DNA of 64,000 nt from NCBI RefSeq assembly GCF_000385215.1, contig NZ_ARQK01000054.1, positions 1 through 64,000 of the forward strand, in the 5' to 3' direction. The stretch comes from Thioalkalivibrio thiocyanoxidans ARh2. GTDB lineage: Bacteria; Pseudomonadota; Gammaproteobacteria; Ectothiorhodospirales; Ectothiorhodospiraceae. A model generated the notes under the pieces. That model was not told the origin of the DNA and searched no databases. It was given only the letters and a program-made list of their open reading frames with translations. This document shows, in pieces, positions 1 to 64,000 of the stretch. Position 1 is the first letter of the stretch. Each line of letters starts with the position of its first letter. The position numbers were made by a program, and so were the translations under genes.

Positions 1-270
1 GACGAGGGCAATGGTGGCGGTATGCCCCCGCAGCTGACCCAGGCGGGTGAAGCTGGTGCGCCTCCGGCCGAAGAAGATGACGACGACGAAGGCAATGGCG
101 GTATGCCCCCGCAGATGGTCCAGGCCGGTGATGCTGCGGGCCCTGCGGACGAAGATGACGACGACGAGGGCAATGGCGGCATGCCTCCGCAAATGGCCCA
201 GGCTGGCGGTGAAGCCCCGGCTGGCGATGATAACGACGATGACGATGACGACGACAGCCCCGACTGGTAA
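1..270 (+). CDS. acidic repeat protein, C-terminal part (cut by window edge)
   Basis: The frame is open from the first base, so the gene starts before the window. The visible 89 residues are low complexity: three tandem units of 26-27 residues, each with a MPPQ..QAG core followed by a Pro/Ala stretch and an acidic run (DDDDEGNGG), ending in a longer Asp run and SPDW. At the DNA level the units repeat every 81 and 78 bases. No known domain is visible in this part. Such acidic, Pro/Gly-rich tails suit a secreted or surface protein of a halophile, but the N-terminus that would decide this is missing. The next gene also encodes a Gly/Pro-rich secreted protein, so the two may be related in role. 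Confidence 0.7.
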   Translation, partial: DEGNGGGMPPQLTQAGEAGAPPAEEDDDDEGNGGMPPQMVQAGDAAGPADEDDDDEGNGGMPPQMAQAGGEAPAGDDNDDDDDDDSPDW

Positions 271-285
271 GGGGCTAACGGGCAA

Positions 286-346
286 GCCGGGCAGTATCCG
301 TCTGCCCGGCCCCCATTCCTGAGGCAGGAGCCTCAGGAATTTTTTT
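286..346 (+). terminator. double hairpin ending in a rho-independent terminator
   Basis: A 9-bp stem (GCCGGGCAG 286-294 with CTGCCCGGC 302-310) is followed by an 11-bp stem (ATTCCTGAGGC 315-325 with GCCTCAGGAAT 330-340) running into a T tract (to 346). The second hairpin is a classical intrinsic terminator for the acidic repeat gene. Confidence 0.85.
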
Positions 347-370
347 AACCCAGAGGAAGAGGTAGAGAAG

Positions 371-901
371 ATGAGCTTTCGCAAGACCGCACTCGCATTT
401 GCTTTGACTTCCATGTTCGCGATCGGTGGCGTGGCGACCGCGCAGACCGGCGACATGGGTGGTGCACAGGGTGGCGCCGAAGGGGCCCCGCCGCAGGGTG
501 GTGCCGAAGGTGGTGCCCCGCCGCAGGGTGGCCAGCCGCCGGAAGGTGGTGCCCAGGGTGGTCAGCCGCCTGAAGGTGGTGCTCCGCCGGAAGGTGGTGC
601 CGCCGGTGCCCCGCCCGCTCAGGAAGCCCCTGAAGTGGACCTGAGCGAAGAAGATATCGACACGTTCGTGGGCGCCTTTGTGGCCGTCCAGGAAGTGCGC
701 GAAGACTTCGCCAACCGCCTGCAGGAAGCCGAGGATGAAACCGAGGCCCAGTCCATGCAGCAGGAGGCCCAGGACGAAATGGTCAGCGCTGTTGAAGACG
801 CCGGCATGACCGTCGAGGAGTACAACGAGGTGGCCATGGCCCTGCAGAACGATCCCGAATTGATGCAGGAAGTCCAGGAGCGCGCCGAAGCGGAGATGTA
901 A
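371..901 (+). CDS. secreted DUF4168 protein with Gly/Pro repeats
   Basis: 176 residues. Residues 1-24 form a Sec signal peptide ending in ATAQ. Residues 25-85 are a low-complexity linker of GGAPPQGG/PPEGGA repeats. Residues 90-176 match the DUF4168 family: an alpha-helical segment in which a hydrophobic helix, a charged helix and the ending VEDAGMTVEEYNEVAMALQ..PEL can be recognised. The family's function is unknown; members are exported. The ATG is preceded by a purine-rich AGAGGAAGAGG site, and a terminator stands on each side, so the gene is monocistronic. The linker, much like the repeats of the preceding gene, suggests an unstructured spacer or cell-surface role. Confidence 0.8.
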   Translation: MSFRKTALAFALTSMFAIGGVATAQTGDMGGAQGGAEGAPPQGGAEGGAPPQGGQPPEGGAQGGQPPEGGAPPEGGAAGAPPAQEAPEVDLSEEDIDTFVGAFVAVQEVREDFANRLQEAEDETEAQSMQQEAQDEMVSAVEDAGMTVEEYNEVAMALQNDPELMQEVQERAEAEM

Positions 902-944
902 TCCGTCTGCGCTTCGGACCCCGGGCCTCGCGCCCGGGTCCAGA

Positions 945-972
945 AAGGGCCGGCCTTCGTGCCGGCCTTTTT
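945..972 (+). terminator. rho-independent terminator
   Basis: Stem GGCCGGC (948-954) with GCCGGCC (961-967), loop CTTCGT, A tract before and TTTTT after. It ends the DUF4168 gene. Confidence 0.85.
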
Positions 973-1152
973 ATTGGCTTCTTTCGGGGCGGCTGTTTCC
1001 CGGCCGGGAAACGCGCAAGATCCCGAAGGGGCATTCTCTGGCAGGGTATCGATGGGCGTGGGCAATAATCCCCCCGCGTCTCTTGAACCGGGCGGCAGGA
1101 AGCGCTATTCTTGCGCGCTTTCTGAATCGCCCCGACATCGGAGCATCAAGAC

Positions 1153-1581
1153 ATGAGCACCATCAGCGCCAAGCCGGCTGAAGTCGAACGCGACTGGTTC
1201 CTGGTCGACGCCGCGGACAAGACCCTCGGCCGCCTCGCCACGGAAATCGCGCGTCGCCTGCGCGGGAAGCACAAGCCCGTCTATACGCCGCACGTGGACA
1301 CTGGCGATTACATCGTCGTGATCAACGCGGAAAAGATTCGCGTGTCCGGCAACAAGGCCAGCGACAAAAAGTACTTCCGCCATACCGGCTACCCGGGTGG
1401 TATCAAGGAAGCCAATTTCAACCAGATGATTGACCGTCATCCGGAGAAGGTGCTCGAGCTCGCAGTGAAGGGCATGCTGCCGCGCAACCCGCTGGGCCGC
1501 GCCATGTTCAAGAAGCTCAAGGTGTACTCCGGTACCGAGCATCGCCACACCGCGCAGCAGCCGCAGCCGCTCGACATCTGA
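1153..1581 (+). CDS. rplM: 50S ribosomal protein L13
   Basis: 142 residues, the normal length of L13. The sequence has family blocks such as [11 protein letters not shown] at the N-terminus, [23 protein letters not shown] and [17 protein letters not shown]13 is an early-assembly protein of the large subunit that binds 23S rRNA. The start at 1153 aligns with other gammaproteobacterial L13 proteins. rpsI follows after 29 bases, the usual two-gene operon. The 180 bases upstream hold the previous terminator and presumably the promoter. Confidence 0.97.
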
Positions 1582-1610
1582 CGGCTAAACAGCAAGGGAA
1601 ATCGATCCGT

Positions 1611-2003
1611 ATGGCTACCAATCAATACTACGGCACCGGCCGTCGCAAGACCTCCTCGGCCCGCGTGTTCCTGCGCCCGGGCACGGGCAACATCACGGTC
1701 AACGACAAGCCGCTGGACGAGTTCTTCGGCCGCCAGACCTCGCGCATGGTCGTGCGTCAGCCGCTGGAGGCCACCGAGTCCACCGAGAACTTCGACGTGA
1801 TCGCGACTGTGGAAGGCGGCGGCGGCAACGGCCAGGCCGGTGCCATTCGTCTGGGCATTGCCCGCGCGCTGGTGCAATACAACGAAGAGATGCGTTCGCC
1901 GCTGCGTCGCGGTGGTCATCTGACCCGTGACGCCCGCGAGGTGGAGCGCAAGAAGGTCGGCCTGCGCAAGGCCCGCCGCGCGACCCAGTACTCGAAGCGC
2001 TAA
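1611..2003 (+). CDS. rpsI: 30S ribosomal protein S9
   Basis: 130 residues, typical length. Family hallmarks are the N-terminal [16 protein letters not shown], the glycine-rich [21 protein letters not shown] segment and the basic C-terminal tail ending in [10 protein letters not shown], which reaches the P-site tRNA in the 30S subunit. It sits downstream of rplM in one transcription unit; tRNA-Gln begins 39 bases after the stop and may be read from the same transcript. Confidence 0.97.
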
Positions 2004-2042
2004 ACCGCGCTCGAGTGCCGGAGCGTACGGCACCCGGTTTAC

Positions 2043-2116
2043 TGGGGGATCGTCTAGCGGTAGGACTACGGACTCTGACTCCGTCAACCCAGGTTCGAAT
2101 CCTGGTCCCCCAGCCA
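2043..2116 (+). tRNA. tRNA-Gln (CTG anticodon)
   Basis: A complete cloverleaf of 74 bases with encoded CCA. Acceptor TGGGGGA (2043-2049) pairs with TCCCCCA (2106-2112). The anticodon stem ACGGA/TCCGT encloses loop CTCTGAC with anticodon CTG at 2075-2077. The T arm is CCAGG-TTCGAAT-CCTGG. It would read CAG codons, which predominate in this GC-rich genome. Confidence 0.95.
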
Positions 2117-2157
2117 TCCATAGAAAAGGGCCCCCTCGTGGGGCCCTTTTCTATGGA
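2117..2157 (+). terminator. perfect 18-bp palindromic terminator after tRNA-Gln
   Basis: An uninterrupted 18-bp stem (2117-2134 with 2140-2157, loop CTCGT) starts directly after the tRNA CCA. It carries an A run on the left and a T run on the right, so it can work in both orientations. Its core (GGGCCCC-CTCGT-GGGGCCC) is repeated at 2355-2373 as part of the duplicated element. Confidence 0.85.
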
Positions 2158-2290
2158 TATTTGAGCGAGTCCAGGGTTCGAACCTGGAAGGTTCGGCGGA
2201 GCGCAGCGAAGCACTGCACGCGCAGCGCGCGTGCAGCCCCGCAGGGGTGAGGCGGCGTAGCCGCCGAATCATCCTGGTCCCCCCCAGCCA
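2128..2290 (+). repeat. tRNA-Gln-derived palindromic repeat, copy 1
   Basis: This 163-base unit consists of the terminator core, a short spacer (TATGGATATTTGAGCGAG), a T-arm-like hairpin CCAGG-GTTCGAA-CCTGG (2171-2187), about 85 bases of stacked short hairpins, and a second copy of the 3' end of tRNA-Gln (TCCTGG, C run, AGCCA; 2272-2290). The hairpin block holds CTGCACGCG/CGCGTGCAG, CCCC-GCA-GGGG and GGCGGC-GTA-GCCGCC, bounded by TTCGGCGG and its complement CCGCCGAA. It lacks an acceptor 5' strand, a D arm and an anticodon arm, so it is not a tRNA gene. Confidence 0.85.
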
Positions 2291-2354
2291 TGGCTGTGTG
2301 CCCCTCGAAGGGGCTCACGGCCATTTGCTTTGGATTGGTCACGACTTTAGAGAA

Positions 2355-2516
2355 GGGCCCCCTCGTGGGGCCCTTTTCCATGGATATTTGAGCGAGCCCA
2401 GGGTTCGAACCTGGAAGGTTCGGCGAGGCGCAGCGAAGCACTGCACGCGCAGCGCGCGTGCAGCCCCGCAGGGGTGAGGCGGCGTAGCCGCCGAATCGTC
2501 CTGGTCCCCCCAGCCA
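2355..2516 (+). repeat. tRNA-Gln-derived palindromic repeat, copy 2
   Basis: A nearly identical second copy, 227 bases downstream of the first. T-arm-like hairpin at 2398-2414, hairpin block, then a tRNA 3'-end copy at 2499-2516. Visible differences from copy 1 are a handful of bases (for example one fewer C in the C run and GGCGAGGCGC for GGCGGAGCGC). The 64-base spacer 2291-2354 is not shared; it carries its own hairpin, GCCCCTCGAAGGGGC, within a longer imperfect stem. Confidence 0.85.
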
Positions 2517-2751
2517 TTCCCCGTAAGAGCCTTCGATGGGCCGTCGCGGGGCGAGCCTGGCGATGCGGCCATCAATGCCGCTGCTTTCCCTCCCTACTTC
2601 CCAAACTCGCTACACTCCGCCTGTCGACGCACCGCCACCCGCATCCAGCGGGAATTCTTGTGGTCCCTCTGCGTCGAAGCCTTCAGGAATGGCGCGAACG
2701 TCGACTCGATACGCGCCAGACAAGATCAAAAAACAGGAGAGGAGAGAGTCC
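2517..2751 (+). other. non-coding gap before the metallo-hydrolase gene
   Basis: Between the second tRNA-derived repeat and the ATG at 2752 no gene is supported. An in-frame extension upstream of 2752 exists, but its composition (Pro/Ser/Arg) does not look like the protein that follows. AGGAGAGGAGAG just before 2752 is the ribosome binding site. A TACACT hexamer near 2612 could be a -10 box; no convincing -35 was found. Confidence 0.6.
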
Positions 2752-3669
2752 ATGTCGGTACCTGAAAACCCCTACGAGCCGGTCAGCGTCGATACCACTG
2801 CCCACGAGGTCGAGGGCGCGGATACCTGGTACATGATCGGGATATCCGGAATCCCGGACCCGGACAACGAGGGGCATACCTCGAACGCGGGTTTCGTGGT
2901 GACGGACGAGGGTGTGGTGGTCTACGACGCCCTGGGGACGCCGCCGCTCGGGTTCGAGATGATTAGGCGGATCAAGGAGGTCACCGACCAGCCGATCAAG
3001 TACGTGATCGCGGGGCATTATCACGCAGATCATATCTATGGCCTGCAGGCCTTCGCCGACCATACCGACGCGAAGATTATCGGGCAGTCGCGCGCGAAGG
3101 ACTATCTCGACAGCCCCGGGGCCGCCGCACGGCTCGAGCAGCGCCGAGGCGTGCTGACACCCTGGGTCGACGAGGACACCCAGATCATCCCGCCGGACGA
3201 GTTCTTTGATGACGAGTACGTGATCGAGCTGGGCGGCAAGACGTTTCGTTGCGTACACGCCGGCCCGGCCCATTCACCGGATGACATCATCATGGTGGTG
3301 GAGGAGACCGGGGTGGTCTTTGCCGGCGACATCGTGTTCGACGGCCGCATCCCGTTCATGGGGGATGACGCACTGGACTCGGAAAACTGGGTCAATCGTC
3401 TGGAAGAACTGATGGACATGGACCTGAAGTTCCTGGTCCCGGGGCATGGCGACGCAACCGACGAGGCAGCACGCGCGGTGAAGTTCACCCGTGACTATAT
3501 CGCCTATCTGCGTGAACACATGGGCGCGGCAGTCGAGAATATGGATTCCTTCGACGAGGCCTATGCGGCGATGGACTGGTCGGACTACGAGGACCTGCCG
3601 GCCTTCGAGGAGACCAACCGGAGTAACGCCAACGCTGTTTACCTGGAGATGGAAGAAAAACTCTTCTGA
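2752..3669 (+). CDS. MBL-fold metallo-hydrolase (SoxH-like)
   Basis: 305 residues. All metal ligands of the metallo-beta-lactamase fold can be seen: HYHADH (H89, H91, D93, H94), H174 in HAGPAHSPDD, D193 in VFAGDIVFD and H232 in VPGHGD, so a binuclear zinc or iron site is expected. There is no signal peptide. The overall layout resembles the SoxH/quinoprotein-relay group of MBL hydrolases often found near sulfur-oxidation genes; the substrate cannot be read from sequence. The start at 2752 is chosen for its strong AGGAGAGGA site. The C-terminal 60 residues are acidic and aromatic and may form a helical cap. A small membrane protein follows after 53 bases. Confidence 0.85.
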   Translation: MSVPENPYEPVSVDTTAHEVEGADTWYMIGISGIPDPDNEGHTSNAGFVVTDEGVVVYDALGTPPLGFEMIRRIKEVTDQPIKYVIAGHYHADHIYGLQAFADHTDAKIIGQSRAKDYLDSPGAAARLEQRRGVLTPWVDEDTQIIPPDEFFDDEYVIELGGKTFRCVHAGPAHSPDDIIMVVEETGVVFAGDIVFDGRIPFMGDDALDSENWVNRLEELMDMDLKFLVPGHGDATDEAARAVKFTRDYIAYLREHMGAAVENMDSFDEAYAAMDWSDYEDLPAFEETNRSNANAVYLEMEEKLF

Positions 3670-3722
3670 TCTCGATCACTCGCGGTATGCCGGGCCGTCG
3701 AGCCCGGCAAAGGAGCATCCGC

Positions 3723-3872
3723 ATGACGCTGCATATTGATCCCGGCCTGTTGACGGCCATCCTCTCGCTGGGTGCCGGCATCCTGATTCTGATCTGGCCC
3801 CGGCTGCTGAACTACATCGTGGCGATCTACCTGATCGTGATCGGTGCGGTGGGCTTGCTGGCCTACCTGTAA
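3723..3872 (+). CDS. DUF3096-type small membrane protein
   Basis: 49 residues starting MTLHIDPGLLTAILSLGAG. Two hydrophobic helices (about residues 8-22 and 27-47) separated by WPRLLN make almost the whole protein. This pattern, with IL.WPRLLNYIVAIYLI, is that of the DUF3096 family of unknown function. The start at 3723 is preferred over an upstream ATG at 3687 because AAAGGAG lies 8 bases before it, and the upstream extension would be basic and overlap a GCCGGGC/GCCCGGC hairpin (3691-3708). Confidence 0.75.
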   Translation: MTLHIDPGLLTAILSLGAGILILIWPRLLNYIVAIYLIVIGAVGLLAYL

Positions 3873-4022
3873 CGCCGGGTAGCCAGAAGCCGGGCACCGA
3901 TCGGCGCGGGGATCGGCGAATACTTTGGCGCCCAAAAGCATGGACGAAGAGTGCGACTTCGTGCGCCTCCCGCACGGAGCCGTTACTCTTTGCGCTCATT
4001 CTGATCGGGGGGCCAAGCCTCA

Positions 4023-7000
4023 ATGACCGCCGAACGCGTTCGAGAAATACCCTATAACTACACTTCATTCTCCGACCGCGAAATTGTCATCCGCTTCCTG
4101 GGTTCCGATACCTGGGACCTCCTCAACGAACTGCGTGGGGAACGCCAGACGGGTGTCTCTGCGCGCATGCTGTTCGAGGTGCTCGGCGACATGTGGGTGG
4201 TCGCCCGCAACCCGTATATCCAGGACGACCTGCTGGACGACAAGAAGCGCCGCAAGTCGCTGATCGATGCGATGCAGCATCGCCTGGACCAGATTCGCAA
4301 GCGTGCCGACGGCAACGAGAAGGCGCTGACGCTGGCGCGCCGCGCCCAGGCCGCGGTCACCGCATTTGCCGACGAGTTCCAGCAGACGCTGGAGCTGCGC
4401 GAGCGCGTGCGCAAGCGCATGAAAGGCTTGACCCACAAGGACAACATCCAGTTCGGCGGCCTGGCCCGCGTCTCGCATGTCACCGACGCCACCGACTGGC
4501 GCGTGGAACTGCCGTTCGTCGTGCTGACCCCGGACTCCGAAGAAGAGATGGGGCCGCTGGTCGCCGCCTGTATCGAACTCGGCCTGACCGTGATCCCGCG
4601 CGGTGGTGGGACCGGCTATACCGGGAGTGCTGTGCCGCTGTCCAAGCGTTCCGCTGTAATCAATACCGAGAAGCTTGAAGGCATCGGCGCGGTCGAGCGT
4701 CGTCCGCTCCCGGGTGTCGATCAGGACGTGGCCGTCGTGCGCGTGGAGGCCGGCGTGGTTACCAAGCGGGTCTCCGAGCTGGCCGCCGAGAATGGACTCG
4801 TGTTCGCGGTGGACCCGACCTCGCAGGATGCGTCCACCATCGGCGGCAACGTGGCGATGAACGCCGGGGGCAAGAAGGCCGTGCTCTGGGGGACCGCGCT
4901 GGACAACCTCGCGTCCTGGACCATGGTCACGCCCGAGGCGAACTGGATGTACATCGAACGTCTGGATCACAACCTCGGCAAGATCCACGACGCCGAGACT
5001 GTACGTTTCCGCATCACCCGCTACGGGCCCGACGGCCGTACGCCGAATGGCGAACCGGAGGTGCTGGAGATGCCCGGTGCGCGCTTTCGCAAGGTCGGCC
5101 TGGGCAAGGACGTGACCGACAAGGCCCTGATGGGCGTACCGGGCATCCAGAAGGAGGGCTGCGACGGCCTGATCACCTCGGCCGAGTTCATCCTGCACCG
5201 GATGCCGGACAACATCCGCACCGTCTGCCTGGAGTTCTACGGGACCGATCTGCATCAGGCCGTGCCGGCGATCGTCGAGATCAAGGACGCGGTGGACGCC
5301 GAGGACGAGGTCCTGCTGGCGGGGCTGGAGCACCTGGACGAGCGCTACGTGCGCGCGGTCAAGTACACCCCGAAGGGTGCGCGTGGCGAGCAGCCGAAAA
5401 TGGTGCTGATCGCCGATATCGTCTCCGACAACGAGGATGCCCTGGGGCAGCTTGCCGCCAGGATGGTGCGCGCGGCCAACGCCCGCAACGGCGAGGGCTT
5501 TGTCGCCGTAAGCCCGGAGGCGCGCAAGCGCTTCTGGGCGGATCGCGCGCGCACCGCCGCGATCGCGCACCACACCAATGCGTTCAAGATCAACGAGGAC
5601 GTGGTGATCCCGCTGGAGCGGCTCGCCGAGTACACCGAGGGGATCGAGACCCTGAACGTGCGCGAGTCGCTGAAGAACAAGCTGGCGATGATCGACGAGG
5701 TGCTGGAGTGCATGCGCGGCGACCATCCGGAACTGCGTGAACTGCTGGAGGATACCGGCGGCGAAGGGCAGCAGTGGTTCGAGGCCAAGCGCGAACGCGC
5801 GGTGGAAAAGCTCGAGGCGGTGCAAAAGCGCTGGAAGGCGATCGCGGACAACTTCTTTACGCTGGCCTCCGAGTGCGACGAGCTGCTGGACGAACCCGCC
5901 CGCGCCGATCGCCGTGACCACGACAAGCTGATCAACCTGCTGCTGCGCCGCAGTCTGCGCGTCTCCTATCGCGCGGAGGTGGAGCGGCCGCTGTTCGAGA
6001 TCTTTGACGGTCACCAGATGGAGTCGGTGCGCAAGCGCCTGGCCGCGATCCACGACCGCGTGCTGACCAGCCGGTTGTTCATCGCCCTGCACATGCATGC
6101 CGGGGATGGCAACGTGCACACCAATATCCCGGTCAACTCCAACGACTATCAGATGATGCACCAGGCCGAACGCCTGGTGGACGACGTGATGCGCCTGGCG
6201 CGCGAGCTGAACGGTGTGATCTCCGGCGAGCACGGGATCGGGCTGACCAAGATGCAGTATCTCGAGCCCGAGCGCATCGAGTCGTTCGCGAAGTACAAGA
6301 AGCAGGTCGACCCGAACGGTGTGTTCAACGCCGGCAAGCTGCTCGAGGGCTCCGGGCTGTCCAATGCCTACACGCCGTCCCTGCGCCTGGTGAAGCAGGA
6401 GGCGCTGATCCTGGAACAGAGCGAGCTGGGCGACCTGAACGACGAGATCAAGGACTGCCTGCGATGCGGCAAGTGCAAGCCGGAGTGCAACACGCATGTC
6501 CCGCGCGCCAACCTGCTCTACTCGCCGCGCAACAAGATCCTGGCCACCGGCCTGATCGTCGAGGCCTTCCTCTACGAGGAGCAGACCCGGCGCGGGCTGT
6601 CGCTGCACCACTTCGACGAGATGAACGATGTGGCCGACCACTGCACGATCTGCCATAAGTGCCTGAACCCGTGCCCGGTCGACATCGACTTCGGCGACGT
6701 GACCATGCATATGCGCTCGATCCTGAAAAAGAAGGGCAAGCGCAAGGCGACCCCGGCCACGATGATGTCCATGGCCTTTCTGAACACCAAGGACCCGGCC
6801 AAGATCAAGGGCATCCGCAAGGGGGCGATCCAGATGGGCTATGCCGCCCAGCGCCTCGGCCACTATGCATTCAAGAAGCTCAACCTGACCGGCGAGGGCA
6901 AGCGCCCGCGCTCCACGACCGGCAAGGCCCCGATGCACGAGCAGGTCGTGCACTTCGTGAAAAAGCCGATGCCGGCCGGACTGCCGAGCCAGACCACGCG

Positions 7001-7865
7001 GCAGATGCTGGGCCTGGAGGATTCGCGCTATGTGCCGATCCTGCGCGACCCGGTGAAGACCGACCTCGACTCGGATGCGGTGTTCTACTTCCCCGGCTGT
7101 GGCTCCGAACGCCTGTTCAGTCAGGTCGGGCTGGCAACACTGGCCATGCTCTATGACGTCGGTGCGCAGACCGTGCTGCCGCCGGGCTACCTGTGCTGCG
7201 GCTATCCGCAGAACTCCAATGGCGACTTCGACAAGGGCTCGCAGATCACCACCGAGAACCGGGTGCTGTTCCACCGCGTGGCGACCACGCTGAACTACCT
7301 GGACATCAAGACCGTGGTGGTCTCCTGCGGGACCTGCATGGATCAGCTGCTCAAGTACGAGTTCGAGCGCATCTTCCCGGGCTGCCGCCTGCTCGACATC
7401 CACGAGTACCTGATGGAGAAGGGCGTGAAGCTGGAGGGGCTCAAGGGGGTGCAGTACATGTACCACGACCCCTGCCACTCGCCGATGAAGTCGCACAAGC
7501 CGACCGACGTGGCCGGCAAGCTGCTGGGCCAGGAGGTGCTGCAGTCCGATCGGTGCTGTGGGGAGGCCGGTACGTTCGCGGTCAGCCGGCCGGATATCGC
7601 GACCCAGGTGCGCTTCCGCAAACAGGAGGAGCTGCACAAGGGTATCCGCCAGCTCACCGGCGAGGAAAAGGCCGAGAACGGCAACGTGAAGCTCCTGACC
7701 TCCTGCCCGGCCTGCCAGCAGGGGCTGTCCCGCTACCGCGAGGACACGGGCCTGGATACCGACTACATCGTGGTCGAGATGGCCAACCGCCTGATGGGCG
7801 AGGGATGGCAGAAGGACTTTATCGACCGCGCGCGCGAGGGCGGCATCGAGAAGGTTCTTCTGTAG
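4023..7865 (+). CDS. giant DUF3683 FAD-linked oxidoreductase with Fe-S and CCG domains
   Basis: 1280 residues. Order of parts: N-terminal DUF3683 segment (about 1-150); a PCMH-type FAD-binding domain with [15 protein letters not shown] near residue 195; an FAD-oxidase C-terminal domain with [12 protein letters not shown] and [10 protein letters not shown] (about 690-750); two 4Fe-4S motifs, [11 protein letters not shown] near 812 and [12 protein letters not shown] near 873; and a GlcF/HdrB-like region with cysteine clusters FPGCGSE, LCCGYP, SCGTC, DPCH, RCCGEAG and SCPAC (1022-1230). In effect it fuses a GlcD-like flavoprotein to a GlcF-like iron-sulfur subunit. Known relatives oxidise 2-hydroxy acids (D-lactate, glycolate) and pass electrons to quinone; the substrate here is unknown. 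No signal peptide or membrane helix is visible. It appears to be a single-gene unit. Confidence 0.9.
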
Positions 7866-8064
7866 ATGGAGCGCTGCGGCACCAGGGCGGGCGGCTCGGC
7901 CCGCGCCTGGAAAGCCGCCTGTGGTTGGCTACAATCGGGGCAACCGGGTACCCTGCCAGGGCGTGCATCGCGGGATGTGCGTTCCGGGTCGGGACCCGGA
8001 GGGCTAAAGGGGCGATTCGTGGGCCGCGGTTCGCGGACGCCCATCGTCAACCAAGGGAGTTCGC

Positions 8065-8904
8065 ATGACCGTTCGTTTCGCTCGCCCCCGGGTGGCCCTG
8101 GTGGCCTTGTGCCTGAGTCTGGCCGGTGCGCCCATCGTGGTTTCGGCCCAGCAACCCTTTGTGGAATTCCCCGGTCGTCCGCTTTACGAACGCTTCGGCG
8201 TCGAGGCCGTGGACCTGTTCGACCTGCGCGGGCAGCTGTCGGGCTCCACCGTGGTCGACGTTCGCCCCAGGCTGGAATACGACATCCTGCATATCGAGGA
8301 CGCCCATCACGTCGACATCGACAGCGAAGATTTCGATCGGCAGATCCGCGCACTGGAAGAGGAACACGGCAGCCCGCTGGTGTTCTACTGCAACGGTCGC
8401 CAGAGCTACGCCGGCTATCGCGCCGCAGCACGGGCCGACGAACTTGGCGTGGCCTCCGCCCAGGCCTATGACGCCGGGATGCAGGACTGGGTCGAGCGTT
8501 ACCCGGGGCTGGCCCGTTTCCGCGGCGAACCGGCCAACGAGGTCGAAGACGAGTTGATTAGCGACGAAGACTTCGAGGCGCGCCTGCTGGCGGCCGACGA
8601 GTTTTCCCGCCAGGCCCGCCACGGCGACGACGACGTTGTCGTCGTGGATATCCGCAGCGGCGGCGAGCGCGACGAGATCTCGCTGTTCGGGGGGCGCGAG
8701 GTTGGGGCGCCCCTGTCGGATATCTCCGCCCTGGATCGCATCGTGGAAGAGGCGCGGGACAACGAGCAGACCCTGTTGATCTTCGACCAGTACGGCCAGC
8801 AGGTCCGCTGGTTGCAGTACCACCTGGAAGAGCTCGGGATGGACAACTACTACTTCCTCGAAGGTGGCCTGCAGCGCTTCTATGACGAGGTCATGGCGCG
8901 CTAG
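8065..8904 (+). CDS. exported double-rhodanese protein
   Basis: 279 residues. A signal peptide (about 1-28, ending VVSAQQ) sends it to the periplasm. The first rhodanese domain (about 40-150) has a catalytic loop CNGRQS with Cys109. The second (about 165-275) has the fold but Asp241 (FDQYGQQ) where the sulfur-carrying Cys should be, so it is probably non-catalytic. In tandem rhodaneses it is usually the C-terminal domain that is active, so the arrangement is reversed. A role in periplasmic sulfane-sulfur transfer is plausible in a sulfur oxidiser but is inferred. The ATG follows AAGGGAG. A strong terminator closes the gene. Confidence 0.85.
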   Translation: MTVRFARPRVALVALCLSLAGAPIVVSAQQPFVEFPGRPLYERFGVEAVDLFDLRGQLSGSTVVDVRPRLEYDILHIEDAHHVDIDSEDFDRQIRALEEEHGSPLVFYCNGRQSYAGYRAAARADELGVASAQAYDAGMQDWVERYPGLARFRGEPANEVEDELISDEDFEARLLAADEFSRQARHGDDDVVVVDIRSGGERDEISLFGGREVGAPLSDISALDRIVEEARDNEQTLLIFDQYGQQVRWLQYHLEELGMDNYYFLEGGLQRFYDEVMAR

Positions 8905-8945
8905 CGATCGATGCACGGACCCTTGTCGGGGGTGTTGGCAGAACG

Positions 8946-8974
8946 AAAAAGGCCGGGAACCCCCCGGCCTTTTT
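8946..8974. terminator. bidirectional terminator between rhodanese gene and DUF2905 gene
   Basis: AAAAAGGCCGGG, loop AACC, CCCGGCCTTTTT. The A and T tracts on either side of a GC stem let it serve the two converging genes. Confidence 0.9.
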
Positions 8975-8983
8975 GTTACGTCG

Positions 8984-9193
8984 CTAGCGCCGAAATATCG
9001 CGACAATAACCGAGATCACCACACTGATAATGATCATCGTGGTGATCGGGAAGTAGAAGCGCGCGCTCTCGCGTTCGATCACGATGTCGCCCGGCAGCCG
9101 GCCCCAGGGGATCTTGCCCAGCCAGGGCCAGAGCAGGCCGATCAGTACGATCAGCCCGCCGATGACGATCAGCCACTTGCCGGTCTCGTTCAT
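8984..9193 (-). CDS. DUF2905 small membrane protein
   Basis: 69 residues with two hydrophobic helices (about 6-24 and 48-67) around the conserved WLGKIPWGRLPGDI block that marks the DUF2905 family. Function unknown. It lies 18 bases downstream of rpiA on the same strand and is probably its operon partner, ending at the shared terminator. Confidence 0.85.
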   Translation of the reverse strand: MNETGKWLIVIGGLIVLIGLLWPWLGKIPWGRLPGDIVIERESARFYFPITTMIIISVVISVIVAIFRR

Positions 9194-9211
9194 GGCGGCG
9201 AGCGCTGGCTT

Positions 9212-9874
9212 CTAGCCGGCAGTCATCTCCTCGACGCCGGAGGACGAGCCGACCAGCATCACATCCGCGGGACGACGTGCGAACAGGCCGTTGGTCACCA
9301 CGCCGGCAATGTGGTCCAGTTCCGACTCCAGCTCGACCGGATTCATGATGCGCAGATTGTGCACGTCGAGGATGACGTTGCCGTTGTCGGTCCTCAAGCC
9401 GTCGCGCAGTTCCGGATTGCCGCCCAGATTCGAAAGCGCGCGGGCCACGTGGCTGCGCGCCATCGGGATCACCTCGACCGGCAGCGGATAGGCCCCGAGA
9501 TAGTCCACGACCTTGGTCTCGTCGACGACGCAGACGAAGGTCTTCGAGGCCGCGGCGACGATCTTTTCGCGGGTCAGCGCGCCGCCCCCGCCCTTGGTCA
9601 GGTGCAGGTGGCGGGTGGCCTCGTCGGCGCCGTCGACATAGATCGGCAGTGGGCCGGCCGAGTTCAGATCCAGGACCTCGATCCCGTGGCCGCGCAGGCG
9701 CTCCGCACTGGCCTCGCTGGAGGCCACCGCGCCGTCGATCTTGCTCTTGATCCCGGCCAGGGCATCAATAAAGTAGTTCGCGGTCGAGCCGGTACCGACC
9801 CCCACGATCCAGCCACTTTCGATGCGCTCGAGCGCGGCCTCGGCGACCGCCTTCTTCATTTCGTCCTGAGTCAT
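9212..9874 (-). CDS. rpiA: ribose-5-phosphate isomerase A
   Basis: 220 residues, the usual RpiA length. It shows the phosphate-binding [15 protein letters not shown] near the N-terminus, [20 protein letters not shown] with the catalytic Asp/Lys region, and the C-terminal VTNGLFA. It interconverts ribose-5-phosphate and ribulose-5-phosphate in the non-oxidative pentose phosphate pathway and, in an autotroph, in the Calvin cycle. The start at 9874 ([12 protein letters not shown]) matches the family. It is divergent from ilvA, 96 bases away. Confidence 0.96.
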
Positions 9875-9970
9875 TACGCTGTCTCGCCTGTGATTTGCAT
9901 AACCCGCCGAGGATACCGACTGGCGCGCAATCGAGACAAGCATGATTCGCGCCGTGCTATCGTTCCGGCC

Positions 9971-11485
<1,515 letters not shown>

Positions 11486-11539
11486 CCGCGTTACTGGCCG
11501 GGGCGGTTAGGCGGCACGCCCCGGTGTCGCCTGTAGCGG

Positions 11540-12946
11540 CTAAAGCCCGAAGATCTCGGACTTCAGGTTCCACTTGGAGGCGAGGGTCTCGGTTGCGTTG
11601 AGGAACTCCTCGGCGCGGGCCGGGTGGTTCCACTGGCCGCGGGCGAGCCAGGCCAGCGCGGTATCGCGGTCGGGGGCCAGTGAAAGGATGTGGATCAGCT
11701 CGCCCGCGTCGCTGCCGATCACCTCGCCACCCAGCAGGGCGCCGGTGTCCATGTCGCCGATCAGGCGCACGAAGCCCTCCGGCTCGTCCTGGCCCAGCGC
11801 GCGCGGGGAGGTCTCGAAGGCGGCGAAGCCGACCGCCGGTTCCAGCTCCTCGTCCTCGGCTTCGTCCTCGTCGAGCCCCAGGCGCGCCATCTCCACCGCG
11901 GAGTAGATCGCGATCGGCACGAAGCGCTCGTCCTGCTCGCGGGTGTTGCCATTCTGGATGTTTTCCACCGCGATGGTGGCGTCCGCCAGGGCGTGGTTGG
12001 CGGTCTGCCACTCGCTCGCGACATCGCCGATGGCGTAGATGTTGTCGACATCGGTCTGCAGGGTGGGGCGGCGCTGCACGAAGCCGCGGGCATCGGTCTT
12101 CACCCCGATCGCGTCGAGGTTCAGGCCCTCGGTATGCGGGGTGCGCCCGGTGCCGAGCAGGACCCAGTCGACCTCGAAGGTGTTGCCGTCGGCGTCGGTG
12201 ATGATCACGCCGTTATCGGAGGTCTCGACCTGGTCATATCCCTTGACCCGCACCGGCTCGATGCCGTCCGCGGCCAGCTGCTCCTTCAGCGTGCCCAGCG
12301 CCTGCGGGCTGAACTTCTGCGTGGACAGCGGCTTGGAGCGCGACAGCCAGGTCACCTTCTTGCCGAGGTGATGGAAGATCCAGGCGAACTCGGTGGCGAC
12401 CACGCCGGAGCCGATGATCGCGACGCGCTCGCCCGCCGGCGGCTTGGCGTCGAACAGCATGTCGGTGGTCAGGACGCGCCCGGGCTCGACCGCGAACGGG
12501 GCCGGCACGGTGGCGATGGCCCCGGTGGCAATGATGGTGTGGCGGGCCTGGACGGCCTCGCTGCCATCCTCGGTCACGACCTCCAGGGTCTCGGCGTCGC
12601 GGAAGCGGGCAGTGCCGTGGCGGTACTGGATCTTGAGGTGCTTCATGTAGCCGAGGTAGGAGTCGCGCACGGTGGTCACGACCTCCCTCTGGTGGTCCCA
12701 GGCGCGGTCCATGTCGGCCTTGAGGCTGCCACTGATGCCGCGACCCTCGAAGTGGCGCTGCGCGGCGACGGTGCGTGCGGTGTGGTACCAGTCCTTTTTC
12801 GGCACGCAGCCGCGGTTGAGGCAGCAGCCGCCCCAGTCGCCCTTTTCGACGATGACGACGTTGAGCCCGCGCAGGGCGCCCAGAACGGCGGCACGATAGC
12901 CCCCGGGGCCACTTCCGATGATGGCCAGGTCAAAGGTCTCGCTCAT
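11540..12946 (-). CDS. class I FAD disulfide oxidoreductase (dihydrolipoamide dehydrogenase-like)
   Basis: 468 residues. N-terminal FAD dinucleotide fold GSGPGGYRAA, redox motif GGCCLNRGCVP with the pair Cys42/Cys47 (Cys41 is an extra neighbour), NAD(P) fold VAIIGSGVVATEFA, and YAIGDVASEW near residue 310. The dimerisation domain carries an acidic insertion (DEDEAEDEELEP) and ends with NHPARAEEF, which lines up with the HPxxxE of lipoamide dehydrogenases. There is no lipoyl-protein, pyruvate dehydrogenase or mer gene nearby, so the substrate (lipoamide, mercuric ion, another disulfide) is open. It lies 5 bases downstream of the DUF3108 gene on the same strand and ends convergently with ilvA. 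Confidence 0.85.
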   Translation of the reverse strand: MSETFDLAIIGSGPGGYRAAVLGALRGLNVVIVEKGDWGGCCLNRGCVPKKDWYHTARTVAAQRHFEGRGISGSLKADMDRAWDHQREVVTTVRDSYLGYMKHLKIQYRHGTARFRDAETLEVVTEDGSEAVQARHTIIATGAIATVPAPFAVEPGRVLTTDMLFDAKPPAGERVAIIGSGVVATEFAWIFHHLGKKVTWLSRSKPLSTQKFSPQALGTLKEQLAADGIEPVRVKGYDQVETSDNGVIITDADGNTFEVDWVLLGTGRTPHTEGLNLDAIGVKTDARGFVQRRPTLQTDVDNIYAIGDVASEWQTANHALADATIAVENIQNGNTREQDERFVPIAIYSAVEMARLGLDEDEAEDEELEPAVGFAAFETSPRALGQDEPEGFVRLIGDMDTGALLGGEVIGSDAGELIHILSLAPDRDTALAWLARGQWNHPARAEEFLNATETLASKWNLKSEIFGL

Positions 12947-12951
12947 GGTGT

Positions 12952-13752
12952 CTACTCGGTCAGGTCAATGATCGGGTCGTGCCATTCCAGCCGGGTCAGC
13001 TTCAGCTCGAACACGCGGCCGTCGGCCTCGTAGTCGAAACGTACCGGCAGATGGCTGAGGTCCGGGGCGAACCAGGCGGAGAGTTCGATGTCGCTGTCGT
13101 CACTCTTGCGTACCACGCGTACGGTCTCGATGCGGCCCATCGGGGATTCGATCGTCTCCGTGTCGGCGTACTCGAAGCGGTACTGGCGCAGTCGGTCGCG
13201 TTCCAGGGTCTGCACTGTTTCGCCATCGCCGGGGCCAGCCAGGTCGCCCGCCTCCAGGCGCTGCATCATGAAATACAGCGAGCCGAGAAAGTCGAGGGTA
13301 TGCGGGGGTACTTCGAGTTCGAAGCGTTCGTTGTCCACGTGCCCGATCGCGCGGTCTTCTTCCCAGTCGAAGCGTGTTTCGACCTTGCGCTCGCGCCGGG
13401 GCGTGACCTCGCGACTGCGCGAGGTGACCAGCTGCAGCCCGACGTCGTTGGCGTTCATCAGGGCCTCGCGGCTCAGCTCGAAGCGCCCGAGGATCCGCAG
13501 GAAGCCGGACACATGCGCATCCATGGCCATGCGCGTTTGTACGTCTTCGTGGTTCAGTGTGATCCTGGCATTCAGGGTGTTGCCCATGGCCTGGGCCTCG
13601 TAGCTGGCCGTGAACGGCGGCAGACGGGGGCCCTCCTGGGGGTCGTCGGCTGTGGCGGGCAACAGCAGGGCCTGCCCCAGCAAGAACAGGGCAGCCAGCA
13701 GGCTAGTCCGCGTTGCGCGGCACAGGGCTCCGTTCATCGGGAGCTTCAACAT
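12952..13752 (-). CDS. periplasmic DUF3108 protein
   Basis: 266 residues with a hydrophobic signal segment (about 17-35) and the DUF3108 pattern: PPFTASYEAQAMGNTLNARI at the start of the mature protein, repeated beta strands, and YFMMQRLEAGDL..GDGETVQT in the middle. The family is a lipid-binding-like beta barrel of unknown role that is often found downstream of purN, as here. The 5' end overlaps purN by about 35-50 bases; a start at 13737 (MNGALCRAT) is an equally good choice. Translation is probably coupled to purN. Confidence 0.8.
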   Translation of the reverse strand: MLKLPMNGALCRATRTSLLAALFLLGQALLLPATADDPQEGPRLPPFTASYEAQAMGNTLNARITLNHEDVQTRMAMDAHVSGFLRILGRFELSREALMNANDVGLQLVTSRSREVTPRRERKVETRFDWEEDRAIGHVDNERFELEVPPHTLDFLGSLYFMMQRLEAGDLAGPGDGETVQTLERDRLRQYRFEYADTETIESPMGRIETVRVVRKSDDSDIELSAWFAPDLSHLPVRFDYEADGRVFELKLTRLEWHDPIIDLTE

Positions 13753-14440
13753 CGGGTACTACCTCATTGGTTTCGAGCTGTAGCGGGACCGTCAGCGGGG
13801 TGTTGTCCCCGGTAACGATGCGGTCGCGCCACTGAATTTCCCCTGAACACAGGCGCCGCACGACCTCGGGATACAGGCGGTGTTCGGCGCGCTGGACGCG
13901 GGTGGCGAGGCTCTCGGGCGTGTCATCGGGCAGGACCGGCACGCGGGCCTGCATGATCACCGGGCCGCCATCCAGTTCAGGGGTGACAAAATGCACGCTG
14001 GCGCCGTGTTCTTCCTCCCTGTCGGCCAGCGCGCGGGCATGTGTGTCCAGCCCACGGTACTTCGGCAACAGGGAGGGGTGAATGTTCAACAGCCGTCCCG
14101 TGAAACGCTCGACGAATCCGGGTGTCAGGATGCGCATGAAGCCGGCCAGGATCACGAGATCGGGCTGAAACGCCTCGATCGCCTCGGCCAGGTCTGCATC
14201 GAAGGCCTCGCGCGAGGGGTAGTCGCGGTGGTTCAGGACGCGTGCGGGGATCGCGTGCTGTTCGGCATAGGCCAGCCCGCCTGCATCGGGGCGGTTGCTG
14301 ATGACGCCGACGATCCGGGCCGGGATGTGGCCATTGTTGCAGGCCTCGATCAGGGCGCCCAGATTGCTGCCGCGCCCGGAGATCAGGACGACCAGGCGCG
14401 GCAGGGAATCCGGGTTTGCGGGTCCGGCGTTGCTGCTCAT
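13703..14440 (-). CDS. purN: phosphoribosylglycinamide formyltransferase 1
   Basis: 245 residues. [15 protein letters not shown] near residue 20 binds the phosphate. [10 protein letters not shown] supplies the catalytic Asn and His, and [13 protein letters not shown] the catalytic Asp. It transfers a formyl group from 10-formyl-tetrahydrofolate to GAR in purine synthesis. The C-terminus has about 30 residues more than E. coli PurN, rich in Pro/Asp/Glu. The start overlaps the stop of purM by 4 bases, the standard purMN operon. Confidence 0.95.
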
Positions 14441-15495
14441 CGTGCGGCGTAGACCACCCCGGGGGCCGTGTCTTCGCAGTCCTCGATTACGCCGATTGGC
14501 CAGCTCGGGATGCCCGCTCGGGCCAGTGCGGAGCTGGCGGCCTCGACGCGGTCTTCGGGCAGGATCACGGTCATGCCGATCCCGCAGTTGAACGTGCGCA
14601 GCATCTCCTCGAGCGCAATGTCGCCGGCCTGCTGCAGCCAGTCGAACACGGGCGGCCACTGCCAGGCCTGCGGGTCGAGGCGGGCGCACAGCCGGTCCGG
14701 CAGCACCCGCGGGAGGTTCTCGGTCAGGCCGCCGCCGGTGATGTGGGCGGCCGCGTGCACCGGAAACTGTTGCATCAGATCCAGCAGCGGGCGCACGTAG
14801 ATCGTGGTCGGGGCCATCAGGGCATCGCCCAGTGTGGTGCCGTCGGCCCCCGGCAGCGGGGCATCCAGGGCCGCGCCGGAGTGTTCCAGCACGCGCCGGA
14901 TCAGGGAGTAGCCATTGGAGTGCGGGCCGCTGGCGGCCAGTCCGAGTACGACGTCGCCCGCGCTGACCCGGGTGCCGTCGATCAGGGCCTCCTTTTCGGC
15001 GATGCCGACCGCGAAGCCCGCGACGTCGTAGTCCTCGCCCTGGTACATGCCCGGCATCTCGGCCGTTTCGCCCCCGATCAGGGCGCAGCCGGCCTGTTCG
15101 CAGCCGGTGGCGATACCGGTCACGACATCCGCGGCGATATCGACGTCCAGGTGCCCGGTGGCGTAGTAGTCGAGGAAGAACAGCGGCTCGGCCCCCTGCA
15201 CCACGATGTCGTTCACGCACATCGCGACCAGGTCGACGCCGATGCTGTCGTGCCGCCCGGTCTCCTGGGCCAGACGCAGCTTCGTGCCGACCCCGTCGGT
15301 GCCGGAGACCAGCACGGGCTGCCTGTAGCGGTCCATCGGCAGTTCGAACAGGGCGCCAAATCCGCCCAGCCCGGCCATGACGCCGGGGCGCTGCGTGCGG
15401 GCGGCGTGCGGTTTGATGCGTTCGACCAGCTCGGCGCCGGCCTCGATGTCGACACCGGCCTCGCGGTAGGTCAGGCCTGAACGGGTTTCGGACAT
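14437..15495 (-). CDS. purM: phosphoribosylformylglycinamidine cyclo-ligase
   Basis: 352 residues. Family blocks: [48 protein letters not shown] and [12 protein letters not shown]. PurM makes AIR from FGAM with ATP. The start [17 protein letters not shown] at 15495 is chosen because it matches the family N-terminus; the frame is open 29 codons further upstream but with an unrelated sequence. It is the first gene of purM-purN-DUF3108 and possibly the flavoprotein gene. Confidence 0.95.
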
Positions 15496-15602
15496 GGGTA
15501 CCCTGGATGTTGATGGCCGCATCCGGTATCCGGCGGCGCTCGCGGAATCCGGCATGGTAGCGAGGCGCCGGGGGGCGTGCAAAAAATCGGGCAGTGGAGG
15601 TT

Positions 15603-15902
15603 AGGGAAACACTGATTAATGTACACGCTCGCGTTGGCACCCCAGGTTTTCCGAGACAAGGCGCGGTGCGCAGCCGGTAGTGGTTCTACCGGCCCGTTTT
15701 TGACGGATTCGGGCCGCAACGCAGGATCGGGGAACCTGAGGTGCCAACCCCGAAGGGGCTCGGCCGCCCGTTGTTATCAAAAACGGGCGTGGGAACTGCG
15801 TTGCGGCTCCCTTGTGCAGAATGACTGCACGGCAGTCACCGCGCCTTGTTCGGACGTAAAAGCGACGAAGCAGCGAGCGTGTACATTAATCAGTGTTTCC
15901 CT
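15603..15902. mobile_element. MITE-like element with perfect terminal inverted repeats, copy 1
   Basis: A 300-base non-coding element. Its 30-bp ends are perfect inverted repeats: left AGGGAAACACTGATTAATG.. (15603-15632), right its exact complement (15873-15902). Inside are further inverted segments. It encodes no transposase. A second, shorter copy lies in the opposite orientation at 62317-62571. The flanking bases do not show a clear target duplication. It occupies most of the gap between purM (divergent) and the DUF2066 gene; bases 15496-15602 and 15903-15935 hold the two upstream regions, and nothing else is recognised there. Confidence 0.85.
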
Positions 15903-15935
15903 GGGGGGCTGTGGTATTTTGGGCGCCTGTCGAAA

Positions 15936-16982
15936 ATGCCGTCCAACCCTATGCTGCGCCTCTTGCGTCCCTCCCGTGCCCTGGCCGTGTCCCTTCTCCT
16001 GTATCTGCTGCTGGCGCCCTCGCCCCTGCTGGCGGATGACGCCGTGGTGGTGAATGTCCATGCGGAGGATGAAACGGCCGCGCTGGCGCAGGGCCTGGAA
16101 CAGGCGCTGGTGCGCGTGGCCGGGCAGCGTTCGTCGGAGTTGCGCGAGCTGGCGCAGGTCCTGTTGCTGGAGCTGGATGACGAGGGGCTGATCGATGCCC
16201 TGCGTCGGCGCCAGGAGGTCGACGACGGCGAGTTCCGCCTGGAGTTCGATCGCGATCGCCTGCGCAGCGCCCTGCGTGCGGCCGACGTGCCCGTAGTGCT
16301 GGGCGCGCGCCCGCAGCTGCTCGTCTGGGCGGTGTACGAGGAGGGCGGGCGCCGCAACCTGCTGGGCTCCACCCAGGACGCGGCCGGCGTGCTGGCCGGG
16401 ATCGATGCGTTGGGGCGTGACCGCGGGATGCCTTTTGTACTGCCGCTGGGCGATCTGGAAGACCGCCGGGCCGCGCAGGCGGGGGATGTGGTCGGTGGCG
16501 TGACCGAGCCGTTGCAGGAAGCAGCCGGGCGCTACGGGCCGACGGGTATCGTGGCGCTGCATGTACGCCTGGTCGGGGGTGGTGCCGAGGCGCGCGCCAT
16601 CACCGTCCATGGCGGGCGCGAGTATCGCAGCGAGGCGCGTGGCGAGTCCCCGGCCGCCGCCGCTCGGGCGGCGGTCGAGGATGGCCTCGACCAGGTCGTG
16701 GCGCCCCTGGCGCGTGTGGCCGCCGAGCCGGAGTGGGTGAAGCTGGGCTTCGTCGGGGTCGAGGGTTTTGCCGCCTTTGAATCACTTCGACGCGAGCTGG
16801 CGCAGATCGAGGCCATCGAGAGTGCGCGCCTGGACTCGCTGGGGGGCAATGCGGTGACCCTCGAGGTGCGCACCGGGCTGGAGTCGGAAGACCTGGTGGA
16901 CCTGCTGCACGCCAGTGGCTATCGCGCGGCGGAGGATCCGCATGGCGATTCCGAGGCGAAGGCGTGGCTGCGCCGCGAGTGA
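15936..16982 (+). CDS. exported DUF2066 protein
   Basis: 348 residues with a hydrophobic N-terminal signal (about residues 8-28, ending LLADDAVVV). The mature part has the DUF2066 arrangement: LAQGLEQALVRVAGQRS.., an alpha/beta domain, then ARPQLLVWAVYEEGGRR. Function unknown. Its place between purM and perM-hda is conserved in gammaproteobacteria. The start at 15936 is used; ATG 15951 (MLRLLRPSR) is possible too. The frame runs back into the adjacent inverted-repeat element, but that part is not coding. The element ends only 34 bases before the ATG and may therefore have altered the promoter. Confidence 0.8.
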   Translation: MPSNPMLRLLRPSRALAVSLLLYLLLAPSPLLADDAVVVNVHAEDETAALAQGLEQALVRVAGQRSSELRELAQVLLLELDDEGLIDALRRRQEVDDGEFRLEFDRDRLRSALRAADVPVVLGARPQLLVWAVYEEGGRRNLLGSTQDAAGVLAGIDALGRDRGMPFVLPLGDLEDRRAAQAGDVVGGVTEPLQEAAGRYGPTGIVALHVRLVGGGAEARAITVHGGREYRSEARGESPAAAARAAVEDGLDQVVAPLARVAAEPEWVKLGFVGVEGFAAFESLRRELAQIEAIESARLDSLGGNAVTLEVRTGLESEDLVDLLHASGYRAAEDPHGDSEAKAWLRRE

Positions 16983-18058
16983 TCCCGATGGCACCGTTCT
17001 CCGCCGCCACGCTGGCGGCCCTGGTCGGGCTGGTGGTCCTGGGCGTGGCGCTCTATCTGCTGGCGCCGATCCTCACCCCGTTTCTGATCGCGCTGCTGAT
17101 CGGCTACCTGTTCAACCCCCTGGTGACACGTCTGGCGATGCGCACGGGCGGCTCGCGTACCCTGGCCACGCTGGTGATCTTCGTGCTGGTGATGCTGGGG
17201 CTGGCGGGGCTGGTGCTGGTCCTGATCCCGCTGGCCATGGCCCAGTTCGAGCGGTTGATGCTGCTGTTGCCCGAGGTGATCGCGTGGTTCGACGAACAGG
17301 TCCGTCCCTGGATCGAGCAGCAGGCGGGCGATCGCCTGCCGGCCCTGGAGCCGGCGGCACTGCAGGAGCTGCTGGCCGAGCACTGGCGCGAGGCCGGTGG
17401 ATTGGCGGGCGGATTGCTGCACTGGCTGGGCAGCTCGACCGGCGCCCTGGTGCTCGGCGTGCTCAATCTGGTGCTGATCCCGGTGGTCAGCTTCTATCTG
17501 CTGCGGGACTGGCCGCGGCTGGTCGCGGGGCTGCATGACCTGCTGCCGCGCGCCTGGCGCGACCCGGTCAGCCGTTTCGCGGTGGAATCGGACCATACCC
17601 TGGGGGCATTCCTGCGCGGCCAGCTGCTGGTGATGCTGGCGCTGGGGCTGTTCTACGCGATCACGCTCAGCGTGGCGGGCGTGCAGATGGGCCTGGCCAT
17701 TGGCCTGATCGCGGGTCTGGTCAGCTTCATCCCCTATGTCGGCGTGATCGTGGGCATCGTGCTGGCCACGGCGGCCGTGCTGTTCCAGGGCGATGGCTGG
17801 ACGCTGTTGCTGGTGGTGCTGGTGATCTTCGCGGTGGCCCAGGTGCTGGAGTCGGTGGTGCTGACCCCGTGGCTGGTGGGGGACCGGACCGGGCTGCATC
17901 CGGTCGCGGTCATCTTTGCCGTACTCGCCGGTGGCCAGCTGTTCGGGTTCTTCGGGGTCCTGCTTGCGCTGCCGGTGGCGGCCGTGCTGGCGGTGGCGGT
18001 GCGTCAGGCAATGGCGCGCTATCGGGACATGAACGCAGCCGAGGCCGATGTCCCGTGA
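16964..18058 (+). CDS. PerM/AI-2E family permease
   Basis: 364 residues with about eight hydrophobic helices. Visible family features are the N-terminal LLAPILTPFLIALLIGYLF, a soluble segment near 100-145, and the C-terminal GLIAGLVSFIPYVGVIVGIV followed by LTPWLVGDRTGLHPV. Members export small molecules (the family name comes from autoinducer-2), or ions in some cases; the substrate here is unknown. The start overlaps the end of the DUF2066 gene by 19 bases; ATG 16988 is an alternative that avoids overlap. hda follows with a 4-base overlap. Confidence 0.85.
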   Translation: MAAPRVIPMAPFSAATLAALVGLVVLGVALYLLAPILTPFLIALLIGYLFNPLVTRLAMRTGGSRTLATLVIFVLVMLGLAGLVLVLIPLAMAQFERLMLLLPEVIAWFDEQVRPWIEQQAGDRLPALEPAALQELLAEHWREAGGLAGGLLHWLGSSTGALVLGVLNLVLIPVVSFYLLRDWPRLVAGLHDLLPRAWRDPVSRFAVESDHTLGAFLRGQLLVMLALGLFYAITLSVAGVQMGLAIGLIAGLVSFIPYVGVIVGIVLATAAVLFQGDGWTLLLVVLVIFAVAQVLESVVLTPWLVGDRTGLHPVAVIFAVLAGGQLFGFFGVLLALPVAAVLAVAVRQAMARYRDMNAAEADVP

Positions 18059-18786
18059 GACCCGAAGGCAGCAGCCCGCTGGAGCGCCAGATGCCGCTGG
18101 ACCTGCGCCTGCGCGACGCCTCGCGTTTTTCCGGTTTTTGCGCGACGGGCAACGCCCTGGCGCGGGATGCCGTGCAGGCCCTGAGCGCCGGGACGGGGGT
18201 CCAGGAACCGCAGATCCTGCTGCACGGGCCGCCCGGCTCCGGCAAGACGCACCTGTTGCAGGCCGCCTGCCACGCGGGCCACGAGCGCGGGGAGCCGGTC
18301 AGCTATCTGCCGCTTGGCGAAGTGGCCGACGCAACGCCGATGGCCGTACTCGATGGCCTGGAGCGCTCGTGTCTGGTGGCGCTGGACGACCTTGAGGCCG
18401 TGGTGGGGCGCGAGGACTGGGACGAGGCCCTGTTCGGGCTGATCAACCGGCTGCGCGATGCCGGCAGCCGCGTGCTGCTGGCGGCTGCGGCACCGCCCGA
18501 GGGGCTCCCGGTCCAGTTGCCGGATCTGGCCTCGCGCCTGACCTGGGGCCCGGTGTTCCGCATGCAGCGGCCGGACGATGCGGCCTGCAAGGAGATCCTG
18601 GCGCAGCGTGCCGCCCTGCGCGGGCTGGAGCTGCCGGAAACGGTGGCGGACTACCTGCTGCGTCGCTGCTCGCGTGACCTGTCCACCTTGCTGGCGCTGC
18701 TGGATCGCCTGGATCTGGCAGCGCTGGCCCAGCAGCGGCGACTGACCATCCCGTTCGTACGCGAGCAGCTGGCCCGCATGGGCTGA
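18055..18786 (+). CDS. hda: Hda, regulatory inactivator of DnaA
   Basis: 243 residues when read from the GTG at 18055. Hda is a DnaA-like AAA+ protein that, bound to the sliding clamp, triggers ATP hydrolysis on DnaA after initiation. The Walker A GPPGSGKTH is near residue 65 and LVALDDLEAV acts as Walker B; the ending RRLTIPFVREQL is typical. The start is decided by the clamp-binding motif: QMPLDL at residues 12-17 would be lost with the ATG at 18091, whereas the GTG keeps it and overlaps the perM stop (GTGA). Confidence 0.9.
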   Translation: MRPEGSSPLERQMPLDLRLRDASRFSGFCATGNALARDAVQALSAGTGVQEPQILLHGPPGSGKTHLLQAACHAGHERGEPVSYLPLGEVADATPMAVLDGLERSCLVALDDLEAVVGREDWDEALFGLINRLRDAGSRVLLAAAAPPEGLPVQLPDLASRLTWGPVFRMQRPDDAACKEILAQRAALRGLELPETVADYLLRRCSRDLSTLLALLDRLDLAALAQQRRLTIPFVREQLARMG

Positions 18787-18799
18787 ACCGGGTTTGCGG

Positions 18800-20126
<1,327 letters not shown>

Positions 20127-20148
20127 GAATCGACTCCGGAGGTCATCG

Positions 20149-20439
20149 ATGGCAAAGGCCCATGATACCCATGCGCGCTGCTGGCATGTCAGGGGGCGCG
20201 TGCAGGGCGTGTTCTTCCGCGCCTCGACCCGGGAACAGGCGCAGGCGCTGGGGCTGAAGGGATACGCGCGCAATCTGCCGGACGGCCGGGTGGAGGTCCT
20301 GGCGGTCGGCACCCCGGATGCCCTGGATCGGCTGGAGGCATGGCTTGGCGAGGGCCCGCGCATGGCCCGCGTGGAGGGGCTGGAGGCGCAGGCGGTCAGC
20401 CCGCCCGATCCGCTGCCCGGAAGCTTCGAGACACGGTGA
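20149..20439 (+). CDS. acyP: acylphosphatase
   Basis: 96 residues, the family's size. The phosphate-binding loop VRGRVQGVFFRA contains the catalytic Arg, and the YARNLPDGRVEVLA strand carries the conserved Asn. It hydrolyses acyl phosphates. The start at 20149 is preferred over ATG 20125 because GGAGG stands 6-7 bases before it and the upstream ATG would lie inside the divergent gene's start. Confidence 0.93.
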   Translation: MAKAHDTHARCWHVRGRVQGVFFRASTREQAQALGLKGYARNLPDGRVEVLAVGTPDALDRLEAWLGEGPRMARVEGLEAQAVSPPDPLPGSFETR

Positions 20440-20520
20440 ATCGGCGGGCCCTGCAATGCTTCCGTTAAAACTGTAAGGGGGTCTATAAACGCCATCGCGA
20501 CGGATGCATACTGCGGGGTC

Positions 20521-21564
20521 ATGGAATCACGCCTGGTTGATATGCAGAGTCAGTCGGAGGAGACCCGGGTGGAGGTCAGCCTGCGTCCCAGGCGGCTGGA
20601 CGACTACACCGGGCAGCCCCGGGTGGTCGAGCAACTGGGCCTGTTCATCGAGGCGGCGCGCGGACGCGGGGAGGCCCTGGACCATACGCTGGTGGCCGGC
20701 CCCCCGGGGCTGGGCAAGACGACCCTGGCCCATATCGTGGCGAACGAGCTCGGGGTCGGGCTGCGCCAGACCTCGGGTCCGGTGCTGGAACGCGCCGGCG
20801 ACCTGGCCGCGATCCTGACCGCGCTGGAGCCCCAGGACGTCCTGTTCGTTGACGAGATTCATCGCCTGCCGACCGTGGTCGAGGAGATCCTCTATCCGGC
20901 GCTGGAGGACGGGCAGCTCGACATCGTCATAGGCGAGGGGCCGGCGGCGCGTTCGATTAAGGTGGACTTGCCCCCGTTCACACTCGTGGGCGCGACCACC
21001 CGTGCCGGCCTGCTTTCGGCGCCGTTGCGTGACCGGTTCGGCATCGTTCAGCGCCTCGATCATTACACTGTCACGGACCTCGCCCATATTGTCGGTCGCG
21101 CTGCCGGCTTGCTGGGCGTGGGGATCGAGCCTGACGGGGCGGCGGAGATTGCGCGTCGCGGGCGAGGCACGCCGCGTCTGGCCAATCGCCTGTTGCGGCG
21201 GGTTCGCGACTATGCCCAGGTCCGTGCCTCCGGGGTGATTACGTCCGAGGTCGCGGCCCAGGCGCTGGACTTGCTGGCGATCGATGCCTCGGGCCTGGAT
21301 GCCCAGGACCGCCGGTTGCTGGAGGTGCTGGTCGAGAAATTCGACGGCGGGCCGGTCGGGGTGGAGAGCCTGGCCACGGCGCTGAACGAGGATCGCGGCA
21401 CACTGGAGGATGTGGTCGAGCCGTTTCTGATTCAGCAGGGTTATCTCCAGCGCACGCCGCGCGGGCGTCAGGCCACACGGCGGACGCTGGCGATGTTCGG
21501 CCTGGCGGCGATGGAACCGGATCTCCTTGCGCCGGTCGACAGCCAGGGCGGAGGCCGCCTGTGA
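20521..21564 (+). CDS. ruvB: Holliday junction branch migration ATPase RuvB
   Basis: 347 residues. It has the N-terminal [12 protein letters not shown], Walker [12 protein letters not shown], Walker B VDEIHRLP, sensor [18 protein letters not shown] and a C-terminal winged helix ending [13 protein letters not shown]. The hexameric RuvB motor drives branch migration with RuvA, and RuvC cuts. Neither ruvA nor ruvC is next to it, unlike the usual ruvCAB order; acyP is upstream instead. The ybgC start overlaps the ruvB stop (GTGA), so ruvB leads into the ybgC-tol genes. Confidence 0.97.
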
Positions 21565-22013
21565 CGGGTGGTGAGGCCCCGTTCGAGTGGGCTGTGCGGG
21601 TGTACTACGAAGATACCGACGCCGGTGGCGTGGTCTATCACGCGAATTACCTGAAATTCATGGAGCGTGCACGCACCGAGTGGCTGCGTGCACTGGGGTT
21701 CGAGCAGGATGCGTTGCGCGAGGAATACGGGATCGTATTCGCGGTGCGGCGCTGCTGTCTGGACATGCGGCGCCCGGCACGATTCAACGAGGCCCTGACG
21801 GTCACCTGCCGGCTGCACTCGCTGCGCCGGGCGAGCCTGGAGTTCCACCAGGACGTGGAGCGCGACGGCGAAACCCTGGCCAGTGGCGAGGTGGGGATTG
21901 CCTGTGTCGAGGTGGCGCGTCAGGCGCCCGCCGCGATCCCCGGTCCGGTGCTGGAGGCCCTGCGCCAACACCATGATCATGGACCGGCTGCCCACGCGGC
22001 CGGAGCCAAGTAA
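21561..22013 (+). CDS. ybgC: YbgC acyl-CoA thioesterase, Tol-Pal associated
   Basis: 150 residues starting at GTG 21561, which overlaps the ruvB stop. Hot-dog fold with the active-site segment [19 protein letters not shown], where the Asp acts as catalyst, and [10 protein letters not shown] following. YbgC hydrolyses short or acyl-ACP-linked thioesters at the inner membrane and is always linked to tolQRAB-pal. The C-terminal 20 residues are His/Ala rich and poorly conserved. Confidence 0.93.
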
Positions 22014-22035
22014 CGCTGTAACGGGAGACGGACAA

Positions 22036-22728
22036 GTGGCAGTCGACTTTTCGATGTACCAGCTGGTGATGGAGGCGACCCTGGTGGTCCAGCTGGTGAT
22101 GGTAATTCTGGTGCTCGCCTCGGTATTCTCCTGGTTGGCCATTGTCGTCAAGGCCAGGTCCCTGAATGCGGCGCATCGCGCCTGTGACGACTTCGAGGAG
22201 CGCTTCTGGTCGGGCGCCGATCTCTCCCACCTCTATGAGGGCGTGCGACGCAAACAGGAGATGTCCGGGATGGAGCATGTGTTCTCCTCCGGCTTCAAGG
22301 AGTTCCTGCGTGCCCGGCAACACGGGCTGCCGGCGGGCGAGCCCGCGCAGCGCGCCATGCGCGTGGCGATCGCGCGCGAGATCGATGATATGGAGCGCTA
22401 CCTGCAGTTTCTCGCGACCGTGGGCTCGACCAGCCCATACATCGGTCTGTTCGGTACGGTATGGGGGATCATGCACGCCTTCCTTGGTCTTTCCGGCGTG
22501 CAGCAGGCAACACTCGCGATGGTTGCGCCCGGTATTGCCGAGGCATTGATCGCGACCGCCCTGGGTCTGTTTGCCGCGATTCCGGCCGTAATCGCCTACA
22601 ACCGCTTTGCGGGGGATGTCGATCGCGTGGCTGTACGGCTGGAGAACTTCAACGACGAGTTCGTGGCCTTGCTCAACCGGCAAACCCATGCCAGGGGTGC
22701 GGAGGCGGCCCCCGAGGCCACGGCCTGA
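22036..22728 (+). CDS. tolQ: TolQ, proton channel subunit of the Tol system
   Basis: 230 residues from GTG 22036, which has GGGAG 10 bases upstream. Three membrane helices (about 15-35, 130-155, 170-190) with the conserved TVGSTSPYIGLFGTVWGIM and APGIAEALIATALGLFAAIPAV. TolQ with TolR forms the proton-driven motor that energises TolA. An ATG at 22054 would shorten the N-terminus by 6 residues and has a weaker site. Confidence 0.95.
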   Translation: MAVDFSMYQLVMEATLVVQLVMVILVLASVFSWLAIVVKARSLNAAHRACDDFEERFWSGADLSHLYEGVRRKQEMSGMEHVFSSGFKEFLRARQHGLPAGEPAQRAMRVAIAREIDDMERYLQFLATVGSTSPYIGLFGTVWGIMHAFLGLSGVQQATLAMVAPGIAEALIATALGLFAAIPAVIAYNRFAGDVDRVAVRLENFNDEFVALLNRQTHARGAEAAPEATA

Positions 22729-22731
22729 ACC

Positions 22732-23184
22732 ATGTCCGAGTCGCGCCGCAACAGCCGCCGCCTGCGGCGGCCCATGTCCCAGATCAACGTCGTGCCGTTT
22801 ATCGACGTGATGCTGGTGCTTTTGATCATCTTCATGATCACCGCGCCCATGCTGCAGCAGGGGGTGGAGGTCGACCTGCCGGAGGCGGATGCCGAGGCCC
22901 TGGACCGGGACGAACAGGCGGCCGAGCCGCTGGTGGTGACCGTGGACGCGAGGGGGGCCATGAGCCTGAACCAGGGGCCGGTCATTGACGAGCCGCTGGC
23001 GCCGCAGGAGATGACCGAGATCGTTCGCGAGTTCCTGGCGGAGCATCCGGGGACCCAGACGTTCGTGCGTGGCGACCGTAATGTGGACTACGGGCGCGTG
23101 ATCGACGCCATGATCGCCCTGCAGCGTGCCGGCGGCGGGCGTGTCGGCCTGATCACCGAGCCACCACGCGAAAACAGCGACTGA
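22732..23184 (+). CDS. tolR: TolR
   Basis: 150 residues. One N-terminal membrane helix with the proton-carrying Asp in NVVPFIDVMLVLLIIF, then a periplasmic ExbD/TolR domain with PLVVTVDARGAMSLNQ. It sits 3 bases after tolQ. It works with TolQ in coupling the proton gradient to TolA conformational change. Confidence 0.95.
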   Translation: MSESRRNSRRLRRPMSQINVVPFIDVMLVLLIIFMITAPMLQQGVEVDLPEADAEALDRDEQAAEPLVVTVDARGAMSLNQGPVIDEPLAPQEMTEIVREFLAEHPGTQTFVRGDRNVDYGRVIDAMIALQRAGGGRVGLITEPPRENSD

Positions 23185-23194
23185 TTTCCACACC

Positions 23195-24208
23195 GTGTTT
23201 GAGCTTGCCCGCCGCCATCCTGTCAGCCTGCTTATCGTGCTCCTGTTGCACGGGGCGCTGTTTGCCGCGTTGTTGGTCAATTTCAGCCTGACGTCCCCCG
23301 CCTCCTCGCAGTCTGCGGTCGAGATCGCGGTGCAGGAGGACATCGAAGTGATCGATGCCGTCGCGGTGGACGCCGAAGCATTCGATCAGGTCGAGCACGA
23401 GCGCGAGGTTGCGCGCCAGGAAGAAGTGGCCGAGCAACTGCGTGAGGAAGAGGAGCAGCGACGCGCCGAGGAGGAAGCCCGGCGCGAAGAGGAACGCCGC
23501 CAGGCCGAGGAGCAGCGCCGCCGCGAGGAGGAAGAGCGTGCGCGGCAGCAGGCGATCGAGGAGGCCGAGCAGGCGCGGCGCGAAGCCGAAGAAGAGCGCC
23601 AGCGCGCGCAGGAAGAGGCCGAGGCCGAGCGTGAACGGATCCGCGCCGAGCGCGAGGCGGCGGAAGAGGCCCGGCGCGAGGCGGAAGAACGCCGCGAACG
23701 CGAGGAAGCGGAACAGCGCGAGCGCGAAGAGGCCGAACGCCAGGCCCGTGAGGAGCAGGAACGTCGCGAGCAGGAAGAGGCCGAGCGTCGCGAACGCGAG
23801 GAGGCCGAGCGGCGAGCCGAGCAGGAGCGCGAGCTTGAGGAGCAGCGCCGGCGCGAGGCGATGGAGCGCGAGCAGGAGCGCCTGGCGGAGGCGCGCGAAC
23901 GACGCGAGGCCGCCGAGCGCCAGGCGCAGATGGATCGCGAAGTGGATGAGTGGCGTGCCCAGGTGCAGTCGGTGGTTCAGCGGCGCTGGCGTCAGCCGTC
24001 GGGCCTTGACTCCTCGGATCGTGCCATTGTTCTCGTGCGTGTGAACGAGACCGGGCGTATCATCGACTTCGATATCGAAAGCTGTTCCGGCGACAGCCGG
24101 TTCTGCGACTCCGTGCGCCAGACCATGGACCGTCTGAGCTCGCTGCCACGCCCGCCGGATGCGAGTGCGGTGCGCGGCGGGGTGCGGATCCGGTTCGAAC
24201 CGGACTGA
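23195..24208 (+). CDS. tolA: TolA
   Basis: 337 residues, read from GTG 23195. One membrane helix (about 10-32); an extremely long Glu/Arg/Ala helical arm (about 60-255; repeated RREEEE/EAERQ patterns) that spans the periplasm; and a C-terminal domain (about 260-337) with VVQRRWRQPSG and the Cys pair around SCSGDSRFC. TolA connects the inner-membrane motor to TolB-Pal at the outer membrane during constriction. The arm is richer in Arg/Glu than the Ala/Lys arm of E. coli TolA. It ends 32 bases before tolB. Confidence 0.93.
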   Translation: MFELARRHPVSLLIVLLLHGALFAALLVNFSLTSPASSQSAVEIAVQEDIEVIDAVAVDAEAFDQVEHEREVARQEEVAEQLREEEEQRRAEEEARREEERRQAEEQRRREEEERARQQAIEEAEQARREAEEERQRAQEEAEAERERIRAEREAAEEARREAEERREREEAEQREREEAERQAREEQERREQEEAERREREEAERRAEQERELEEQRRREAMEREQERLAEARERREAAERQAQMDREVDEWRAQVQSVVQRRWRQPSGLDSSDRAIVLVRVNETGRIIDFDIESCSGDSRFCDSVRQTMDRLSSLPRPPDASAVRGGVRIRFEPD

Positions 24209-24240
24209 TTCGCGGGCCAGGCCCGCCTGACGAGGAGCTC

Positions 24241-25527
24241 ATGCGACGACTGATTCACTGGATGCTGCCGACGATGCTGTTGCTGTGGGCGGCGCAGGCC
24301 CAGGCCGTACTGGAGGTCACGGTCACCGAGGGGGTGACCGGGGCGATACCGGTGGCCGTCGCACCGTTTGCCTACGAGGGGGAAGACGCGCTCGACGAGG
24401 ACATCTCGGAGATCGTGGCCGCCAACCTCGCCCGTAGTGGATTGTTCAACGTCGAGCAGGACGGTCTGCCTTCGGCCCCGTCCGGACCGGCCGACTTTCT
24501 CGCCGAGCCCTGGGCCGATGTCGGTGTGGAGTACCTGGTCGTGGGCAATCAGCGGCGGGAGGGTGACGACCTGCTGGTGGAGTTTCACGTGTTCGACGTG
24601 CTGTCCGAGGAGCGTCTGGGCGGGTGGCGGATCCCGGTCCCCATGGATATGCTCCGGCGGGGCGCGCATCGGATCTCCGATATCGTCTACGAGCAGATCA
24701 CCGGCGACCCGGGCGCATTCAGTGCGCGCATCGCGTTTGTCAGCGTCGAACGCAACGGAGACGATCGTCGCTTTGCCCTTGAGGTCGCGGATTCCGATGG
24801 TGCCAACCCGAGCACCCTGTTTCGCTCGTCGAAGCCGATCATGTCGCCGAACTGGTCGCCGGACGGGCGCGAACTGGTGTACGTCTCGTTCGAGAATCGC
24901 CGTTCCGAGGTCTATCGCCAGAATGTCGAAACCGGCAGCCGCGAGCGGGTGGCAAGCTTCACCGGCATCAACAGTGCACCGGCATGGTCACCGGATGGCC
25001 GCTACCTTGCGTTGAGCCTGTCGCGCGATGGTGCGCCGAATATCTACTTGATGGAGCTGGAAACGGGCGAGATGCAGCAGATGACGCAGTCCAGCTCGAT
25101 CGAGACGGAGCCGGTCTGGTCGCCGGATGGCGAGACCCTGTACTTCACCTCCGACCGTGCGGGGGCTCCACAGATCTATGCACTGCCGCGCGAGGGTGGA
25201 AGTCCTCGGCGTCTGACCTTCGAGAGTGGCTATGCGGCTGCCGCGACCGTCTCGCCGGACGGGCGCTATATCGTGTATGTGCACGGTGGCGATGGCGGAT
25301 TTCAGCTGGCACGTCTCGATTTGAACGACCGTCGTGTGACCCGTATCACGGATGGGCGGGATGCGGAATCGCCGAGCTTTGCGCCGAATGGCAGCATGAT
25401 TATCTATGCCATGACAGATGGCGGGCGCGGCGTACTCGGCTCGGTGAGCCAGGATGGACAGGTCCATCAGCGTCTTGCCGCCAGGGAGGGCGAGGTTCGC
25501 GAACCCGCCTGGTCACCCCTGAACTGA
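24241..25527 (+). CDS. tolB: TolB periplasmic beta-propeller
   Basis: 428 residues with a signal peptide (1-22, ending AQAQA). The N-terminal domain (about 25-160) is followed by a six-bladed propeller with repeated W/VSPDG motifs (NWSPDGRELVYVSF, AWSPDGRYLALS, VWSPDGETLYFTS and so on). It binds Pal and competes with Pal's peptidoglycan binding. AGGAG lies just before the ATG. Confidence 0.96.
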   Translation: MRRLIHWMLPTMLLLWAAQAQAVLEVTVTEGVTGAIPVAVAPFAYEGEDALDEDISEIVAANLARSGLFNVEQDGLPSAPSGPADFLAEPWADVGVEYLVVGNQRREGDDLLVEFHVFDVLSEERLGGWRIPVPMDMLRRGAHRISDIVYEQITGDPGAFSARIAFVSVERNGDDRRFALEVADSDGANPSTLFRSSKPIMSPNWSPDGRELVYVSFENRRSEVYRQNVETGSRERVASFTGINSAPAWSPDGRYLALSLSRDGAPNIYLMELETGEMQQMTQSSSIETEPVWSPDGETLYFTSDRAGAPQIYALPREGGSPRRLTFESGYAAAATVSPDGRYIVYVHGGDGGFQLARLDLNDRRVTRITDGRDAESPSFAPNGSMIIYAMTDGGRGVLGSVSQDGQVHQRLAAREGEVREPAWSPLN

Positions 25528-25567
25528 CCTTTATCGACAACTTCAGCATTTCGAGGAAAATGACGTG

Positions 25568-26134
25568 ATGAGCACGATCTTTCGTTGGGTTTTTGTGGCC
25601 ATGGTCATTGGGGCGCTTTCGGCGTGTGCGACACCGACACGTGATGCCGAGGACGCCGAGCGCGAGGCCGAACGGGCCGCGGCCGAGGAGGCGGAACGTG
25701 AACGCGCCGAGCGCGAGGCCCGCGAGGCCGAGGCCCGCGCGCTGGGGCGTGACCGGCAGTTCGATGCCGACGCGCTGGACGATCCGGACAGCCCGCTGGC
25801 CGAGCGCCTGGTCTATTTTGAATTCGACCGGGACGAGGTGCAGTCGCAGTACGTGGACATGCTCGAGGCACATGCGGCCTATCTGGCGCAGAACTCCGGC
25901 GCCAGCCTGCGGCTGGAAGGGCATACCGACGAGCGCGGTACCCGCGAGTACAACCTGGGCCTGGGCGAACGCCGGGCGCAGTCGGTGCGTCGTATCCTGA
26001 CCCTGAACGGTGCCTCGGATGACCAGGTCGAGGTCATCAGTTATGGTGAAGAGATGCCGGTCGCCTTTGAGCAGAACGAGGAGGCCTGGGCCAAGAATCG
26101 CCGGGTCGAACTGGTCTACGAATCCCGGCGCTAG
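25568..26134 (+). CDS. pal: Pal, peptidoglycan-associated lipoprotein
   Basis: 188 residues from ATG 25568 (the preceding GTG at 25565 would add one residue). A lipoprotein signal ends at the lipobox LSAC near residue 20. A charged Ala/Glu/Arg helical spacer (about 25-62) is unusually long, and the OmpA-like domain (about 75-188) has FEFDRDEV, the peptidoglycan-binding EGHTDERGTREYN and GERRAQSVR. It anchors the outer membrane to the wall. The spacer resembles the TolA arm in composition. Confidence 0.95.
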   Translation: MSTIFRWVFVAMVIGALSACATPTRDAEDAEREAERAAAEEAERERAEREAREAEARALGRDRQFDADALDDPDSPLAERLVYFEFDRDEVQSQYVDMLEAHAAYLAQNSGASLRLEGHTDERGTREYNLGLGERRAQSVRRILTLNGASDDQVEVISYGEEMPVAFEQNEEAWAKNRRVELVYESRR

Positions 26135-26152
26135 TTACGACGGGAGGCCGCC

Positions 26153-27043
26153 ATGCGGCGTTTGACAGGCAGCAGTAGCCGAAATGCCCCCTCGGGGGCA
26201 TTTCATTTTCAAGCCCGGGGCGCGGCGGTCGGCGCATCGCACGCTCGGGCCGCCCCTCTGAGGGGGGCTCTGTTTCCGCGGGTAGGCGTGGCGGTTGCCG
26301 CCGGCGTGCTCGTCCTGACGTCGTGGGGGCCGCTCGCCAGCACCGCAGTTGCCCAGGACGAGGTGTACGCAACCCAGTCGCAGATCCGCGAACTTTCCCA
26401 GCGTCTGGATCGCATCGAGCGAATGCTGGACTCCAGTGCCATGCAGGAGCTCCTGCGGGGCGCTGAATCCATGAACCGGGAGATCCGCGAGCTGCGCGGC
26501 GAGGCGGAGACGCTGCGACACGAGGTGGAACGTCTTGGCGCCCGCCAGCGCGACCAGTTCCGCAATCTGGACGAGCGTGTTGCCGCGTTCGAGACCGGCG
26601 AGGCCTTGCCCGCGGATACCGCCGCCCCGACCGAAGAGGTGATCGAATTCGACCTCCCGGAAGCGGACGAGCAGGCGGCCTACCAAGAGGCCTTCGACCA
26701 GTTGATGGCGGGTGACTACAGCGCCGCAATGAGCAGCCTCGAGCGATTTATCGAGGACTACCCCGACAGCGACTATTCGGCCAATGCGTGGTACTGGCTG
26801 GCCGAGGCCAAGTACGCCAGTGGCGATTTCGAGGCGGCTCTGGAGGACTTCGAGCGCCTGCGCGAAGACTATCCGGACAGCGACAAGTCCGGGGACGCGT
26901 TGCTCAAGATTGGCTATGCCCACTACGAGCTGGGCAATGAAGACGAAGCGCGCGAGGCCCTTGAGGCGGTGCGCGCCGACTACGGCGGCACGACGCTGGA
27001 CCGTCTGGCACGCGAGCGTCTGCGCCGGCTCGACGGGCAATGA
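26153..27043 (+). CDS. cpoB: CpoB/YbgF cell division coordinator
   Basis: 296 residues. A hydrophobic signal segment lies at about 42-66, followed by a coiled coil (about 70-145) for trimerisation, then tetratricopeptide repeats (about 180-290: YQEAFDQLMAGDYSAAM, WYWLAEAKYASGDFEAA, LLKIGYAHYELGNEDEA). CpoB links PBP1B activity to Tol. The start is uncertain: ATG 26153 has GGGAGG 6 bases before it, but it gives an odd 40-residue N-terminal extension that crosses a terminator-like hairpin (26181-26204). A start nearer the hydrophobic segment, for example GTG 26288, is also possible. The stop overlaps queE by 4 bases. Confidence 0.88.
   Translation: MRRLTGSSSRNAPSGAFHFQARGAAVGASHARAAPLRGALFPRVGVAVAAGVLVLTSWGPLASTAVAQDEVYATQSQIRELSQRLDRIERMLDSSAMQELLRGAESMNREIRELRGEAETLRHEVERLGARQRDQFRNLDERVAAFETGEALPADTAAPTEEVIEFDLPEADEQAAYQEAFDQLMAGDYSAAMSSLERFIEDYPDSDYSANAWYWLAEAKYASGDFEAALEDFERLREDYPDSDKSGDALLKIGYAHYELGNEDEAREALEAVRADYGGTTLDRLARERLRRLDGQ
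26181..26210 (+). terminator. terminator-like hairpin between pal and cpoB
   Basis: An 11-bp perfect stem GAAATGCCCCC (26181-26191) with GGGGGCATTTC (26194-26204), two-base loop TC, then ATTTTC. It lies downstream of pal but within the frame taken for the cpoB N-terminus, so either it attenuates pal-to-cpoB read-through or cpoB starts after it. Confidence 0.55.
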
Positions 27044-27738
27044 CCGAGATCCCCGTGCGCGCGGCGCGCACGCCGACCGCGGGCGATTCGGTCAGCCCGG
27101 CCCGGGTCCGTATCACCGAGATGTTCGTCTCGCTGCAGGGCGAGGCGGTGGATGCCGGCTGGCCGACCGCTTTCGTGCGGCTGACCGGGTGTCCGCTACG
27201 TTGCCGCTGGTGCGACAGCGCCTACGCATTCGAGGGGGGCGAGGCGCGCACCCTGGACTCGATTCTCGCGTGGGTGGCCCGGGCGGGCGTGCGCCATGTC
27301 TGTGTCACGGGCGGGGAGCCGCTGGCCCAGCCCGGTTGTCGCGACCTGCTGGTGCGGCTTTGCGACGCAGGCTATCGGGTGTCGCTGGAAACCAGCGGTG
27401 CACTCGACATTGGCGGGCTCGATTCGCGTGTCTCGGTCGTGATGGACTGGAAGGCCCCGGGGTCCGACGAGCAGCACCGCAACCTCGAGGCCAATATCTC
27501 TCACCTCGCGGCCGGCGATCAGTTGAAGTTCGTACTCGCCAACCGGGCGGATTTCGACTGGGCCCGCGCCGAACTCGACCGCCTGGACCTTGCACCCGGG
27601 GTCGAGGTCCTGTTCTCGCCGGTCTTCGGGGAGCTCGCCCCGCGCGAGCTGGCCGACTGGATCGTGGCCGATCGGCTGCCCGTGCGCTTTCAGCTTCAGC
27701 TCCACAAGCTCCTGTGGGGCGATCAGCCCGGACGCTAG
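27040..27738 (+). CDS. queE: 7-carboxy-7-deazaguanine synthase
   Basis: 232 residues. The radical SAM cluster motif is RLTGCPLRCRWCDS (Cys-x3-Cys-x2-Cys), preceded by the family's FVSLQGEAVDAGWPTAFVR. VTGGEPLAQ follows, and the C-terminal LQLHKLLWG is characteristic. QueE converts CPH4 to CDG in the preQ0/queuosine pathway. It overlaps cpoB by 4 bases and precedes queC by 3 bases. The N-terminus is about 20 residues longer than usual, Ala/Arg rich. Confidence 0.95.
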   Translation: MTEIPVRAARTPTAGDSVSPARVRITEMFVSLQGEAVDAGWPTAFVRLTGCPLRCRWCDSAYAFEGGEARTLDSILAWVARAGVRHVCVTGGEPLAQPGCRDLLVRLCDAGYRVSLETSGALDIGGLDSRVSVVMDWKAPGSDEQHRNLEANISHLAAGDQLKFVLANRADFDWARAELDRLDLAPGVEVLFSPVFGELAPRELADWIVADRLPVRFQLQLHKLLWGDQPGR

Positions 27739-27741
27739 TCG

Positions 27742-28425
27742 ATGACGCAACCGGAACAGGCGGTGGTCCTGCTCTCGGGCGGGCTGGATTCGGCGACCTG
27801 CCTGGCGATGGCGCGCGCGGATGGGCTCGATTGCCACGCCCTGTCCATCGACTATGGCCAGCGCCATCGCACCGAGCTCGAGGCCGCTCGCCGCGTGGCC
27901 GCCTCCCAGGGCGTGCAGGACCACCGCGTGGTCCGGGTCGATCTGACCGCGATCGGCGGCTCTGCGCTGACCGATGACGCCATTGCCGTGCCGACCGAGG
28001 AGAGCGAGGGCATCCCGGTCACCTATGTGCCTGCCCGCAACACGGTGTTTCTGTCGCTGGCGCTGGGGTTTGCCGAGACCCTCGGCGCGCGCCTGCTCTA
28101 TGTCGGCGCGAATGCCGTCGACTATTCCGGGTACCCGGACTGTCGCCCGGCCTTTATCGACGCTTTCCGGAGTCTTGCTCAGGTCGCTACCCGTGCCGGG
28201 ATCGAAGGCGTACGCTGGGAAGTGCGTGCACCCTTGATGCACATGAGCAAGGCCGAGATCATCCGCGCCGGGACGGCACTCGACGTCGATTACGCCCAGA
28301 CCGTGAGTTGCTATCAGGCGGATATCGAGGGGCGGGCCTGTGGGCACTGTGACAGCTGCCGTATCCGTCGCGAGGGCTTTGCGGCGGCCGGGGTCCCCGA
28401 CCCGACCCCGTATGTGAACGGTTGA
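27742..28425 (+). CDS. queC: 7-cyano-7-deazaguanine synthase
   Basis: 227 residues. N-terminal PP-loop [17 protein letters not shown], the [17 protein letters not shown] block, and a C-terminal zinc site ([17 protein letters not shown]). It makes preQ0 from CDG with ATP and ammonia. With queE it forms the end of the tol-pal-cpoB-queE-queC run that is common in gammaproteobacteria. Confidence 0.95.
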
Positions 28426-28562
28426 CGCCCCGGGTATTGCGGCCCTCATGTGGCCCTGACGCTGGAATGAATGAGGGCTCGATCTCGTCTAGCGTCCGAT
28501 GTATGCTGCGCACCCCATGGGTGCAGGCGTGCCCGAAAACCGATCAGTGAGAGGATACGTTG

Positions 28563-29834
28563 ATGGAATTCTCCAGCTTTTCAACCGCCGCCATGATGTT
28601 CCTGGGCGGGACGTTCGTCCTCGCCTTCATCATGGGTGCGGTCGCGAACAAGACCAACTTCTGCACCATGGGCGCCGTCTCCGACTGGGTGAACATGGGC
28701 GATACCGGGCGCATGCGCTCCTGGCTGCTGGCGATTGCCGTGGCCATGCTGGGTGTGGCGGTGCTCGAATTCTTCGGAGTGCTGAGCGCCGAGGGCTCCT
28801 TCCCTCCCTACCGTGCTGAAGGCTTCAACTGGCTGGGACATGTCCTGGGTGGTTTCCTCTTCGGGATCGGCATGACCTATGCGTCCGGTTGCGGTAACAA
28901 GACGCTGGTGCGCGTCGGTGGCGGCAACATCAAGTCGGTGATGGTGATGATCATCATCGGTGTGATCGCCTTCTGGCTGACCAGCCGCGCCACCGTGTTC
29001 GGCACCGGCCAGACCCTGTTCCAGTTGCTGTTCGGCTGGATGGACGCGGTGGCGATCCAGATGGAAGGTGGTCAGGATCTCGGCTCCATCATCGCTGGCG
29101 AGAATGCCATGGGCGCACGCCTGGTGATGGGCCTTGTGATCGGCGTGCTGCTGCTGGCGCTGATCTTCAAGGCCGCCGACTTCCGCAAGAGCTTCGACAA
29201 CATCCTGGGTGGCCTCGTGGTCGGCCTGGTGGTGATCGGTGCCTGGTGGCTGACCAGCAACATCCAGATCGACGATGGCATGGGTGGCGTGTACACCGCC
29301 CAGGAATACATCCAGGAATGGGACTTCGTCGCGGATGCCGATGACGGTGAGCGTCCGGCCCTGTCCGGCCCCTGGGCCAACCAGTCGTTCACCTTCATCA
29401 ACCCGATGGGCCAGAGCGTGGGCTACGTGTCCGGTGGCTTTGACCGTACTCTGCTGTTCTTCGGCGTGATGGCGCTGGCCGGCGTGATCCTGGGTTCGTT
29501 CTTCTGGGCCCTGGTCTCGCGCAGCTTCCGCATCGAGTGGTTCTCGTCCTTCCGTGACTTCTTCAACCACTTCATCGGCGGCATTCTGATGGGTGTCGGC
29601 GGCATCCTGGCACTGGGTTGCACCATCGGTCAGGCGGTCACGGGCGTTTCCACGCTGGCGCTGGGTGGCTTCTTCACCTTCGCCTTCATCGTGTTCGGTT
29701 CCGCGCTGACCATGAAGATCCAGTACTACAAGATGGTCTACGAGGACGAGGCGACCTTCGGCAAGGCCCTGGTCACCTCGCTGGTGGACATGAAGCTGCT
29801 GCCGGGTGGCCTGCGCAGGCTCGAAGCCATCTGA
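28563..29834 (+). CDS. YeeE/YedE thiosulfate transporter-like membrane protein
   Basis: 423 residues with about ten membrane helices in two halves. Three conserved cysteines lie in motifs typical of the YeeE/TsuA family: NFCTMGAVSDW (Cys34), YASGCGNKTLVR (Cys110) and LGCTIGQAVTG (Cys353). TsuA proteins relay thiosulfate through such cysteines by hydrogen bonding, so uptake of thiosulfate or a related sulfur compound is the likely role; this is inferred from family. A periplasmic acidic loop (about 235-285) is unusually long. The start at 28563 follows GAGAGGA; TTG 28560 is possible. It stands alone, closed by a hairpin. Confidence 0.85.
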   Translation: MEFSSFSTAAMMFLGGTFVLAFIMGAVANKTNFCTMGAVSDWVNMGDTGRMRSWLLAIAVAMLGVAVLEFFGVLSAEGSFPPYRAEGFNWLGHVLGGFLFGIGMTYASGCGNKTLVRVGGGNIKSVMVMIIIGVIAFWLTSRATVFGTGQTLFQLLFGWMDAVAIQMEGGQDLGSIIAGENAMGARLVMGLVIGVLLLALIFKAADFRKSFDNILGGLVVGLVVIGAWWLTSNIQIDDGMGGVYTAQEYIQEWDFVADADDGERPALSGPWANQSFTFINPMGQSVGYVSGGFDRTLLFFGVMALAGVILGSFFWALVSRSFRIEWFSSFRDFFNHFIGGILMGVGGILALGCTIGQAVTGVSTLALGGFFTFAFIVFGSALTMKIQYYKMVYEDEATFGKALVTSLVDMKLLPGGLRRLEAI

Positions 29835-29841
29835 TCGTCGA

Positions 29842-29872
29842 CCGCCGGGGAGCCTTGCGTTTTCCCCGGCGG
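29842..29872 (+). terminator. GC-rich hairpin after the transporter gene
   Basis: Stem CCGCCGGGG (29842-29850) with CCCCGGCGG (29864-29872). No T tract follows, so termination would be weak or factor dependent. Confidence 0.5.
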
Positions 29873-29972
29873 GCCGTAAACTACGCGGCGCGGTGATCGA
29901 GGAGCGACTTCGGTCACCACACGACACCAGGCCAGTGGGCCCCTGCGGGGGTGTCATGCGGGCCGCAGATAC

Positions 29973-30048
29973 GGGTCGTTAGCTCAGTTGGTAGAGCAGT
30001 TGGCTTTTAACCAATTGGTCGTAGGTTCGAATCCTACACGACCCACCA
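29973..30048 (+). tRNA. tRNA-Lys (TTT anticodon)
   Basis: 76 bases with encoded CCA. Acceptor GGGTCGT (29973-29979) pairs with ACGACCC (30038-30044). The D arm has AGCTCAGTTGGTAGAGC; the anticodon stem-loop TTGGC-TTTTAAC-.. gives TTT; the T arm is GTAGG-TTCGAAT-CCTAC. Confidence 0.96.
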
Positions 30049-30082
30049 TTACTCCCGGGCGCGCTAGCGCGGCCGGCACAAG

Positions 30083-30104
30083 GGCCCGCCTTCGCGGGCT
30101 TTTT
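30083..30104 (+). terminator. rho-independent terminator after tRNA-Lys
   Basis: GCCCGC, loop CTTC, GCGGGC followed by TTTTT. It separates tRNA-Lys from tRNA-Leu. Confidence 0.85.
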
Positions 30105-30133
30105 GTGTTTATGGGGCGCGAACAGGCTAGAAT
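30103..30133 (+). promoter_or_regulatory. putative promoter of tRNA-Leu
   Basis: TTGTGT (30103-30108) and TAGAAT (30128-30133) with a 19-base spacer; the -10 box lies 20 bases before the tRNA. The -10 is good, the -35 weak and the spacer long. Confidence 0.5.
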
Positions 30134-30153
30134 GCGCGCCTTTATTGAGACAC

Positions 30154-30240
30154 GCGAAAGTGGCGGAACTGGTAGACGCGCTGGGTTTAGGTCCCAGTGG
30201 GGTAAAACCCGTGAGAGTTCGAGTCTCTCCTTTCGCACCA
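30154..30240 (+). tRNA. tRNA-Leu (TAG anticodon)
   Basis: 87 bases with encoded CCA and a long variable arm, as class II tRNAs have. Acceptor GCGAAAG (30154-30160) pairs with CTTTCGC (30230-30236). The anticodon stem CTGGG/CCCAG encloses TTTAGGT with anticodon TAG at 30188-30190. Confidence 0.96.
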
Positions 30241-30325
30241 TTGTCCCGTGAACGCCCAGGCAGGCAGCCGGTGAGTGCTGCGGTCGGCAGGGATGACCGA
30301 TTTTTGAACCATTGCGAGGCCCTTC

Positions 30326-31633
30326 ATGCAAGTTTCCGTTGAAGCCACCGGCAACCTGGAACGCAAGATGACCATCCAGGTCCCCCCCGAGCGCGTCGAA
30401 TCCGAAGTCGACAACCGTCTGAAATCGCTGGCCAAGCGCGTCCGGCTCGACGGCTTTCGTCCGGGCAAGGTCCCGCTGAAGGTCGTGCGCCAGCGCTACG
30501 GCGCCGGGGTCTACCAGGAGGTGCTGAGCGAGGTCCTGCAGGAGAGCTACCGCGAGGCCGTGCAGCAGGAGGGTCTGGAGCCGGCCGGCAACCCGAGTAT
30601 CGAGCCGCGGAGCGTCGAAAGCGGCCAGCCGATTGAATTCACCGCGAGCTTCCAGGTGTTCCCCGAGGTGGAGGTGGCCGACTTCTCCGATGCCGAGATC
30701 GAGCGTCCGGTCGCCGAGATCGGCGACGAGGACATCGATCGCGTGATCGACTCCCTGCGCGAGCAGAACAAGGAGTGGGCCGAGGTCAAGCGCAAGGCCA
30801 AGAAAGGCGACCGCGTCACGCTGGACTTCGTGGGCAGCATTGACGGCGAGGAATTCGAGGGCGGCAAGGCCGAGGACTTCCAGGTTGAAGTGGGCGCCGG
30901 CCGTCTGATCGAGGACTTCGAGAAGCAGCTCAAGGGCGTGAAGGCCGGCGAGGAGCCGACCATCGATGTCACCTTCCCCGATGACTATCCGGCCGAGAAC
31001 CTGAAAGGTCAGACCGCGCAGTTCGCGCTGACCATCAAGAAGGTCGAGGGGCCCAAGCTGCCCGAGGTGGACGAGGAATTTGCGAAGAAATTCGGCATCG
31101 AAGACGGCTCGGTGGAGAAACTTCGCGCCGACGTGCGGTCCAATATGGAGCGCGAGCTGAACCAGGCACTGAAGGGCAAGGTCAAGAATCAGGTCATGGA
31201 GCTGATTATCGAGCGCCACGGCTTCGACCTGCCGGATGCCCTGGTGAAGTCCGAGATCAATCGCCTGCGCGAGGAAGCCGAGAAGCGGTTCGGTGGCGCC
31301 CAGCAGACCCAGCCGCTCCCCGACAGCCTGTTCGAGGAAGAGGCCAAGCGTCGCGTGCGCCTGGGTCTGGCCCTGCGGGCCATCATCGACCAGAAGGGCT
31401 TCGAGGTGGACGCGGACCGGGTCGAGCGTGACCTGGAAGAGATGGCCGCGACCTACGAGGATCCGGAAGAGGTCAAGCAGTACTACCGTTCCAACCCGCA
31501 GGCGAAGAGCAATCTGGAGTCGCTGGTGCTCGAGGACCAGGTGGTCGACTGGATCGTCGATCAGGCCAAGGTCACCGAGAAGAAGACCAGCTTCCAGGAC
31601 GTAATGAATCCGAACAAGGAGTCGACCGAATGA
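30326..31633 (+). CDS. tig: trigger factor, ribosome-associated chaperone
   Basis: 435 residues, normal length. The N-terminal domain holds the ribosome-binding signature GFRPGKVP near residue 45. The FKBP-type isomerase domain (about 150-245) includes [20 protein letters not shown]. The C-terminal helical arms follow. It meets nascent chains at the tunnel exit. It is the first gene of tig-clpP; the clpP ATG overlaps its stop by 4 bases. Confidence 0.97.
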
Positions 31634-32307
31634 GCCACGACATGGCCGGTCAGGGGGCGCAGCATGCCCAGGGGCTGAATCTGGTCCCGATGGTGGTCGA
31701 GCAGACCGCCCGCGGCGAGCGCGCCTATGACATCTACTCCCGGTTGCTGAAGGACCGGGTCATCTTCTGTGTGGGCCCGGTCGAGGACTACATGGCCAAC
31801 GTGATCGTGGCCCAGTTGCTGTTCCTCGAATCGGAAAACCCGGACAAGGAGATCAGCCTGTACATCAATTCCCCGGGTGGGGCCGTGACCGCGGGTATGG
31901 CGATCTACGACACCATGCAGTTCATCAAGCCCCAGGTGAGCACCCTGTGTGTCGGCCAGGCCGCGAGCATGGGCGCGGTGCTGCTGGCCGGTGGTGCACC
32001 GGGCAAGCGTTACTCCCTGCCGCACTCGCGGGTCATGATCCATCAGCCGCTGGGGGGCTTCCAGGGGCAGGCGTCGGATATCGACATCCATGCGCGCGAG
32101 ATCCTGAAGATCCGCGAGGAGCTCAACCGCGTGCTGGCCCATCACACCGGGCAGACCGTGGAACAGGTGGAGCAGGACACCGATCGAGACCGCTTCATGA
32201 CCGCCGCCGAGGCCCAGGAGTACGGTCTGGTGGATAATGTCCTTTCCAGCCGCAGTGCGCCCGCCGCTGGTGGCGAACCGGACACCCGCAAGAAGGACAA
32301 GGCCTGA
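31630..32307 (+). CDS. clpP: ClpP protease subunit
   Basis: 225 residues. Serine protease triad: Ser112 in [11 protein letters not shown], His137 in MIHQPLGG, and Asp in DTDRDRFM near residue 186. [18 protein letters not shown] is a family block. A tetradecamer that degrades substrates fed by ClpX or ClpA. The C-terminal tail ([17 protein letters not shown]) is about 15 residues longer than in E. coli. The ATG overlaps tig; clpX follows after 117 bases. Confidence 0.97.
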
Positions 32308-32356
32308 TCGCAGCGAGACTGGATGGCGGGCTGGATATACCGGACTCGTGCCCGGT

Positions 32357-32381
32357 CCGTTTGCAACGTGCCGGCAAACGG
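32357..32381 (+). other. hairpin between clpP and clpX
   Basis: CCGTTTGC (32357-32364) pairs with GCAAACGG (32374-32381), 9-base loop, no T tract. It may be an RNA processing or stability element rather than a terminator. Confidence 0.45.
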
Positions 32382-32424
32382 GGCATGTTCTGAGAAACCC
32401 TGACAGCGCAACCGAGGCATACGG

Positions 32425-33702
<1,278 letters not shown>

Positions 33703-33747
33703 GGCCGCGCGGTCTTTCGCAGGGGGGCGGCAAGGGGCTGGCCCCGT

Positions 33748-33776
33748 CTTGAAAAACGGTCAGGGCACCCCCACCT
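33748..33776 (+). promoter_or_regulatory. sigma-32 type heat-shock promoter of lon
   Basis: CTTGAA (33748-33753), 15 bases, then CCCCACCT (33769-33776). This differs by one base from the sigma-32 consensus CTTGAA..CCCCATNT and lies 34 bases before the lon start. lon is a heat-shock gene in many proteobacteria, which supports the reading. Confidence 0.7.
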
Positions 33777-33810
33777 CTCCCTTACATTCGTCTAGCCCTG
33801 AGGGGGCCAC

Positions 33811-36276
33811 ATGACCGATCAACATTCCTCCCAGAACGAGGTGGACTCCCCCGTCAAGCGCGTCGCGGTCCTGCCGCTGCGTGACGTCGTGGTATATCCG
33901 CACATGGTCATCCCGCTGTTTGTGGGTCGCGAGAAGTCGATCCGCGCGCTGGACTCGGCCATGGCCCAGAACAAGCAGGTCCTGCTGGTCGCGCAAAAGA
34001 GCGCCGAGGTGGACGAGCCCGAGGCCGCCGACCTGCACGAGATCGGCACCCTTGGCAATATCCTGCAGCTGCTGCGCCTGCCCGACGGCACCATCAAGGT
34101 GCTGGTCGAGGGCGCCCAGCGCGCGCGCGTGATGGACGTCTCCACCGCCGGCGATGCGGAGAAGGAAGAGGACTACTTCACCGCCGATATCCGCATGATC
34201 GAGGAGGAGTACGACACCGAGGAGAAGGAACTCGAGGTCCTCGGTCGCTCCGCGCTCAATCAGTTCGAGCAGTACATCAAGCTGAACAAGAAGGTCCCGC
34301 CGGAGATCCTGACCTCGCTGGCCGGGATCGACGACACCTCGCGTCTGGCCGATACCATTGCTGCGCACATGTCGCTGAAGCTCGAGGAGAAGCAGCAGGT
34401 CCTCGAGATCGCCAATGTGCGCGCGCGCCTGGAGCACCTGGTCGCCAAGATCGAGGGCGAGATGGACGTGCTGCAGATCGAGAAGAAGATCCGCGGTCGC
34501 GTGAAGCAGCAGATGGAGAAATCCCAGCGCGAGTACTACCTGAATGAGCAGATGAAGGCCATTCAGAAGGAGCTGGGGGATCTCGAGGATGCCCCGAACG
34601 AACAGGAAGACCTGGCCGAGAAGATCGAGCAGGCCGGCATGCCGGCGGAGGCCAAGAAGAAGGCCACCGCCGAGCTGAACAAGCTGAAGATGATGTCGCC
34701 GATGTCGGCCGAGGCCACCGTCGTGCGCAGCTACATCGACTGGCTGGTCAGTGTCCCGTGGAAGAAGAAGACGCGGGTCAGCAAGGATCTTGCGCGTGCC
34801 GAGAAGATCCTCAACGAGGATCACTACGGCCTCGAGGAGGTCAAGGAGCGCATCCTTGAATACCTCGCCGTGCAGTCGCGCGTGCGCAAGCTCAAGGGCC
34901 CGATCCTGTGCCTGGTCGGCCCTCCGGGGGTCGGCAAGACCTCGCTGGGAGAATCCATCGCGCGTGCGACCAATCGCAAGTTCTCGCGCATGGCGCTGGG
35001 CGGTGTGCGTGACGAGGCGGAGATCCGCGGCCACCGACGGACCTATATCGGCTCGCTGCCGGGCAAGATCGTGCAGAACCTGGCCAAGGTCGGCGTGCGC
35101 AACCCGCTGTTTCTGCTCGACGAGATCGACAAGATGGCGATGGACTTCCGCGGCGACCCGGCCTCGGCGATGCTCGAGGTGCTGGATCCGGAACAGAACC
35201 ACACCTTCAGCGACCACTACCTGGAGGTCGACTACGACCTGTCCGACGTGATGTTCGTGGCCACGGCCAACTCGATGAACATCCCCGGACCGCTGCTGGA
35301 TCGCATGGAAGTCATCCGTCTGTCCGGCTACACCGAGGACGAGAAGGTCAACATCGCGCACACCTACCTGGTGCCGAAGCAGATCAAGACCAACGGCCTG
35401 AAGCCTGACGAGATCAATATCTCCGACGCCGCGGTGCGTGACATCGTGCGCTACTACACCCGCGAGGCGGGTGTGCGTGCCCTGGAGCGCGAGATTGCCA
35501 AGATTTGCCGCAAGGTGGTCAAGCAGCGCCTGCTGGCCAAGGGCAAGGAGCGTGACCGCACCACGTCGGTCACCCCGAAGACGCTGGACAAGTACCTGGG
35601 CGTGCGGCGTTTCCGCTTCGGTCTGGCCGAGGAAAACGACCAGATCGGCCAGGTAACCGGTCTGGCCTGGACCGAGGTCGGCGGCGAGCTCCTGACCATC
35701 GAGTCGACGGTTGTCCCCGGCAAGGGCAAGACCCAGCAGACTGGCAAGCTCGGTGACGTGATGCAGGAGTCGATTCACGCGGCGCTGACCGTGGTTCGTT
35801 CGCGCTCCGACTCCCTGGGACTGGAGGAGAATTTCCACGAGAACAAGGACCTCCATATCCACGTGCCCGAAGGCGCCACGCCCAAGGATGGCCCCTCCGC
35901 CGGTATTGCGATGTGCACGGCCATCGTGTCCGCACTGACCGGCATCCCGGTGCGGGCCGACGTGGCCATGACCGGCGAGATCACCCTTCGCGGCCAGGTT
36001 CTGCCGATCGGCGGGCTGAAGGAGAAGCTGCTGGCGGCCCACCGGGGGGGTATCCGCACGGTGCTGATCCCCGAGGAGAACGAAAAGGACCTGGTGGATA
36101 TCCCGAAGAACATCAAGAACAAGCTGGATATCCGTCCGGTGCGCTGGATCGACGAGGTGCTCGAGGTCGCGCTTGCCCATCTGCCGGAGGCCAAGGGCGG
36201 CGATGCACCGACCAAGGTCGAGGAGACCGTGAAACCGTCCAAGGAATCGAGTCGCCGTCGAGTGCGGCACCACTAA
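33811..36276 (+). CDS. lon: Lon ATP-dependent protease
   Basis: 821 residues (LonA type). N-terminal substrate domain with [19 protein letters not shown], a long helical region (190-300), AAA+ domain with Walker [12 protein letters not shown] near 369 and Walker [11 protein letters not shown] near 433, and the protease domain with the Ser/Lys dyad: Ser in [11 protein letters not shown] near 695 and Lys in [14 protein letters not shown] near 737. It degrades misfolded and regulatory proteins. The C-terminus has a lysine/serine-rich tail. A strong terminator follows. Confidence 0.97.
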
Positions 36277-36294
36277 GCACCGGATTTACAATCA

Positions 36295-36323
36295 CAACCG
36301 CGGCCGCTGGCCGCGGTTTTTTT
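36295..36323 (+). terminator. rho-independent terminator of lon
   Basis: CCGCGGCC, loop GCT, GGCCGCGG followed by seven T. Confidence 0.92.
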
Positions 36324-36368
36324 GCGTCTCCGCGCACAGCGAGCCGTGGGTGGGTGTGTAACGCTTGT

Positions 36369-36398
36369 TTGACACTTTTTCGAGCCCCTTGATATAAC
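36369..36398 (+). promoter_or_regulatory. sigma-70 promoter of hupB
   Basis: TTGACA (36369-36374) and TATAAC (36393-36398), 18-base spacer. A near-consensus pair, 130 bases before the hupB ATG, leaving a leader of about 120 bases. Confidence 0.75.
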
Positions 36399-36527
36399 CC
36401 CAATCGCACTATTTGATTCCCGGCTGGGCGAGCCCGCGACAGGATGGAGAACCCTCCCCGCGCTGGTGTAAGCTTGGCCTTCATCGGGCCGCAAGGCTGA
36501 GTCACCACTGAGATAAGGAAGCGCTTC

Positions 36528-36800
36528 ATGAATAAATCCGAACTGATCGACGCGATCGCCGCAGAAGCCGATGTCCCGAAGGCCCAGGCCGGCCGCATGC
36601 TGGACGCCATGGTGACTGTGGTGGGCGATACGCTGGCCAAGGGTGACCAGGTCTCCCTGGTGGGCTTTGGCACCTTCCTCGTCCGCGAGCGCGAGGCCCG
36701 CACCGGCCGCAATCCGCGTACCGGCCAGTCCATCCAGATTGCCGCCTCCAAAACGCCTTCGTTCAAGGCTGGTAAAGCGCTCAAGGATCGCGTAAACTAG
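36528..36800 (+). CDS. hupB: DNA-binding protein HU-beta
   Basis: 90 residues, the usual HU length. [21 protein letters not shown] begins the helical dimerisation part; [26 protein letters not shown] is the beta-arm segment that wraps DNA. Its dimer bends and compacts DNA non-specifically. Preceded by ATAAGGAA. In most relatives ppiD follows; here tRNA-Val begins 12 bases downstream and probably shares the transcript. Confidence 0.97.
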
Positions 36801-36811
36801 CGCGCTTTATC

Positions 36812-36887
36812 GGGTGCTTAGCTCAGCTGGTAGAGCGTCGCCCTTACAAGGCGAATGTCGGCGGTTCGAACCCGTCAGCACCCACCA
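36812..36887 (+). tRNA. tRNA-Val (TAC anticodon)
   Basis: 76 bases with encoded CCA. Acceptor GGGTGCT (36812-36818) pairs with AGCACCC (36877-36883). Anticodon stem TCGCC/GGCGA with loop CTTACAA gives TAC. Confidence 0.96.
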
Positions 36888-36919
36888 TGCAGCGCAAGCT
36901 GGCTGCATGAACAAAATCT

Positions 36920-36996
36920 GGAGCGGTAGTTCAGTTGGTTAGAATACCGGCCTGTCACGCCGGGGGTCGCGGGTTCGAGTCCCGTCCGCTCCGCCA
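36920..36996 (+). tRNA. tRNA-Asp (GTC anticodon)
   Basis: 77 bases with encoded CCA. Acceptor GGAGCGG (36920-36926) pairs with CCGCTCC (36986-36992). Anticodon stem CCGGC/GCCGG with loop CTGTCAC gives GTC. It is 32 bases after tRNA-Val, in tandem. Confidence 0.96.
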
Positions 36997-37004
36997 TCTC
37001 TGAG

Positions 37005-37028
37005 AAAGGCGCCTTCGGGCGCCTTTTT
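37005..37028 (+). terminator. rho-independent terminator after tRNA-Asp
   Basis: AAAGGCGCC, loop TTCG, GGCGCCTTTTT. It ends the hupB-tRNA-Val-tRNA-Asp unit. Confidence 0.9.
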
Positions 37029-37231
37029 CTTTGCCTGTTCCCAGCCAAGCCCACGCCTCAGCCCCGTCCAGTGTCCCGGCGCGGGGCGGATTCGTGGTGT
37101 GAGGGACAGAGGGCTTCTCGGGGGGGCGTGGCGCGGTTTGAGTCCGGTGCGCGGACGGAGCGTCGTCGCTATGGGCAGCACAGGACAGGGCGAGAGTGGG
37201 GCGAACGCCGTGACGGCGGCTCTGACAGCGC

Positions 37232-38200
37232 TCAGGTGTCGCTAGATTCGGTACCGTCGATGGGCTGAGGGTAGTCCCCGTTCTGGCTCTCGCTGTCCGG
37301 GAGGGCGCCGGAGTCCGGCGCGTAGGCCTCGCCCTCGAGGCTCTGGCGCATGGCCTCCTCGGCCTCCTGGTTGAGGACGATGATCGAGATGCGCCGGTTG
37401 ATGGCCGCCTCCGGGTCGTCGCGGTCGAACGGCACGCTGTCGGCCAGCCCGACGACCCGCGCGACCTGTTCCGCCTCGGCGCCCCCCGCGATCAGGGCGC
37501 GGCGTGCGGCATTGGCACGGTCGGCCGAGAGCTCCCAGTTGGAATAGTCCGGGCGCAGCAGGGGGCGGGCGTCGGTGTGGCCGGTGATCGAGATGCGATT
37601 CGGGACCTTGTTGATCAGGCTCGCCAGCTCGCGCAGGATCGCGTCGGCGTGCTCCTGCGGGGTGGAGCTGGCCGTGTCGAACATCGGCCGGTTTTCGCGA
37701 TCGATGATCTGGATGCGCAGCCCCTCCGGGGTGATATCCAGGAGCAACTGGTCCTTGTAGGGCTCAAGCGCCTGACTCTGTTCAAGGGCCTCCTCCAGCG
37801 CCTCCTGGAGCGCCTCCAGGGCCTCCCGGTCCCGCGCCTCGGCCAGCTCGTCCAGGGTTTCTTCATCCACCCCCATCGGTGCCTCCATGGCCTCGGGGTC
37901 CTGGATCAGTTCGGGCAAGCCCTCGAAGTCGATCAGCGAGGGATCCACTCCGGTTCCGTCGCCGGGGGCCTGTCCGGGTGCAGCAGCGTCGCCGGCGAAT
38001 ACGGAGGGGTTCTGGAAGTATTCAGAGATGCCGGCGCGCTGCTCGTCGTCGAGGGCGACGAGCAGCCACATCACCAGGAAGAACCCCATCATCGCGAGGG
38101 TAAAATCAGCGAACGCGATCTTCCACGCACCAGTATGGTGGCCGCCCTTGACCACCTTCTTCTTGACGATGATCGGCTGGGTCTTGTCCTCGACGCCCAT
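37232..38200 (-). CDS. motB: flagellar motor stator protein MotB
   Basis: 322 residues. A single membrane helix (about 29-50) carries the ion-binding Asp in FADFTLAMMGFFLVMW. A linker rich in Glu/Ala/Leu (100-160) may form a helix. The OmpA-like domain (about 170-290) has SITGHTDARPL for peptidoglycan binding. With MotA it forms the stator. The residue aligned with Val43 of E. coli MotB is Val, the proton-type residue. The acidic C-terminal tail is long. It starts 19 bases after motA. Confidence 0.92.
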   Translation of the reverse strand: MGVEDKTQPIIVKKKVVKGGHHTGAWKIAFADFTLAMMGFFLVMWLLVALDDEQRAGISEYFQNPSVFAGDAAAPGQAPGDGTGVDPSLIDFEGLPELIQDPEAMEAPMGVDEETLDELAEARDREALEALQEALEEALEQSQALEPYKDQLLLDITPEGLRIQIIDRENRPMFDTASSTPQEHADAILRELASLINKVPNRISITGHTDARPLLRPDYSNWELSADRANAARRALIAGGAEAEQVARVVGLADSVPFDRDDPEAAINRRISIIVLNQEAEEAMRQSLEGEAYAPDSGALPDSESQNGDYPQPIDGTESSDT

Positions 38201-38219
38201 CGGGGTGATCAGGGGGCGG

Positions 38220-39071
38220 TCAGGCCCCCTTCACGTGCTCCTCAAGCTCGGTAAAGCTCGGACGCATGGCCCCTTCCATCGTCTTGCGGCCAAACTCGAC
38301 CGCGACCTGCGGGCTGTAGCCCTGGACATTGGCCAGGATGCAGGCCTTGATGCACTGCAGGAATTTGGCTTCCTCCTGTGCACGGGCCTCGAGCGCCGTC
38401 GAGGTGGGGCCGGCAAAGCCGTAGGCCAGCAGAATCCCGAGGAATGAGCCGACCAGCGCGGCCGCAACGCTCGAGCCGATCTCCTCGATGGAGCCGTCGA
38501 GCCTTCCCATGGTCATCACGATCCCCAGCACCGCGGCGACGATCCCGAAGCCGGGCAGGGCCTCCGCGACGCGGTGTACGGCGTTGGCCGGCTTGTGCGA
38601 CTCCTCGTGGTGGGTCTCGAGGTCCAGATCCATCAGGGCATCAAGCTCGTGAGGGTTCATGCTGCCGGAGATGATCAGGCGCATGTAGTCGGTAATGAAC
38701 TCCATCGCGTGGTGGTCGGCCAGCACGCGAGGGTGGGCCTGGAAGAGCTCGCTGTTCTCCGGCTCCTCGATGTCGTTCTCCACCCCCATCAGCCCTTCCT
38801 TGCGGGCCTTGGTGAAGAGCTTGTACATCAGGGCCAGCAGGTCGAGATAGTCGTCGGACTTGTACTTGCTGCCCTTCATCAGGCTGGGGATGGACTTGAA
38901 GACCGTGATGACGACCCGAGGCGGGTTGGCGATCAGGAATGCCCCCAGCGCTGCACCCCCGATGATCCAGTATTCGTATGGCTGCCACATGACCCGAAGG
39001 TCGCCGCCATGAAAGTAGTATCCCCCGAAGACCGACGAGAATACGACGACGATGCCAAGAAAATACTTCAC
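38220..39071 (-). CDS. motA: flagellar motor stator protein MotA
   Basis: 283 residues, read from a GTG at 39071 (MKYFLGIVVVFSSV). Four membrane helices, a cytoplasmic loop with the charged residues that push on FliG (about 60-165), and the conserved LPGFGIVAAVLGIVMTM and VGSFLGILLAYGFAGP. Forms the pentamer around the MotB pair. motA is upstream of motB in a two-gene operon, divergent from the HDOD gene. No sigma-28 motif was found upstream. Confidence 0.94.
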   Translation of the reverse strand: MKYFLGIVVVFSSVFGGYYFHGGDLRVMWQPYEYWIIGGAALGAFLIANPPRVVITVFKSIPSLMKGSKYKSDDYLDLLALMYKLFTKARKEGLMGVENDIEEPENSELFQAHPRVLADHHAMEFITDYMRLIISGSMNPHELDALMDLDLETHHEESHKPANAVHRVAEALPGFGIVAAVLGIVMTMGRLDGSIEEIGSSVAAALVGSFLGILLAYGFAGPTSTALEARAQEEAKFLQCIKACILANVQGYSPQVAVEFGRKTMEGAMRPSFTELEEHVKGA

Positions 39072-39181
39072 GAAACGGGAACCCCGAGATTGTCGATGGC
39101 GCGAAGGTGATGCGGGTCACGCTTTCGCAATTGATATAGTGACGGGCATAACGATAACGACTCCCCCGCGCGAGGTACAGC

Positions 39182-40555
39182 ATGTCCCAGGATGAGGACG
39201 CGCCCTACAGCGGCCAGGCACGCCGCCTGGCTGGACTCGACTGGCCGATTCTGGAGGCCAGTGACGCAGCCTTCTCGCAACCCGATGCCCTGGTGCAGCG
39301 CCCTTTGCGGGAACTGGGTCAGTGGGCAGAGCGGGACCCCGGTCTCGCATTGCGACTCGTCCTGATCGCGAACGGCTCGCGTCGTGGCCTGCGTCAGGAG
39401 GTGCACTCGGTTCCCGATGCCATCGCCATGCTGGGCCTGCAGAAAGTCTGCGAGGAAGTCCGCACGGCTCCCCCGGTTGGCGAGGTGGTGAGCGAACCGC
39501 AGCGCTATCGGCAGGCGGCGGCCCAGTCACGGCTGGCCGCGATGATCGCGGCGGACGTTGCACAGCGTCGGCGCGACGCCGAGCCGGCAGAGGTGGGGCT
39601 GGCAGCCTTGCTGAACCAGCTCGGTTTGCTCGGCCTGCTGCTGGCGGGCGAGCCACGCCTGGGCCGGCTGCTCGCCATGCTGGAACTCAATGCGCTCCCG
39701 GACGAGGCCAGCTATACCGCGCTGGGCTATGCGACCGACGACCTGTCGCGTGCAATGACCGAGGCGATGGCGCTGCCCGAACTGGTTGTGGGAACGCAGC
39801 GCGCGGTCAACGCCGCGCATCCGCGCGCCTTCGAGGTCATGGTCGCCAGCGCGGTGGCCTGGCAGATCATGCGCGGCATGGACACGGTACGGGGCGATCG
39901 CGATCTGCGTCTGCTGGCGGGCCTGACCGGGGTCAACGAAAAGGTCGTCGCTGACCGGCTGTCGGAGATCATCGAGCGCTTCAATGAAGACGCCGACGTG
40001 TATCACATCGAGCGCCTGGACCCCGCGATACCCGGGTCGGTCTGGCTGCGGCCCCGGCACCGTACGCCGCTGGCGCTTTGCCCGCGCGCCGATGTGCTGG
40101 AGGAGGGGGTGGCTCGTCTGGGGCAGGACGCCAACCGTGTGTCGCGGCTGCGGCGCATGCTGCGGGTGATGCAGTTCGGCCTTGGCCTGAATCGAGTGGT
40201 CTTCGCGGTGCTGGCGCGCGACGGCGAATCGCTACGGGCCGAACACATGGTGGGCACGCTGCACGAACCCGAATTCAGTCACTTCGTGATTCAGCGCTCC
40301 GCCCTGGGTCCGCTGGAGGCCGTGCTGGAGGATGACGCGCCCACCTGGTGGGGGCGCCACTATGCGGGCGTGGCGCTGCCGGAGGCGATCCAGACCCTGA
40401 CCGGAGGGGTCGATGCCTTCTATGCGCCGGTGCGGGATCAGGGGCAGGTGATCGGGATGGTGTATGCCGATCGCCGCAGTCGCCAGAATGCACTCGATGA
40501 CCGCGCGTTCCAGGGTTTCTGCCGAGTCGTGCAGGCCGTCTCGATCGCCGGCTAG
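39182..40555 (+). CDS. HDOD-domain signalling protein
   Basis: 457 residues, soluble. The N-terminal half (about 15-215) has the HDOD helical pattern: [13 protein letters not shown].., [15 protein letters not shown] (the classical V..AI..LG) and the region [16 protein letters not shown]. The C-terminal third (about 310-455) looks like a GAF-type sensor: [18 protein letters not shown] and [26 protein letters not shown] proteins work in regulation of motility, chemotaxis and c-di-GMP signalling without enzymatic activity. Divergence from motAB and the adjacent receptor gene suggest a motility role. Start at 39182, close after GAGGTACAGC. Confidence 0.8.
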
Positions 40556-40743
40556 CCTTTCCAGCGGAGGCGCGCTGGTCCAGGTGTTTCGCGGCTTCAT
40601 GGCCGTACCTCCCGGTGCCTCAAGCCTCGTCGGTCGTGGCCGTTACATCGGATGTAGCGTATGTGTTCGCGCGCGAAATGGCGCGGCGACCTGTCCGCCA
40701 CATCCGCTCCATCCCGACACCGGAAAAAAGGACAACGTCCGTT

Positions 40744-42315
40744 ATGCGCAAGAACCTTCCCGTTACTCAGACCGAGTATTCCCTGGAGGCCCACGGAGAC
40801 CTGATCTCGGCCACCGACGAGAAGGGCCGGATCCGCTATGCCAACGATGACTTCGTGACGGTCAGTGGTTTCGACTGTGAGGAGCTGGAAGGATCGGCCC
40901 ACAACATCGTGCGCCACCCGGACATGCCGGAGGCCGCCTACGCGAATATGTGGGAGACCCTGAAGGCGGACCAGCCCTGGATGGGTATCGTCAAGAATCG
41001 GCGCAAGAACGGTGACCACTACTGGGTGGACGCTTTTGTAACGCCCGCCTACGAGCATGGCCACAAGACCGGTTACGAGTCGGTGCGGGCCATCCCGGAA
41101 CGCGAGCATGTCGCCCGCGCGGAGAAGGTCTATGCCGCGATCAACCGGGGGCGGACCTTTGCGCGGCGCTGGTACCACGGCCTCACCTGTCGTCTCGCGG
41201 GGACGTGGATTATCGGCTTCCTGCTGGCTCTGGCTGCCGTATTCCTCGCCCCTTCGCCGCAAGTCCTGGCCGGCCTGCTGGTGCTGATCTTTGTCGCCGG
41301 CGGCGTGGCGTCGCTGGTCTTCACCTCTGGTATTCGGCAGGCGGTCCATCGCGCCCGCGAGCAGTTCGACAACCCGGTGATGGAGGCGATCTATACCGGG
41401 CGGCGAGACGACAGTGCCTCCCTGGAGCTGATCCAGCACTTCAACGAGGCGAAACTGCGCACGGTACTGGGGCGGATCGAGGACAAGGCCGATGCCGTGG
41501 CCGGTGACGCCCAGGCGATGGCCAGCAGCGTCGACCAGACCGCCTCGGGTGTGGAACGTCAGCAAAACGAGATCGATCAGGTCGCCACCGCGATGAACGA
41601 GATGAGCTCGACCATCCAGGAGATGGCGGGCAATTCCGCGCGCGCGGCCGAGGCGGCCACTCACGCCGAGAAGGAGACCGGGGCCGGGCAGGAGGTCGTA
41701 AACGACACGGTCGCCGTGATCAACCGCATGGCGGCCGAGGTCGAATCCACCGCGGAGAAGCTGGGCAAGCTGGAGGCCAGCACCGAGGAGATCGACAAGA
41801 TCCTGAGCGTGATCCGCGAGATTGCCGAGCAGACCAACCTGCTGGCGCTGAATGCCGCGATCGAGGCCGCCCGTGCGGGCGAGCACGGGCGGGGGTTCGC
41901 GGTGGTAGCCGACGAGGTGCGCTCGCTGTCGCAGCGCACCGACGAGTCCACGGTGACCATCCGCAACATGATCGAGAGCCTGCAGGCTGGCGCGCGCGAG
42001 GCGATGTCGGCGATGCGCGCCAGTCAGGAGCGGGCGGCCGACGGGGTGGAAAAGGCCCAGGCGGCCGGCGACTCGCTGACCACCATCCGCGAGGCCGTCG
42101 CCCAGATCACCGAGATGAATACCCAGATCGCCACGGCGGTCGAGGAACAAAGCGCGGTCTCCGAGGAGATCAACCGCAATGTGACCTCCATCCGCGATGT
42201 CGCCAGCGAAACCGGCTCGGTCTCGGTGCACGCACGCGACGCCAGCGCGCGCATGCAGACCGAGGCCGCCGAATTAAAAGCCCTGATCCAGCGTTTTGAA
42301 CAAAAGGCCGTGTAG
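40744..42315 (+). CDS. Aer-like PAS chemoreceptor
   Basis: 523 residues. The N-terminal PAS domain (about 10-120) has [19 protein letters not shown] and the Aer signature [18 protein letters not shown], suggesting a flavin-based redox or oxygen sensor. Two membrane helices at about 155-195, then the methyl-accepting signalling domain (about 260-523) with the conserved hairpin [20 protein letters not shown]. It signals to CheA/CheW, which are not in the window. The ATG 40744 is preferred; the frame is open 43 codons upstream without a plausible protein. A possible promoter lies in the 188 bases before it. Confidence 0.9.
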
Positions 42316-42332
42316 AAATTTTATTTACGGGG

Positions 42333-42361
42333 TTGCGAAGGTGAATGTACGCCACTACAAT
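42333..42361 (+). promoter_or_regulatory. putative sigma-70 promoter
   Basis: TTGCGA, 17-base spacer, TACAAT. If used, transcription would start near 42368, giving a leader of nearly 590 bases before mgtE, or a free-standing RNA. Confidence 0.5.
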
Positions 42362-42653
42362 CGCCCCCATCTTGAGTAGCAGAGGTCTGTCAATGGACTG
42401 TTGTCGATGGATGCATGAGCGTCGGGCCGGTGGCCGGTACGAGCGTGCATATCGTTGCCAGCGGGGTCCCGCCACCCGGTAATGCGGTGGTGTCCCCCGG
42501 TGTCAGCGATATGCGTGACTCCGGGGGGTGACAGAACGCCTTCCCCCTAGCGTCCCTCGCGGGCGTTTCCCCAGCCCCCAAGCCCGTGCTGCGCCCGCCC
42601 TTGCGCGTGGCGCGCTGCCCCATGCCGTTCGATGATGTTCCGCCTCTGCCCTT

Positions 42654-42685
42654 AGGGAGACGTGTGATTAAATCAGCGTCTCCCT
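42654..42685. repeat. 32-base palindrome resembling two joined element ends
   Basis: AGGGAGACG and CGTCTCCCT flank a short TGATTAAATCA centre; outer CCCT (42649-42652) and AGGG (42690-42693) extend the stem. On the minus strand it reads AGGGAGACGCTGATTTAAT.., close to the ends of the 15.6-kb element (AGGGAAACACTGATTAAT). It may be a relic of such an element or a strong hairpin. Confidence 0.6.
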
Positions 42686-42952
42686 AGCCAGGGCCGATGC
42701 GTGTATTTCTGTGCGCGTAACGGAAGAAGCCTGAACCAGCAACCAGCAGGAGGTCGCCATGCCAGCGCCTGAAGACGACGACCCCGGGTCTAGATCCGGA
42801 ATATCACTGCGGGGCAGTGAGAAAAGGAAAAGTGTGTTCGTCTCGCTGATGGGGGTTTTGTAAAAGACCGCCACCAGCGGTCACGGGATTCTTTTGTCTT
42901 TTGTAATGCCCCGCGTGCGTTTTTTATTTTTTTAAGCACAAGGAGCATTGCA

Positions 42953-44338
42953 ATGAACGACAAGATTCTGGAAATGATTCATGCCGGTGACGTGGGTGCT
43001 GCCCGCGACGAGGTGATCCATCCGGTCCCGGCCATCACCGCCAACCGCCTGTCGGAACTGGACCCGCGTTCCCGCTTGGTAATCCTCGAGGGTGTGGACA
43101 CCAATGAGCGTCGCGCCATCTTCCTGGCGATGGACGACGAAGAACAGGCGATCCTGTTCGAGCATATGCCCGAGCCGGAGGCCCGCGAGCTGGTGCAGGC
43201 CCTGCCGGCCTACACCCTGGCGCGGTCTCTGACGCTGGTTGGCAAGTCCCTGGCGGACGATCTCCTGGATGCCCTCCCCGGAGCGAAGCGCGACAAGGTG
43301 CGCGCCCTGTGGCGTCAGGACGAAGACACCGTGGCCCGTGTGATGCGTCGCCCGGTGTTCTGGGTGACCCCGGAAGAGACCGTCGGCGAGGTCACTGCCC
43401 GCCTGCGCGACGATCGCAATATGCCGGACGATATCGGGGCGGCGCTGCTGATTACCGATCGCGACCACCACTACCAGGGGCTGGTGCGCCTGGGCCGGAT
43501 GTTCCGCGCGGAGTCCGGCCAGACGGTTGGGGATCTGATCGAATTGGAGGACTTCTACACCACGCCCGACGGCGACAAGGTCGAGGCCGCCCGCCTGCTG
43601 CAGCGCACGGATCTGCCGTATCTGCCGGTGGTGGATGCCGACGGCGTGCTGGTGGGGGTGCTGCGCATCGACGACGCGATGGACGTGCTCGAGGAAGACA
43701 CCTCGGAGGACTTCTACAAGAAGGCCGGGATCGGCGACCTGCTGCACCAGAAGGATGTCGTGCGCTCGGAGAAGCTGACCTCCGGCGGGATCGGCTATGC
43801 GGTCAAGGTACGCATGGCCTTCCTGATGGTGACGCTGGCCGGCGGTCTGGCCGTGGGCGGGGTGATCGACTTCTTCGAGGACACGCTGGCGGCGGTGGTC
43901 GCGCTGGCCATCTTCATCCCTCTGGTGATGGATATGGGCGGCAACGTGGGTACGCAGTCGACCACGATCTTCGCCCGCGGGCTTGCCCTGGGGCATATCA
44001 ATCTGGGGCGTTTCTTTCGCCACCACCTGGTGCGCGAGGGGGGCGTGGGCCTGGCGATGGGGGTGATCATGGCCGTGCTCGCCGGGACCATCGCCTACTT
44101 TTGGCAGGGTGCGCCGAATGATATCCCGCAGCTGGGATTCGTGGTCGGCACGGCGCTGTTTTTCTCGGTGTTCACCGCCTCGATCCTGGGCTTCCTGCTG
44201 CCCTGGGTACTGCTGAAGATCGGAGTGGACCATGCACCGGGCGCGGATCCGTTCATCACCACTATCAAGGATTTTACCGGTCTGGCTGTGTACTTCGGCA
44301 TGGCTGCCTGGCTGCTGAGTGCGCACATGCCGGCCTGA
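42953..44338 (+). CDS. mgtE: MgtE magnesium transporter
   Basis: 461 residues. N-terminal helical domain (1-125), two CBS domains (about 130-250) that sense cytosolic Mg2+, then five membrane helices (about 280-460). IPLVMDMGGNVGTQSTT corresponds to the conserved pore segment. It is a Mg2+-gated channel. It begins right after a T-rich run and the site AAGGAG. The long structured region upstream suggests control at the RNA level. Confidence 0.93.
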   Translation: MNDKILEMIHAGDVGAARDEVIHPVPAITANRLSELDPRSRLVILEGVDTNERRAIFLAMDDEEQAILFEHMPEPEARELVQALPAYTLARSLTLVGKSLADDLLDALPGAKRDKVRALWRQDEDTVARVMRRPVFWVTPEETVGEVTARLRDDRNMPDDIGAALLITDRDHHYQGLVRLGRMFRAESGQTVGDLIELEDFYTTPDGDKVEAARLLQRTDLPYLPVVDADGVLVGVLRIDDAMDVLEEDTSEDFYKKAGIGDLLHQKDVVRSEKLTSGGIGYAVKVRMAFLMVTLAGGLAVGGVIDFFEDTLAAVVALAIFIPLVMDMGGNVGTQSTTIFARGLALGHINLGRFFRHHLVREGGVGLAMGVIMAVLAGTIAYFWQGAPNDIPQLGFVVGTALFFSVFTASILGFLLPWVLLKIGVDHAPGADPFITTIKDFTGLAVYFGMAAWLLSAHMPA

Positions 44339-44421
44339 ATGCCGGGGAACCCGAGTCATGTTGCCGGAGACAGAATCCGGCAACACGCCTGCAAAGAACG
44401 ATTGAGCAAAGAGGAATCGAC

Positions 44422-45078
44422 ATGAACCATCGCAACTTCCATCGCGGCGTGCTGGCCGCCACCGTGGCCGGAGTCTTCGCCTTCGGTGTGCCGGCCACTC
44501 AAGCCACCGAGGCCGAATTCAACATCGGCGTGTTCACCGACTACATCGACGACGGTGCCTCCAAATCCGACAACGACCCGGTGGTGCAGGGGGGCTTCGA
44601 GCTGGGCTTCCCCACCGGCGTGTTCACCGGTGTGCAGGCCTCCAGCCTTGGCAGTGGCCGTGGCACCGAGATCGTCCCGTTCGTCGGCTATGGCTTCGAT
44701 GCCGGGCCGATCGGCATCGAGTTCGGCTACGAGTACTCCCACCACTCCAGTCTGAAGGACGAAGACGAGGGCGAGCTGTTCCTGGGCGCCGACTGGGGGC
44801 CGCTGTTCGCCGAGGTGGCGTATGTCGCGCACGCTGATGACCGTGACGCCGAGGGCAGCCGCGTGTGGTTCGCCGGCGCCGGGCACGAGGTCGCTCCACG
44901 CACCGAGCTCTTCGGCGGGGTGGGCTATGACGATCCGGCTGACGACAACGGTGCGAAGTTCTGGGAGCTGGGCGCGGCGCACGCGACCGACTTCGGCACT
45001 TTCTCGCTGACCTACGCCTCTCGCGACGAGAGCGGTGCGCAGCACCTGCTGGTGGGCGGTTACAGCGTTCACTTCTGA
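44422..45078 (+). CDS. TorF/Gcw_chp-type putative porin
   Basis: 218 residues with a signal peptide (1-29, ending TQATE). The mature protein is a run of short amphipathic beta strands, starting FNIGVFTDYIDDGASKSDNDPVVQGGFELGF, the hallmark of the TorF/Gcw_chp family of small outer-membrane proteins, and ending YSVHF, a typical outer-membrane C-terminal aromatic. The transported solute is unknown. It is 83 bases after mgtE and could be co-transcribed. Confidence 0.8.
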   Translation: MNHRNFHRGVLAATVAGVFAFGVPATQATEAEFNIGVFTDYIDDGASKSDNDPVVQGGFELGFPTGVFTGVQASSLGSGRGTEIVPFVGYGFDAGPIGIEFGYEYSHHSSLKDEDEGELFLGADWGPLFAEVAYVAHADDRDAEGSRVWFAGAGHEVAPRTELFGGVGYDDPADDNGAKFWELGAAHATDFGTFSLTYASRDESGAQHLLVGGYSVHF

Positions 45079-45168
45079 TGCCCTGACGTGCGTTGCGTCT
45101 GCAGGGCCAGCCCGGACGCCGCCGCGCAGCGGTGATCCGGGATCTGTGGTCTAGGTTAAACGCCGGGG

Positions 45169-45200
45169 ATCCCGGCCCTTCGCTTCGCTGCGGCCGGGAT
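45169..45200. terminator. hairpin between the porin gene and ispG
   Basis: ATCCCGGCC (45169-45177) with GGCCGGGAT (45192-45200), 14-base loop. No strong T tract on either side. It lies between converging genes. Confidence 0.55.
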
Positions 45201-45220
45201 GAGGCCGTACGGGTGCCGCG

Positions 45221-46447
<1,227 letters not shown>

Positions 46448-46559
46448 GTCGAGGGTGCGGGCGCGTCAATTCGGTGCGCGGAGTGTAACGCAGGCCCCGC
46501 CCGCTGCCGAGACGCCGCAGGCGCGACGGGGTTGCCGGGGGTGCAACGGGTGCCCGGGT

Positions 46560-47654
46560 TCACGGATTCAGGGCCGCCTTCCACGGCTGGAAGGTCTTGT
46601 CGATCGATTCGCGGCTGGCCGCGTGGCGTGCCTCGACATGCTCGGCGATGGACTGCTGCCAGGTTAGGCGGGTCTCGGTGTGCAGGGCGTGCAGGGCCTC
46701 GTGCAGGGCGGCCTCGAGATCCTCGCGGTGGCGCGCCTCGTCGATGCGTAGCAGCACCCAGTCGGTCCCGACCCAGGCCGCGCCGGCGGCCGCGATCCCG
46801 CAGCCGAGCGAGACCGGGCCGCTCCAGGCACAGACCCCCGCGCCCAGGGCCCCCGCGCGCCCGGCCCGGGTCAGTGCCGCGGCGCCACTGCGCGCGGCCT
46901 GGGCCGCCAGCCGGGCCTGCACCGCACGGGCGATCAGCGGGGTGGCCAGCCCGGTCCCGGCGGCGGCCGTGGCCGCCAGGCCCGCGCGCTGTTCCAGTCG
47001 GGCGAGATCCGCATCCATAGCGCGGGCCAGTTGCTGGGCCCGTTCGATGCGCGCGTGCTGTTCGATCGGGGACTGCAGGGCGGCCGGCGTGGCGGGTACG
47101 CGGGCGTCGGCCATCTCGCGCGTCAGGGCGATGCGCCAGGCATCCCGGACCTTGCGCTGATCCTCGTCCAGGCCCCATTGCGCCCGTTCGGCCAGCGCCT
47201 GCAGGGGGCCGTCCCAGAGGTCTTCCGGCAGGAGCCGGTCGCGCAGGGCCCGTGTGGCCGCGTCGTCTTCGGCCGTGCCCAGCCACTGGGCACCGCGGAG
47301 CAACAGGCGCTGATATTCCGCGCCCAGCGAGAAGTACCAGTCCGCGACCTCGGGCACGCGGTCGTGCAGGGTCTGGAAGTGCCGGTCCAGTTGGTGATCG
47401 ATTCGGGTCTGCCACTGGCTTCGGACCTGCTCGTCTCCGGCCTCCAGCCACTCCAGCGAGAAGCGCTCCAGGCGGCTCAGTCGGTCGCGGTCGAGCCGAT
47501 AGCGCTCGCCCTCGAACTCTAGTTCGACATGCGCCTGGTCATCCCACTGGCGTGCTTCGTGGAGATCGACCTGGGCCAGGAATGCGGCCGCCGCGAGGGC
47601 GGTCAGCGCGAACCAGACCAGAGTCCGCAGGAGCCTACGGTTGCGCGGGCTCAT
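46560..47654 (-). CDS. unknown membrane-anchored helical protein
   Basis: 364 residues from MSPRNRRLLRTLVW at 47654; the frame is open to 47684. One N-terminal membrane helix (about 9-26), a charged helical domain (30-190) rich in Arg/Glu/Leu/Trp, then an Ala/Gly-rich hydrophobic region (about 220-290, including GAGVCAWSGPVSLGCGIAAA) that could form one or two membrane hairpins, and a charged C-terminal helix. No family is recognised. It overlaps the end of the upstream gene by 20 bases, so the two are coupled. Codon and GC use are like the neighbours. Confidence 0.7.
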   Translation of the reverse strand: MSPRNRRLLRTLVWFALTALAAAAFLAQVDLHEARQWDDQAHVELEFEGERYRLDRDRLSRLERFSLEWLEAGDEQVRSQWQTRIDHQLDRHFQTLHDRVPEVADWYFSLGAEYQRLLLRGAQWLGTAEDDAATRALRDRLLPEDLWDGPLQALAERAQWGLDEDQRKVRDAWRIALTREMADARVPATPAALQSPIEQHARIERAQQLARAMDADLARLEQRAGLAATAAAGTGLATPLIARAVQARLAAQAARSGAAALTRAGRAGALGAGVCAWSGPVSLGCGIAAAGAAWVGTDWVLLRIDEARHREDLEAALHEALHALHTETRLTWQQSIAEHVEARHAASRESIDKTFQPWKAALNP

Positions 47655-48465
47655 CGCCGGGATCGCGGGGCGGGAACAGACCATTGGCCAGCAGCAGGAA
47701 ACCGACCGCCAGGAATGCCTGTTCGATCAGCAGAAGCGACCAGGCCACCAGCACCGGCAGTGGCTGGGCGCCGGGCGGCAGCCACTGCTGGCCGAGCCAC
47801 AGGCGCAGCCCGTCCTGGGCCGCGGCCAGCTGCAGCCCCACTTCCAGTACGGCGCTGCGGGCCCCCTCGTGTTCCACCATGAACCAGATCACCTGTTCCA
47901 GTGAGGTGCCGGACAGATCCGGATACCAGCCACGCAGGGCCAGCACCAGCAAAGCCAGCGTCATCCCGACGCCGGTGATCCACAAGGCGCCGCGCCGGGC
48001 CAGCTCCGGGGCCAGCCGCGGATGCGCATGACCGGCGACCAGACGGGCCAAGGCGGCCTCCAGTACGACCAGTGCCAGCGCGCCCGCGACCAGGACCGCC
48101 CACACCGCCGGGGTCTGGATGCGGGCCAGCGCCAGCACCAGAAGCCCGCCCAGCAGGGCACCCACAAGCAGGTGACGCAGCGCCATCAACGGGCCCCCGC
48201 GCAGGCGTTCGCTCCACGGGCTGCCCGCATCCAGGTAGCCGCGCAGAAAGGCGGCTCGGCGCAGCCGGTGGCGGCGAAAGCCGCCGTAGCCGATCAGCAG
48301 GGTCGCCCCGATCCACAGGGCCAGGATCACCGCCTCGGGCGCCACGCGCAGGTTCAGGTGCAAAAGCCACAGGCCGATCAGCAGGAGCACCAGCGTGAAC
48401 AGCTGGCGGGCGGCGGTGGCCGGCGCCCGGGTGGGCGCCGTGGCGGTGGGGACAGTGGCGGACAT
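47635..48465 (-). CDS. unknown polytopic membrane protein
   Basis: 276 residues with about six hydrophobic helices (near 20-40, 45-60, 95-112, 118-140, 165-180, 235-260). A short periplasmic or cytoplasmic stretch with EQVIWFMVEHEGARSAVLEVGLQLAAAQDGLR lies at about 190-225. No family is recognised. Located directly upstream of, and overlapping with, the preceding entry's gene; the pair may form one membrane complex. It is divergent from the retropepsin-like gene, with 107 bases between. Confidence 0.7.
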   Translation of the reverse strand: MSATVPTATAPTRAPATAARQLFTLVLLLIGLWLLHLNLRVAPEAVILALWIGATLLIGYGGFRRHRLRRAAFLRGYLDAGSPWSERLRGGPLMALRHLLVGALLGGLLVLALARIQTPAVWAVLVAGALALVVLEAALARLVAGHAHPRLAPELARRGALWITGVGMTLALLVLALRGWYPDLSGTSLEQVIWFMVEHEGARSAVLEVGLQLAAAQDGLRLWLGQQWLPPGAQPLPVLVAWSLLLIEQAFLAVGFLLLANGLFPPRDPGDEPAQP

Positions 48466-48572
48466 GCGGGGCTCCGCAAAGAATGTCTCCCGATGGTAGC
48501 AAGCGTCGGCATCGCGTGATGCAGGAAGAAGCCGTTCTGGTGCGATTCAGGCGGTCAGGGTATAACCGGGGC

Positions 48573-49211
48573 ATGCCACACATCGCCGTCATCATTGTGC
48601 TTTGTCTGCTCGCCGCGCCGGTCGCGGCGGAGGACTGGCAGCTGCATGCCGTGTTCGGCAATCAGGTCGTGCTGTCGATCGACGGCGAGCGCGCCCTGGT
48701 CGGCGAGGGGGAGATCGGGCCGGGCGGGGTGCGGGTGCTGCGCATCTCCGGCAGTGGGGCGGTGGTCGAGCGCGACGGCGATCGCCGCGAACTGCAGGTA
48801 GAACGGCGCCCCCGCGGCGCCGGTGCCCCCCAGTCCGATCGGCGTGGCGCCGGGGTCACCGTACATCGGGATTCGGCGGGCGAGCACGCGGTTACCGGCG
48901 GGGTCAATGGCCAGGCGGTGACGTTCGTGATCGATCCCGAGGGCGAGTCGGTACTGCTGCGCGAGCGCGATGCCCGGCGCTCGGGCCTGGATCCCGACCG
49001 TGGGGAGTCGGTCCGGGTCGAACGCGCACGCGGGATAGTGACGGGGTACTCATTGCGCGTTGATCGCCTGCAGCTGGGGCATCTGGCCCGCGATGACGTG
49101 CCGGTGATCGTCCTTGCGGACGACGACCTGCCGCGGTCGCGGCTGGGCCAGGCGTTCCTGGACGCCTTCGAGGTCGAGTTCGACGGCGGGGCCTACACCA
49201 TCCGGCCGTAA
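48573..49211 (+). CDS. exported degenerate retropepsin-like protein
   Basis: 212 residues with a signal peptide (1-19, ending PVAAE). A variable N-terminal half is followed by a retropepsin-like domain (about 105-212): GGVNGQAVTFVID at the first strand and LGQAFLDAFEVEFDGG at the end, as in the single-chain clan AA aspartic proteases of proteobacteria. The catalytic DTG/DTGAT motif reads D121-P-E-G-E-S, so the Asp is kept but the T-G that shapes the active site is lost; it is probably not a normal protease. The start at 48573 gives a clean signal peptide; the frame extends 30 codons upstream. Confidence 0.7.
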   Translation: MPHIAVIIVLCLLAAPVAAEDWQLHAVFGNQVVLSIDGERALVGEGEIGPGGVRVLRISGSGAVVERDGDRRELQVERRPRGAGAPQSDRRGAGVTVHRDSAGEHAVTGGVNGQAVTFVIDPEGESVLLRERDARRSGLDPDRGESVRVERARGIVTGYSLRVDRLQLGHLARDDVPVIVLADDDLPRSRLGQAFLDAFEVEFDGGAYTIRP

Positions 49212-49272
49212 GCTCAAAAACTGTCGAATGGATTCGCGTTAGGATGCGCCAAACCATGACCTCTGGTCCCCT

Positions 49273-50607
49273 ATGCCGCTGATCCGGCGTCACCCCGTCG
49301 ATGCCCCCGCCCCGCGCCGCGAGATCTTCGGCTGGGCGATGTTCGACTTCGCCAACCAGGCCTACACGCTGCTGATCATCACCGTGATCTTCGGCGATCT
49401 GTTTACTCGCATTATCGTCGGCGACGGGCCCGACTACCGCCTGGGCAATTTCCTGTGGAGTTTTGCACTGGCGACCAGCTACGCGATGGTGGTGATCGCC
49501 GCACCGTTTGCCGGTGCGGTGATGGACGCCACAGCCTCGCGCAAGCGCTTCCTGATGGCCTCCTGGATGCTGACCGTGGTGACCACTGGCCTGCTGTACT
49601 TCGTCGAGCCGGGGCTGGTGATCTTCGGTATGGCGCTGATCATCGCCTCCAACTTCGGCTACGCGATCGGCGAGTCCTTTATCGCCAGCTTCCTGCCCAG
49701 CCTCGGGCCGCCGGAGAAGCTTGGCTGGATCTCGGGGCTTGGCTGGGGCATGGGGTATCTCGGCGGGCTGGTCGCCACCGCCTTCGCCCTGGGGCTCCTG
49801 GGCGAGGTCAGCGAGGGGAACTTCGAGCGCATCCGCTGGGTGGGGCCGTTCGCCGCGGCCTTCTTCCTGCTCTCGGCGATCCCGACCTTCCTGTTCCTGA
49901 AGGAGCGCGGCACACGCCGGCGCATGCGCCGACGGCTGCAGCTGGGGCTTGGCTGGCGCCGGGTGCGCGAGTCGCTGGTTACGCTGGGTCAGCGCCGCGA
50001 GCTGCGCGCGCTGTATGTGTCCATCTTCTTCATGATGGCCGGGATCTTCATCATCATTTCCTTCACGTTCATTTACGGCGCGCAGGTGATCGAGTGGGAC
50101 GAGCCCGTGCGCATCGCGATGTTCGTGATCACTCAGATCACGGCGATCATCGGTGCGATCGGTTTTGGCTTCCTGATGGACCGGGTTGGCCCGGTGCGTA
50201 TCTACCGCATCACCCTGGCGCTGTGGGCGCTGGCGGTGCTGGCAATCTTCGGTACCACGACCATCGCGCAGTGGTTGAGCGCGCTGCTTGGCCATCCGGT
50301 GGAGGCGCAGATGGTGTTTCTCGGGGTCGGCATCCTTGCCGGTCTTTGTCTGGGGTCCGCGCAGTCGGCCGGGCGCGCGCTGGTGGGCATGATGGTCCCG
50401 GTGCGCGAGGCCGGGCGCTGGTTCGGGTTCTGGGCCCTGTCGGCGCGCGCGGCCGCGATCTTTGGCCTCGCCGGGATCGGCCTGCTGCAGGCCTGGCTGG
50501 GCCTGGCCAACGCAATCCTGTTCTGTCTGTTCCTGTTCGTGGCCGCGCTGCTGGCCTCGATCCCGGTGCGTCTCCCGCAGCGCGCTCGGGCAACCCGGAC
50601 GGCTTGA
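49273..50607 (+). CDS. UMF1-family MFS transporter
   Basis: 444 residues with twelve predicted membrane helices. The N-terminal EIFGWAMFDFANQAYTLLI is the UMF1/Atg22-like signature, followed by APFAGAVMDATASRKRFL and IGESFIASFLPSLG. A basic cytoplasmic loop near residue 215 (RRRMRRRLQLGLGWRR) separates the halves. The family is linked to export of amino acids or unknown small molecules. Convergent with the MarC gene. Confidence 0.88.
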   Translation: MPLIRRHPVDAPAPRREIFGWAMFDFANQAYTLLIITVIFGDLFTRIIVGDGPDYRLGNFLWSFALATSYAMVVIAAPFAGAVMDATASRKRFLMASWMLTVVTTGLLYFVEPGLVIFGMALIIASNFGYAIGESFIASFLPSLGPPEKLGWISGLGWGMGYLGGLVATAFALGLLGEVSEGNFERIRWVGPFAAAFFLLSAIPTFLFLKERGTRRRMRRRLQLGLGWRRVRESLVTLGQRRELRALYVSIFFMMAGIFIIISFTFIYGAQVIEWDEPVRIAMFVITQITAIIGAIGFGFLMDRVGPVRIYRITLALWALAVLAIFGTTTIAQWLSALLGHPVEAQMVFLGVGILAGLCLGSAQSAGRALVGMMVPVREAGRWFGFWALSARAAAIFGLAGIGLLQAWLGLANAILFCLFLFVAALLASIPVRLPQRARATRTA

Positions 50608-50629
50608 GTGGGCCGGTACGAGTGGCCGA

Positions 50630-51337
50630 CTAGTCTTGGTCACGCGCCGGGATGCGCGGGTCCTCCACCTCGGTTTCGTCCAGCAACTCGGTGTCCAGCA
50701 TGAAGCCGATCGCGGCATCGCTGATGCCGTTGATCACGAACTGCACGGCCAGTACTGCGAGGATCAGGCCGAAGACCTTGGTCAGGATGTCCTTCCCGGT
50801 GTCGCCCAGGTACTGGACGATGTAGCGCGAATAGATCATCGCGTAGTAGCAGGCGACCATGCAGGCCAGCACGCCGAGGAACACGAGCCCCGTGTGGTAG
50901 ACCGTCGGGGCCTCGCTGGTCAGGATCATTACCGTGGCGATCGCGCCCGGGCCGCTCATGAACGGGATCGCCAGCGGGATCACCGAGATGTCCTCGGTCA
51001 CCTGCCCCTTGTCGGCCTTGACCTCCTCGGCGGTCTCCTTTTCGGTCGCCCCCTTCTGCCGGATCATGCCGATCGCGATGCCGAACAGGATGATGCCGCC
51101 CGCGATGCGAAACGCGGCCAGGGTGATGCCGAACAGCTGGAAGATCACCCCGCCCAGCAGGGCAAACGCGAACAGCAAGGAGGTGGCTACCTTCACCGAG
51201 CGCATCGCGATCGCCCGGCGCTTCTCCTCCGAGGCGCGTGGCAGCATTGCCGTGAAGATGAATGCCGTCGTCAGCGGGTTCACGATCACGAACACCGCCA
51301 GGAAGGTGACGACCAGGTATTCCAGCAATACGAGCAT
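50630..51337 (-). CDS. MarC-family integral membrane protein
   Basis: 235 residues, six membrane helices. FLAVFVIVNPLTTAFIF, RIAGGIILFGIAIGMI and IPLAIPFMSGPGAIATVMIL are the MarC/UPF0056 repeats. Function unknown; despite the name it has no proven role in antibiotic resistance. The C-terminal tail is acidic (ELLDETEVEDPRIPARDQD). Single gene. Confidence 0.88.
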   Translation of the reverse strand: MLVLLEYLVVTFLAVFVIVNPLTTAFIFTAMLPRASEEKRRAIAMRSVKVATSLLFAFALLGGVIFQLFGITLAAFRIAGGIILFGIAIGMIRQKGATEKETAEEVKADKGQVTEDISVIPLAIPFMSGPGAIATVMILTSEAPTVYHTGLVFLGVLACMVACYYAMIYSRYIVQYLGDTGKDILTKVFGLILAVLAVQFVINGISDAAIGFMLDTELLDETEVEDPRIPARDQD

Positions 51338-51403
51338 GACTGGATCTTAGGCCGGAAGCCGGGAGGTTGCGAGACGGGCTTGCGCAGGTGGCCTGGTCAC
51401 ACC

Positions 51404-51796
51404 GATCGCCACGGCACTGCGCGCCTCGCGATGACAGTATTCTTTTCCGACGTCATTGCGAGGCCCGGAGGGGTCGCGACACAAAAGCGCGAAGCGCGTT
51501 GAACGACCGCAGGCCGAGCGCGGCGAGTAATCTCAGGGCGCAACTCCGGCGTTCACCCGGACTCACGCCGGAGTCCGCGTGGAGATCGCCACGTCGCTCC
51601 GCTCCTCGCGATGACGGTGCCCTCTTGGTGTCATTGCGAGGAGCCAAGCGACGAAGCAATCGCCTGAAGCTTGCGGGGCGCCCGAAATTCGGTTCCGGTG
51701 GTTCCGGACGGAAGTTGCCGGGCCCCCCGGCGGGGTCTCGCGAGGACGATGCCCCCTTCGCGTCATTGCGAGGAGCAACGCGACGAAGCAATCGCC
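51404..51796. repeat. cluster of five REP-like palindromic repeats
   Basis: Five copies of a unit with core GTCATTGCGAGG.. and ..GACGAAGCAATCGCC: minus orientation at 51404-51435 and 51584-51615; plus at 51452-51480 (divergent), 51630-51664 and 51762-51796. Minus and plus copies are paired as inverted repeats around short spacers. A further hairpin ACTCCGGCG/CGCCGGAGT lies at about 51544-51576. This fills most of the 530-base gap between marC and cysM; no gene is supported there. The cysM promoter should lie after 51797. Confidence 0.8.
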
Positions 51797-51867
51797 ATGG
51801 GAAGCCCCGGCACCGGACCGTCGCATGCGTGGGCAGGGACGGGGCCCGGTCGTTATACTCTGCGCGC

Positions 51868-52779
51868 ATGAAGAAACGTCTGCACCCGGAATCCTTCCCG
51901 ACCCTCGAGCACTTTGTCGGCAACACGCCGCTGGTGCGCCTGCAGCGCATGGCGGCGGACCTGCCGTCCACGGTGCTGGTGAAGCTCGAGGGCAACAATC
52001 CCGCCGGTTCGGTCAAGGACCGGCCCGCGCTGAACATGATCCAGGCGGCCGAGCGCCGTGGGGACATCCAGCCCGGCGACACCCTGATCGAGGCGACCAG
52101 CGGCAATACCGGTATCGCGCTGGCGATGGTCGCGGCGATGAAGGGCTATCGCATGATCCTGGTGATGCCGGACAACATGTCCGCCGAGCGCCGCGCCTCG
52201 ATGAAGGCCTTTGGCGCCGAGCTGGTGCTGGTCTCGCGCGAGGAGAGCATGGAAGGCGCGCGCGATCTGGCCGACCGCATGGAGGCCGAGGGCAAGGGCC
52301 GGGTGCTGAACCAGTTCGGCAACCCGGACAACCCGGACGCCCACTACATCGGCACCGGCCCGGAGATCTGGCGCGACACCGAGGGCACGGTAACCCACTT
52401 CGTCTCGGCCATGGGGACCACCGGCACCATCATGGGCGTGTCGCGCTATCTGAAGGAGCGCGACCCCAGTGTGCAGATCGTCGGCGTGCAGCCCACCGAG
52501 GGATCGTCCATCCCCGGCATCCGGCGCTGGCCGGAGGCGTACCTGCCGACCATCTTCGAGGCCTCGCGGGTCGATCAGACCGTGGACGTGACCCAGACGG
52601 AGGCCGAGGACACCATGCGCCGGCTGGCCGCCGAGGAGGGCATCTTCGCCGGGGTGTCGTCCGGTGGTTCCGTGGCCGCGGCCCTGAAGCTGGCGGCTGC
52701 GACCGAGGGCGGCACCTTCGTCGCGATCATCTGTGACCGCGGCGACCGCTACATTTCCACCGGCGTGTTTCCCGCATGA
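51868..52779 (+). CDS. cysM: cysteine synthase B
   Basis: 303 residues. PLP Lys50 in NPAGSVKDRPAL, EATSGNTGIALAM for the carboxylate and GTTGTIMGVSRYL for the phosphate. GNTPLVRLQRM near the N-terminus. The CysM type accepts thiosulfate as well as sulfide, which fits a sulfur oxidiser. The frame is open far upstream through the REP cluster, but that part has no protein-like sequence. It is followed with a 4-base overlap by an exonuclease gene. Confidence 0.95.
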   Translation: MKKRLHPESFPTLEHFVGNTPLVRLQRMAADLPSTVLVKLEGNNPAGSVKDRPALNMIQAAERRGDIQPGDTLIEATSGNTGIALAMVAAMKGYRMILVMPDNMSAERRASMKAFGAELVLVSREESMEGARDLADRMEAEGKGRVLNQFGNPDNPDAHYIGTGPEIWRDTEGTVTHFVSAMGTTGTIMGVSRYLKERDPSVQIVGVQPTEGSSIPGIRRWPEAYLPTIFEASRVDQTVDVTQTEAEDTMRRLAAEEGIFAGVSSGGSVAAALKLAAATEGGTFVAIICDRGDRYISTGVFPA

Positions 52780-53582
52780 GTGCCCCGCTCCTGATCTTCG
52801 ATCTCGAGACCGTCCCCGACATCGACGGCGCCCGGCGCCTGCACGACTTCGACGGCCTGAGCGATCACGAGGTGGCCGAGGCGCTGTTCGCCCTGCGCCG
52901 CGCGCAGGCCGGCACGGAATTCCTGAAGCACCCGCTGCACCGCATCGTCTCCATCGGCGTGCTCTACCAGGGGGGCGACGCGCTGAAACTCTCCGCCTTC
53001 GGGCGCGAGGGCGAGGACGGCCAGGCGCCGACCGAGGCCGAGCTGCTGCGCCAGTTCTTCGACGTGATCGACAAGCGCACGCCGCAGCTGGTCAGCTGGA
53101 ACGGCGGCGGCTTCGACCTGCCGGTGCTGCACTACCGCGCACTGGTCAACGGCGTACAGGCCCCGCGCTACTGGGAGCAGGGCGACGACGACCGCGAGTT
53201 TCGCTACAACAACTACCTGTCGCGCTTCCACTGGCGCCATGTGGACCTGATGGACGTGCTGGCCGGGTTCCAGGGGCGCGCGGTCACCAGCCTCGACATG
53301 ATGGCGAGCCTGCTCGGCTTCCCCGGCAAGCTGGGCATGGACGGCTCGCAGGTCTGGCCGGCCTGGCGTGATGGCCGGCAGGCCGAGATCCACGACTATG
53401 TGGAGCACGACGTGCTGAACACCTATCTGGTCTGGCTGCGCTTCGAGTACATGCGCGGCAACCTGACCGACACAGCCCTGGCCAGCCGCCAGCAGCAGCT
53501 GGCCGAATACCTGGAGGCCAGCGGTGCCGCCCACCACCGGGAATTCCTCGACGCCTGGCAGTCGGCCGGCCGCACGGACTGA
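52776..53582 (+). CDS. predicted 3'-5' exonuclease (PolB-type exo domain)
   Basis: 268 residues. DEDD exonuclease-like fold: LLIFDLETVPDIDGA (ExoI, Asp/Glu), VSWNGGGFDLPVLHYRA (ExoII) and HDYVEHDVLNTYLVW (ExoIII). This is the stand-alone PF10108-type exonuclease often next to rlmD (rumA) and cysM. Role in DNA or RNA metabolism unknown. It overlaps the cysM stop and touches the rlmD start (one base shared). Confidence 0.88.
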   Translation: MSAPLLIFDLETVPDIDGARRLHDFDGLSDHEVAEALFALRRAQAGTEFLKHPLHRIVSIGVLYQGGDALKLSAFGREGEDGQAPTEAELLRQFFDVIDKRTPQLVSWNGGGFDLPVLHYRALVNGVQAPRYWEQGDDDREFRYNNYLSRFHWRHVDLMDVLAGFQGRAVTSLDMMASLLGFPGKLGMDGSQVWPAWRDGRQAEIHDYVEHDVLNTYLVWLRFEYMRGNLTDTALASRQQQLAEYLEASGAAHHREFLDAWQSAGRTD

Positions 53583-54922
53583 TGGCACGCATTGACAAGA
53601 CCCCGTTCGAGGCCACCATCGAGGAGGTCACGCTGGATGGCCAGGGCGTGATCCGCCGCGATGGCAAGGCCTGCTTCATCCATGGGGCGCTGAAGGGCGA
53701 GCGGGTAATGGCCGTGCAGACCGGGCGCAAGCGGCGCTTCGACAGTGCCGAGGTGGTCGAGGTGCTGGAGGCCGCGCCGGGTCGGGTGGAGCCGCCCTGC
53801 GAGTTCTTCGGCCTGTGTGGCGGCTGCAAGCTACAGCACGCGTCGATCGAGACCCAGCGCGCGATCAAGGAGCAGGCCCTGTTCGATGCCCTCGAGCGCA
53901 TCGGCCACGTGACCCCCGAGGCCCGTTTCGAGCCGCTGACCGACACCACCCTCGGCTACCGGCGCACCGCGCGGCTGGGGGCGAAGTACGTGCCCAAGAA
54001 GGGCGGGGTACTGGTCGGCTTTCGCGAGCGCGGCAGCCCGTATCTGGCCGAGATGACCCACTGCGAGGTGCTGCACCCGGCCGTGGGGCAGCGCATCCGG
54101 GACCTGCGCGAGCTGATCGGTGGCCTCGAGGCGCGCGACCGCCTGCCGCAGATCGAGGTGGCGGTGGATGATGACGAGCGTGTGGCGCTGATCTTCCGCA
54201 ACCTGGATCCGCTGTCGGAGGCGGACAGCGCCCGGCTGTCCGACTGGGCGGAGGCCGAGGGCATTCAGGTGTATCTGCAGCCTGGCGGCCCGGAGACGGT
54301 GGAACCGCTGGCCGGGCCGATCGAGCCGCTGGTCTATCGCCATCCGGACTACGGCGTGTCGGTCCCGTTCATGCCCACGGACTTCATCCAGGTGCATGCC
54401 GGGATCAACCGCAAGATGGTCCCGCAGGCGCTGGCCGCGCTGGACCTGCAGCCCGGCCAGCGGGTGCTGGATCTGTTCTGCGGGCTGGGCAATTTCACCC
54501 TGCCGCTGGCACGCAGCGTGACGAACGGCGAGGTGGCCGGCGAAGTGGTGGGCGTTGAGGTGGACGACGCGATGCTGGCACGGGCGCGCGCCAATGCCCG
54601 CGACCAGGGCATTGCCAACACCCGCTACGAACGCGCCGACCTGGACGACGTGGACGCGCTTAAAGATGCCGGCTGGCTGGGCGAGCGCCATGACCGCGTG
54701 CTGCTGGACCCGCCGCGCACCGGCGCGGCCGCGGTGATCGAGGCGCTGGCGCCGCAGCGCATCGAGCGCATGGTCTATGTTTCCTGCAACCCGGCCACGC
54801 TCGCCCGTGACGCCGAGCGCCTGGTGCATCATCATGGCTATCGCCTGGAGCGGGCCGGGATCATGGACATGTTCCCGCATACCGCCCATGTGGAATCCAT
54901 GGCCGTGTTCCGGCGCGACTGA
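53582..54922 (+). CDS. rlmD: 23S rRNA (uracil-1939-C5) methyltransferase
   Basis: 446 residues. TRAM-like beta domain (1-60), iron-sulfur cluster cysteines CEFFGLCGGCKLQH near 72 and EMTHCEVLHP near 160, a Rossmann methyltransferase with VLDLFCGLGNFTLPLA, DPPRTGA and the catalytic Cys in VSCNPATLARDAE near 400. Adds the m5U at 1939 in 23S rRNA. Third gene of cysM-exo-rlmD. Confidence 0.95.
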   Translation: MARIDKTPFEATIEEVTLDGQGVIRRDGKACFIHGALKGERVMAVQTGRKRRFDSAEVVEVLEAAPGRVEPPCEFFGLCGGCKLQHASIETQRAIKEQALFDALERIGHVTPEARFEPLTDTTLGYRRTARLGAKYVPKKGGVLVGFRERGSPYLAEMTHCEVLHPAVGQRIRDLRELIGGLEARDRLPQIEVAVDDDERVALIFRNLDPLSEADSARLSDWAEAEGIQVYLQPGGPETVEPLAGPIEPLVYRHPDYGVSVPFMPTDFIQVHAGINRKMVPQALAALDLQPGQRVLDLFCGLGNFTLPLARSVTNGEVAGEVVGVEVDDAMLARARANARDQGIANTRYERADLDDVDALKDAGWLGERHDRVLLDPPRTGAAAVIEALAPQRIERMVYVSCNPATLARDAERLVHHHGYRLERAGIMDMFPHTAHVESMAVFRRD

Positions 54923-54957
54923 CGCGCCGGCCCGACGAGCCAAGAGGGAGAGACCGA

Positions 54958-55596
54958 ATGCTGGAGATCGTACAGGCGGGCGGCTGGCTGATGCTGCCGA
55001 TCCTGCTGTGTTCCGTACTCGCAGTGGCCATTGTGCTGGAACGCCTGTGGACGCTGCGGCGCTCGCGCGTGGTCCCGCCGCGCCTGCTCGGCACGATCTG
55101 GGAGCAGATGCGCATGCAGGGGCTGACTCTGGAGGACATCCAGCGCATCCGGGGGGGCTCGCCTCTGGGCGCCGTGCTGGCTGCCGGCCTGGCGACCCAT
55201 GACCGCGCGCGCCAGATCACCCAGGAGAGCATCGAGGAGGCCGGCCGCCGGGTGGCGCACGAACTCGAGCGCTACATGAATACACTGGGCACCATCGCGA
55301 TGATCACTCCGCTGCTGGGCCTGCTGGGGACCGTGGTCGGGATGATCGAGGTCTTCACCGTAATCACCGAGATCGGTGTCGGCAGCCCGCGCGATCTGGC
55401 CGGGGGCATTTCCCAGGCCCTGATCACCACCGCCACCGGCATCGGCGTGGCGATCCCGGCGCTGGCCTTCCACCGCTATTTCCGGGGCCGTATCGACGAA
55501 CTGGTGCTGGAGATGGAGCAGGAAGCGACCAAGCTGGTCGAGGTGATCCACGGCGAGCGCGGAACGGGCAGCACCGAAATCGAGGCCACGGCGTGA
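54958..55596 (+). CDS. exbB: ExbB/TolQ-family proton channel
   Basis: 212 residues, three membrane helices (about 10-30, 115-140, 155-175). MITPLLGLLGTVVGMIEVF and GGISQALITTATGIGVAIPALAF are the ExbB/MotA/TolQ signature. It pairs with exbD (4-base overlap). No tonB follows; instead lipid A genes do. Similar exbBD pairs next to lpxK occur widely and may supply an unidentified TonB or act in envelope transport. Confidence 0.9.
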   Translation: MLEIVQAGGWLMLPILLCSVLAVAIVLERLWTLRRSRVVPPRLLGTIWEQMRMQGLTLEDIQRIRGGSPLGAVLAAGLATHDRARQITQESIEEAGRRVAHELERYMNTLGTIAMITPLLGLLGTVVGMIEVFTVITEIGVGSPRDLAGGISQALITTATGIGVAIPALAFHRYFRGRIDELVLEMEQEATKLVEVIHGERGTGSTEIEATA

Positions 55597-56021
55597 ACTT
55601 CCGCAGGAAGACCCGCCAGGAAGAGCCCGGCGTCAATCTGACGCCGCTGATCGATGTCGTCTTCCTGCTGCTGATCTTCTTCATGGTCTCGACCACCTTC
55701 GATCAGCACGCGGACATCGAACTGACCCTGCCCTCGGCCGACCGTGAGGCGGAGGCGGTCGAGCGGGCCTGGCTGGATATCGTGGTGGATGCCGACGGCA
55801 ACTACTTCGTCAACGGCCAGGAGCTGGTCAACCGTCGCGCCGAGACCCTGGAGCGCGTGCTGTCCGAGGCGCGCGAGGGCCGCGAGGACGACCCCGTGCT
55901 GATCCGTGCCGACGCCAATGCGTCGCATCAGTCGGTGGTGCGCGCGCTGGACGTGGTCGGGCGCCTGGGCATTACCTCGGTCTCGATCGCGACCCTGGGC
56001 GAGCGCGGCGACGATGACTGA
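55593..56021 (+). CDS. exbD: ExbD/TolR-family protein
   Basis: 142 residues. A membrane helix with the proton-carrying Asp in GVNLTPLIDVVFLLLIFFMV, then a periplasmic domain with DIVVDADGNYFVNGQ. Begins with GTG inside the exbB stop region. A partner of the preceding ExbB-like protein, distinct from the TolR at 22.7 kb. Confidence 0.9.
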   Translation: MNFRRKTRQEEPGVNLTPLIDVVFLLLIFFMVSTTFDQHADIELTLPSADREAEAVERAWLDIVVDADGNYFVNGQELVNRRAETLERVLSEAREGREDDPVLIRADANASHQSVVRALDVVGRLGITSVSIATLGERGDDD

Positions 56022-56035
56022 GGGCCCGCGCGAAC

Positions 56036-57196
56036 ATGCCGCCTCCGGGGCTGCGCATGGGGGATGAGGCAGCGGGCTACGGTGATCGCCCGCTGCCGGT
56101 CTGGCGTGCCGTCTGGCGCGACTATCGCCAGGGCAACGGTGCACGGGCCCGGGCGCGCCGCGGCTTTCTGAGCGCGCCCGCCGAGCGCGGGCGCCTGGTC
56201 TGGATCAAGGCCGGTGGCACCCCCGAGGATGTGCGTCTGGGTATCGAGCTTCTGGGCGCGGTGCGCGACAAGCGCCACGACGTGCGCATCGTGCTGACCT
56301 TCGAGCAGGACTATCCCGAGCTGTTCGAGCGCCACATGCAGCCGTTCAGGAAGGTCGGGGTGGGCTACGGCCCGTGCGATCGCCCGCGCGTGGTGCGCCG
56401 TGTCCTGGATCGCTTCCAGCCCCACGGTATCCTCCTGGCCGGAGGCCATGCCCCGCGCAGCCTGCTGGCACAGGCCCGGTGCCCGGTGATCGCAGTTAAT
56501 ACGCGCCCCCCGCAGTGGCAACCCGCGCGGCCAGTGGAGCAGTGCTGGCCCCTGGACGCACCGACGAGCTGGGGCGAGGGTGCGGCGACCGATGTCCTGG
56601 CGGCTGCCGACCCTCAGGCCCGTTTTGTCGAGGCCCAGGCGGACGTGGTCCTGCGCGCCCTGGTCGGCGGGGAGGTGCAGCGGCTGTGGTGGTGGCATGG
56701 ACGTGACGACCAGTGGACCGCATGGCGCGCGGCCTGGGAGGCATCCGGCATGGGGGCGACCGATATCCTGCTGGCCAGTCGCCGGGGCGGGGCGGCGGCG
56801 ACCGCGCGCGATCTCCCGGGGGCCGGGCTGCGGGTCTCGGACTGGGATCGATCGGCACTGGCGCCGGGGACCGTCCTGCATCTGGATGACCGGCGCTGGT
56901 TTGCGGCCGCGGCCAGCGCCGCGCATGCGGTACACCTGGCCGCGCCCGACCGTCAGGCCCTCTGGCAGGGGCTTGCGGGGGGCGCGGCCGTGAGTCTGGG
57001 AGAGGTGCCGGCCGCCGAGGTGCCATGCCCGGTGCTGGAGGGTGCGTCCGCCGTGCTGGAGGCCTGGGCGCGTCTGCGTGACGACCCCGCCTCCCGGCGC
57101 CAGCAGGGCGATGCGGCCCGACGGCGCTTCTGGGAGGAGCGCCGTCAGGTGGATACTAATTTCGATGCCGTGCTGCGGCGGGTCTGGGACTGGTAG
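56036..57196 (+). CDS. Kdo-transferase-like protein between exbD and lpxK
   Basis: 386 residues. The N-terminal half resembles the first domain of KdtA/WaaA Kdo transferase: GRLVWIKAGGTPED (residues 52-65), then helix GIELLGAVRDKRHDVRIVLTFE, and IRIVLTF-like strand. The usual HxxSxGE active-site motif is absent (it reads IKAGGTPED). The C-terminal half has RLWWWHGRDDQWTAWRAAW and an ALAPGTVLHLDD segment. It may be a divergent GT-B glycosyltransferase or a non-catalytic homologue. It follows exbD by 15 bases and precedes lpxK by 2 bases, within the lipid A/Kdo group. A later start, MGDEAAGYG, is possible. Confidence 0.7.
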   Translation: MPPPGLRMGDEAAGYGDRPLPVWRAVWRDYRQGNGARARARRGFLSAPAERGRLVWIKAGGTPEDVRLGIELLGAVRDKRHDVRIVLTFEQDYPELFERHMQPFRKVGVGYGPCDRPRVVRRVLDRFQPHGILLAGGHAPRSLLAQARCPVIAVNTRPPQWQPARPVEQCWPLDAPTSWGEGAATDVLAAADPQARFVEAQADVVLRALVGGEVQRLWWWHGRDDQWTAWRAAWEASGMGATDILLASRRGGAAATARDLPGAGLRVSDWDRSALAPGTVLHLDDRRWFAAAASAAHAVHLAAPDRQALWQGLAGGAAVSLGEVPAAEVPCPVLEGASAVLEAWARLRDDPASRRQQGDAARRRFWEERRQVDTNFDAVLRRVWDW

Positions 57197-57198
57197 CC

Positions 57199-58224
57199 AT
57201 GGGCCGGTTCAAGGCGTGGCTGGGTGCCCGAATCTGGGATCAGTGGTGCCAGCGCGGGCCGTTCGCGGCGGCGATGTATCCGCTGTCGCTGGCCTATGCC
57301 GGGCTTGTCGAGTGGAATCGCCACCGGCTGGAGCAGGCAAGGCGGGGCATCACGATCCCGGCCAAGGCCGTGATCGTGGTCGGTAACCTGACTGTCGGTG
57401 GCAGTGGCAAGACCCCGATGACGATATGGCTGGCGAAGCGGCTGGCGGATGCCGGGTATCGGCCGGGGATCGTCAGCCGGGGCTACGGCGGGCGCGGGGA
57501 TGTCTCGGGGATTCGGGTGACACCGCTTTCCGACCCCGTGGTGGTCGGAGACGAACCCCTGCTGATCGCACAGCGCACCGGGGTCCCGGTACAGGTCGAC
57601 CGCGATCGGGTGCGTGGGGCGCGGGCGCTGACCGACCAGGGTGTGGACGTGGTCATCGCCGACGACGGGATGCAGCATCACCGGCTGCCGCGTGACATCA
57701 CCATCCTGATGATCGACGGCAAGCGCCGGCTGGGCAACGGTCTGTGCCTGCCCTCCGGGCCGTTGCGCGAGCCCCGGTCGGCGCGCGAGCGGGCGGATTT
57801 CGTGCTGGTGACCGGGGGCGAGCCCGGGCCTGGCGAGTTTTCGATGGAGCTGGTACCGGCCAGTCGCCTGCAGCGCGTGGATGGATATGGCGAGGGCTAC
57901 AAGCCGCATCGCTTTGCCCGTCGCGATGCCCATGCGGTCGCCGGTATTGCCGACCCGGAGCGCTTCTTCCGCATGCTCGAGGCGGCCCAGATCGACATTA
58001 TCCGGCACCCGTTTCCGGACCACCACCGCTTTCGTCCGCACCAGATTCGCTTCGATGACGGTCTGCCGGTTCTGATGACCGAGAAGGATGCCGTAAAATG
58101 CCGGACGTTCGCGCAGGAGAATCACTGGTACTGGCCGATTGCGGCCCGCGTGCCGTCTACCTTCGAGTCGGCTTTGCTGGCCCGTCTGGAAACGGTCGCC
58201 CGAATCAAGAAGGCGCTGATCTGA
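57199..58224 (+). CDS. lpxK: tetraacyldisaccharide 4'-kinase
   Basis: 341 residues. N-terminal membrane-associated region (about 20-40), Walker A VVGNLTVGGSGKTPM near 60, DDGMQHHRLPRDI near 155. LpxK phosphorylates the lipid A precursor at the 4' position. It is followed by the Trm112-like and kdsB genes, the typical lpxK-ycaR-kdsB order. Confidence 0.95.
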   Translation: MGRFKAWLGARIWDQWCQRGPFAAAMYPLSLAYAGLVEWNRHRLEQARRGITIPAKAVIVVGNLTVGGSGKTPMTIWLAKRLADAGYRPGIVSRGYGGRGDVSGIRVTPLSDPVVVGDEPLLIAQRTGVPVQVDRDRVRGARALTDQGVDVVIADDGMQHHRLPRDITILMIDGKRRLGNGLCLPSGPLREPRSARERADFVLVTGGEPGPGEFSMELVPASRLQRVDGYGEGYKPHRFARRDAHAVAGIADPERFFRMLEAAQIDIIRHPFPDHHRFRPHQIRFDDGLPVLMTEKDAVKCRTFAQENHWYWPIAARVPSTFESALLARLETVARIKKALI

Positions 58225-58253
58225 CCGCGTCGCAACTACTATTGGGGTATTAA

Positions 58254-58448
58254 ATGGACAAGCGTCTGCTCGATATTCTCGTCTGCCCGGTGACCAAGGG
58301 CCCGCTCAAGTACGACCGCGAGAACCAGGAGCTGATCTCGGTCTCCGCGGGTCTGGCCTACCCGATCCGCGACGACATTCCGGTGATGCTGGAGGACGAG
58401 GCCCGCGTGCTGTCGGACGAGGAGAAGGAGCGCTGGCGCGACGCCTGA
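58254..58448 (+). CDS. YcaR/Trm112-family small protein
   Basis: 64 residues. [25 protein letters not shown] has the conserved CPV.KGPL block, and [20 protein letters not shown] is the second block. Trm112-like proteins activate methyltransferases or serve as small zinc-type modules; this one keeps only one Cys. Usual companion of lpxK and kdsB. Confidence 0.9.
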
Positions 58449-58454
58449 CTTTCC

Positions 58455-59222
58455 ATGGCTGCCTTCCATGTCGTGATCCCGTCCCGGATGGCCTCCAGCC
58501 GGCTGCCGGGCAAGCCTCTGGCTGCGGTCGCCGGACGGCCCTTGATCGCGCATGCGATCGCCCGGGCCAAGGAGAGCCGGGCCACACGGGTAGTCGTGGC
58601 AGCGGACGACCAGCGCATCCTTGATGTCGCGCGCCAGTGCGGGGTCGAGGCGTTTGCCACCGATGCCGGTCTGCCCTCCGGTACCGACCGCATCGCGGCG
58701 GTGGCGGCCGCCGAGGGCTGGGGCGACGAATCCATCGTGGTCAATCTGCAGGGCGACGAACCGCTGACCCCGGGGCCGCTGCTGGATGATCTGGCCCGCC
58801 TGCTGGCCGACACGCCGGAAGCAGACATGGCGACCTTCGGCGTACCGATCCGGCGCCCCGAGGACCTGGCGGACCCGAACCAGGTCAAGCTGGTCACCGA
58901 TGCGTCGGGGCGCGCCCTGTATTTCTCGCGCGCCCCGATCCCCTGGGATCGCGAGGCCCATCGGGAAGGCCGCGCCCCGGCGCTGGATCAGGCGACCCGG
59001 CATCTGGGCGTCTATGCCTATCGCGCCGGTTTCCTGCGCCGCATGAGTGCCGAGCCACCCGCCAGCCTGGAACGGCTCGAACAGCTGGAACAGCTGCGGG
59101 CCCTGGCCATGGGCGCCTGGATCCAGGTCGGGCGCCGCCACGAGGCCCACCCCCCGGGGGTCGATACGCCGGAGGACCTCGACCGGGTGGATGCACTGCT
59201 CTCTGGGCGGACTCGCGTTTAG
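58455..59222 (+). CDS. kdsB: 3-deoxy-manno-octulosonate cytidylyltransferase
   Basis: 255 residues. VVIPSRMASSRLPGKPL binds CTP; VVNLQGDEPL, DPNQVKLV and YFSRAPIPWDR follow, and the C-terminal HPPGVDTPEDLDRV is typical. Makes CMP-Kdo for lipopolysaccharide. Ends the lipid A/Kdo cluster; 138 bases to ppiD. Confidence 0.96.
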   Translation: MAAFHVVIPSRMASSRLPGKPLAAVAGRPLIAHAIARAKESRATRVVVAADDQRILDVARQCGVEAFATDAGLPSGTDRIAAVAAAEGWGDESIVVNLQGDEPLTPGPLLDDLARLLADTPEADMATFGVPIRRPEDLADPNQVKLVTDASGRALYFSRAPIPWDREAHREGRAPALDQATRHLGVYAYRAGFLRRMSAEPPASLERLEQLEQLRALAMGAWIQVGRRHEAHPPGVDTPEDLDRVDALLSGRTRV

Positions 59223-59360
59223 CGCTGACCTCGCCCTCGCTACCCCGATTTCTCTGGGTTGACGGAGACTTGGGGCGCTGCTCCTGCTACCATCAACTGT
59301 TGATTTTGAAACCCCCGGGCACCGAGCGCCGGGGCGACCCCGGAGCACGCAGAGACCACC

Positions 59361-61259
59361 ATGCTGCAAGCAATTCGCGACCGGGCGAGCGGTTGGCTCG
59401 CCTATGTGATCATTGGCCTGATTACCATTCCCTTCGCCGTCTGGGGGCTTGGGGAATACTTCGGTGGTGCGGCGCCGCGGGTGGCGGCCGAGGTGAACGG
59501 CAGCGAGATCCAGGTGCGCGACGTGCACAGCGAGGCGCGTGCCCAGCGGGACCAGATGGCCCGCATGTTCGGGGGTCAGATTCCGGATGATCTGCTTGAC
59601 GAGGAAGGCATTCGCATGCAGGCGCTGGAGACCCTGATCCGCCAGGAGCTGTTGCGCCAGGCGGCTGACTCGGCGGGCTTCAAGGCCGCCCCAGACAGCA
59701 TCATGCGCGAGATTCGCGGCATGCAGGTATTTCAGGAAGCGGGGCAATTCAGTCGCGAGCGCTATGTCCAGCTGCTCAGCGCCCAGCGCATGAGCCCGTC
59801 GGACTTCGAACGGGACATTGGCCAGTCCATCATTCTGTCGCAGCTTCAGGGTGGCATTCAGGCGACCGGCTTCGCGGCGGACGCGATGGTGGACGACTAT
59901 GGTCGGCTGCGCAATCAGACGCGGGTCGCCAGCTGGCGCATCGTCCCGGTCGATGACTTCGATCAGCCGGACGTGGTCGACGACGAGGCAATCGAGGCCT
60001 ATTACGAGGCCAATCAGGACGAGTTCACGACCGAGGAACGGGTACGCATCAGCTATCTGCAGCTGGACCCCGAGGCGCTGGAAGACGCGGTGGATGTTTC
60101 CGAGGAAGACATCCGCCAGCATTACGAGGTGAACCGCAGTCGTTACGAAGAGCCGGAGCTGCGCGAAGTACGTCAGATCCGGATTCAGGACACTGGCGAG
60201 GAAGGCGAGGCGAAGATCAACGAACTGCGTGATCGTCTGGACGACGGGGAGGATTTTGCGGAGCTGGCGGAAGAGTACTCCGAGGACCGCCTCAGCGCCG
60301 ACCGTGGCGGCAGCCTGGGAGAGATTGCCCGGGGGGATCTGGATCGCACGCTCGAAACCGTCATCTTCACGCTCCCCGAGGGTTTGATCAGCCGTCCGGT
60401 GCGCACTGATCGGGGCTGGTTCATCCTCGAGGTAACCTCGATTGAGGAGGCCCGCCCGCAACCGTTTGAGGACGTGCGGGACGAGGTCGAGCGCGACCTG
60501 CGCGACCGCAGCGCCGAACAGATGCAGATCGACGCCCTGGATGACCTGATGGGTCAGGCCGCCGAGTACCCGGACAGTCTGGAACCCGCGGCCGAGGCCA
60601 CCCGCCTGGAGGTCCAGACCAGCGACTGGTTCACTCGCGGTTCCGGCGATGGCATCGCCCAGCACCGTTCGATCCGCAATGCTGCCTTCGATCCCCGTGT
60701 GCTGGAGGATGGCCAGAACAGCGAGGCGATCGATCTGCAGGATGGTTCGACCGTGGTGCTGCGGATCGACGAGCACGAGCCGTCCGATGTGCGGCCGCTG
60801 GCAGAGGTCGAGGACGAGATTCGCGAGCGCCTGCGGCGCGAGGCGGCCGCCGACGCCGCGCGCGAAGCGGGCGAGGAGCTCGTTGCCCGTCTTCGCGAGG
60901 CCGACGACTGGGCGGCCGCCATCGAGGACGAGGAGGCCTGGCAGATGGAGCGCGAGGTGCGAAGGGATTCGCCGGTGGATGGCGACAACGGCGTGCCCGG
61001 TGGGTTGCAGCAGCACCTGTTCCGTCTGCCAGCCCCAGTCGAGGATGCGGTCGAGATCAGCGGTACTCAACTGGGGAGTGGCGATTACGCCATCGCGATC
61101 CTGCACGAGGTTCGGCTCGACGATGAGGCGGACGAGACGATGCGTCAGCAGGCCCGCGAACTGATGCATAACGCCTATTCCAGCGCCGAGTTCCGCGCCT
61201 ATCTCGCCTGGCTGGAATCCGAGGCGGATATCAAGCGTTATCCGGAGAACCTGGACTAG
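59361..61259 (+). CDS. ppiD: PpiD-type periplasmic chaperone
   Basis: 632 residues. One N-terminal membrane helix (about 13-33), a SurA_N-like helical domain (50-170), a parvulin domain (about 265-360: REVRQIRIQ, AEEYSEDRLSADRGGSLGEI, VFTLPEGLISRPVRTDRGWFI), and a C-terminal domain. PpiD assists outer-membrane and periplasmic protein folding at the SecYEG exit. In relatives it follows hupB directly; here it is 22.5 kb away. Confidence 0.93.
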   Translation: MLQAIRDRASGWLAYVIIGLITIPFAVWGLGEYFGGAAPRVAAEVNGSEIQVRDVHSEARAQRDQMARMFGGQIPDDLLDEEGIRMQALETLIRQELLRQAADSAGFKAAPDSIMREIRGMQVFQEAGQFSRERYVQLLSAQRMSPSDFERDIGQSIILSQLQGGIQATGFAADAMVDDYGRLRNQTRVASWRIVPVDDFDQPDVVDDEAIEAYYEANQDEFTTEERVRISYLQLDPEALEDAVDVSEEDIRQHYEVNRSRYEEPELREVRQIRIQDTGEEGEAKINELRDRLDDGEDFAELAEEYSEDRLSADRGGSLGEIARGDLDRTLETVIFTLPEGLISRPVRTDRGWFILEVTSIEEARPQPFEDVRDEVERDLRDRSAEQMQIDALDDLMGQAAEYPDSLEPAAEATRLEVQTSDWFTRGSGDGIAQHRSIRNAAFDPRVLEDGQNSEAIDLQDGSTVVLRIDEHEPSDVRPLAEVEDEIRERLRREAAADAAREAGEELVARLREADDWAAAIEDEEAWQMEREVRRDSPVDGDNGVPGGLQQHLFRLPAPVEDAVEISGTQLGSGDYAIAILHEVRLDDEADETMRQQARELMHNAYSSAEFRAYLAWLESEADIKRYPENLD

Positions 61260-61296
61260 CTGCATCCGCTGGGCGGTTCCGGTGAACCGTCTAACG

Positions 61297-61335
61297 AAAA
61301 AAGGCCCGGTCCGCAAATGCGGGCCGGGCCTTTTT
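61297..61335. terminator. bidirectional terminator between ppiD and fabI
   Basis: AAAAAAGGCCCGG and CCGGGCCTTTTT with inner CCGC/GCGG pairs around loop AAAT. Symmetric A and T tracts serve both converging genes. Confidence 0.92.
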
Positions 61336-61376
61336 CATGCCTCTACTCTCCCCGTGAACGGGGAGGGCGTGAAGAC

Positions 61377-62183
61377 CTAGCTGTCCTTGTCGAGTCCGAT
61401 CTCGGCGGCGCCCAGGCCGACGGTATTGTAGCCCGAGTCGACGTACATCACCTCGCCGGTGATGCCGGCGGCCAGGTCGGAACAGAGGAAGGCGCCGGCA
61501 TTGCCGACCTGTTCGGTGGTCACGTTGCGGCGCAGCGGCGCGTTGGCCTCGACATGGTCGAGGATGCGCTTGAACTCGCCGATGCCCGACGCGGCCAGCG
61601 TGCGGATTGGACCGGCGGAGATCGCATTCACGCGTGTGGTTTCCGGCCCCAGGGTGTAGGCGAGATAGCGGACGTTGGCTTCGAGGCTGGCCTTGGCCAG
61701 CCCCATCACGTTGTAGTTGGGCATCGATCGCTCGGCCCCGAGGTAGCTCAGGGTGAGGATCGACGCGTCGCGGTCCTTCATCATGCCGCGACCGGCCTTG
61801 GCCAGCGCCGCGAGGCTGTAGGAACTGACATCATGGGCAATACGGAAGCCGTCGCGGGTCATGTTGTCGAGGAAGTCGCCGTCCAGTTGCTCCTTCGGGG
61901 CAAAGGCGACCGAGTGCACCAGGATATCGACGCCGTCCCAGTAGTCGTCCAGACGCTCGAAGACCTGTTCGATCTCGCGGTCGTCCTCGACGTTGCAGGG
62001 CACGAGGATGTCGGAGTCGAAGTCGGCGACCAGTTTTTCCACGCGGTCGCGCAGCCGTTCGTTCTGATAGGTGAACGCGAGCTCGGCGCCTTCGCGATGC
62101 ATCGCCGAGGCAATGCCGTAGGCGATGGAGCGGTTACTGGCCACGCCGACAATCAGCGCGCGCTTGCCCTTCAGAAAACCCAT
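61377..62183 (-). CDS. fabI: enoyl-ACP reductase [NADH]
   Basis: 268 residues. N-terminal [13 protein letters not shown] binds NADH. Tyr147, Tyr157 and Lys164 occupy the classical FabI active-site positions ([16 protein letters not shown]). [13 protein letters not shown] is a family block. Last reduction in fatty acid elongation. Pairing with ppiD is common in gammaproteobacteria, though usually in a different orientation. Upstream lies the second inverted-repeat element. Confidence 0.96.
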
Positions 62184-62316
62184 GTGAATCTCCTTGAATC
62201 TGGTTCGTGCCGGCGCCCTTGAAAAGGACCGCCCCGTGGCGGCCGGACCAGGCGGGAACCCGGTGCCGACGCGACTGTCTCGGGATCATACCGATGTGCC
62301 GCGGGTCGGGCCAGCA

Positions 62317-62571
62317 AGGGGAACACTGACCAATGTACACGCTCGCTGCTTCGTCGCTTTTGCGTGCGAACAAGGCGCGGTGACTGCCGTGCAGTCATTC
62401 TGCACAAGGGAGCCGCAACGCAGTTCCCACGCAAAAGCGTCCGAGCCCCTAGGGGTTGGCACCCCAGGTTCCCCGATCCTGCGTTGCGCCGCTTGCGGGT
62501 AGAACCACTACCCGTGGTCTCGGAAAACCTGGGGTGCCAACGCGAGTGTGTACATTGGTCAGTGTTCCCCT
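62317..62571. mobile_element. MITE-like element, copy 2
   Basis: 255 bases bounded by AGGGGAACACTGACCAAT.. and its near-exact complement (62317-62344; 62544-62571; one mismatch). It is the reverse-oriented, shorter relative of the element at 15603-15902: the internal segments GTGACTGCCGTGCAGTCATT and GGTAGTGGTTCTACC-like cores are shared. Its middle lacks about 45 bases present in copy 1. It encodes nothing. The surrounding bases 62184-62316 and 62572-62681 hold no gene; the promoters of fabI and the peptide-binding gene must lie there. Confidence 0.85.
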
Positions 62572-62681
62572 GGACCCGGTGAGACCGACTGGCGGGATTG
62601 CTATAGTGCACTGAGTGCGGTCCGCGCCGGCCATCCGCGAGGCGAATGCGGACGGCGGTGCCATGTGAGAGTGGAGGCCTT

Positions 62682-64000
62682 GTGAGTCGTCATTTTGGTT
62701 GGATCGTCACCCTGATCGTGCTGGGCATCCTGCTGTTGCTGGTCATGGTGCAGGTGGACCGCCAGTGGCAGCGCATGGCGACCATGCAGAGCATGATGAG
62801 CGAGCAGGCGCGCGACCTGCGCGCGCTCCGCCGCAGTCTGCAGAGTCTGGAATCGGATCTGGCCGAGGGGCGTTTTGCGACCGGCGAGGGCGAGCGCGCA
62901 CCGCGGGTCACGGAAGTGCCCTCGGCGTTCGGGCGAGCGGCCGAGGCCGCGGGACGCGAGGACTACGCGGAGGGTGACTGGCTGGTACAGGCCTTTGGTA
63001 CGGGTCTGTCGACGATCACGCCGTATGTCTCCGCCGACGCCTACGCCTCCGAGGTCCAGAACTACGTGCTGGAATCGCTGGTGCAGCGCGACCCGGAGAC
63101 GCTGGAGTGGCAGGGCCTGCTGGCGGCCTCCTGGGACTTCGATGATTCCGGCCAGGAGCTGACCTTCCAGCTGCGCTCCGGCCTGCAGTTCTCCGATGGC
63201 GAACCGCTGACCGCAGAGGACGTGGAGTTCACCTTCAACTTCCTGATGACGGACGAGATCGCGGTGCCGCGCGCGCGGGCCTTCCTGGAGAAGGTCGAGA
63301 AGGTGGAGGCGGTGGACGAGCGCACCGTCGTGTTTACCTTCGAGGAGCCGTACTTCGATGCCCTGCGAGTCGCGGGCGGCCTGGATGTCCTGCCGAAGCA
63401 TTTCTACGAGCGCTACCTCGACGAGCCCGAGACCTTCAACGAGTCGCGCGGGATCCTGCTGGGTTCCGGCCCCTACCGGCTCGAGGACCCGACCGGCTGG
63501 ACGCCGGATGCCGGGCGGATCGAGCTGGAGCGCAATCCGCGCTACTGGGGGCCGGTGGAGCCCTCGTTCGACCGGCTGGTCTGGCGTGTGATCCAGAATG
63601 ACTCGGCCCGCCTGACAACCTTTCGCAACCGCGATATCGATGTCTACGGGGCCCGGCCGCGCGAATATGCTCGGCTGCGCGATGACGAGGCCCTGCGCGA
63701 GCGGGCGGATACCCACGAGTACATGAGCCCCACCGCCGGCTATTCCTACATCGGGTGGAACCAGAAGCGCAATGGCGAGCCGACCCGTTTCGCCGATCCC
63801 CGCGTGCGCAAGGCAATGAGCTATCTGACGGATGTCGATCGCCTGATCGAGCAGGTCATGCTGGGCTATGCCGAGCGCGCGATCAGTCCGTTCAGCCCGC
63901 GCAGCGACCAGCACAACCCCGAGCTCGAACACATCCCCTTCGATGTCGAGCGGGCGCTGGAGCTGCTGGCCGAGGCTGGCTACTCCGAGAAGAACCGGGA
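62682..64000 (+). CDS. membrane-anchored peptide-binding ABC protein (SBP family 5), N-terminal part
   Basis: The gene runs off the window; 439 residues are visible. Read from GTG 62682, which has GGAGG 6 bases upstream; there is no good ATG. One N-terminal hydrophobic helix (7-24), not followed by a lipobox, then a charged helix (25-65), then the solute-binding domain: ASWDFDDSGQELTFQLRSGLQFSDGEPLTAEDVEFTFN, LLGSGPYRLEDP and a region with WNQKRNGEPTRFADPRVRKAMSYLTD. Such proteins bind oligopeptides for import. The membrane anchor and charged helix instead of a lipid anchor are a little unusual; partner permease and ATPase genes are expected beyond the window. Confidence 0.85.
   Translation, partial: MSRHFGWIVTLIVLGILLLLVMVQVDRQWQRMATMQSMMSEQARDLRALRRSLQSLESDLAEGRFATGEGERAPRVTEVPSAFGRAAEAAGREDYAEGDWLVQAFGTGLSTITPYVSADAYASEVQNYVLESLVQRDPETLEWQGLLAASWDFDDSGQELTFQLRSGLQFSDGEPLTAEDVEFTFNFLMTDEIAVPRARAFLEKVEKVEAVDERTVVFTFEEPYFDALRVAGGLDVLPKHFYERYLDEPETFNESRGILLGSGPYRLEDPTGWTPDAGRIELERNPRYWGPVEPSFDRLVWRVIQNDSARLTTFRNRDIDVYGARPREYARLRDDEALRERADTHEYMSPTAGYSYIGWNQKRNGEPTRFADPRVRKAMSYLTDVDRLIEQVMLGYAERAISPFSPRSDQHNPELEHIPFDVERALELLAEAGYSEKNR

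Follow-up and report, generated by a model that had tools for sequence, protein, structure and literature searches.

Divergent members of the RtT RNA family behind a tRNA-Gln(CUG) gene of Thioalkalivibrio thiocyanoxidans

What are the two repeats that follow the tRNA-Gln(CUG) gene of Thioalkalivibrio thiocyanoxidans ARh2, and how are they related to the tRNA whose sequence they carry? We analyzed a 64,000-nt window (contig NZ_ARQK01000054.1, positions 1-64,000, forward strand), to which the coordinates below refer unless another locus is named. The original prediction, made from the letters of the window, was of tandem repeats built on the 3′ end of tRNA-Gln. This description was borne out: two 164-nt units (2121-2284 and 2348-2511, spacing 227 nt), identical at 158 of 164 positions, lie behind an intact tRNA gene. 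The prediction left unnamed the family to which the arrangement belongs, which is that of the RtT RNAs (Rfam RF00391), already known from the E. coli tyrT operon; the role, structure and spread of these RNAs are thinly described in the literature that we consulted for comparison. That both units are diverged members of this family is nearly certain, and we consider it very likely that they represent a structured non-coding RNA that is appended to tRNA genes, is duplicated there, would be processed and may spread by way of T-arm sequence.

Anatomy and family membership of the two units

In each unit, a terminator-like hairpin, whose stem joins an A-tract to a T-tract, comes first. The tRNA T-arm follows in inverted form, then GGTTCG and the palindromic core, and last comes a sequence close to the 3′ end of the tRNA. 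The features are listed here.

2043-2116, + strand: intact tRNA-Gln(CUG), host of the repeats (ARAGORN; Rfam tRNA model, 61.4 bits)
2089-2105, + strand: T-arm of tRNA-Gln(CUG)
2116-2158, + strand: terminator-like hairpin in the interval from the tRNA to the first unit (inverted repeat I3; perfect 19-bp arms, loop CTCGT, T-tract inside the stem)
2171-2187, + strand: inverted T-arm copy of copy 1, CCAGGGTTCGAACCTGG (comparison of both strands with the tRNA T-arm)
2171-2177, + strand: 5′ strand of the closing helix P0 of copy 1 (family-wide pairing of P0 with the tail of the same unit)
2180-2194, + strand: hairpin Pa of copy 1 (GAACCT/AGGTTC)
2190-2270, + strand: RtT-like core of copy 1, with GGTTCG (Rfam RF00391 match; fold)
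2214-2236, 2237-2247 and 2251-2265, + strand: core helices P2, P3 (CCCCGCAGGGG) and P4 of copy 1 (fold)
2271-2290, + strand: tail of copy 1, a near copy of the tRNA 3′ end (ATCCTGGT, seven C, AGCCA; from sequence)
2290-2324, + strand: spacer hairpin between units 1 and 2 (from sequence; a similar spacer is present at congener loci L030-L033)
2348-2385, + strand: imperfect repeat of the 2116-2158 hairpin (D1 among the direct and I11 among the inverted repeats)
2398-2414, + strand: inverted T-arm copy and P0 5′ strand of copy 2, with Pa at 2407-2421
2417-2497, + strand: RtT-like core of copy 2, with P2 at 2441-2463, P3 at 2464-2474 and P4 at 2478-2492 (Rfam RF00391 match)
2498-2516, + strand: tail of copy 2, a near copy of the tRNA 3′ end (from sequence)

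The tails had been described as the 3′ end of the tRNA with its CCA. They are near copies but not exact ones: the tRNA end has five C, copy 1 has seven (two extra) and copy 2 has six (one extra), and the extra C give each tail two mismatches over 13 nt. The predicted T-arm-like hairpin, CCAGGGTTCGAACCTGG, does derive from the T-arm, but as an inverted copy, since it matches the reverse complement of the tRNA T-arm at 16 of 17 positions and the direct strand at 12 of 17. The hairpin at 2116-2158, a feature absent from the original prediction, looks like an intrinsic terminator; it is not among the predictions of a terminator scan, presumably because the T-tract is part of the stem. A promoter search of 1950-2760 gave no sigma-70-like candidate. 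The rpsI gene, encoding ribosomal protein S9, lies 39 nt upstream of the tRNA, and a gene for a metallo-beta-lactamase-fold protein starts downstream at 2752. The four nearest genes encode ribosomal proteins L13 and S9, the metallo-beta-lactamase-fold protein and an FAD/4Fe-4S protein, and there is no integrase among them.

How firmly can these units be placed in the RtT family? Both match the RF00391 model over its full length (1-130 of 130), copy 1 at 2155-2286 with 27.8 bits and copy 2 at 2382-2515 with 21.3 bits, scores that lie below the gathering cut-off of 45 bits. Both lie behind a tRNA, end in a copy of its 3′ end and are repeated in tandem as whole units, as is seen in many RtT members, although not all. 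The landmarks of the family core are GGUUCG, a CCCG(N)AGGG hairpin and GAGUAAUCC; in the window, GGTTCG and CCCCGCAGGGG are present and the last landmark reads GAATCATCC in copy 1 and GAATCGTCC in copy 2. Judged by base complementarity, P0 could form between 2171-2177 and 2271-2277 (one G-U) and between 2398-2404 and 2498-2504 (two G-U).

Stronger matches occur elsewhere in the same genome, where three exceed the cut-off, one at tRNA-Gln(UUG) (60.9 bits) and two at tRNA-Ser(CGA) (55.1 and 50.4 bits). A unit behind tRNA-Gln(CUG) itself exceeds the cut-off in 11 congeners (63.2, 60.7, 58.7, 58.5, 52.7, 52.3, 51.3, 50.7, 50.0, 46.0 and 45.3 bits). Two clear kinds of unit are found at this locus in congeners, others being intermediate: type B units carry GATGAGAAC or a near form and, further on, GAGTAATCC, and type A units carry GGTTCGAAC and, further on, GAATCATCC. 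Both window units are type A. As the type-A units of seven congeners also score below the cut-off (24.3-38.5 bits), the window units belong to a divergent branch of the family. Matches of Rfam microRNA families near the hairpins fell below their own cut-offs, and we took them to be chance matches to long hairpins.

The E. coli tyrT rtT (RttR) locus has the same plan of tRNA, spacer, inverted strand, core and tRNA tail, repeated; at this E. coli locus, the inverted T-arm strand pairs with the tail, the landmarks are GGTTCG, CCCG(N)AGGG and GA(G/A)T..TCC, and unit number varies. A 175-bp variable tandem repeat of Salmonella is called rtT RNA in one report (PMC2658671). However, the tRNA at the E. 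coli locus is tRNA-Tyr, and the window units, behind tRNA-Gln(CUG), fall below the Rfam cut-off, have a degenerate P1 and an alternative long hairpin and carry extra C in their tails. A terminator-like hairpin separates tRNA and unit in the window but was found in none of 14 Tyr intervals in a scripted scan. RtT units behind tRNA-Pro in E. coli, E. albertii and Citrobacter resemble the window in having a tRNA, a terminator hairpin, an inverted T-arm strand, a core and a tRNA tail (with a partial further unit as well in E. albertii), but their core landmarks are nearer the Rfam consensus; those of E. coli are annotated in RefSeq as RtT sRNA.

REP/BIME elements are also short, palindromic, repeated and intergenic. 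Two papers describe some BIME-based attenuator candidates as rtT-like (PMC2965389) and place rttR on a list of REP-bearing elements (PMC12306157). Unlike these elements, the window units are coupled to tRNA genes and include sequence copied from the end of the host tRNA itself. Nor is the exact block dispersed in the genome, as a general palindrome that merely landed here would be; of its 17 matches at E ≤ 10, all but the two window copies have E values of 0.2 or more.

The core fold and its tRNA-specific frame

We assessed the structure of the family without alignment, using swaps of tails or helix partners and shuffles of unit interiors. For P0, the set comprised 163 units, 75 of them tail-matched (at most one tail mismatch, no N, core of at most 112 nt) and 88 pattern units from 80 of the 116 stretches listed; no duplicates were removed between the two subsets, and neither includes the window copies, which have two tail mismatches. 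In 72 of the 163 units, the tail of the unit itself allows all seven P0 pairs, compared with 179 of 3260 swaps that brought in the tail of a unit of different T-stem. At least six pairs can form in 123 of 163 units, compared with 1434 of 3260 swaps, and the other 40 units have five or fewer. Extension of P0 into the acceptor strand is variable; just 5 of the 163 units pair at 7 or 8 of the 8 outer positions, so that CCA and the 3′ strand of the acceptor are mostly left unpaired.

When the 123 best units were folded without constraint, P0 (5 or more pairs) was present in the minimum-energy structure of 74 and absent from that of 49. Exactly five inner hairpins were found in 50 of the 74 P0-forming units; after each interior was shuffled once, P0 formed in 58 and five hairpins in none. 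Read from the folds, the five are Pa (AACC/GGUU), P1, P2, P3 (CCC-G(N)A-GGG) and P4. Across 86 distinct units, core helices formed more pairs with their own partner strand than with a foreign one (P4, 4.42 versus 3.39 of 5; P1, 5.15 versus 4.23 of 6; P2, 5.49 versus 4.64 of 6). The AACC of Pa lies within 30 nt upstream in only 61 of these 86 units, and a GRTNNGAA motif is present in only 47.

In the Rfam structure line, as we interpret it, UUCG pairs with CGAA of P3. Because the P3 loop is not GAA in 29 of 62 alignment rows (GAA in 32, GCA in 21, GGA in 6, GTA in 2 and unparsed in 1), about half of the rows cannot form the full UUCG/CGAA helix. Our comparison suggests that the inner structure of RtT differs from that in Rfam. 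According to the CaCoFold paper (PMC7657543), RtT has an additional base pair indicative of a tandem-GA motif. RNAalifold recovered only P3 and P4 (7 pairs) from the 62-row core alignment; in our view, it misses P1 and P2 because these vary in length and are misaligned by MAFFT.

Do the window units adopt this fold? P1 is degenerate in both copies. The predicted helix bounded by TTCGGCGG/CCGCCGAA is indeed part of the minimum-energy fold, a long hairpin of -65.7 kcal/mol in copy 1 and -62.8 kcal/mol in copy 2 from which P0 is absent. However, the family-wide junction fold, which when enforced contains P0, is only about 4.6 kcal/mol weaker in both copies (-61.1 and -58.2 kcal/mol). The interval from the tRNA through the first unit (2043-2340) folds far better than shuffled sequence (z = -9.70; 0 of 200 shuffles as good), and copy 1 alone with its tail (2170-2296) gives a weaker signal (z = -3.27; 1 of 200).

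If the frame is copied from the tRNA, is the core inherited with it? Within Thioalkalivibrio, core identity is 0.813 at the same tRNA (n = 207) and 0.733 at different tRNAs (n = 131), so that over this distance the core is passed on in place. Between genera, identity is 0.674 at the same tRNA (n = 295 pairs) and 0.685 at different tRNAs (n = 2110). Within one genome, cores at two different Ser tRNAs are up to 0.91-0.93 alike, and 12 of 14 same-genome core pairs at different tRNAs are at 0.65-0.78. The nearest neighbor was in another genome and at another tRNA for 11 of 18 cores, in the core's own genome for 5 and in another genome at the same tRNA for 2. These comparisons suggest that the frame follows the tRNA and that, over long distances, the core does not; the between-genus identities are near saturation, and old vertical descent would be compatible with them.

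The near identity of the two window copies had been taken to imply recent duplication or homogenization. This is plausible but not strongly shown, since type-A cores, at loci many of which were chosen for an RtT match and so do not give population rates, are 0.952-1.0 identical within a genome (6 pairs) and on average 0.917 identical between genomes (72 pairs, range 0.855-0.988), with 7 of the 72 at 0.952 or above.

RtT cores at many tRNAs and within T-loops

RtT matches at E ≤ 0.1 are present in 27 of 30 Thioalkalivibrio genomes, 23 of which have a match over the cut-off, and the hosts in this genus are two Gln tRNAs (CUG and UUG), Ser tRNAs of four anticodons and Arg(ACG). A single genome, G297, accounts for 17 matches. 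In searches of the class and phylum, whose stricter filters lose weak matches, RF00391 had matches at E ≤ 1e-4 in 46 of the 274 class genomes and in 43 of the 398 phylum genomes; 22 of the latter 43 belong to one family outside the class of the window. No plasmid matched the region by distant blastn.

Since the RF00391 model contains a tRNA end, we also used a DNA pattern made of the core landmarks without the tRNA end; as the pattern fixes AATCC, tRNAs with another T-arm are under-represented. It found at least 131 matches in at least 116 stretches of named genomes. Among the 131 matches listed, 108 have a tRNA at most 700 nt upstream on the same strand (23 anticodons), which again argues against a palindrome spread at unrelated sites. 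The exact last 13 bases of that tRNA, of which the first two (CC) are fixed by the pattern, end 84 of the 131. These exact-tail units, among the matches listed, cover 20 anticodons of tRNAs for Gln, Ser, Tyr, Arg, Pro, Glu, Lys, Thr, Val, Asp and Asn. As to the other tRNA-linked matches listed, two have one tail mismatch, six have two and 16 of the 108 have three or more. The 23 listed matches that lack an upstream tRNA, 8 of which lie less than 300 nt from the start of their stretch, comprise contig ends, tRNA remnants, T-loop-interrupted tRNAs and some that were left unclassified. A list of tail matches held 117 entries, of which 24 with three mismatches, mostly shifted duplicates or coreless, were excluded from later sets; 23 loci gave no tail match, being contig ends or decayed or T-loop copies, or having no tRNA called.

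Some units have unusual surroundings. On two other contigs of the T. thiocyanoxidans genome (C41, locus L026, 1420-1640; C45, locus L023, 1420-1620), RtT units lie behind tRNA 3′ fragments that ARAGORN does not call; these are possibly the far ends of genomic islands that use these tRNAs. At locus L172 (208-426), a tRNA-Gln body is followed by a core and a tRNA-Ser-like tail, which looks like a chimera of two tRNA loci.

Cores are also found inside tRNAs. To detect such cases, we removed each core in silico, joined the flanks and sought a tRNA with its T-loop across the joint. By this approach, 19 of 280 cores, from loci many of which were chosen for an RtT match, so that the fraction is not a population rate, interrupt the T-loop of an otherwise complete tRNA (Gln(UUG), Gly(CCC), Ser(GCU, CGA, UGA), Glu(UUC) or Val(GAC)). 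The regular expression that finds cores misses some, as L101 and L204 also look T-loop-interrupted and lie outside the 19; at L101, the ARAGORN call gives the look of an interrupted tRNA-Gln(UUG). The original prediction placed the block at the T-loop position, and this holds; in relatives, the core directly follows T-loop position 58 with an edge that is ambiguous by one A (58/59). All 19 are followed downstream by an intact tRNA of matching kind whose CCA is encoded, at 34-88 nt in 16 cases and at 303, 502 and 518 nt in the others; none of the 19 interrupted tRNAs has CCA at its own 3′ end. Ten of the 19 are from Thioalkalivibrio (eight Gln(UUG) and two Ser(UGA)) and are not independent. One lies in the genome studied here (tRNA-Gln(UUG); contig C47, locus L020, 1177-1330), and genome G297 has three interrupted tRNAs in a row, followed by the intact gene.

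Individual loci vary in detail. At six Thioalkalivibrio loci, L020 among them, one to three core-bearing copies of tRNA-Gln(UUG) precede the intact tRNA-Gln(UUG), and at two more, with tRNA-Ser, an interrupted tRNA precedes an intact one. The same order is seen at nine further loci, with Gln, Gly, Ser, Glu and Val tRNAs. At three of the nine, the interrupted tRNA's tail is followed directly by its inverted complement, which gives a hairpin where the discriminator and CCA would be. Another of the nine, in Lacimicrobium alkaliphilum, is a tRNA-Glu/tRNA-Ala array in which the core matches four times, and at least one match interrupts a tRNA-Glu T-loop.

The interrupted copies could have arisen by insertion, or by deletion between two GGTTCGA sequences, one in the tRNA and one in its unit, and the constant presence of an intact copy nearby may simply mean that the tRNA is needed. 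We found no paper on T-loop-interrupted RtT copies in literature searches that did not query this topic by name and did not cover most subscription journals.

Expression and origin of the units

Unit number varies between close relatives. At the tRNA-Pro locus of three E. coli strains, MC1061 has no full unit but a remnant, strain 1500 has one unit and RIVM_C019217 has two; at congener loci, the number ranges from none to several, and the last copies are often truncated. The MC1061 remnant (locus L314, 560-640) stops abruptly in a palindrome, which we take to be REP-like, and this repeat may have replaced the rest of the unit.

If the units are made as RNA, how would they be transcribed? Of 184 distinct intervals from a tRNA to its unit (at loci many of which were chosen for an RtT match, so again not a population rate), 71 contain a terminator-like hairpin; after one shuffle of each interval, none does. 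Since such a hairpin precedes the unit at many loci and, by its look, also in the window, units would be made mainly by read-through. Relatives are expressed: published reports describe an RtT sRNA that is upregulated at 10°C in Thioalkalivibrio, its locus unstated (PMC8092127), northern signals for RtT homologues in Actinobacillus and, in E. coli, the release of rtT as tRNAs are processed and its modulation of the stringent response (PMC4986893).

We propose the following model. A hairpin core of ~80 nt (P1-P4, with edges UUCGA and AAUCC) is framed by parts of the host tRNA, with an inverted T-arm copy upstream and a direct copy of the 3′ part of the tRNA, from T-loop to CCA, downstream. In many units, the inverted strand can pair with the tail to form the tRNA-specific P0 and with GGUU to form Pa, placing the core in a junction that replaces the T-loop. 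Several units can follow one another in tandem, the first tail being that of the tRNA itself, and their number differs between related strains, which is what recombination between the repeats would produce. Read-through from the tRNA past the terminator-like hairpin, followed by tRNA 3′-end processing at each CCA-type tail, would yield a small RNA, as reported for E. coli rtT, and this RNA may act in the starvation or cold response. As the core edges GGTTCGA/AATCC are common to many tRNAs, recombination or insertion could seat the core at different ones. At the locus studied here, the processed-RNA mechanism is likely but unproven. The extra C in the window tails mean that tRNA-type 3′ processing may not act there, and the upstream terminator-like hairpin argues against abundant transcription of the units.

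Could the core itself move? Active mobility is possible. One version, compatible with the model above and held here as a tentative alternative that has a real though minor chance of being right, is that a mobile core inserts into the T-loop at GGTTCGA^AATCC, with the tandem units as a form that leaves the tRNA intact and the interrupted tRNAs as the other form. It would explain why this is the point at which 19 of 280 cores interrupt otherwise complete Gln, Gly, Ser, Glu and Val tRNAs, each with the same intact CCA-bearing tRNA 34-518 nt downstream, why between-genus core identity does not follow tRNA identity and why exact-tail units occur at 20 anticodons among the matches listed. However, 10 of the 19 interruptions come from one genus and are not independent, deletion between the GGTTCGA of tRNA and unit could also create them, and within Thioalkalivibrio, cores are more alike at the same tRNA. 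Furthermore, the E. coli strain without a full unit keeps a remnant, which points to loss and not insertion, no clean pair of empty and filled sites was found, and no transposase or other mobilizer is known, the four nearest genes having been inspected.

It is also conceivable, although we find it doubtful, that the units are debris, that is, non-functional tandem duplications of a tRNA 3′ end and spacer that stay similar through recombination or recent origin and give no RNA that matters. The terminator-like hairpin ahead of the units, the extra C in the window tails, the frequent truncation of last copies and a unit number that varies from none to several in congeners and E. coli strains would all fit. 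Debris would not be expected to keep its core helices through sequence change across genera or to have a closing helix that tracks the tRNA sequence, and relatives in the family are expressed.

At the speculative end, and in our view unlikely to hold as a whole, the RtT core could be a site-specific, tRNA-agnostic insertion module that targets the T-loop after position 58. It would have two host-compatible forms, one behind an intact tRNA in a duplicated 3′ part and one inside the T-loop of a second, otherwise complete tRNA before the intact copy, and the transcribed core, in the frame of the tRNA that it had entered and processed like a tRNA end, would give a small RNA that reports on the tRNA operon.

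An improbable alternative is a cis-acting folding switch, in which the inverted T-arm copy would pair with the T-arm of the tRNA and delay or block maturation while the tail copy would be a rival partner for that strand. In the lowest-energy fold of 2043-2340, 2089-2105 does pair with 2171-2187 across the terminator-like hairpin. However, that hairpin would usually stop transcription before the inverted copy is made, the tRNA folds first in a transcript, and the tail is kept as the pairing partner in many units of the family. Least probable is the suggestion in the original prediction of an old integration event, with the repeats as attachment-site scars left by elements that used this tRNA: tandem copies of a tRNA 3′ end are typical of attachment sites, and the units behind uncalled tRNA remnants elsewhere in this genome are what the far end of an island would look like, but the four nearest genes include no integrase, housekeeping ribosomal genes lie directly upstream, and the copies hold a structured core that is found at many tRNAs in many genera.

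We therefore return to diverged RtT units appended to a tRNA gene as the preferred reading of the locus. For the window itself, the result is modest, as it adds two divergent members to a known family. More broadly, our comparison separates the RtT core from its tRNA-specific frame. The origin of the family could be tested by comparing filled and empty sites, and its function could be tested in E. coli, where unit number varies between strains. The part most worth following is the set of T-loop-interrupted tRNAs with an intact copy downstream, in five amino-acid identities, as these interrupted copies may help explain how the RtT family spreads.
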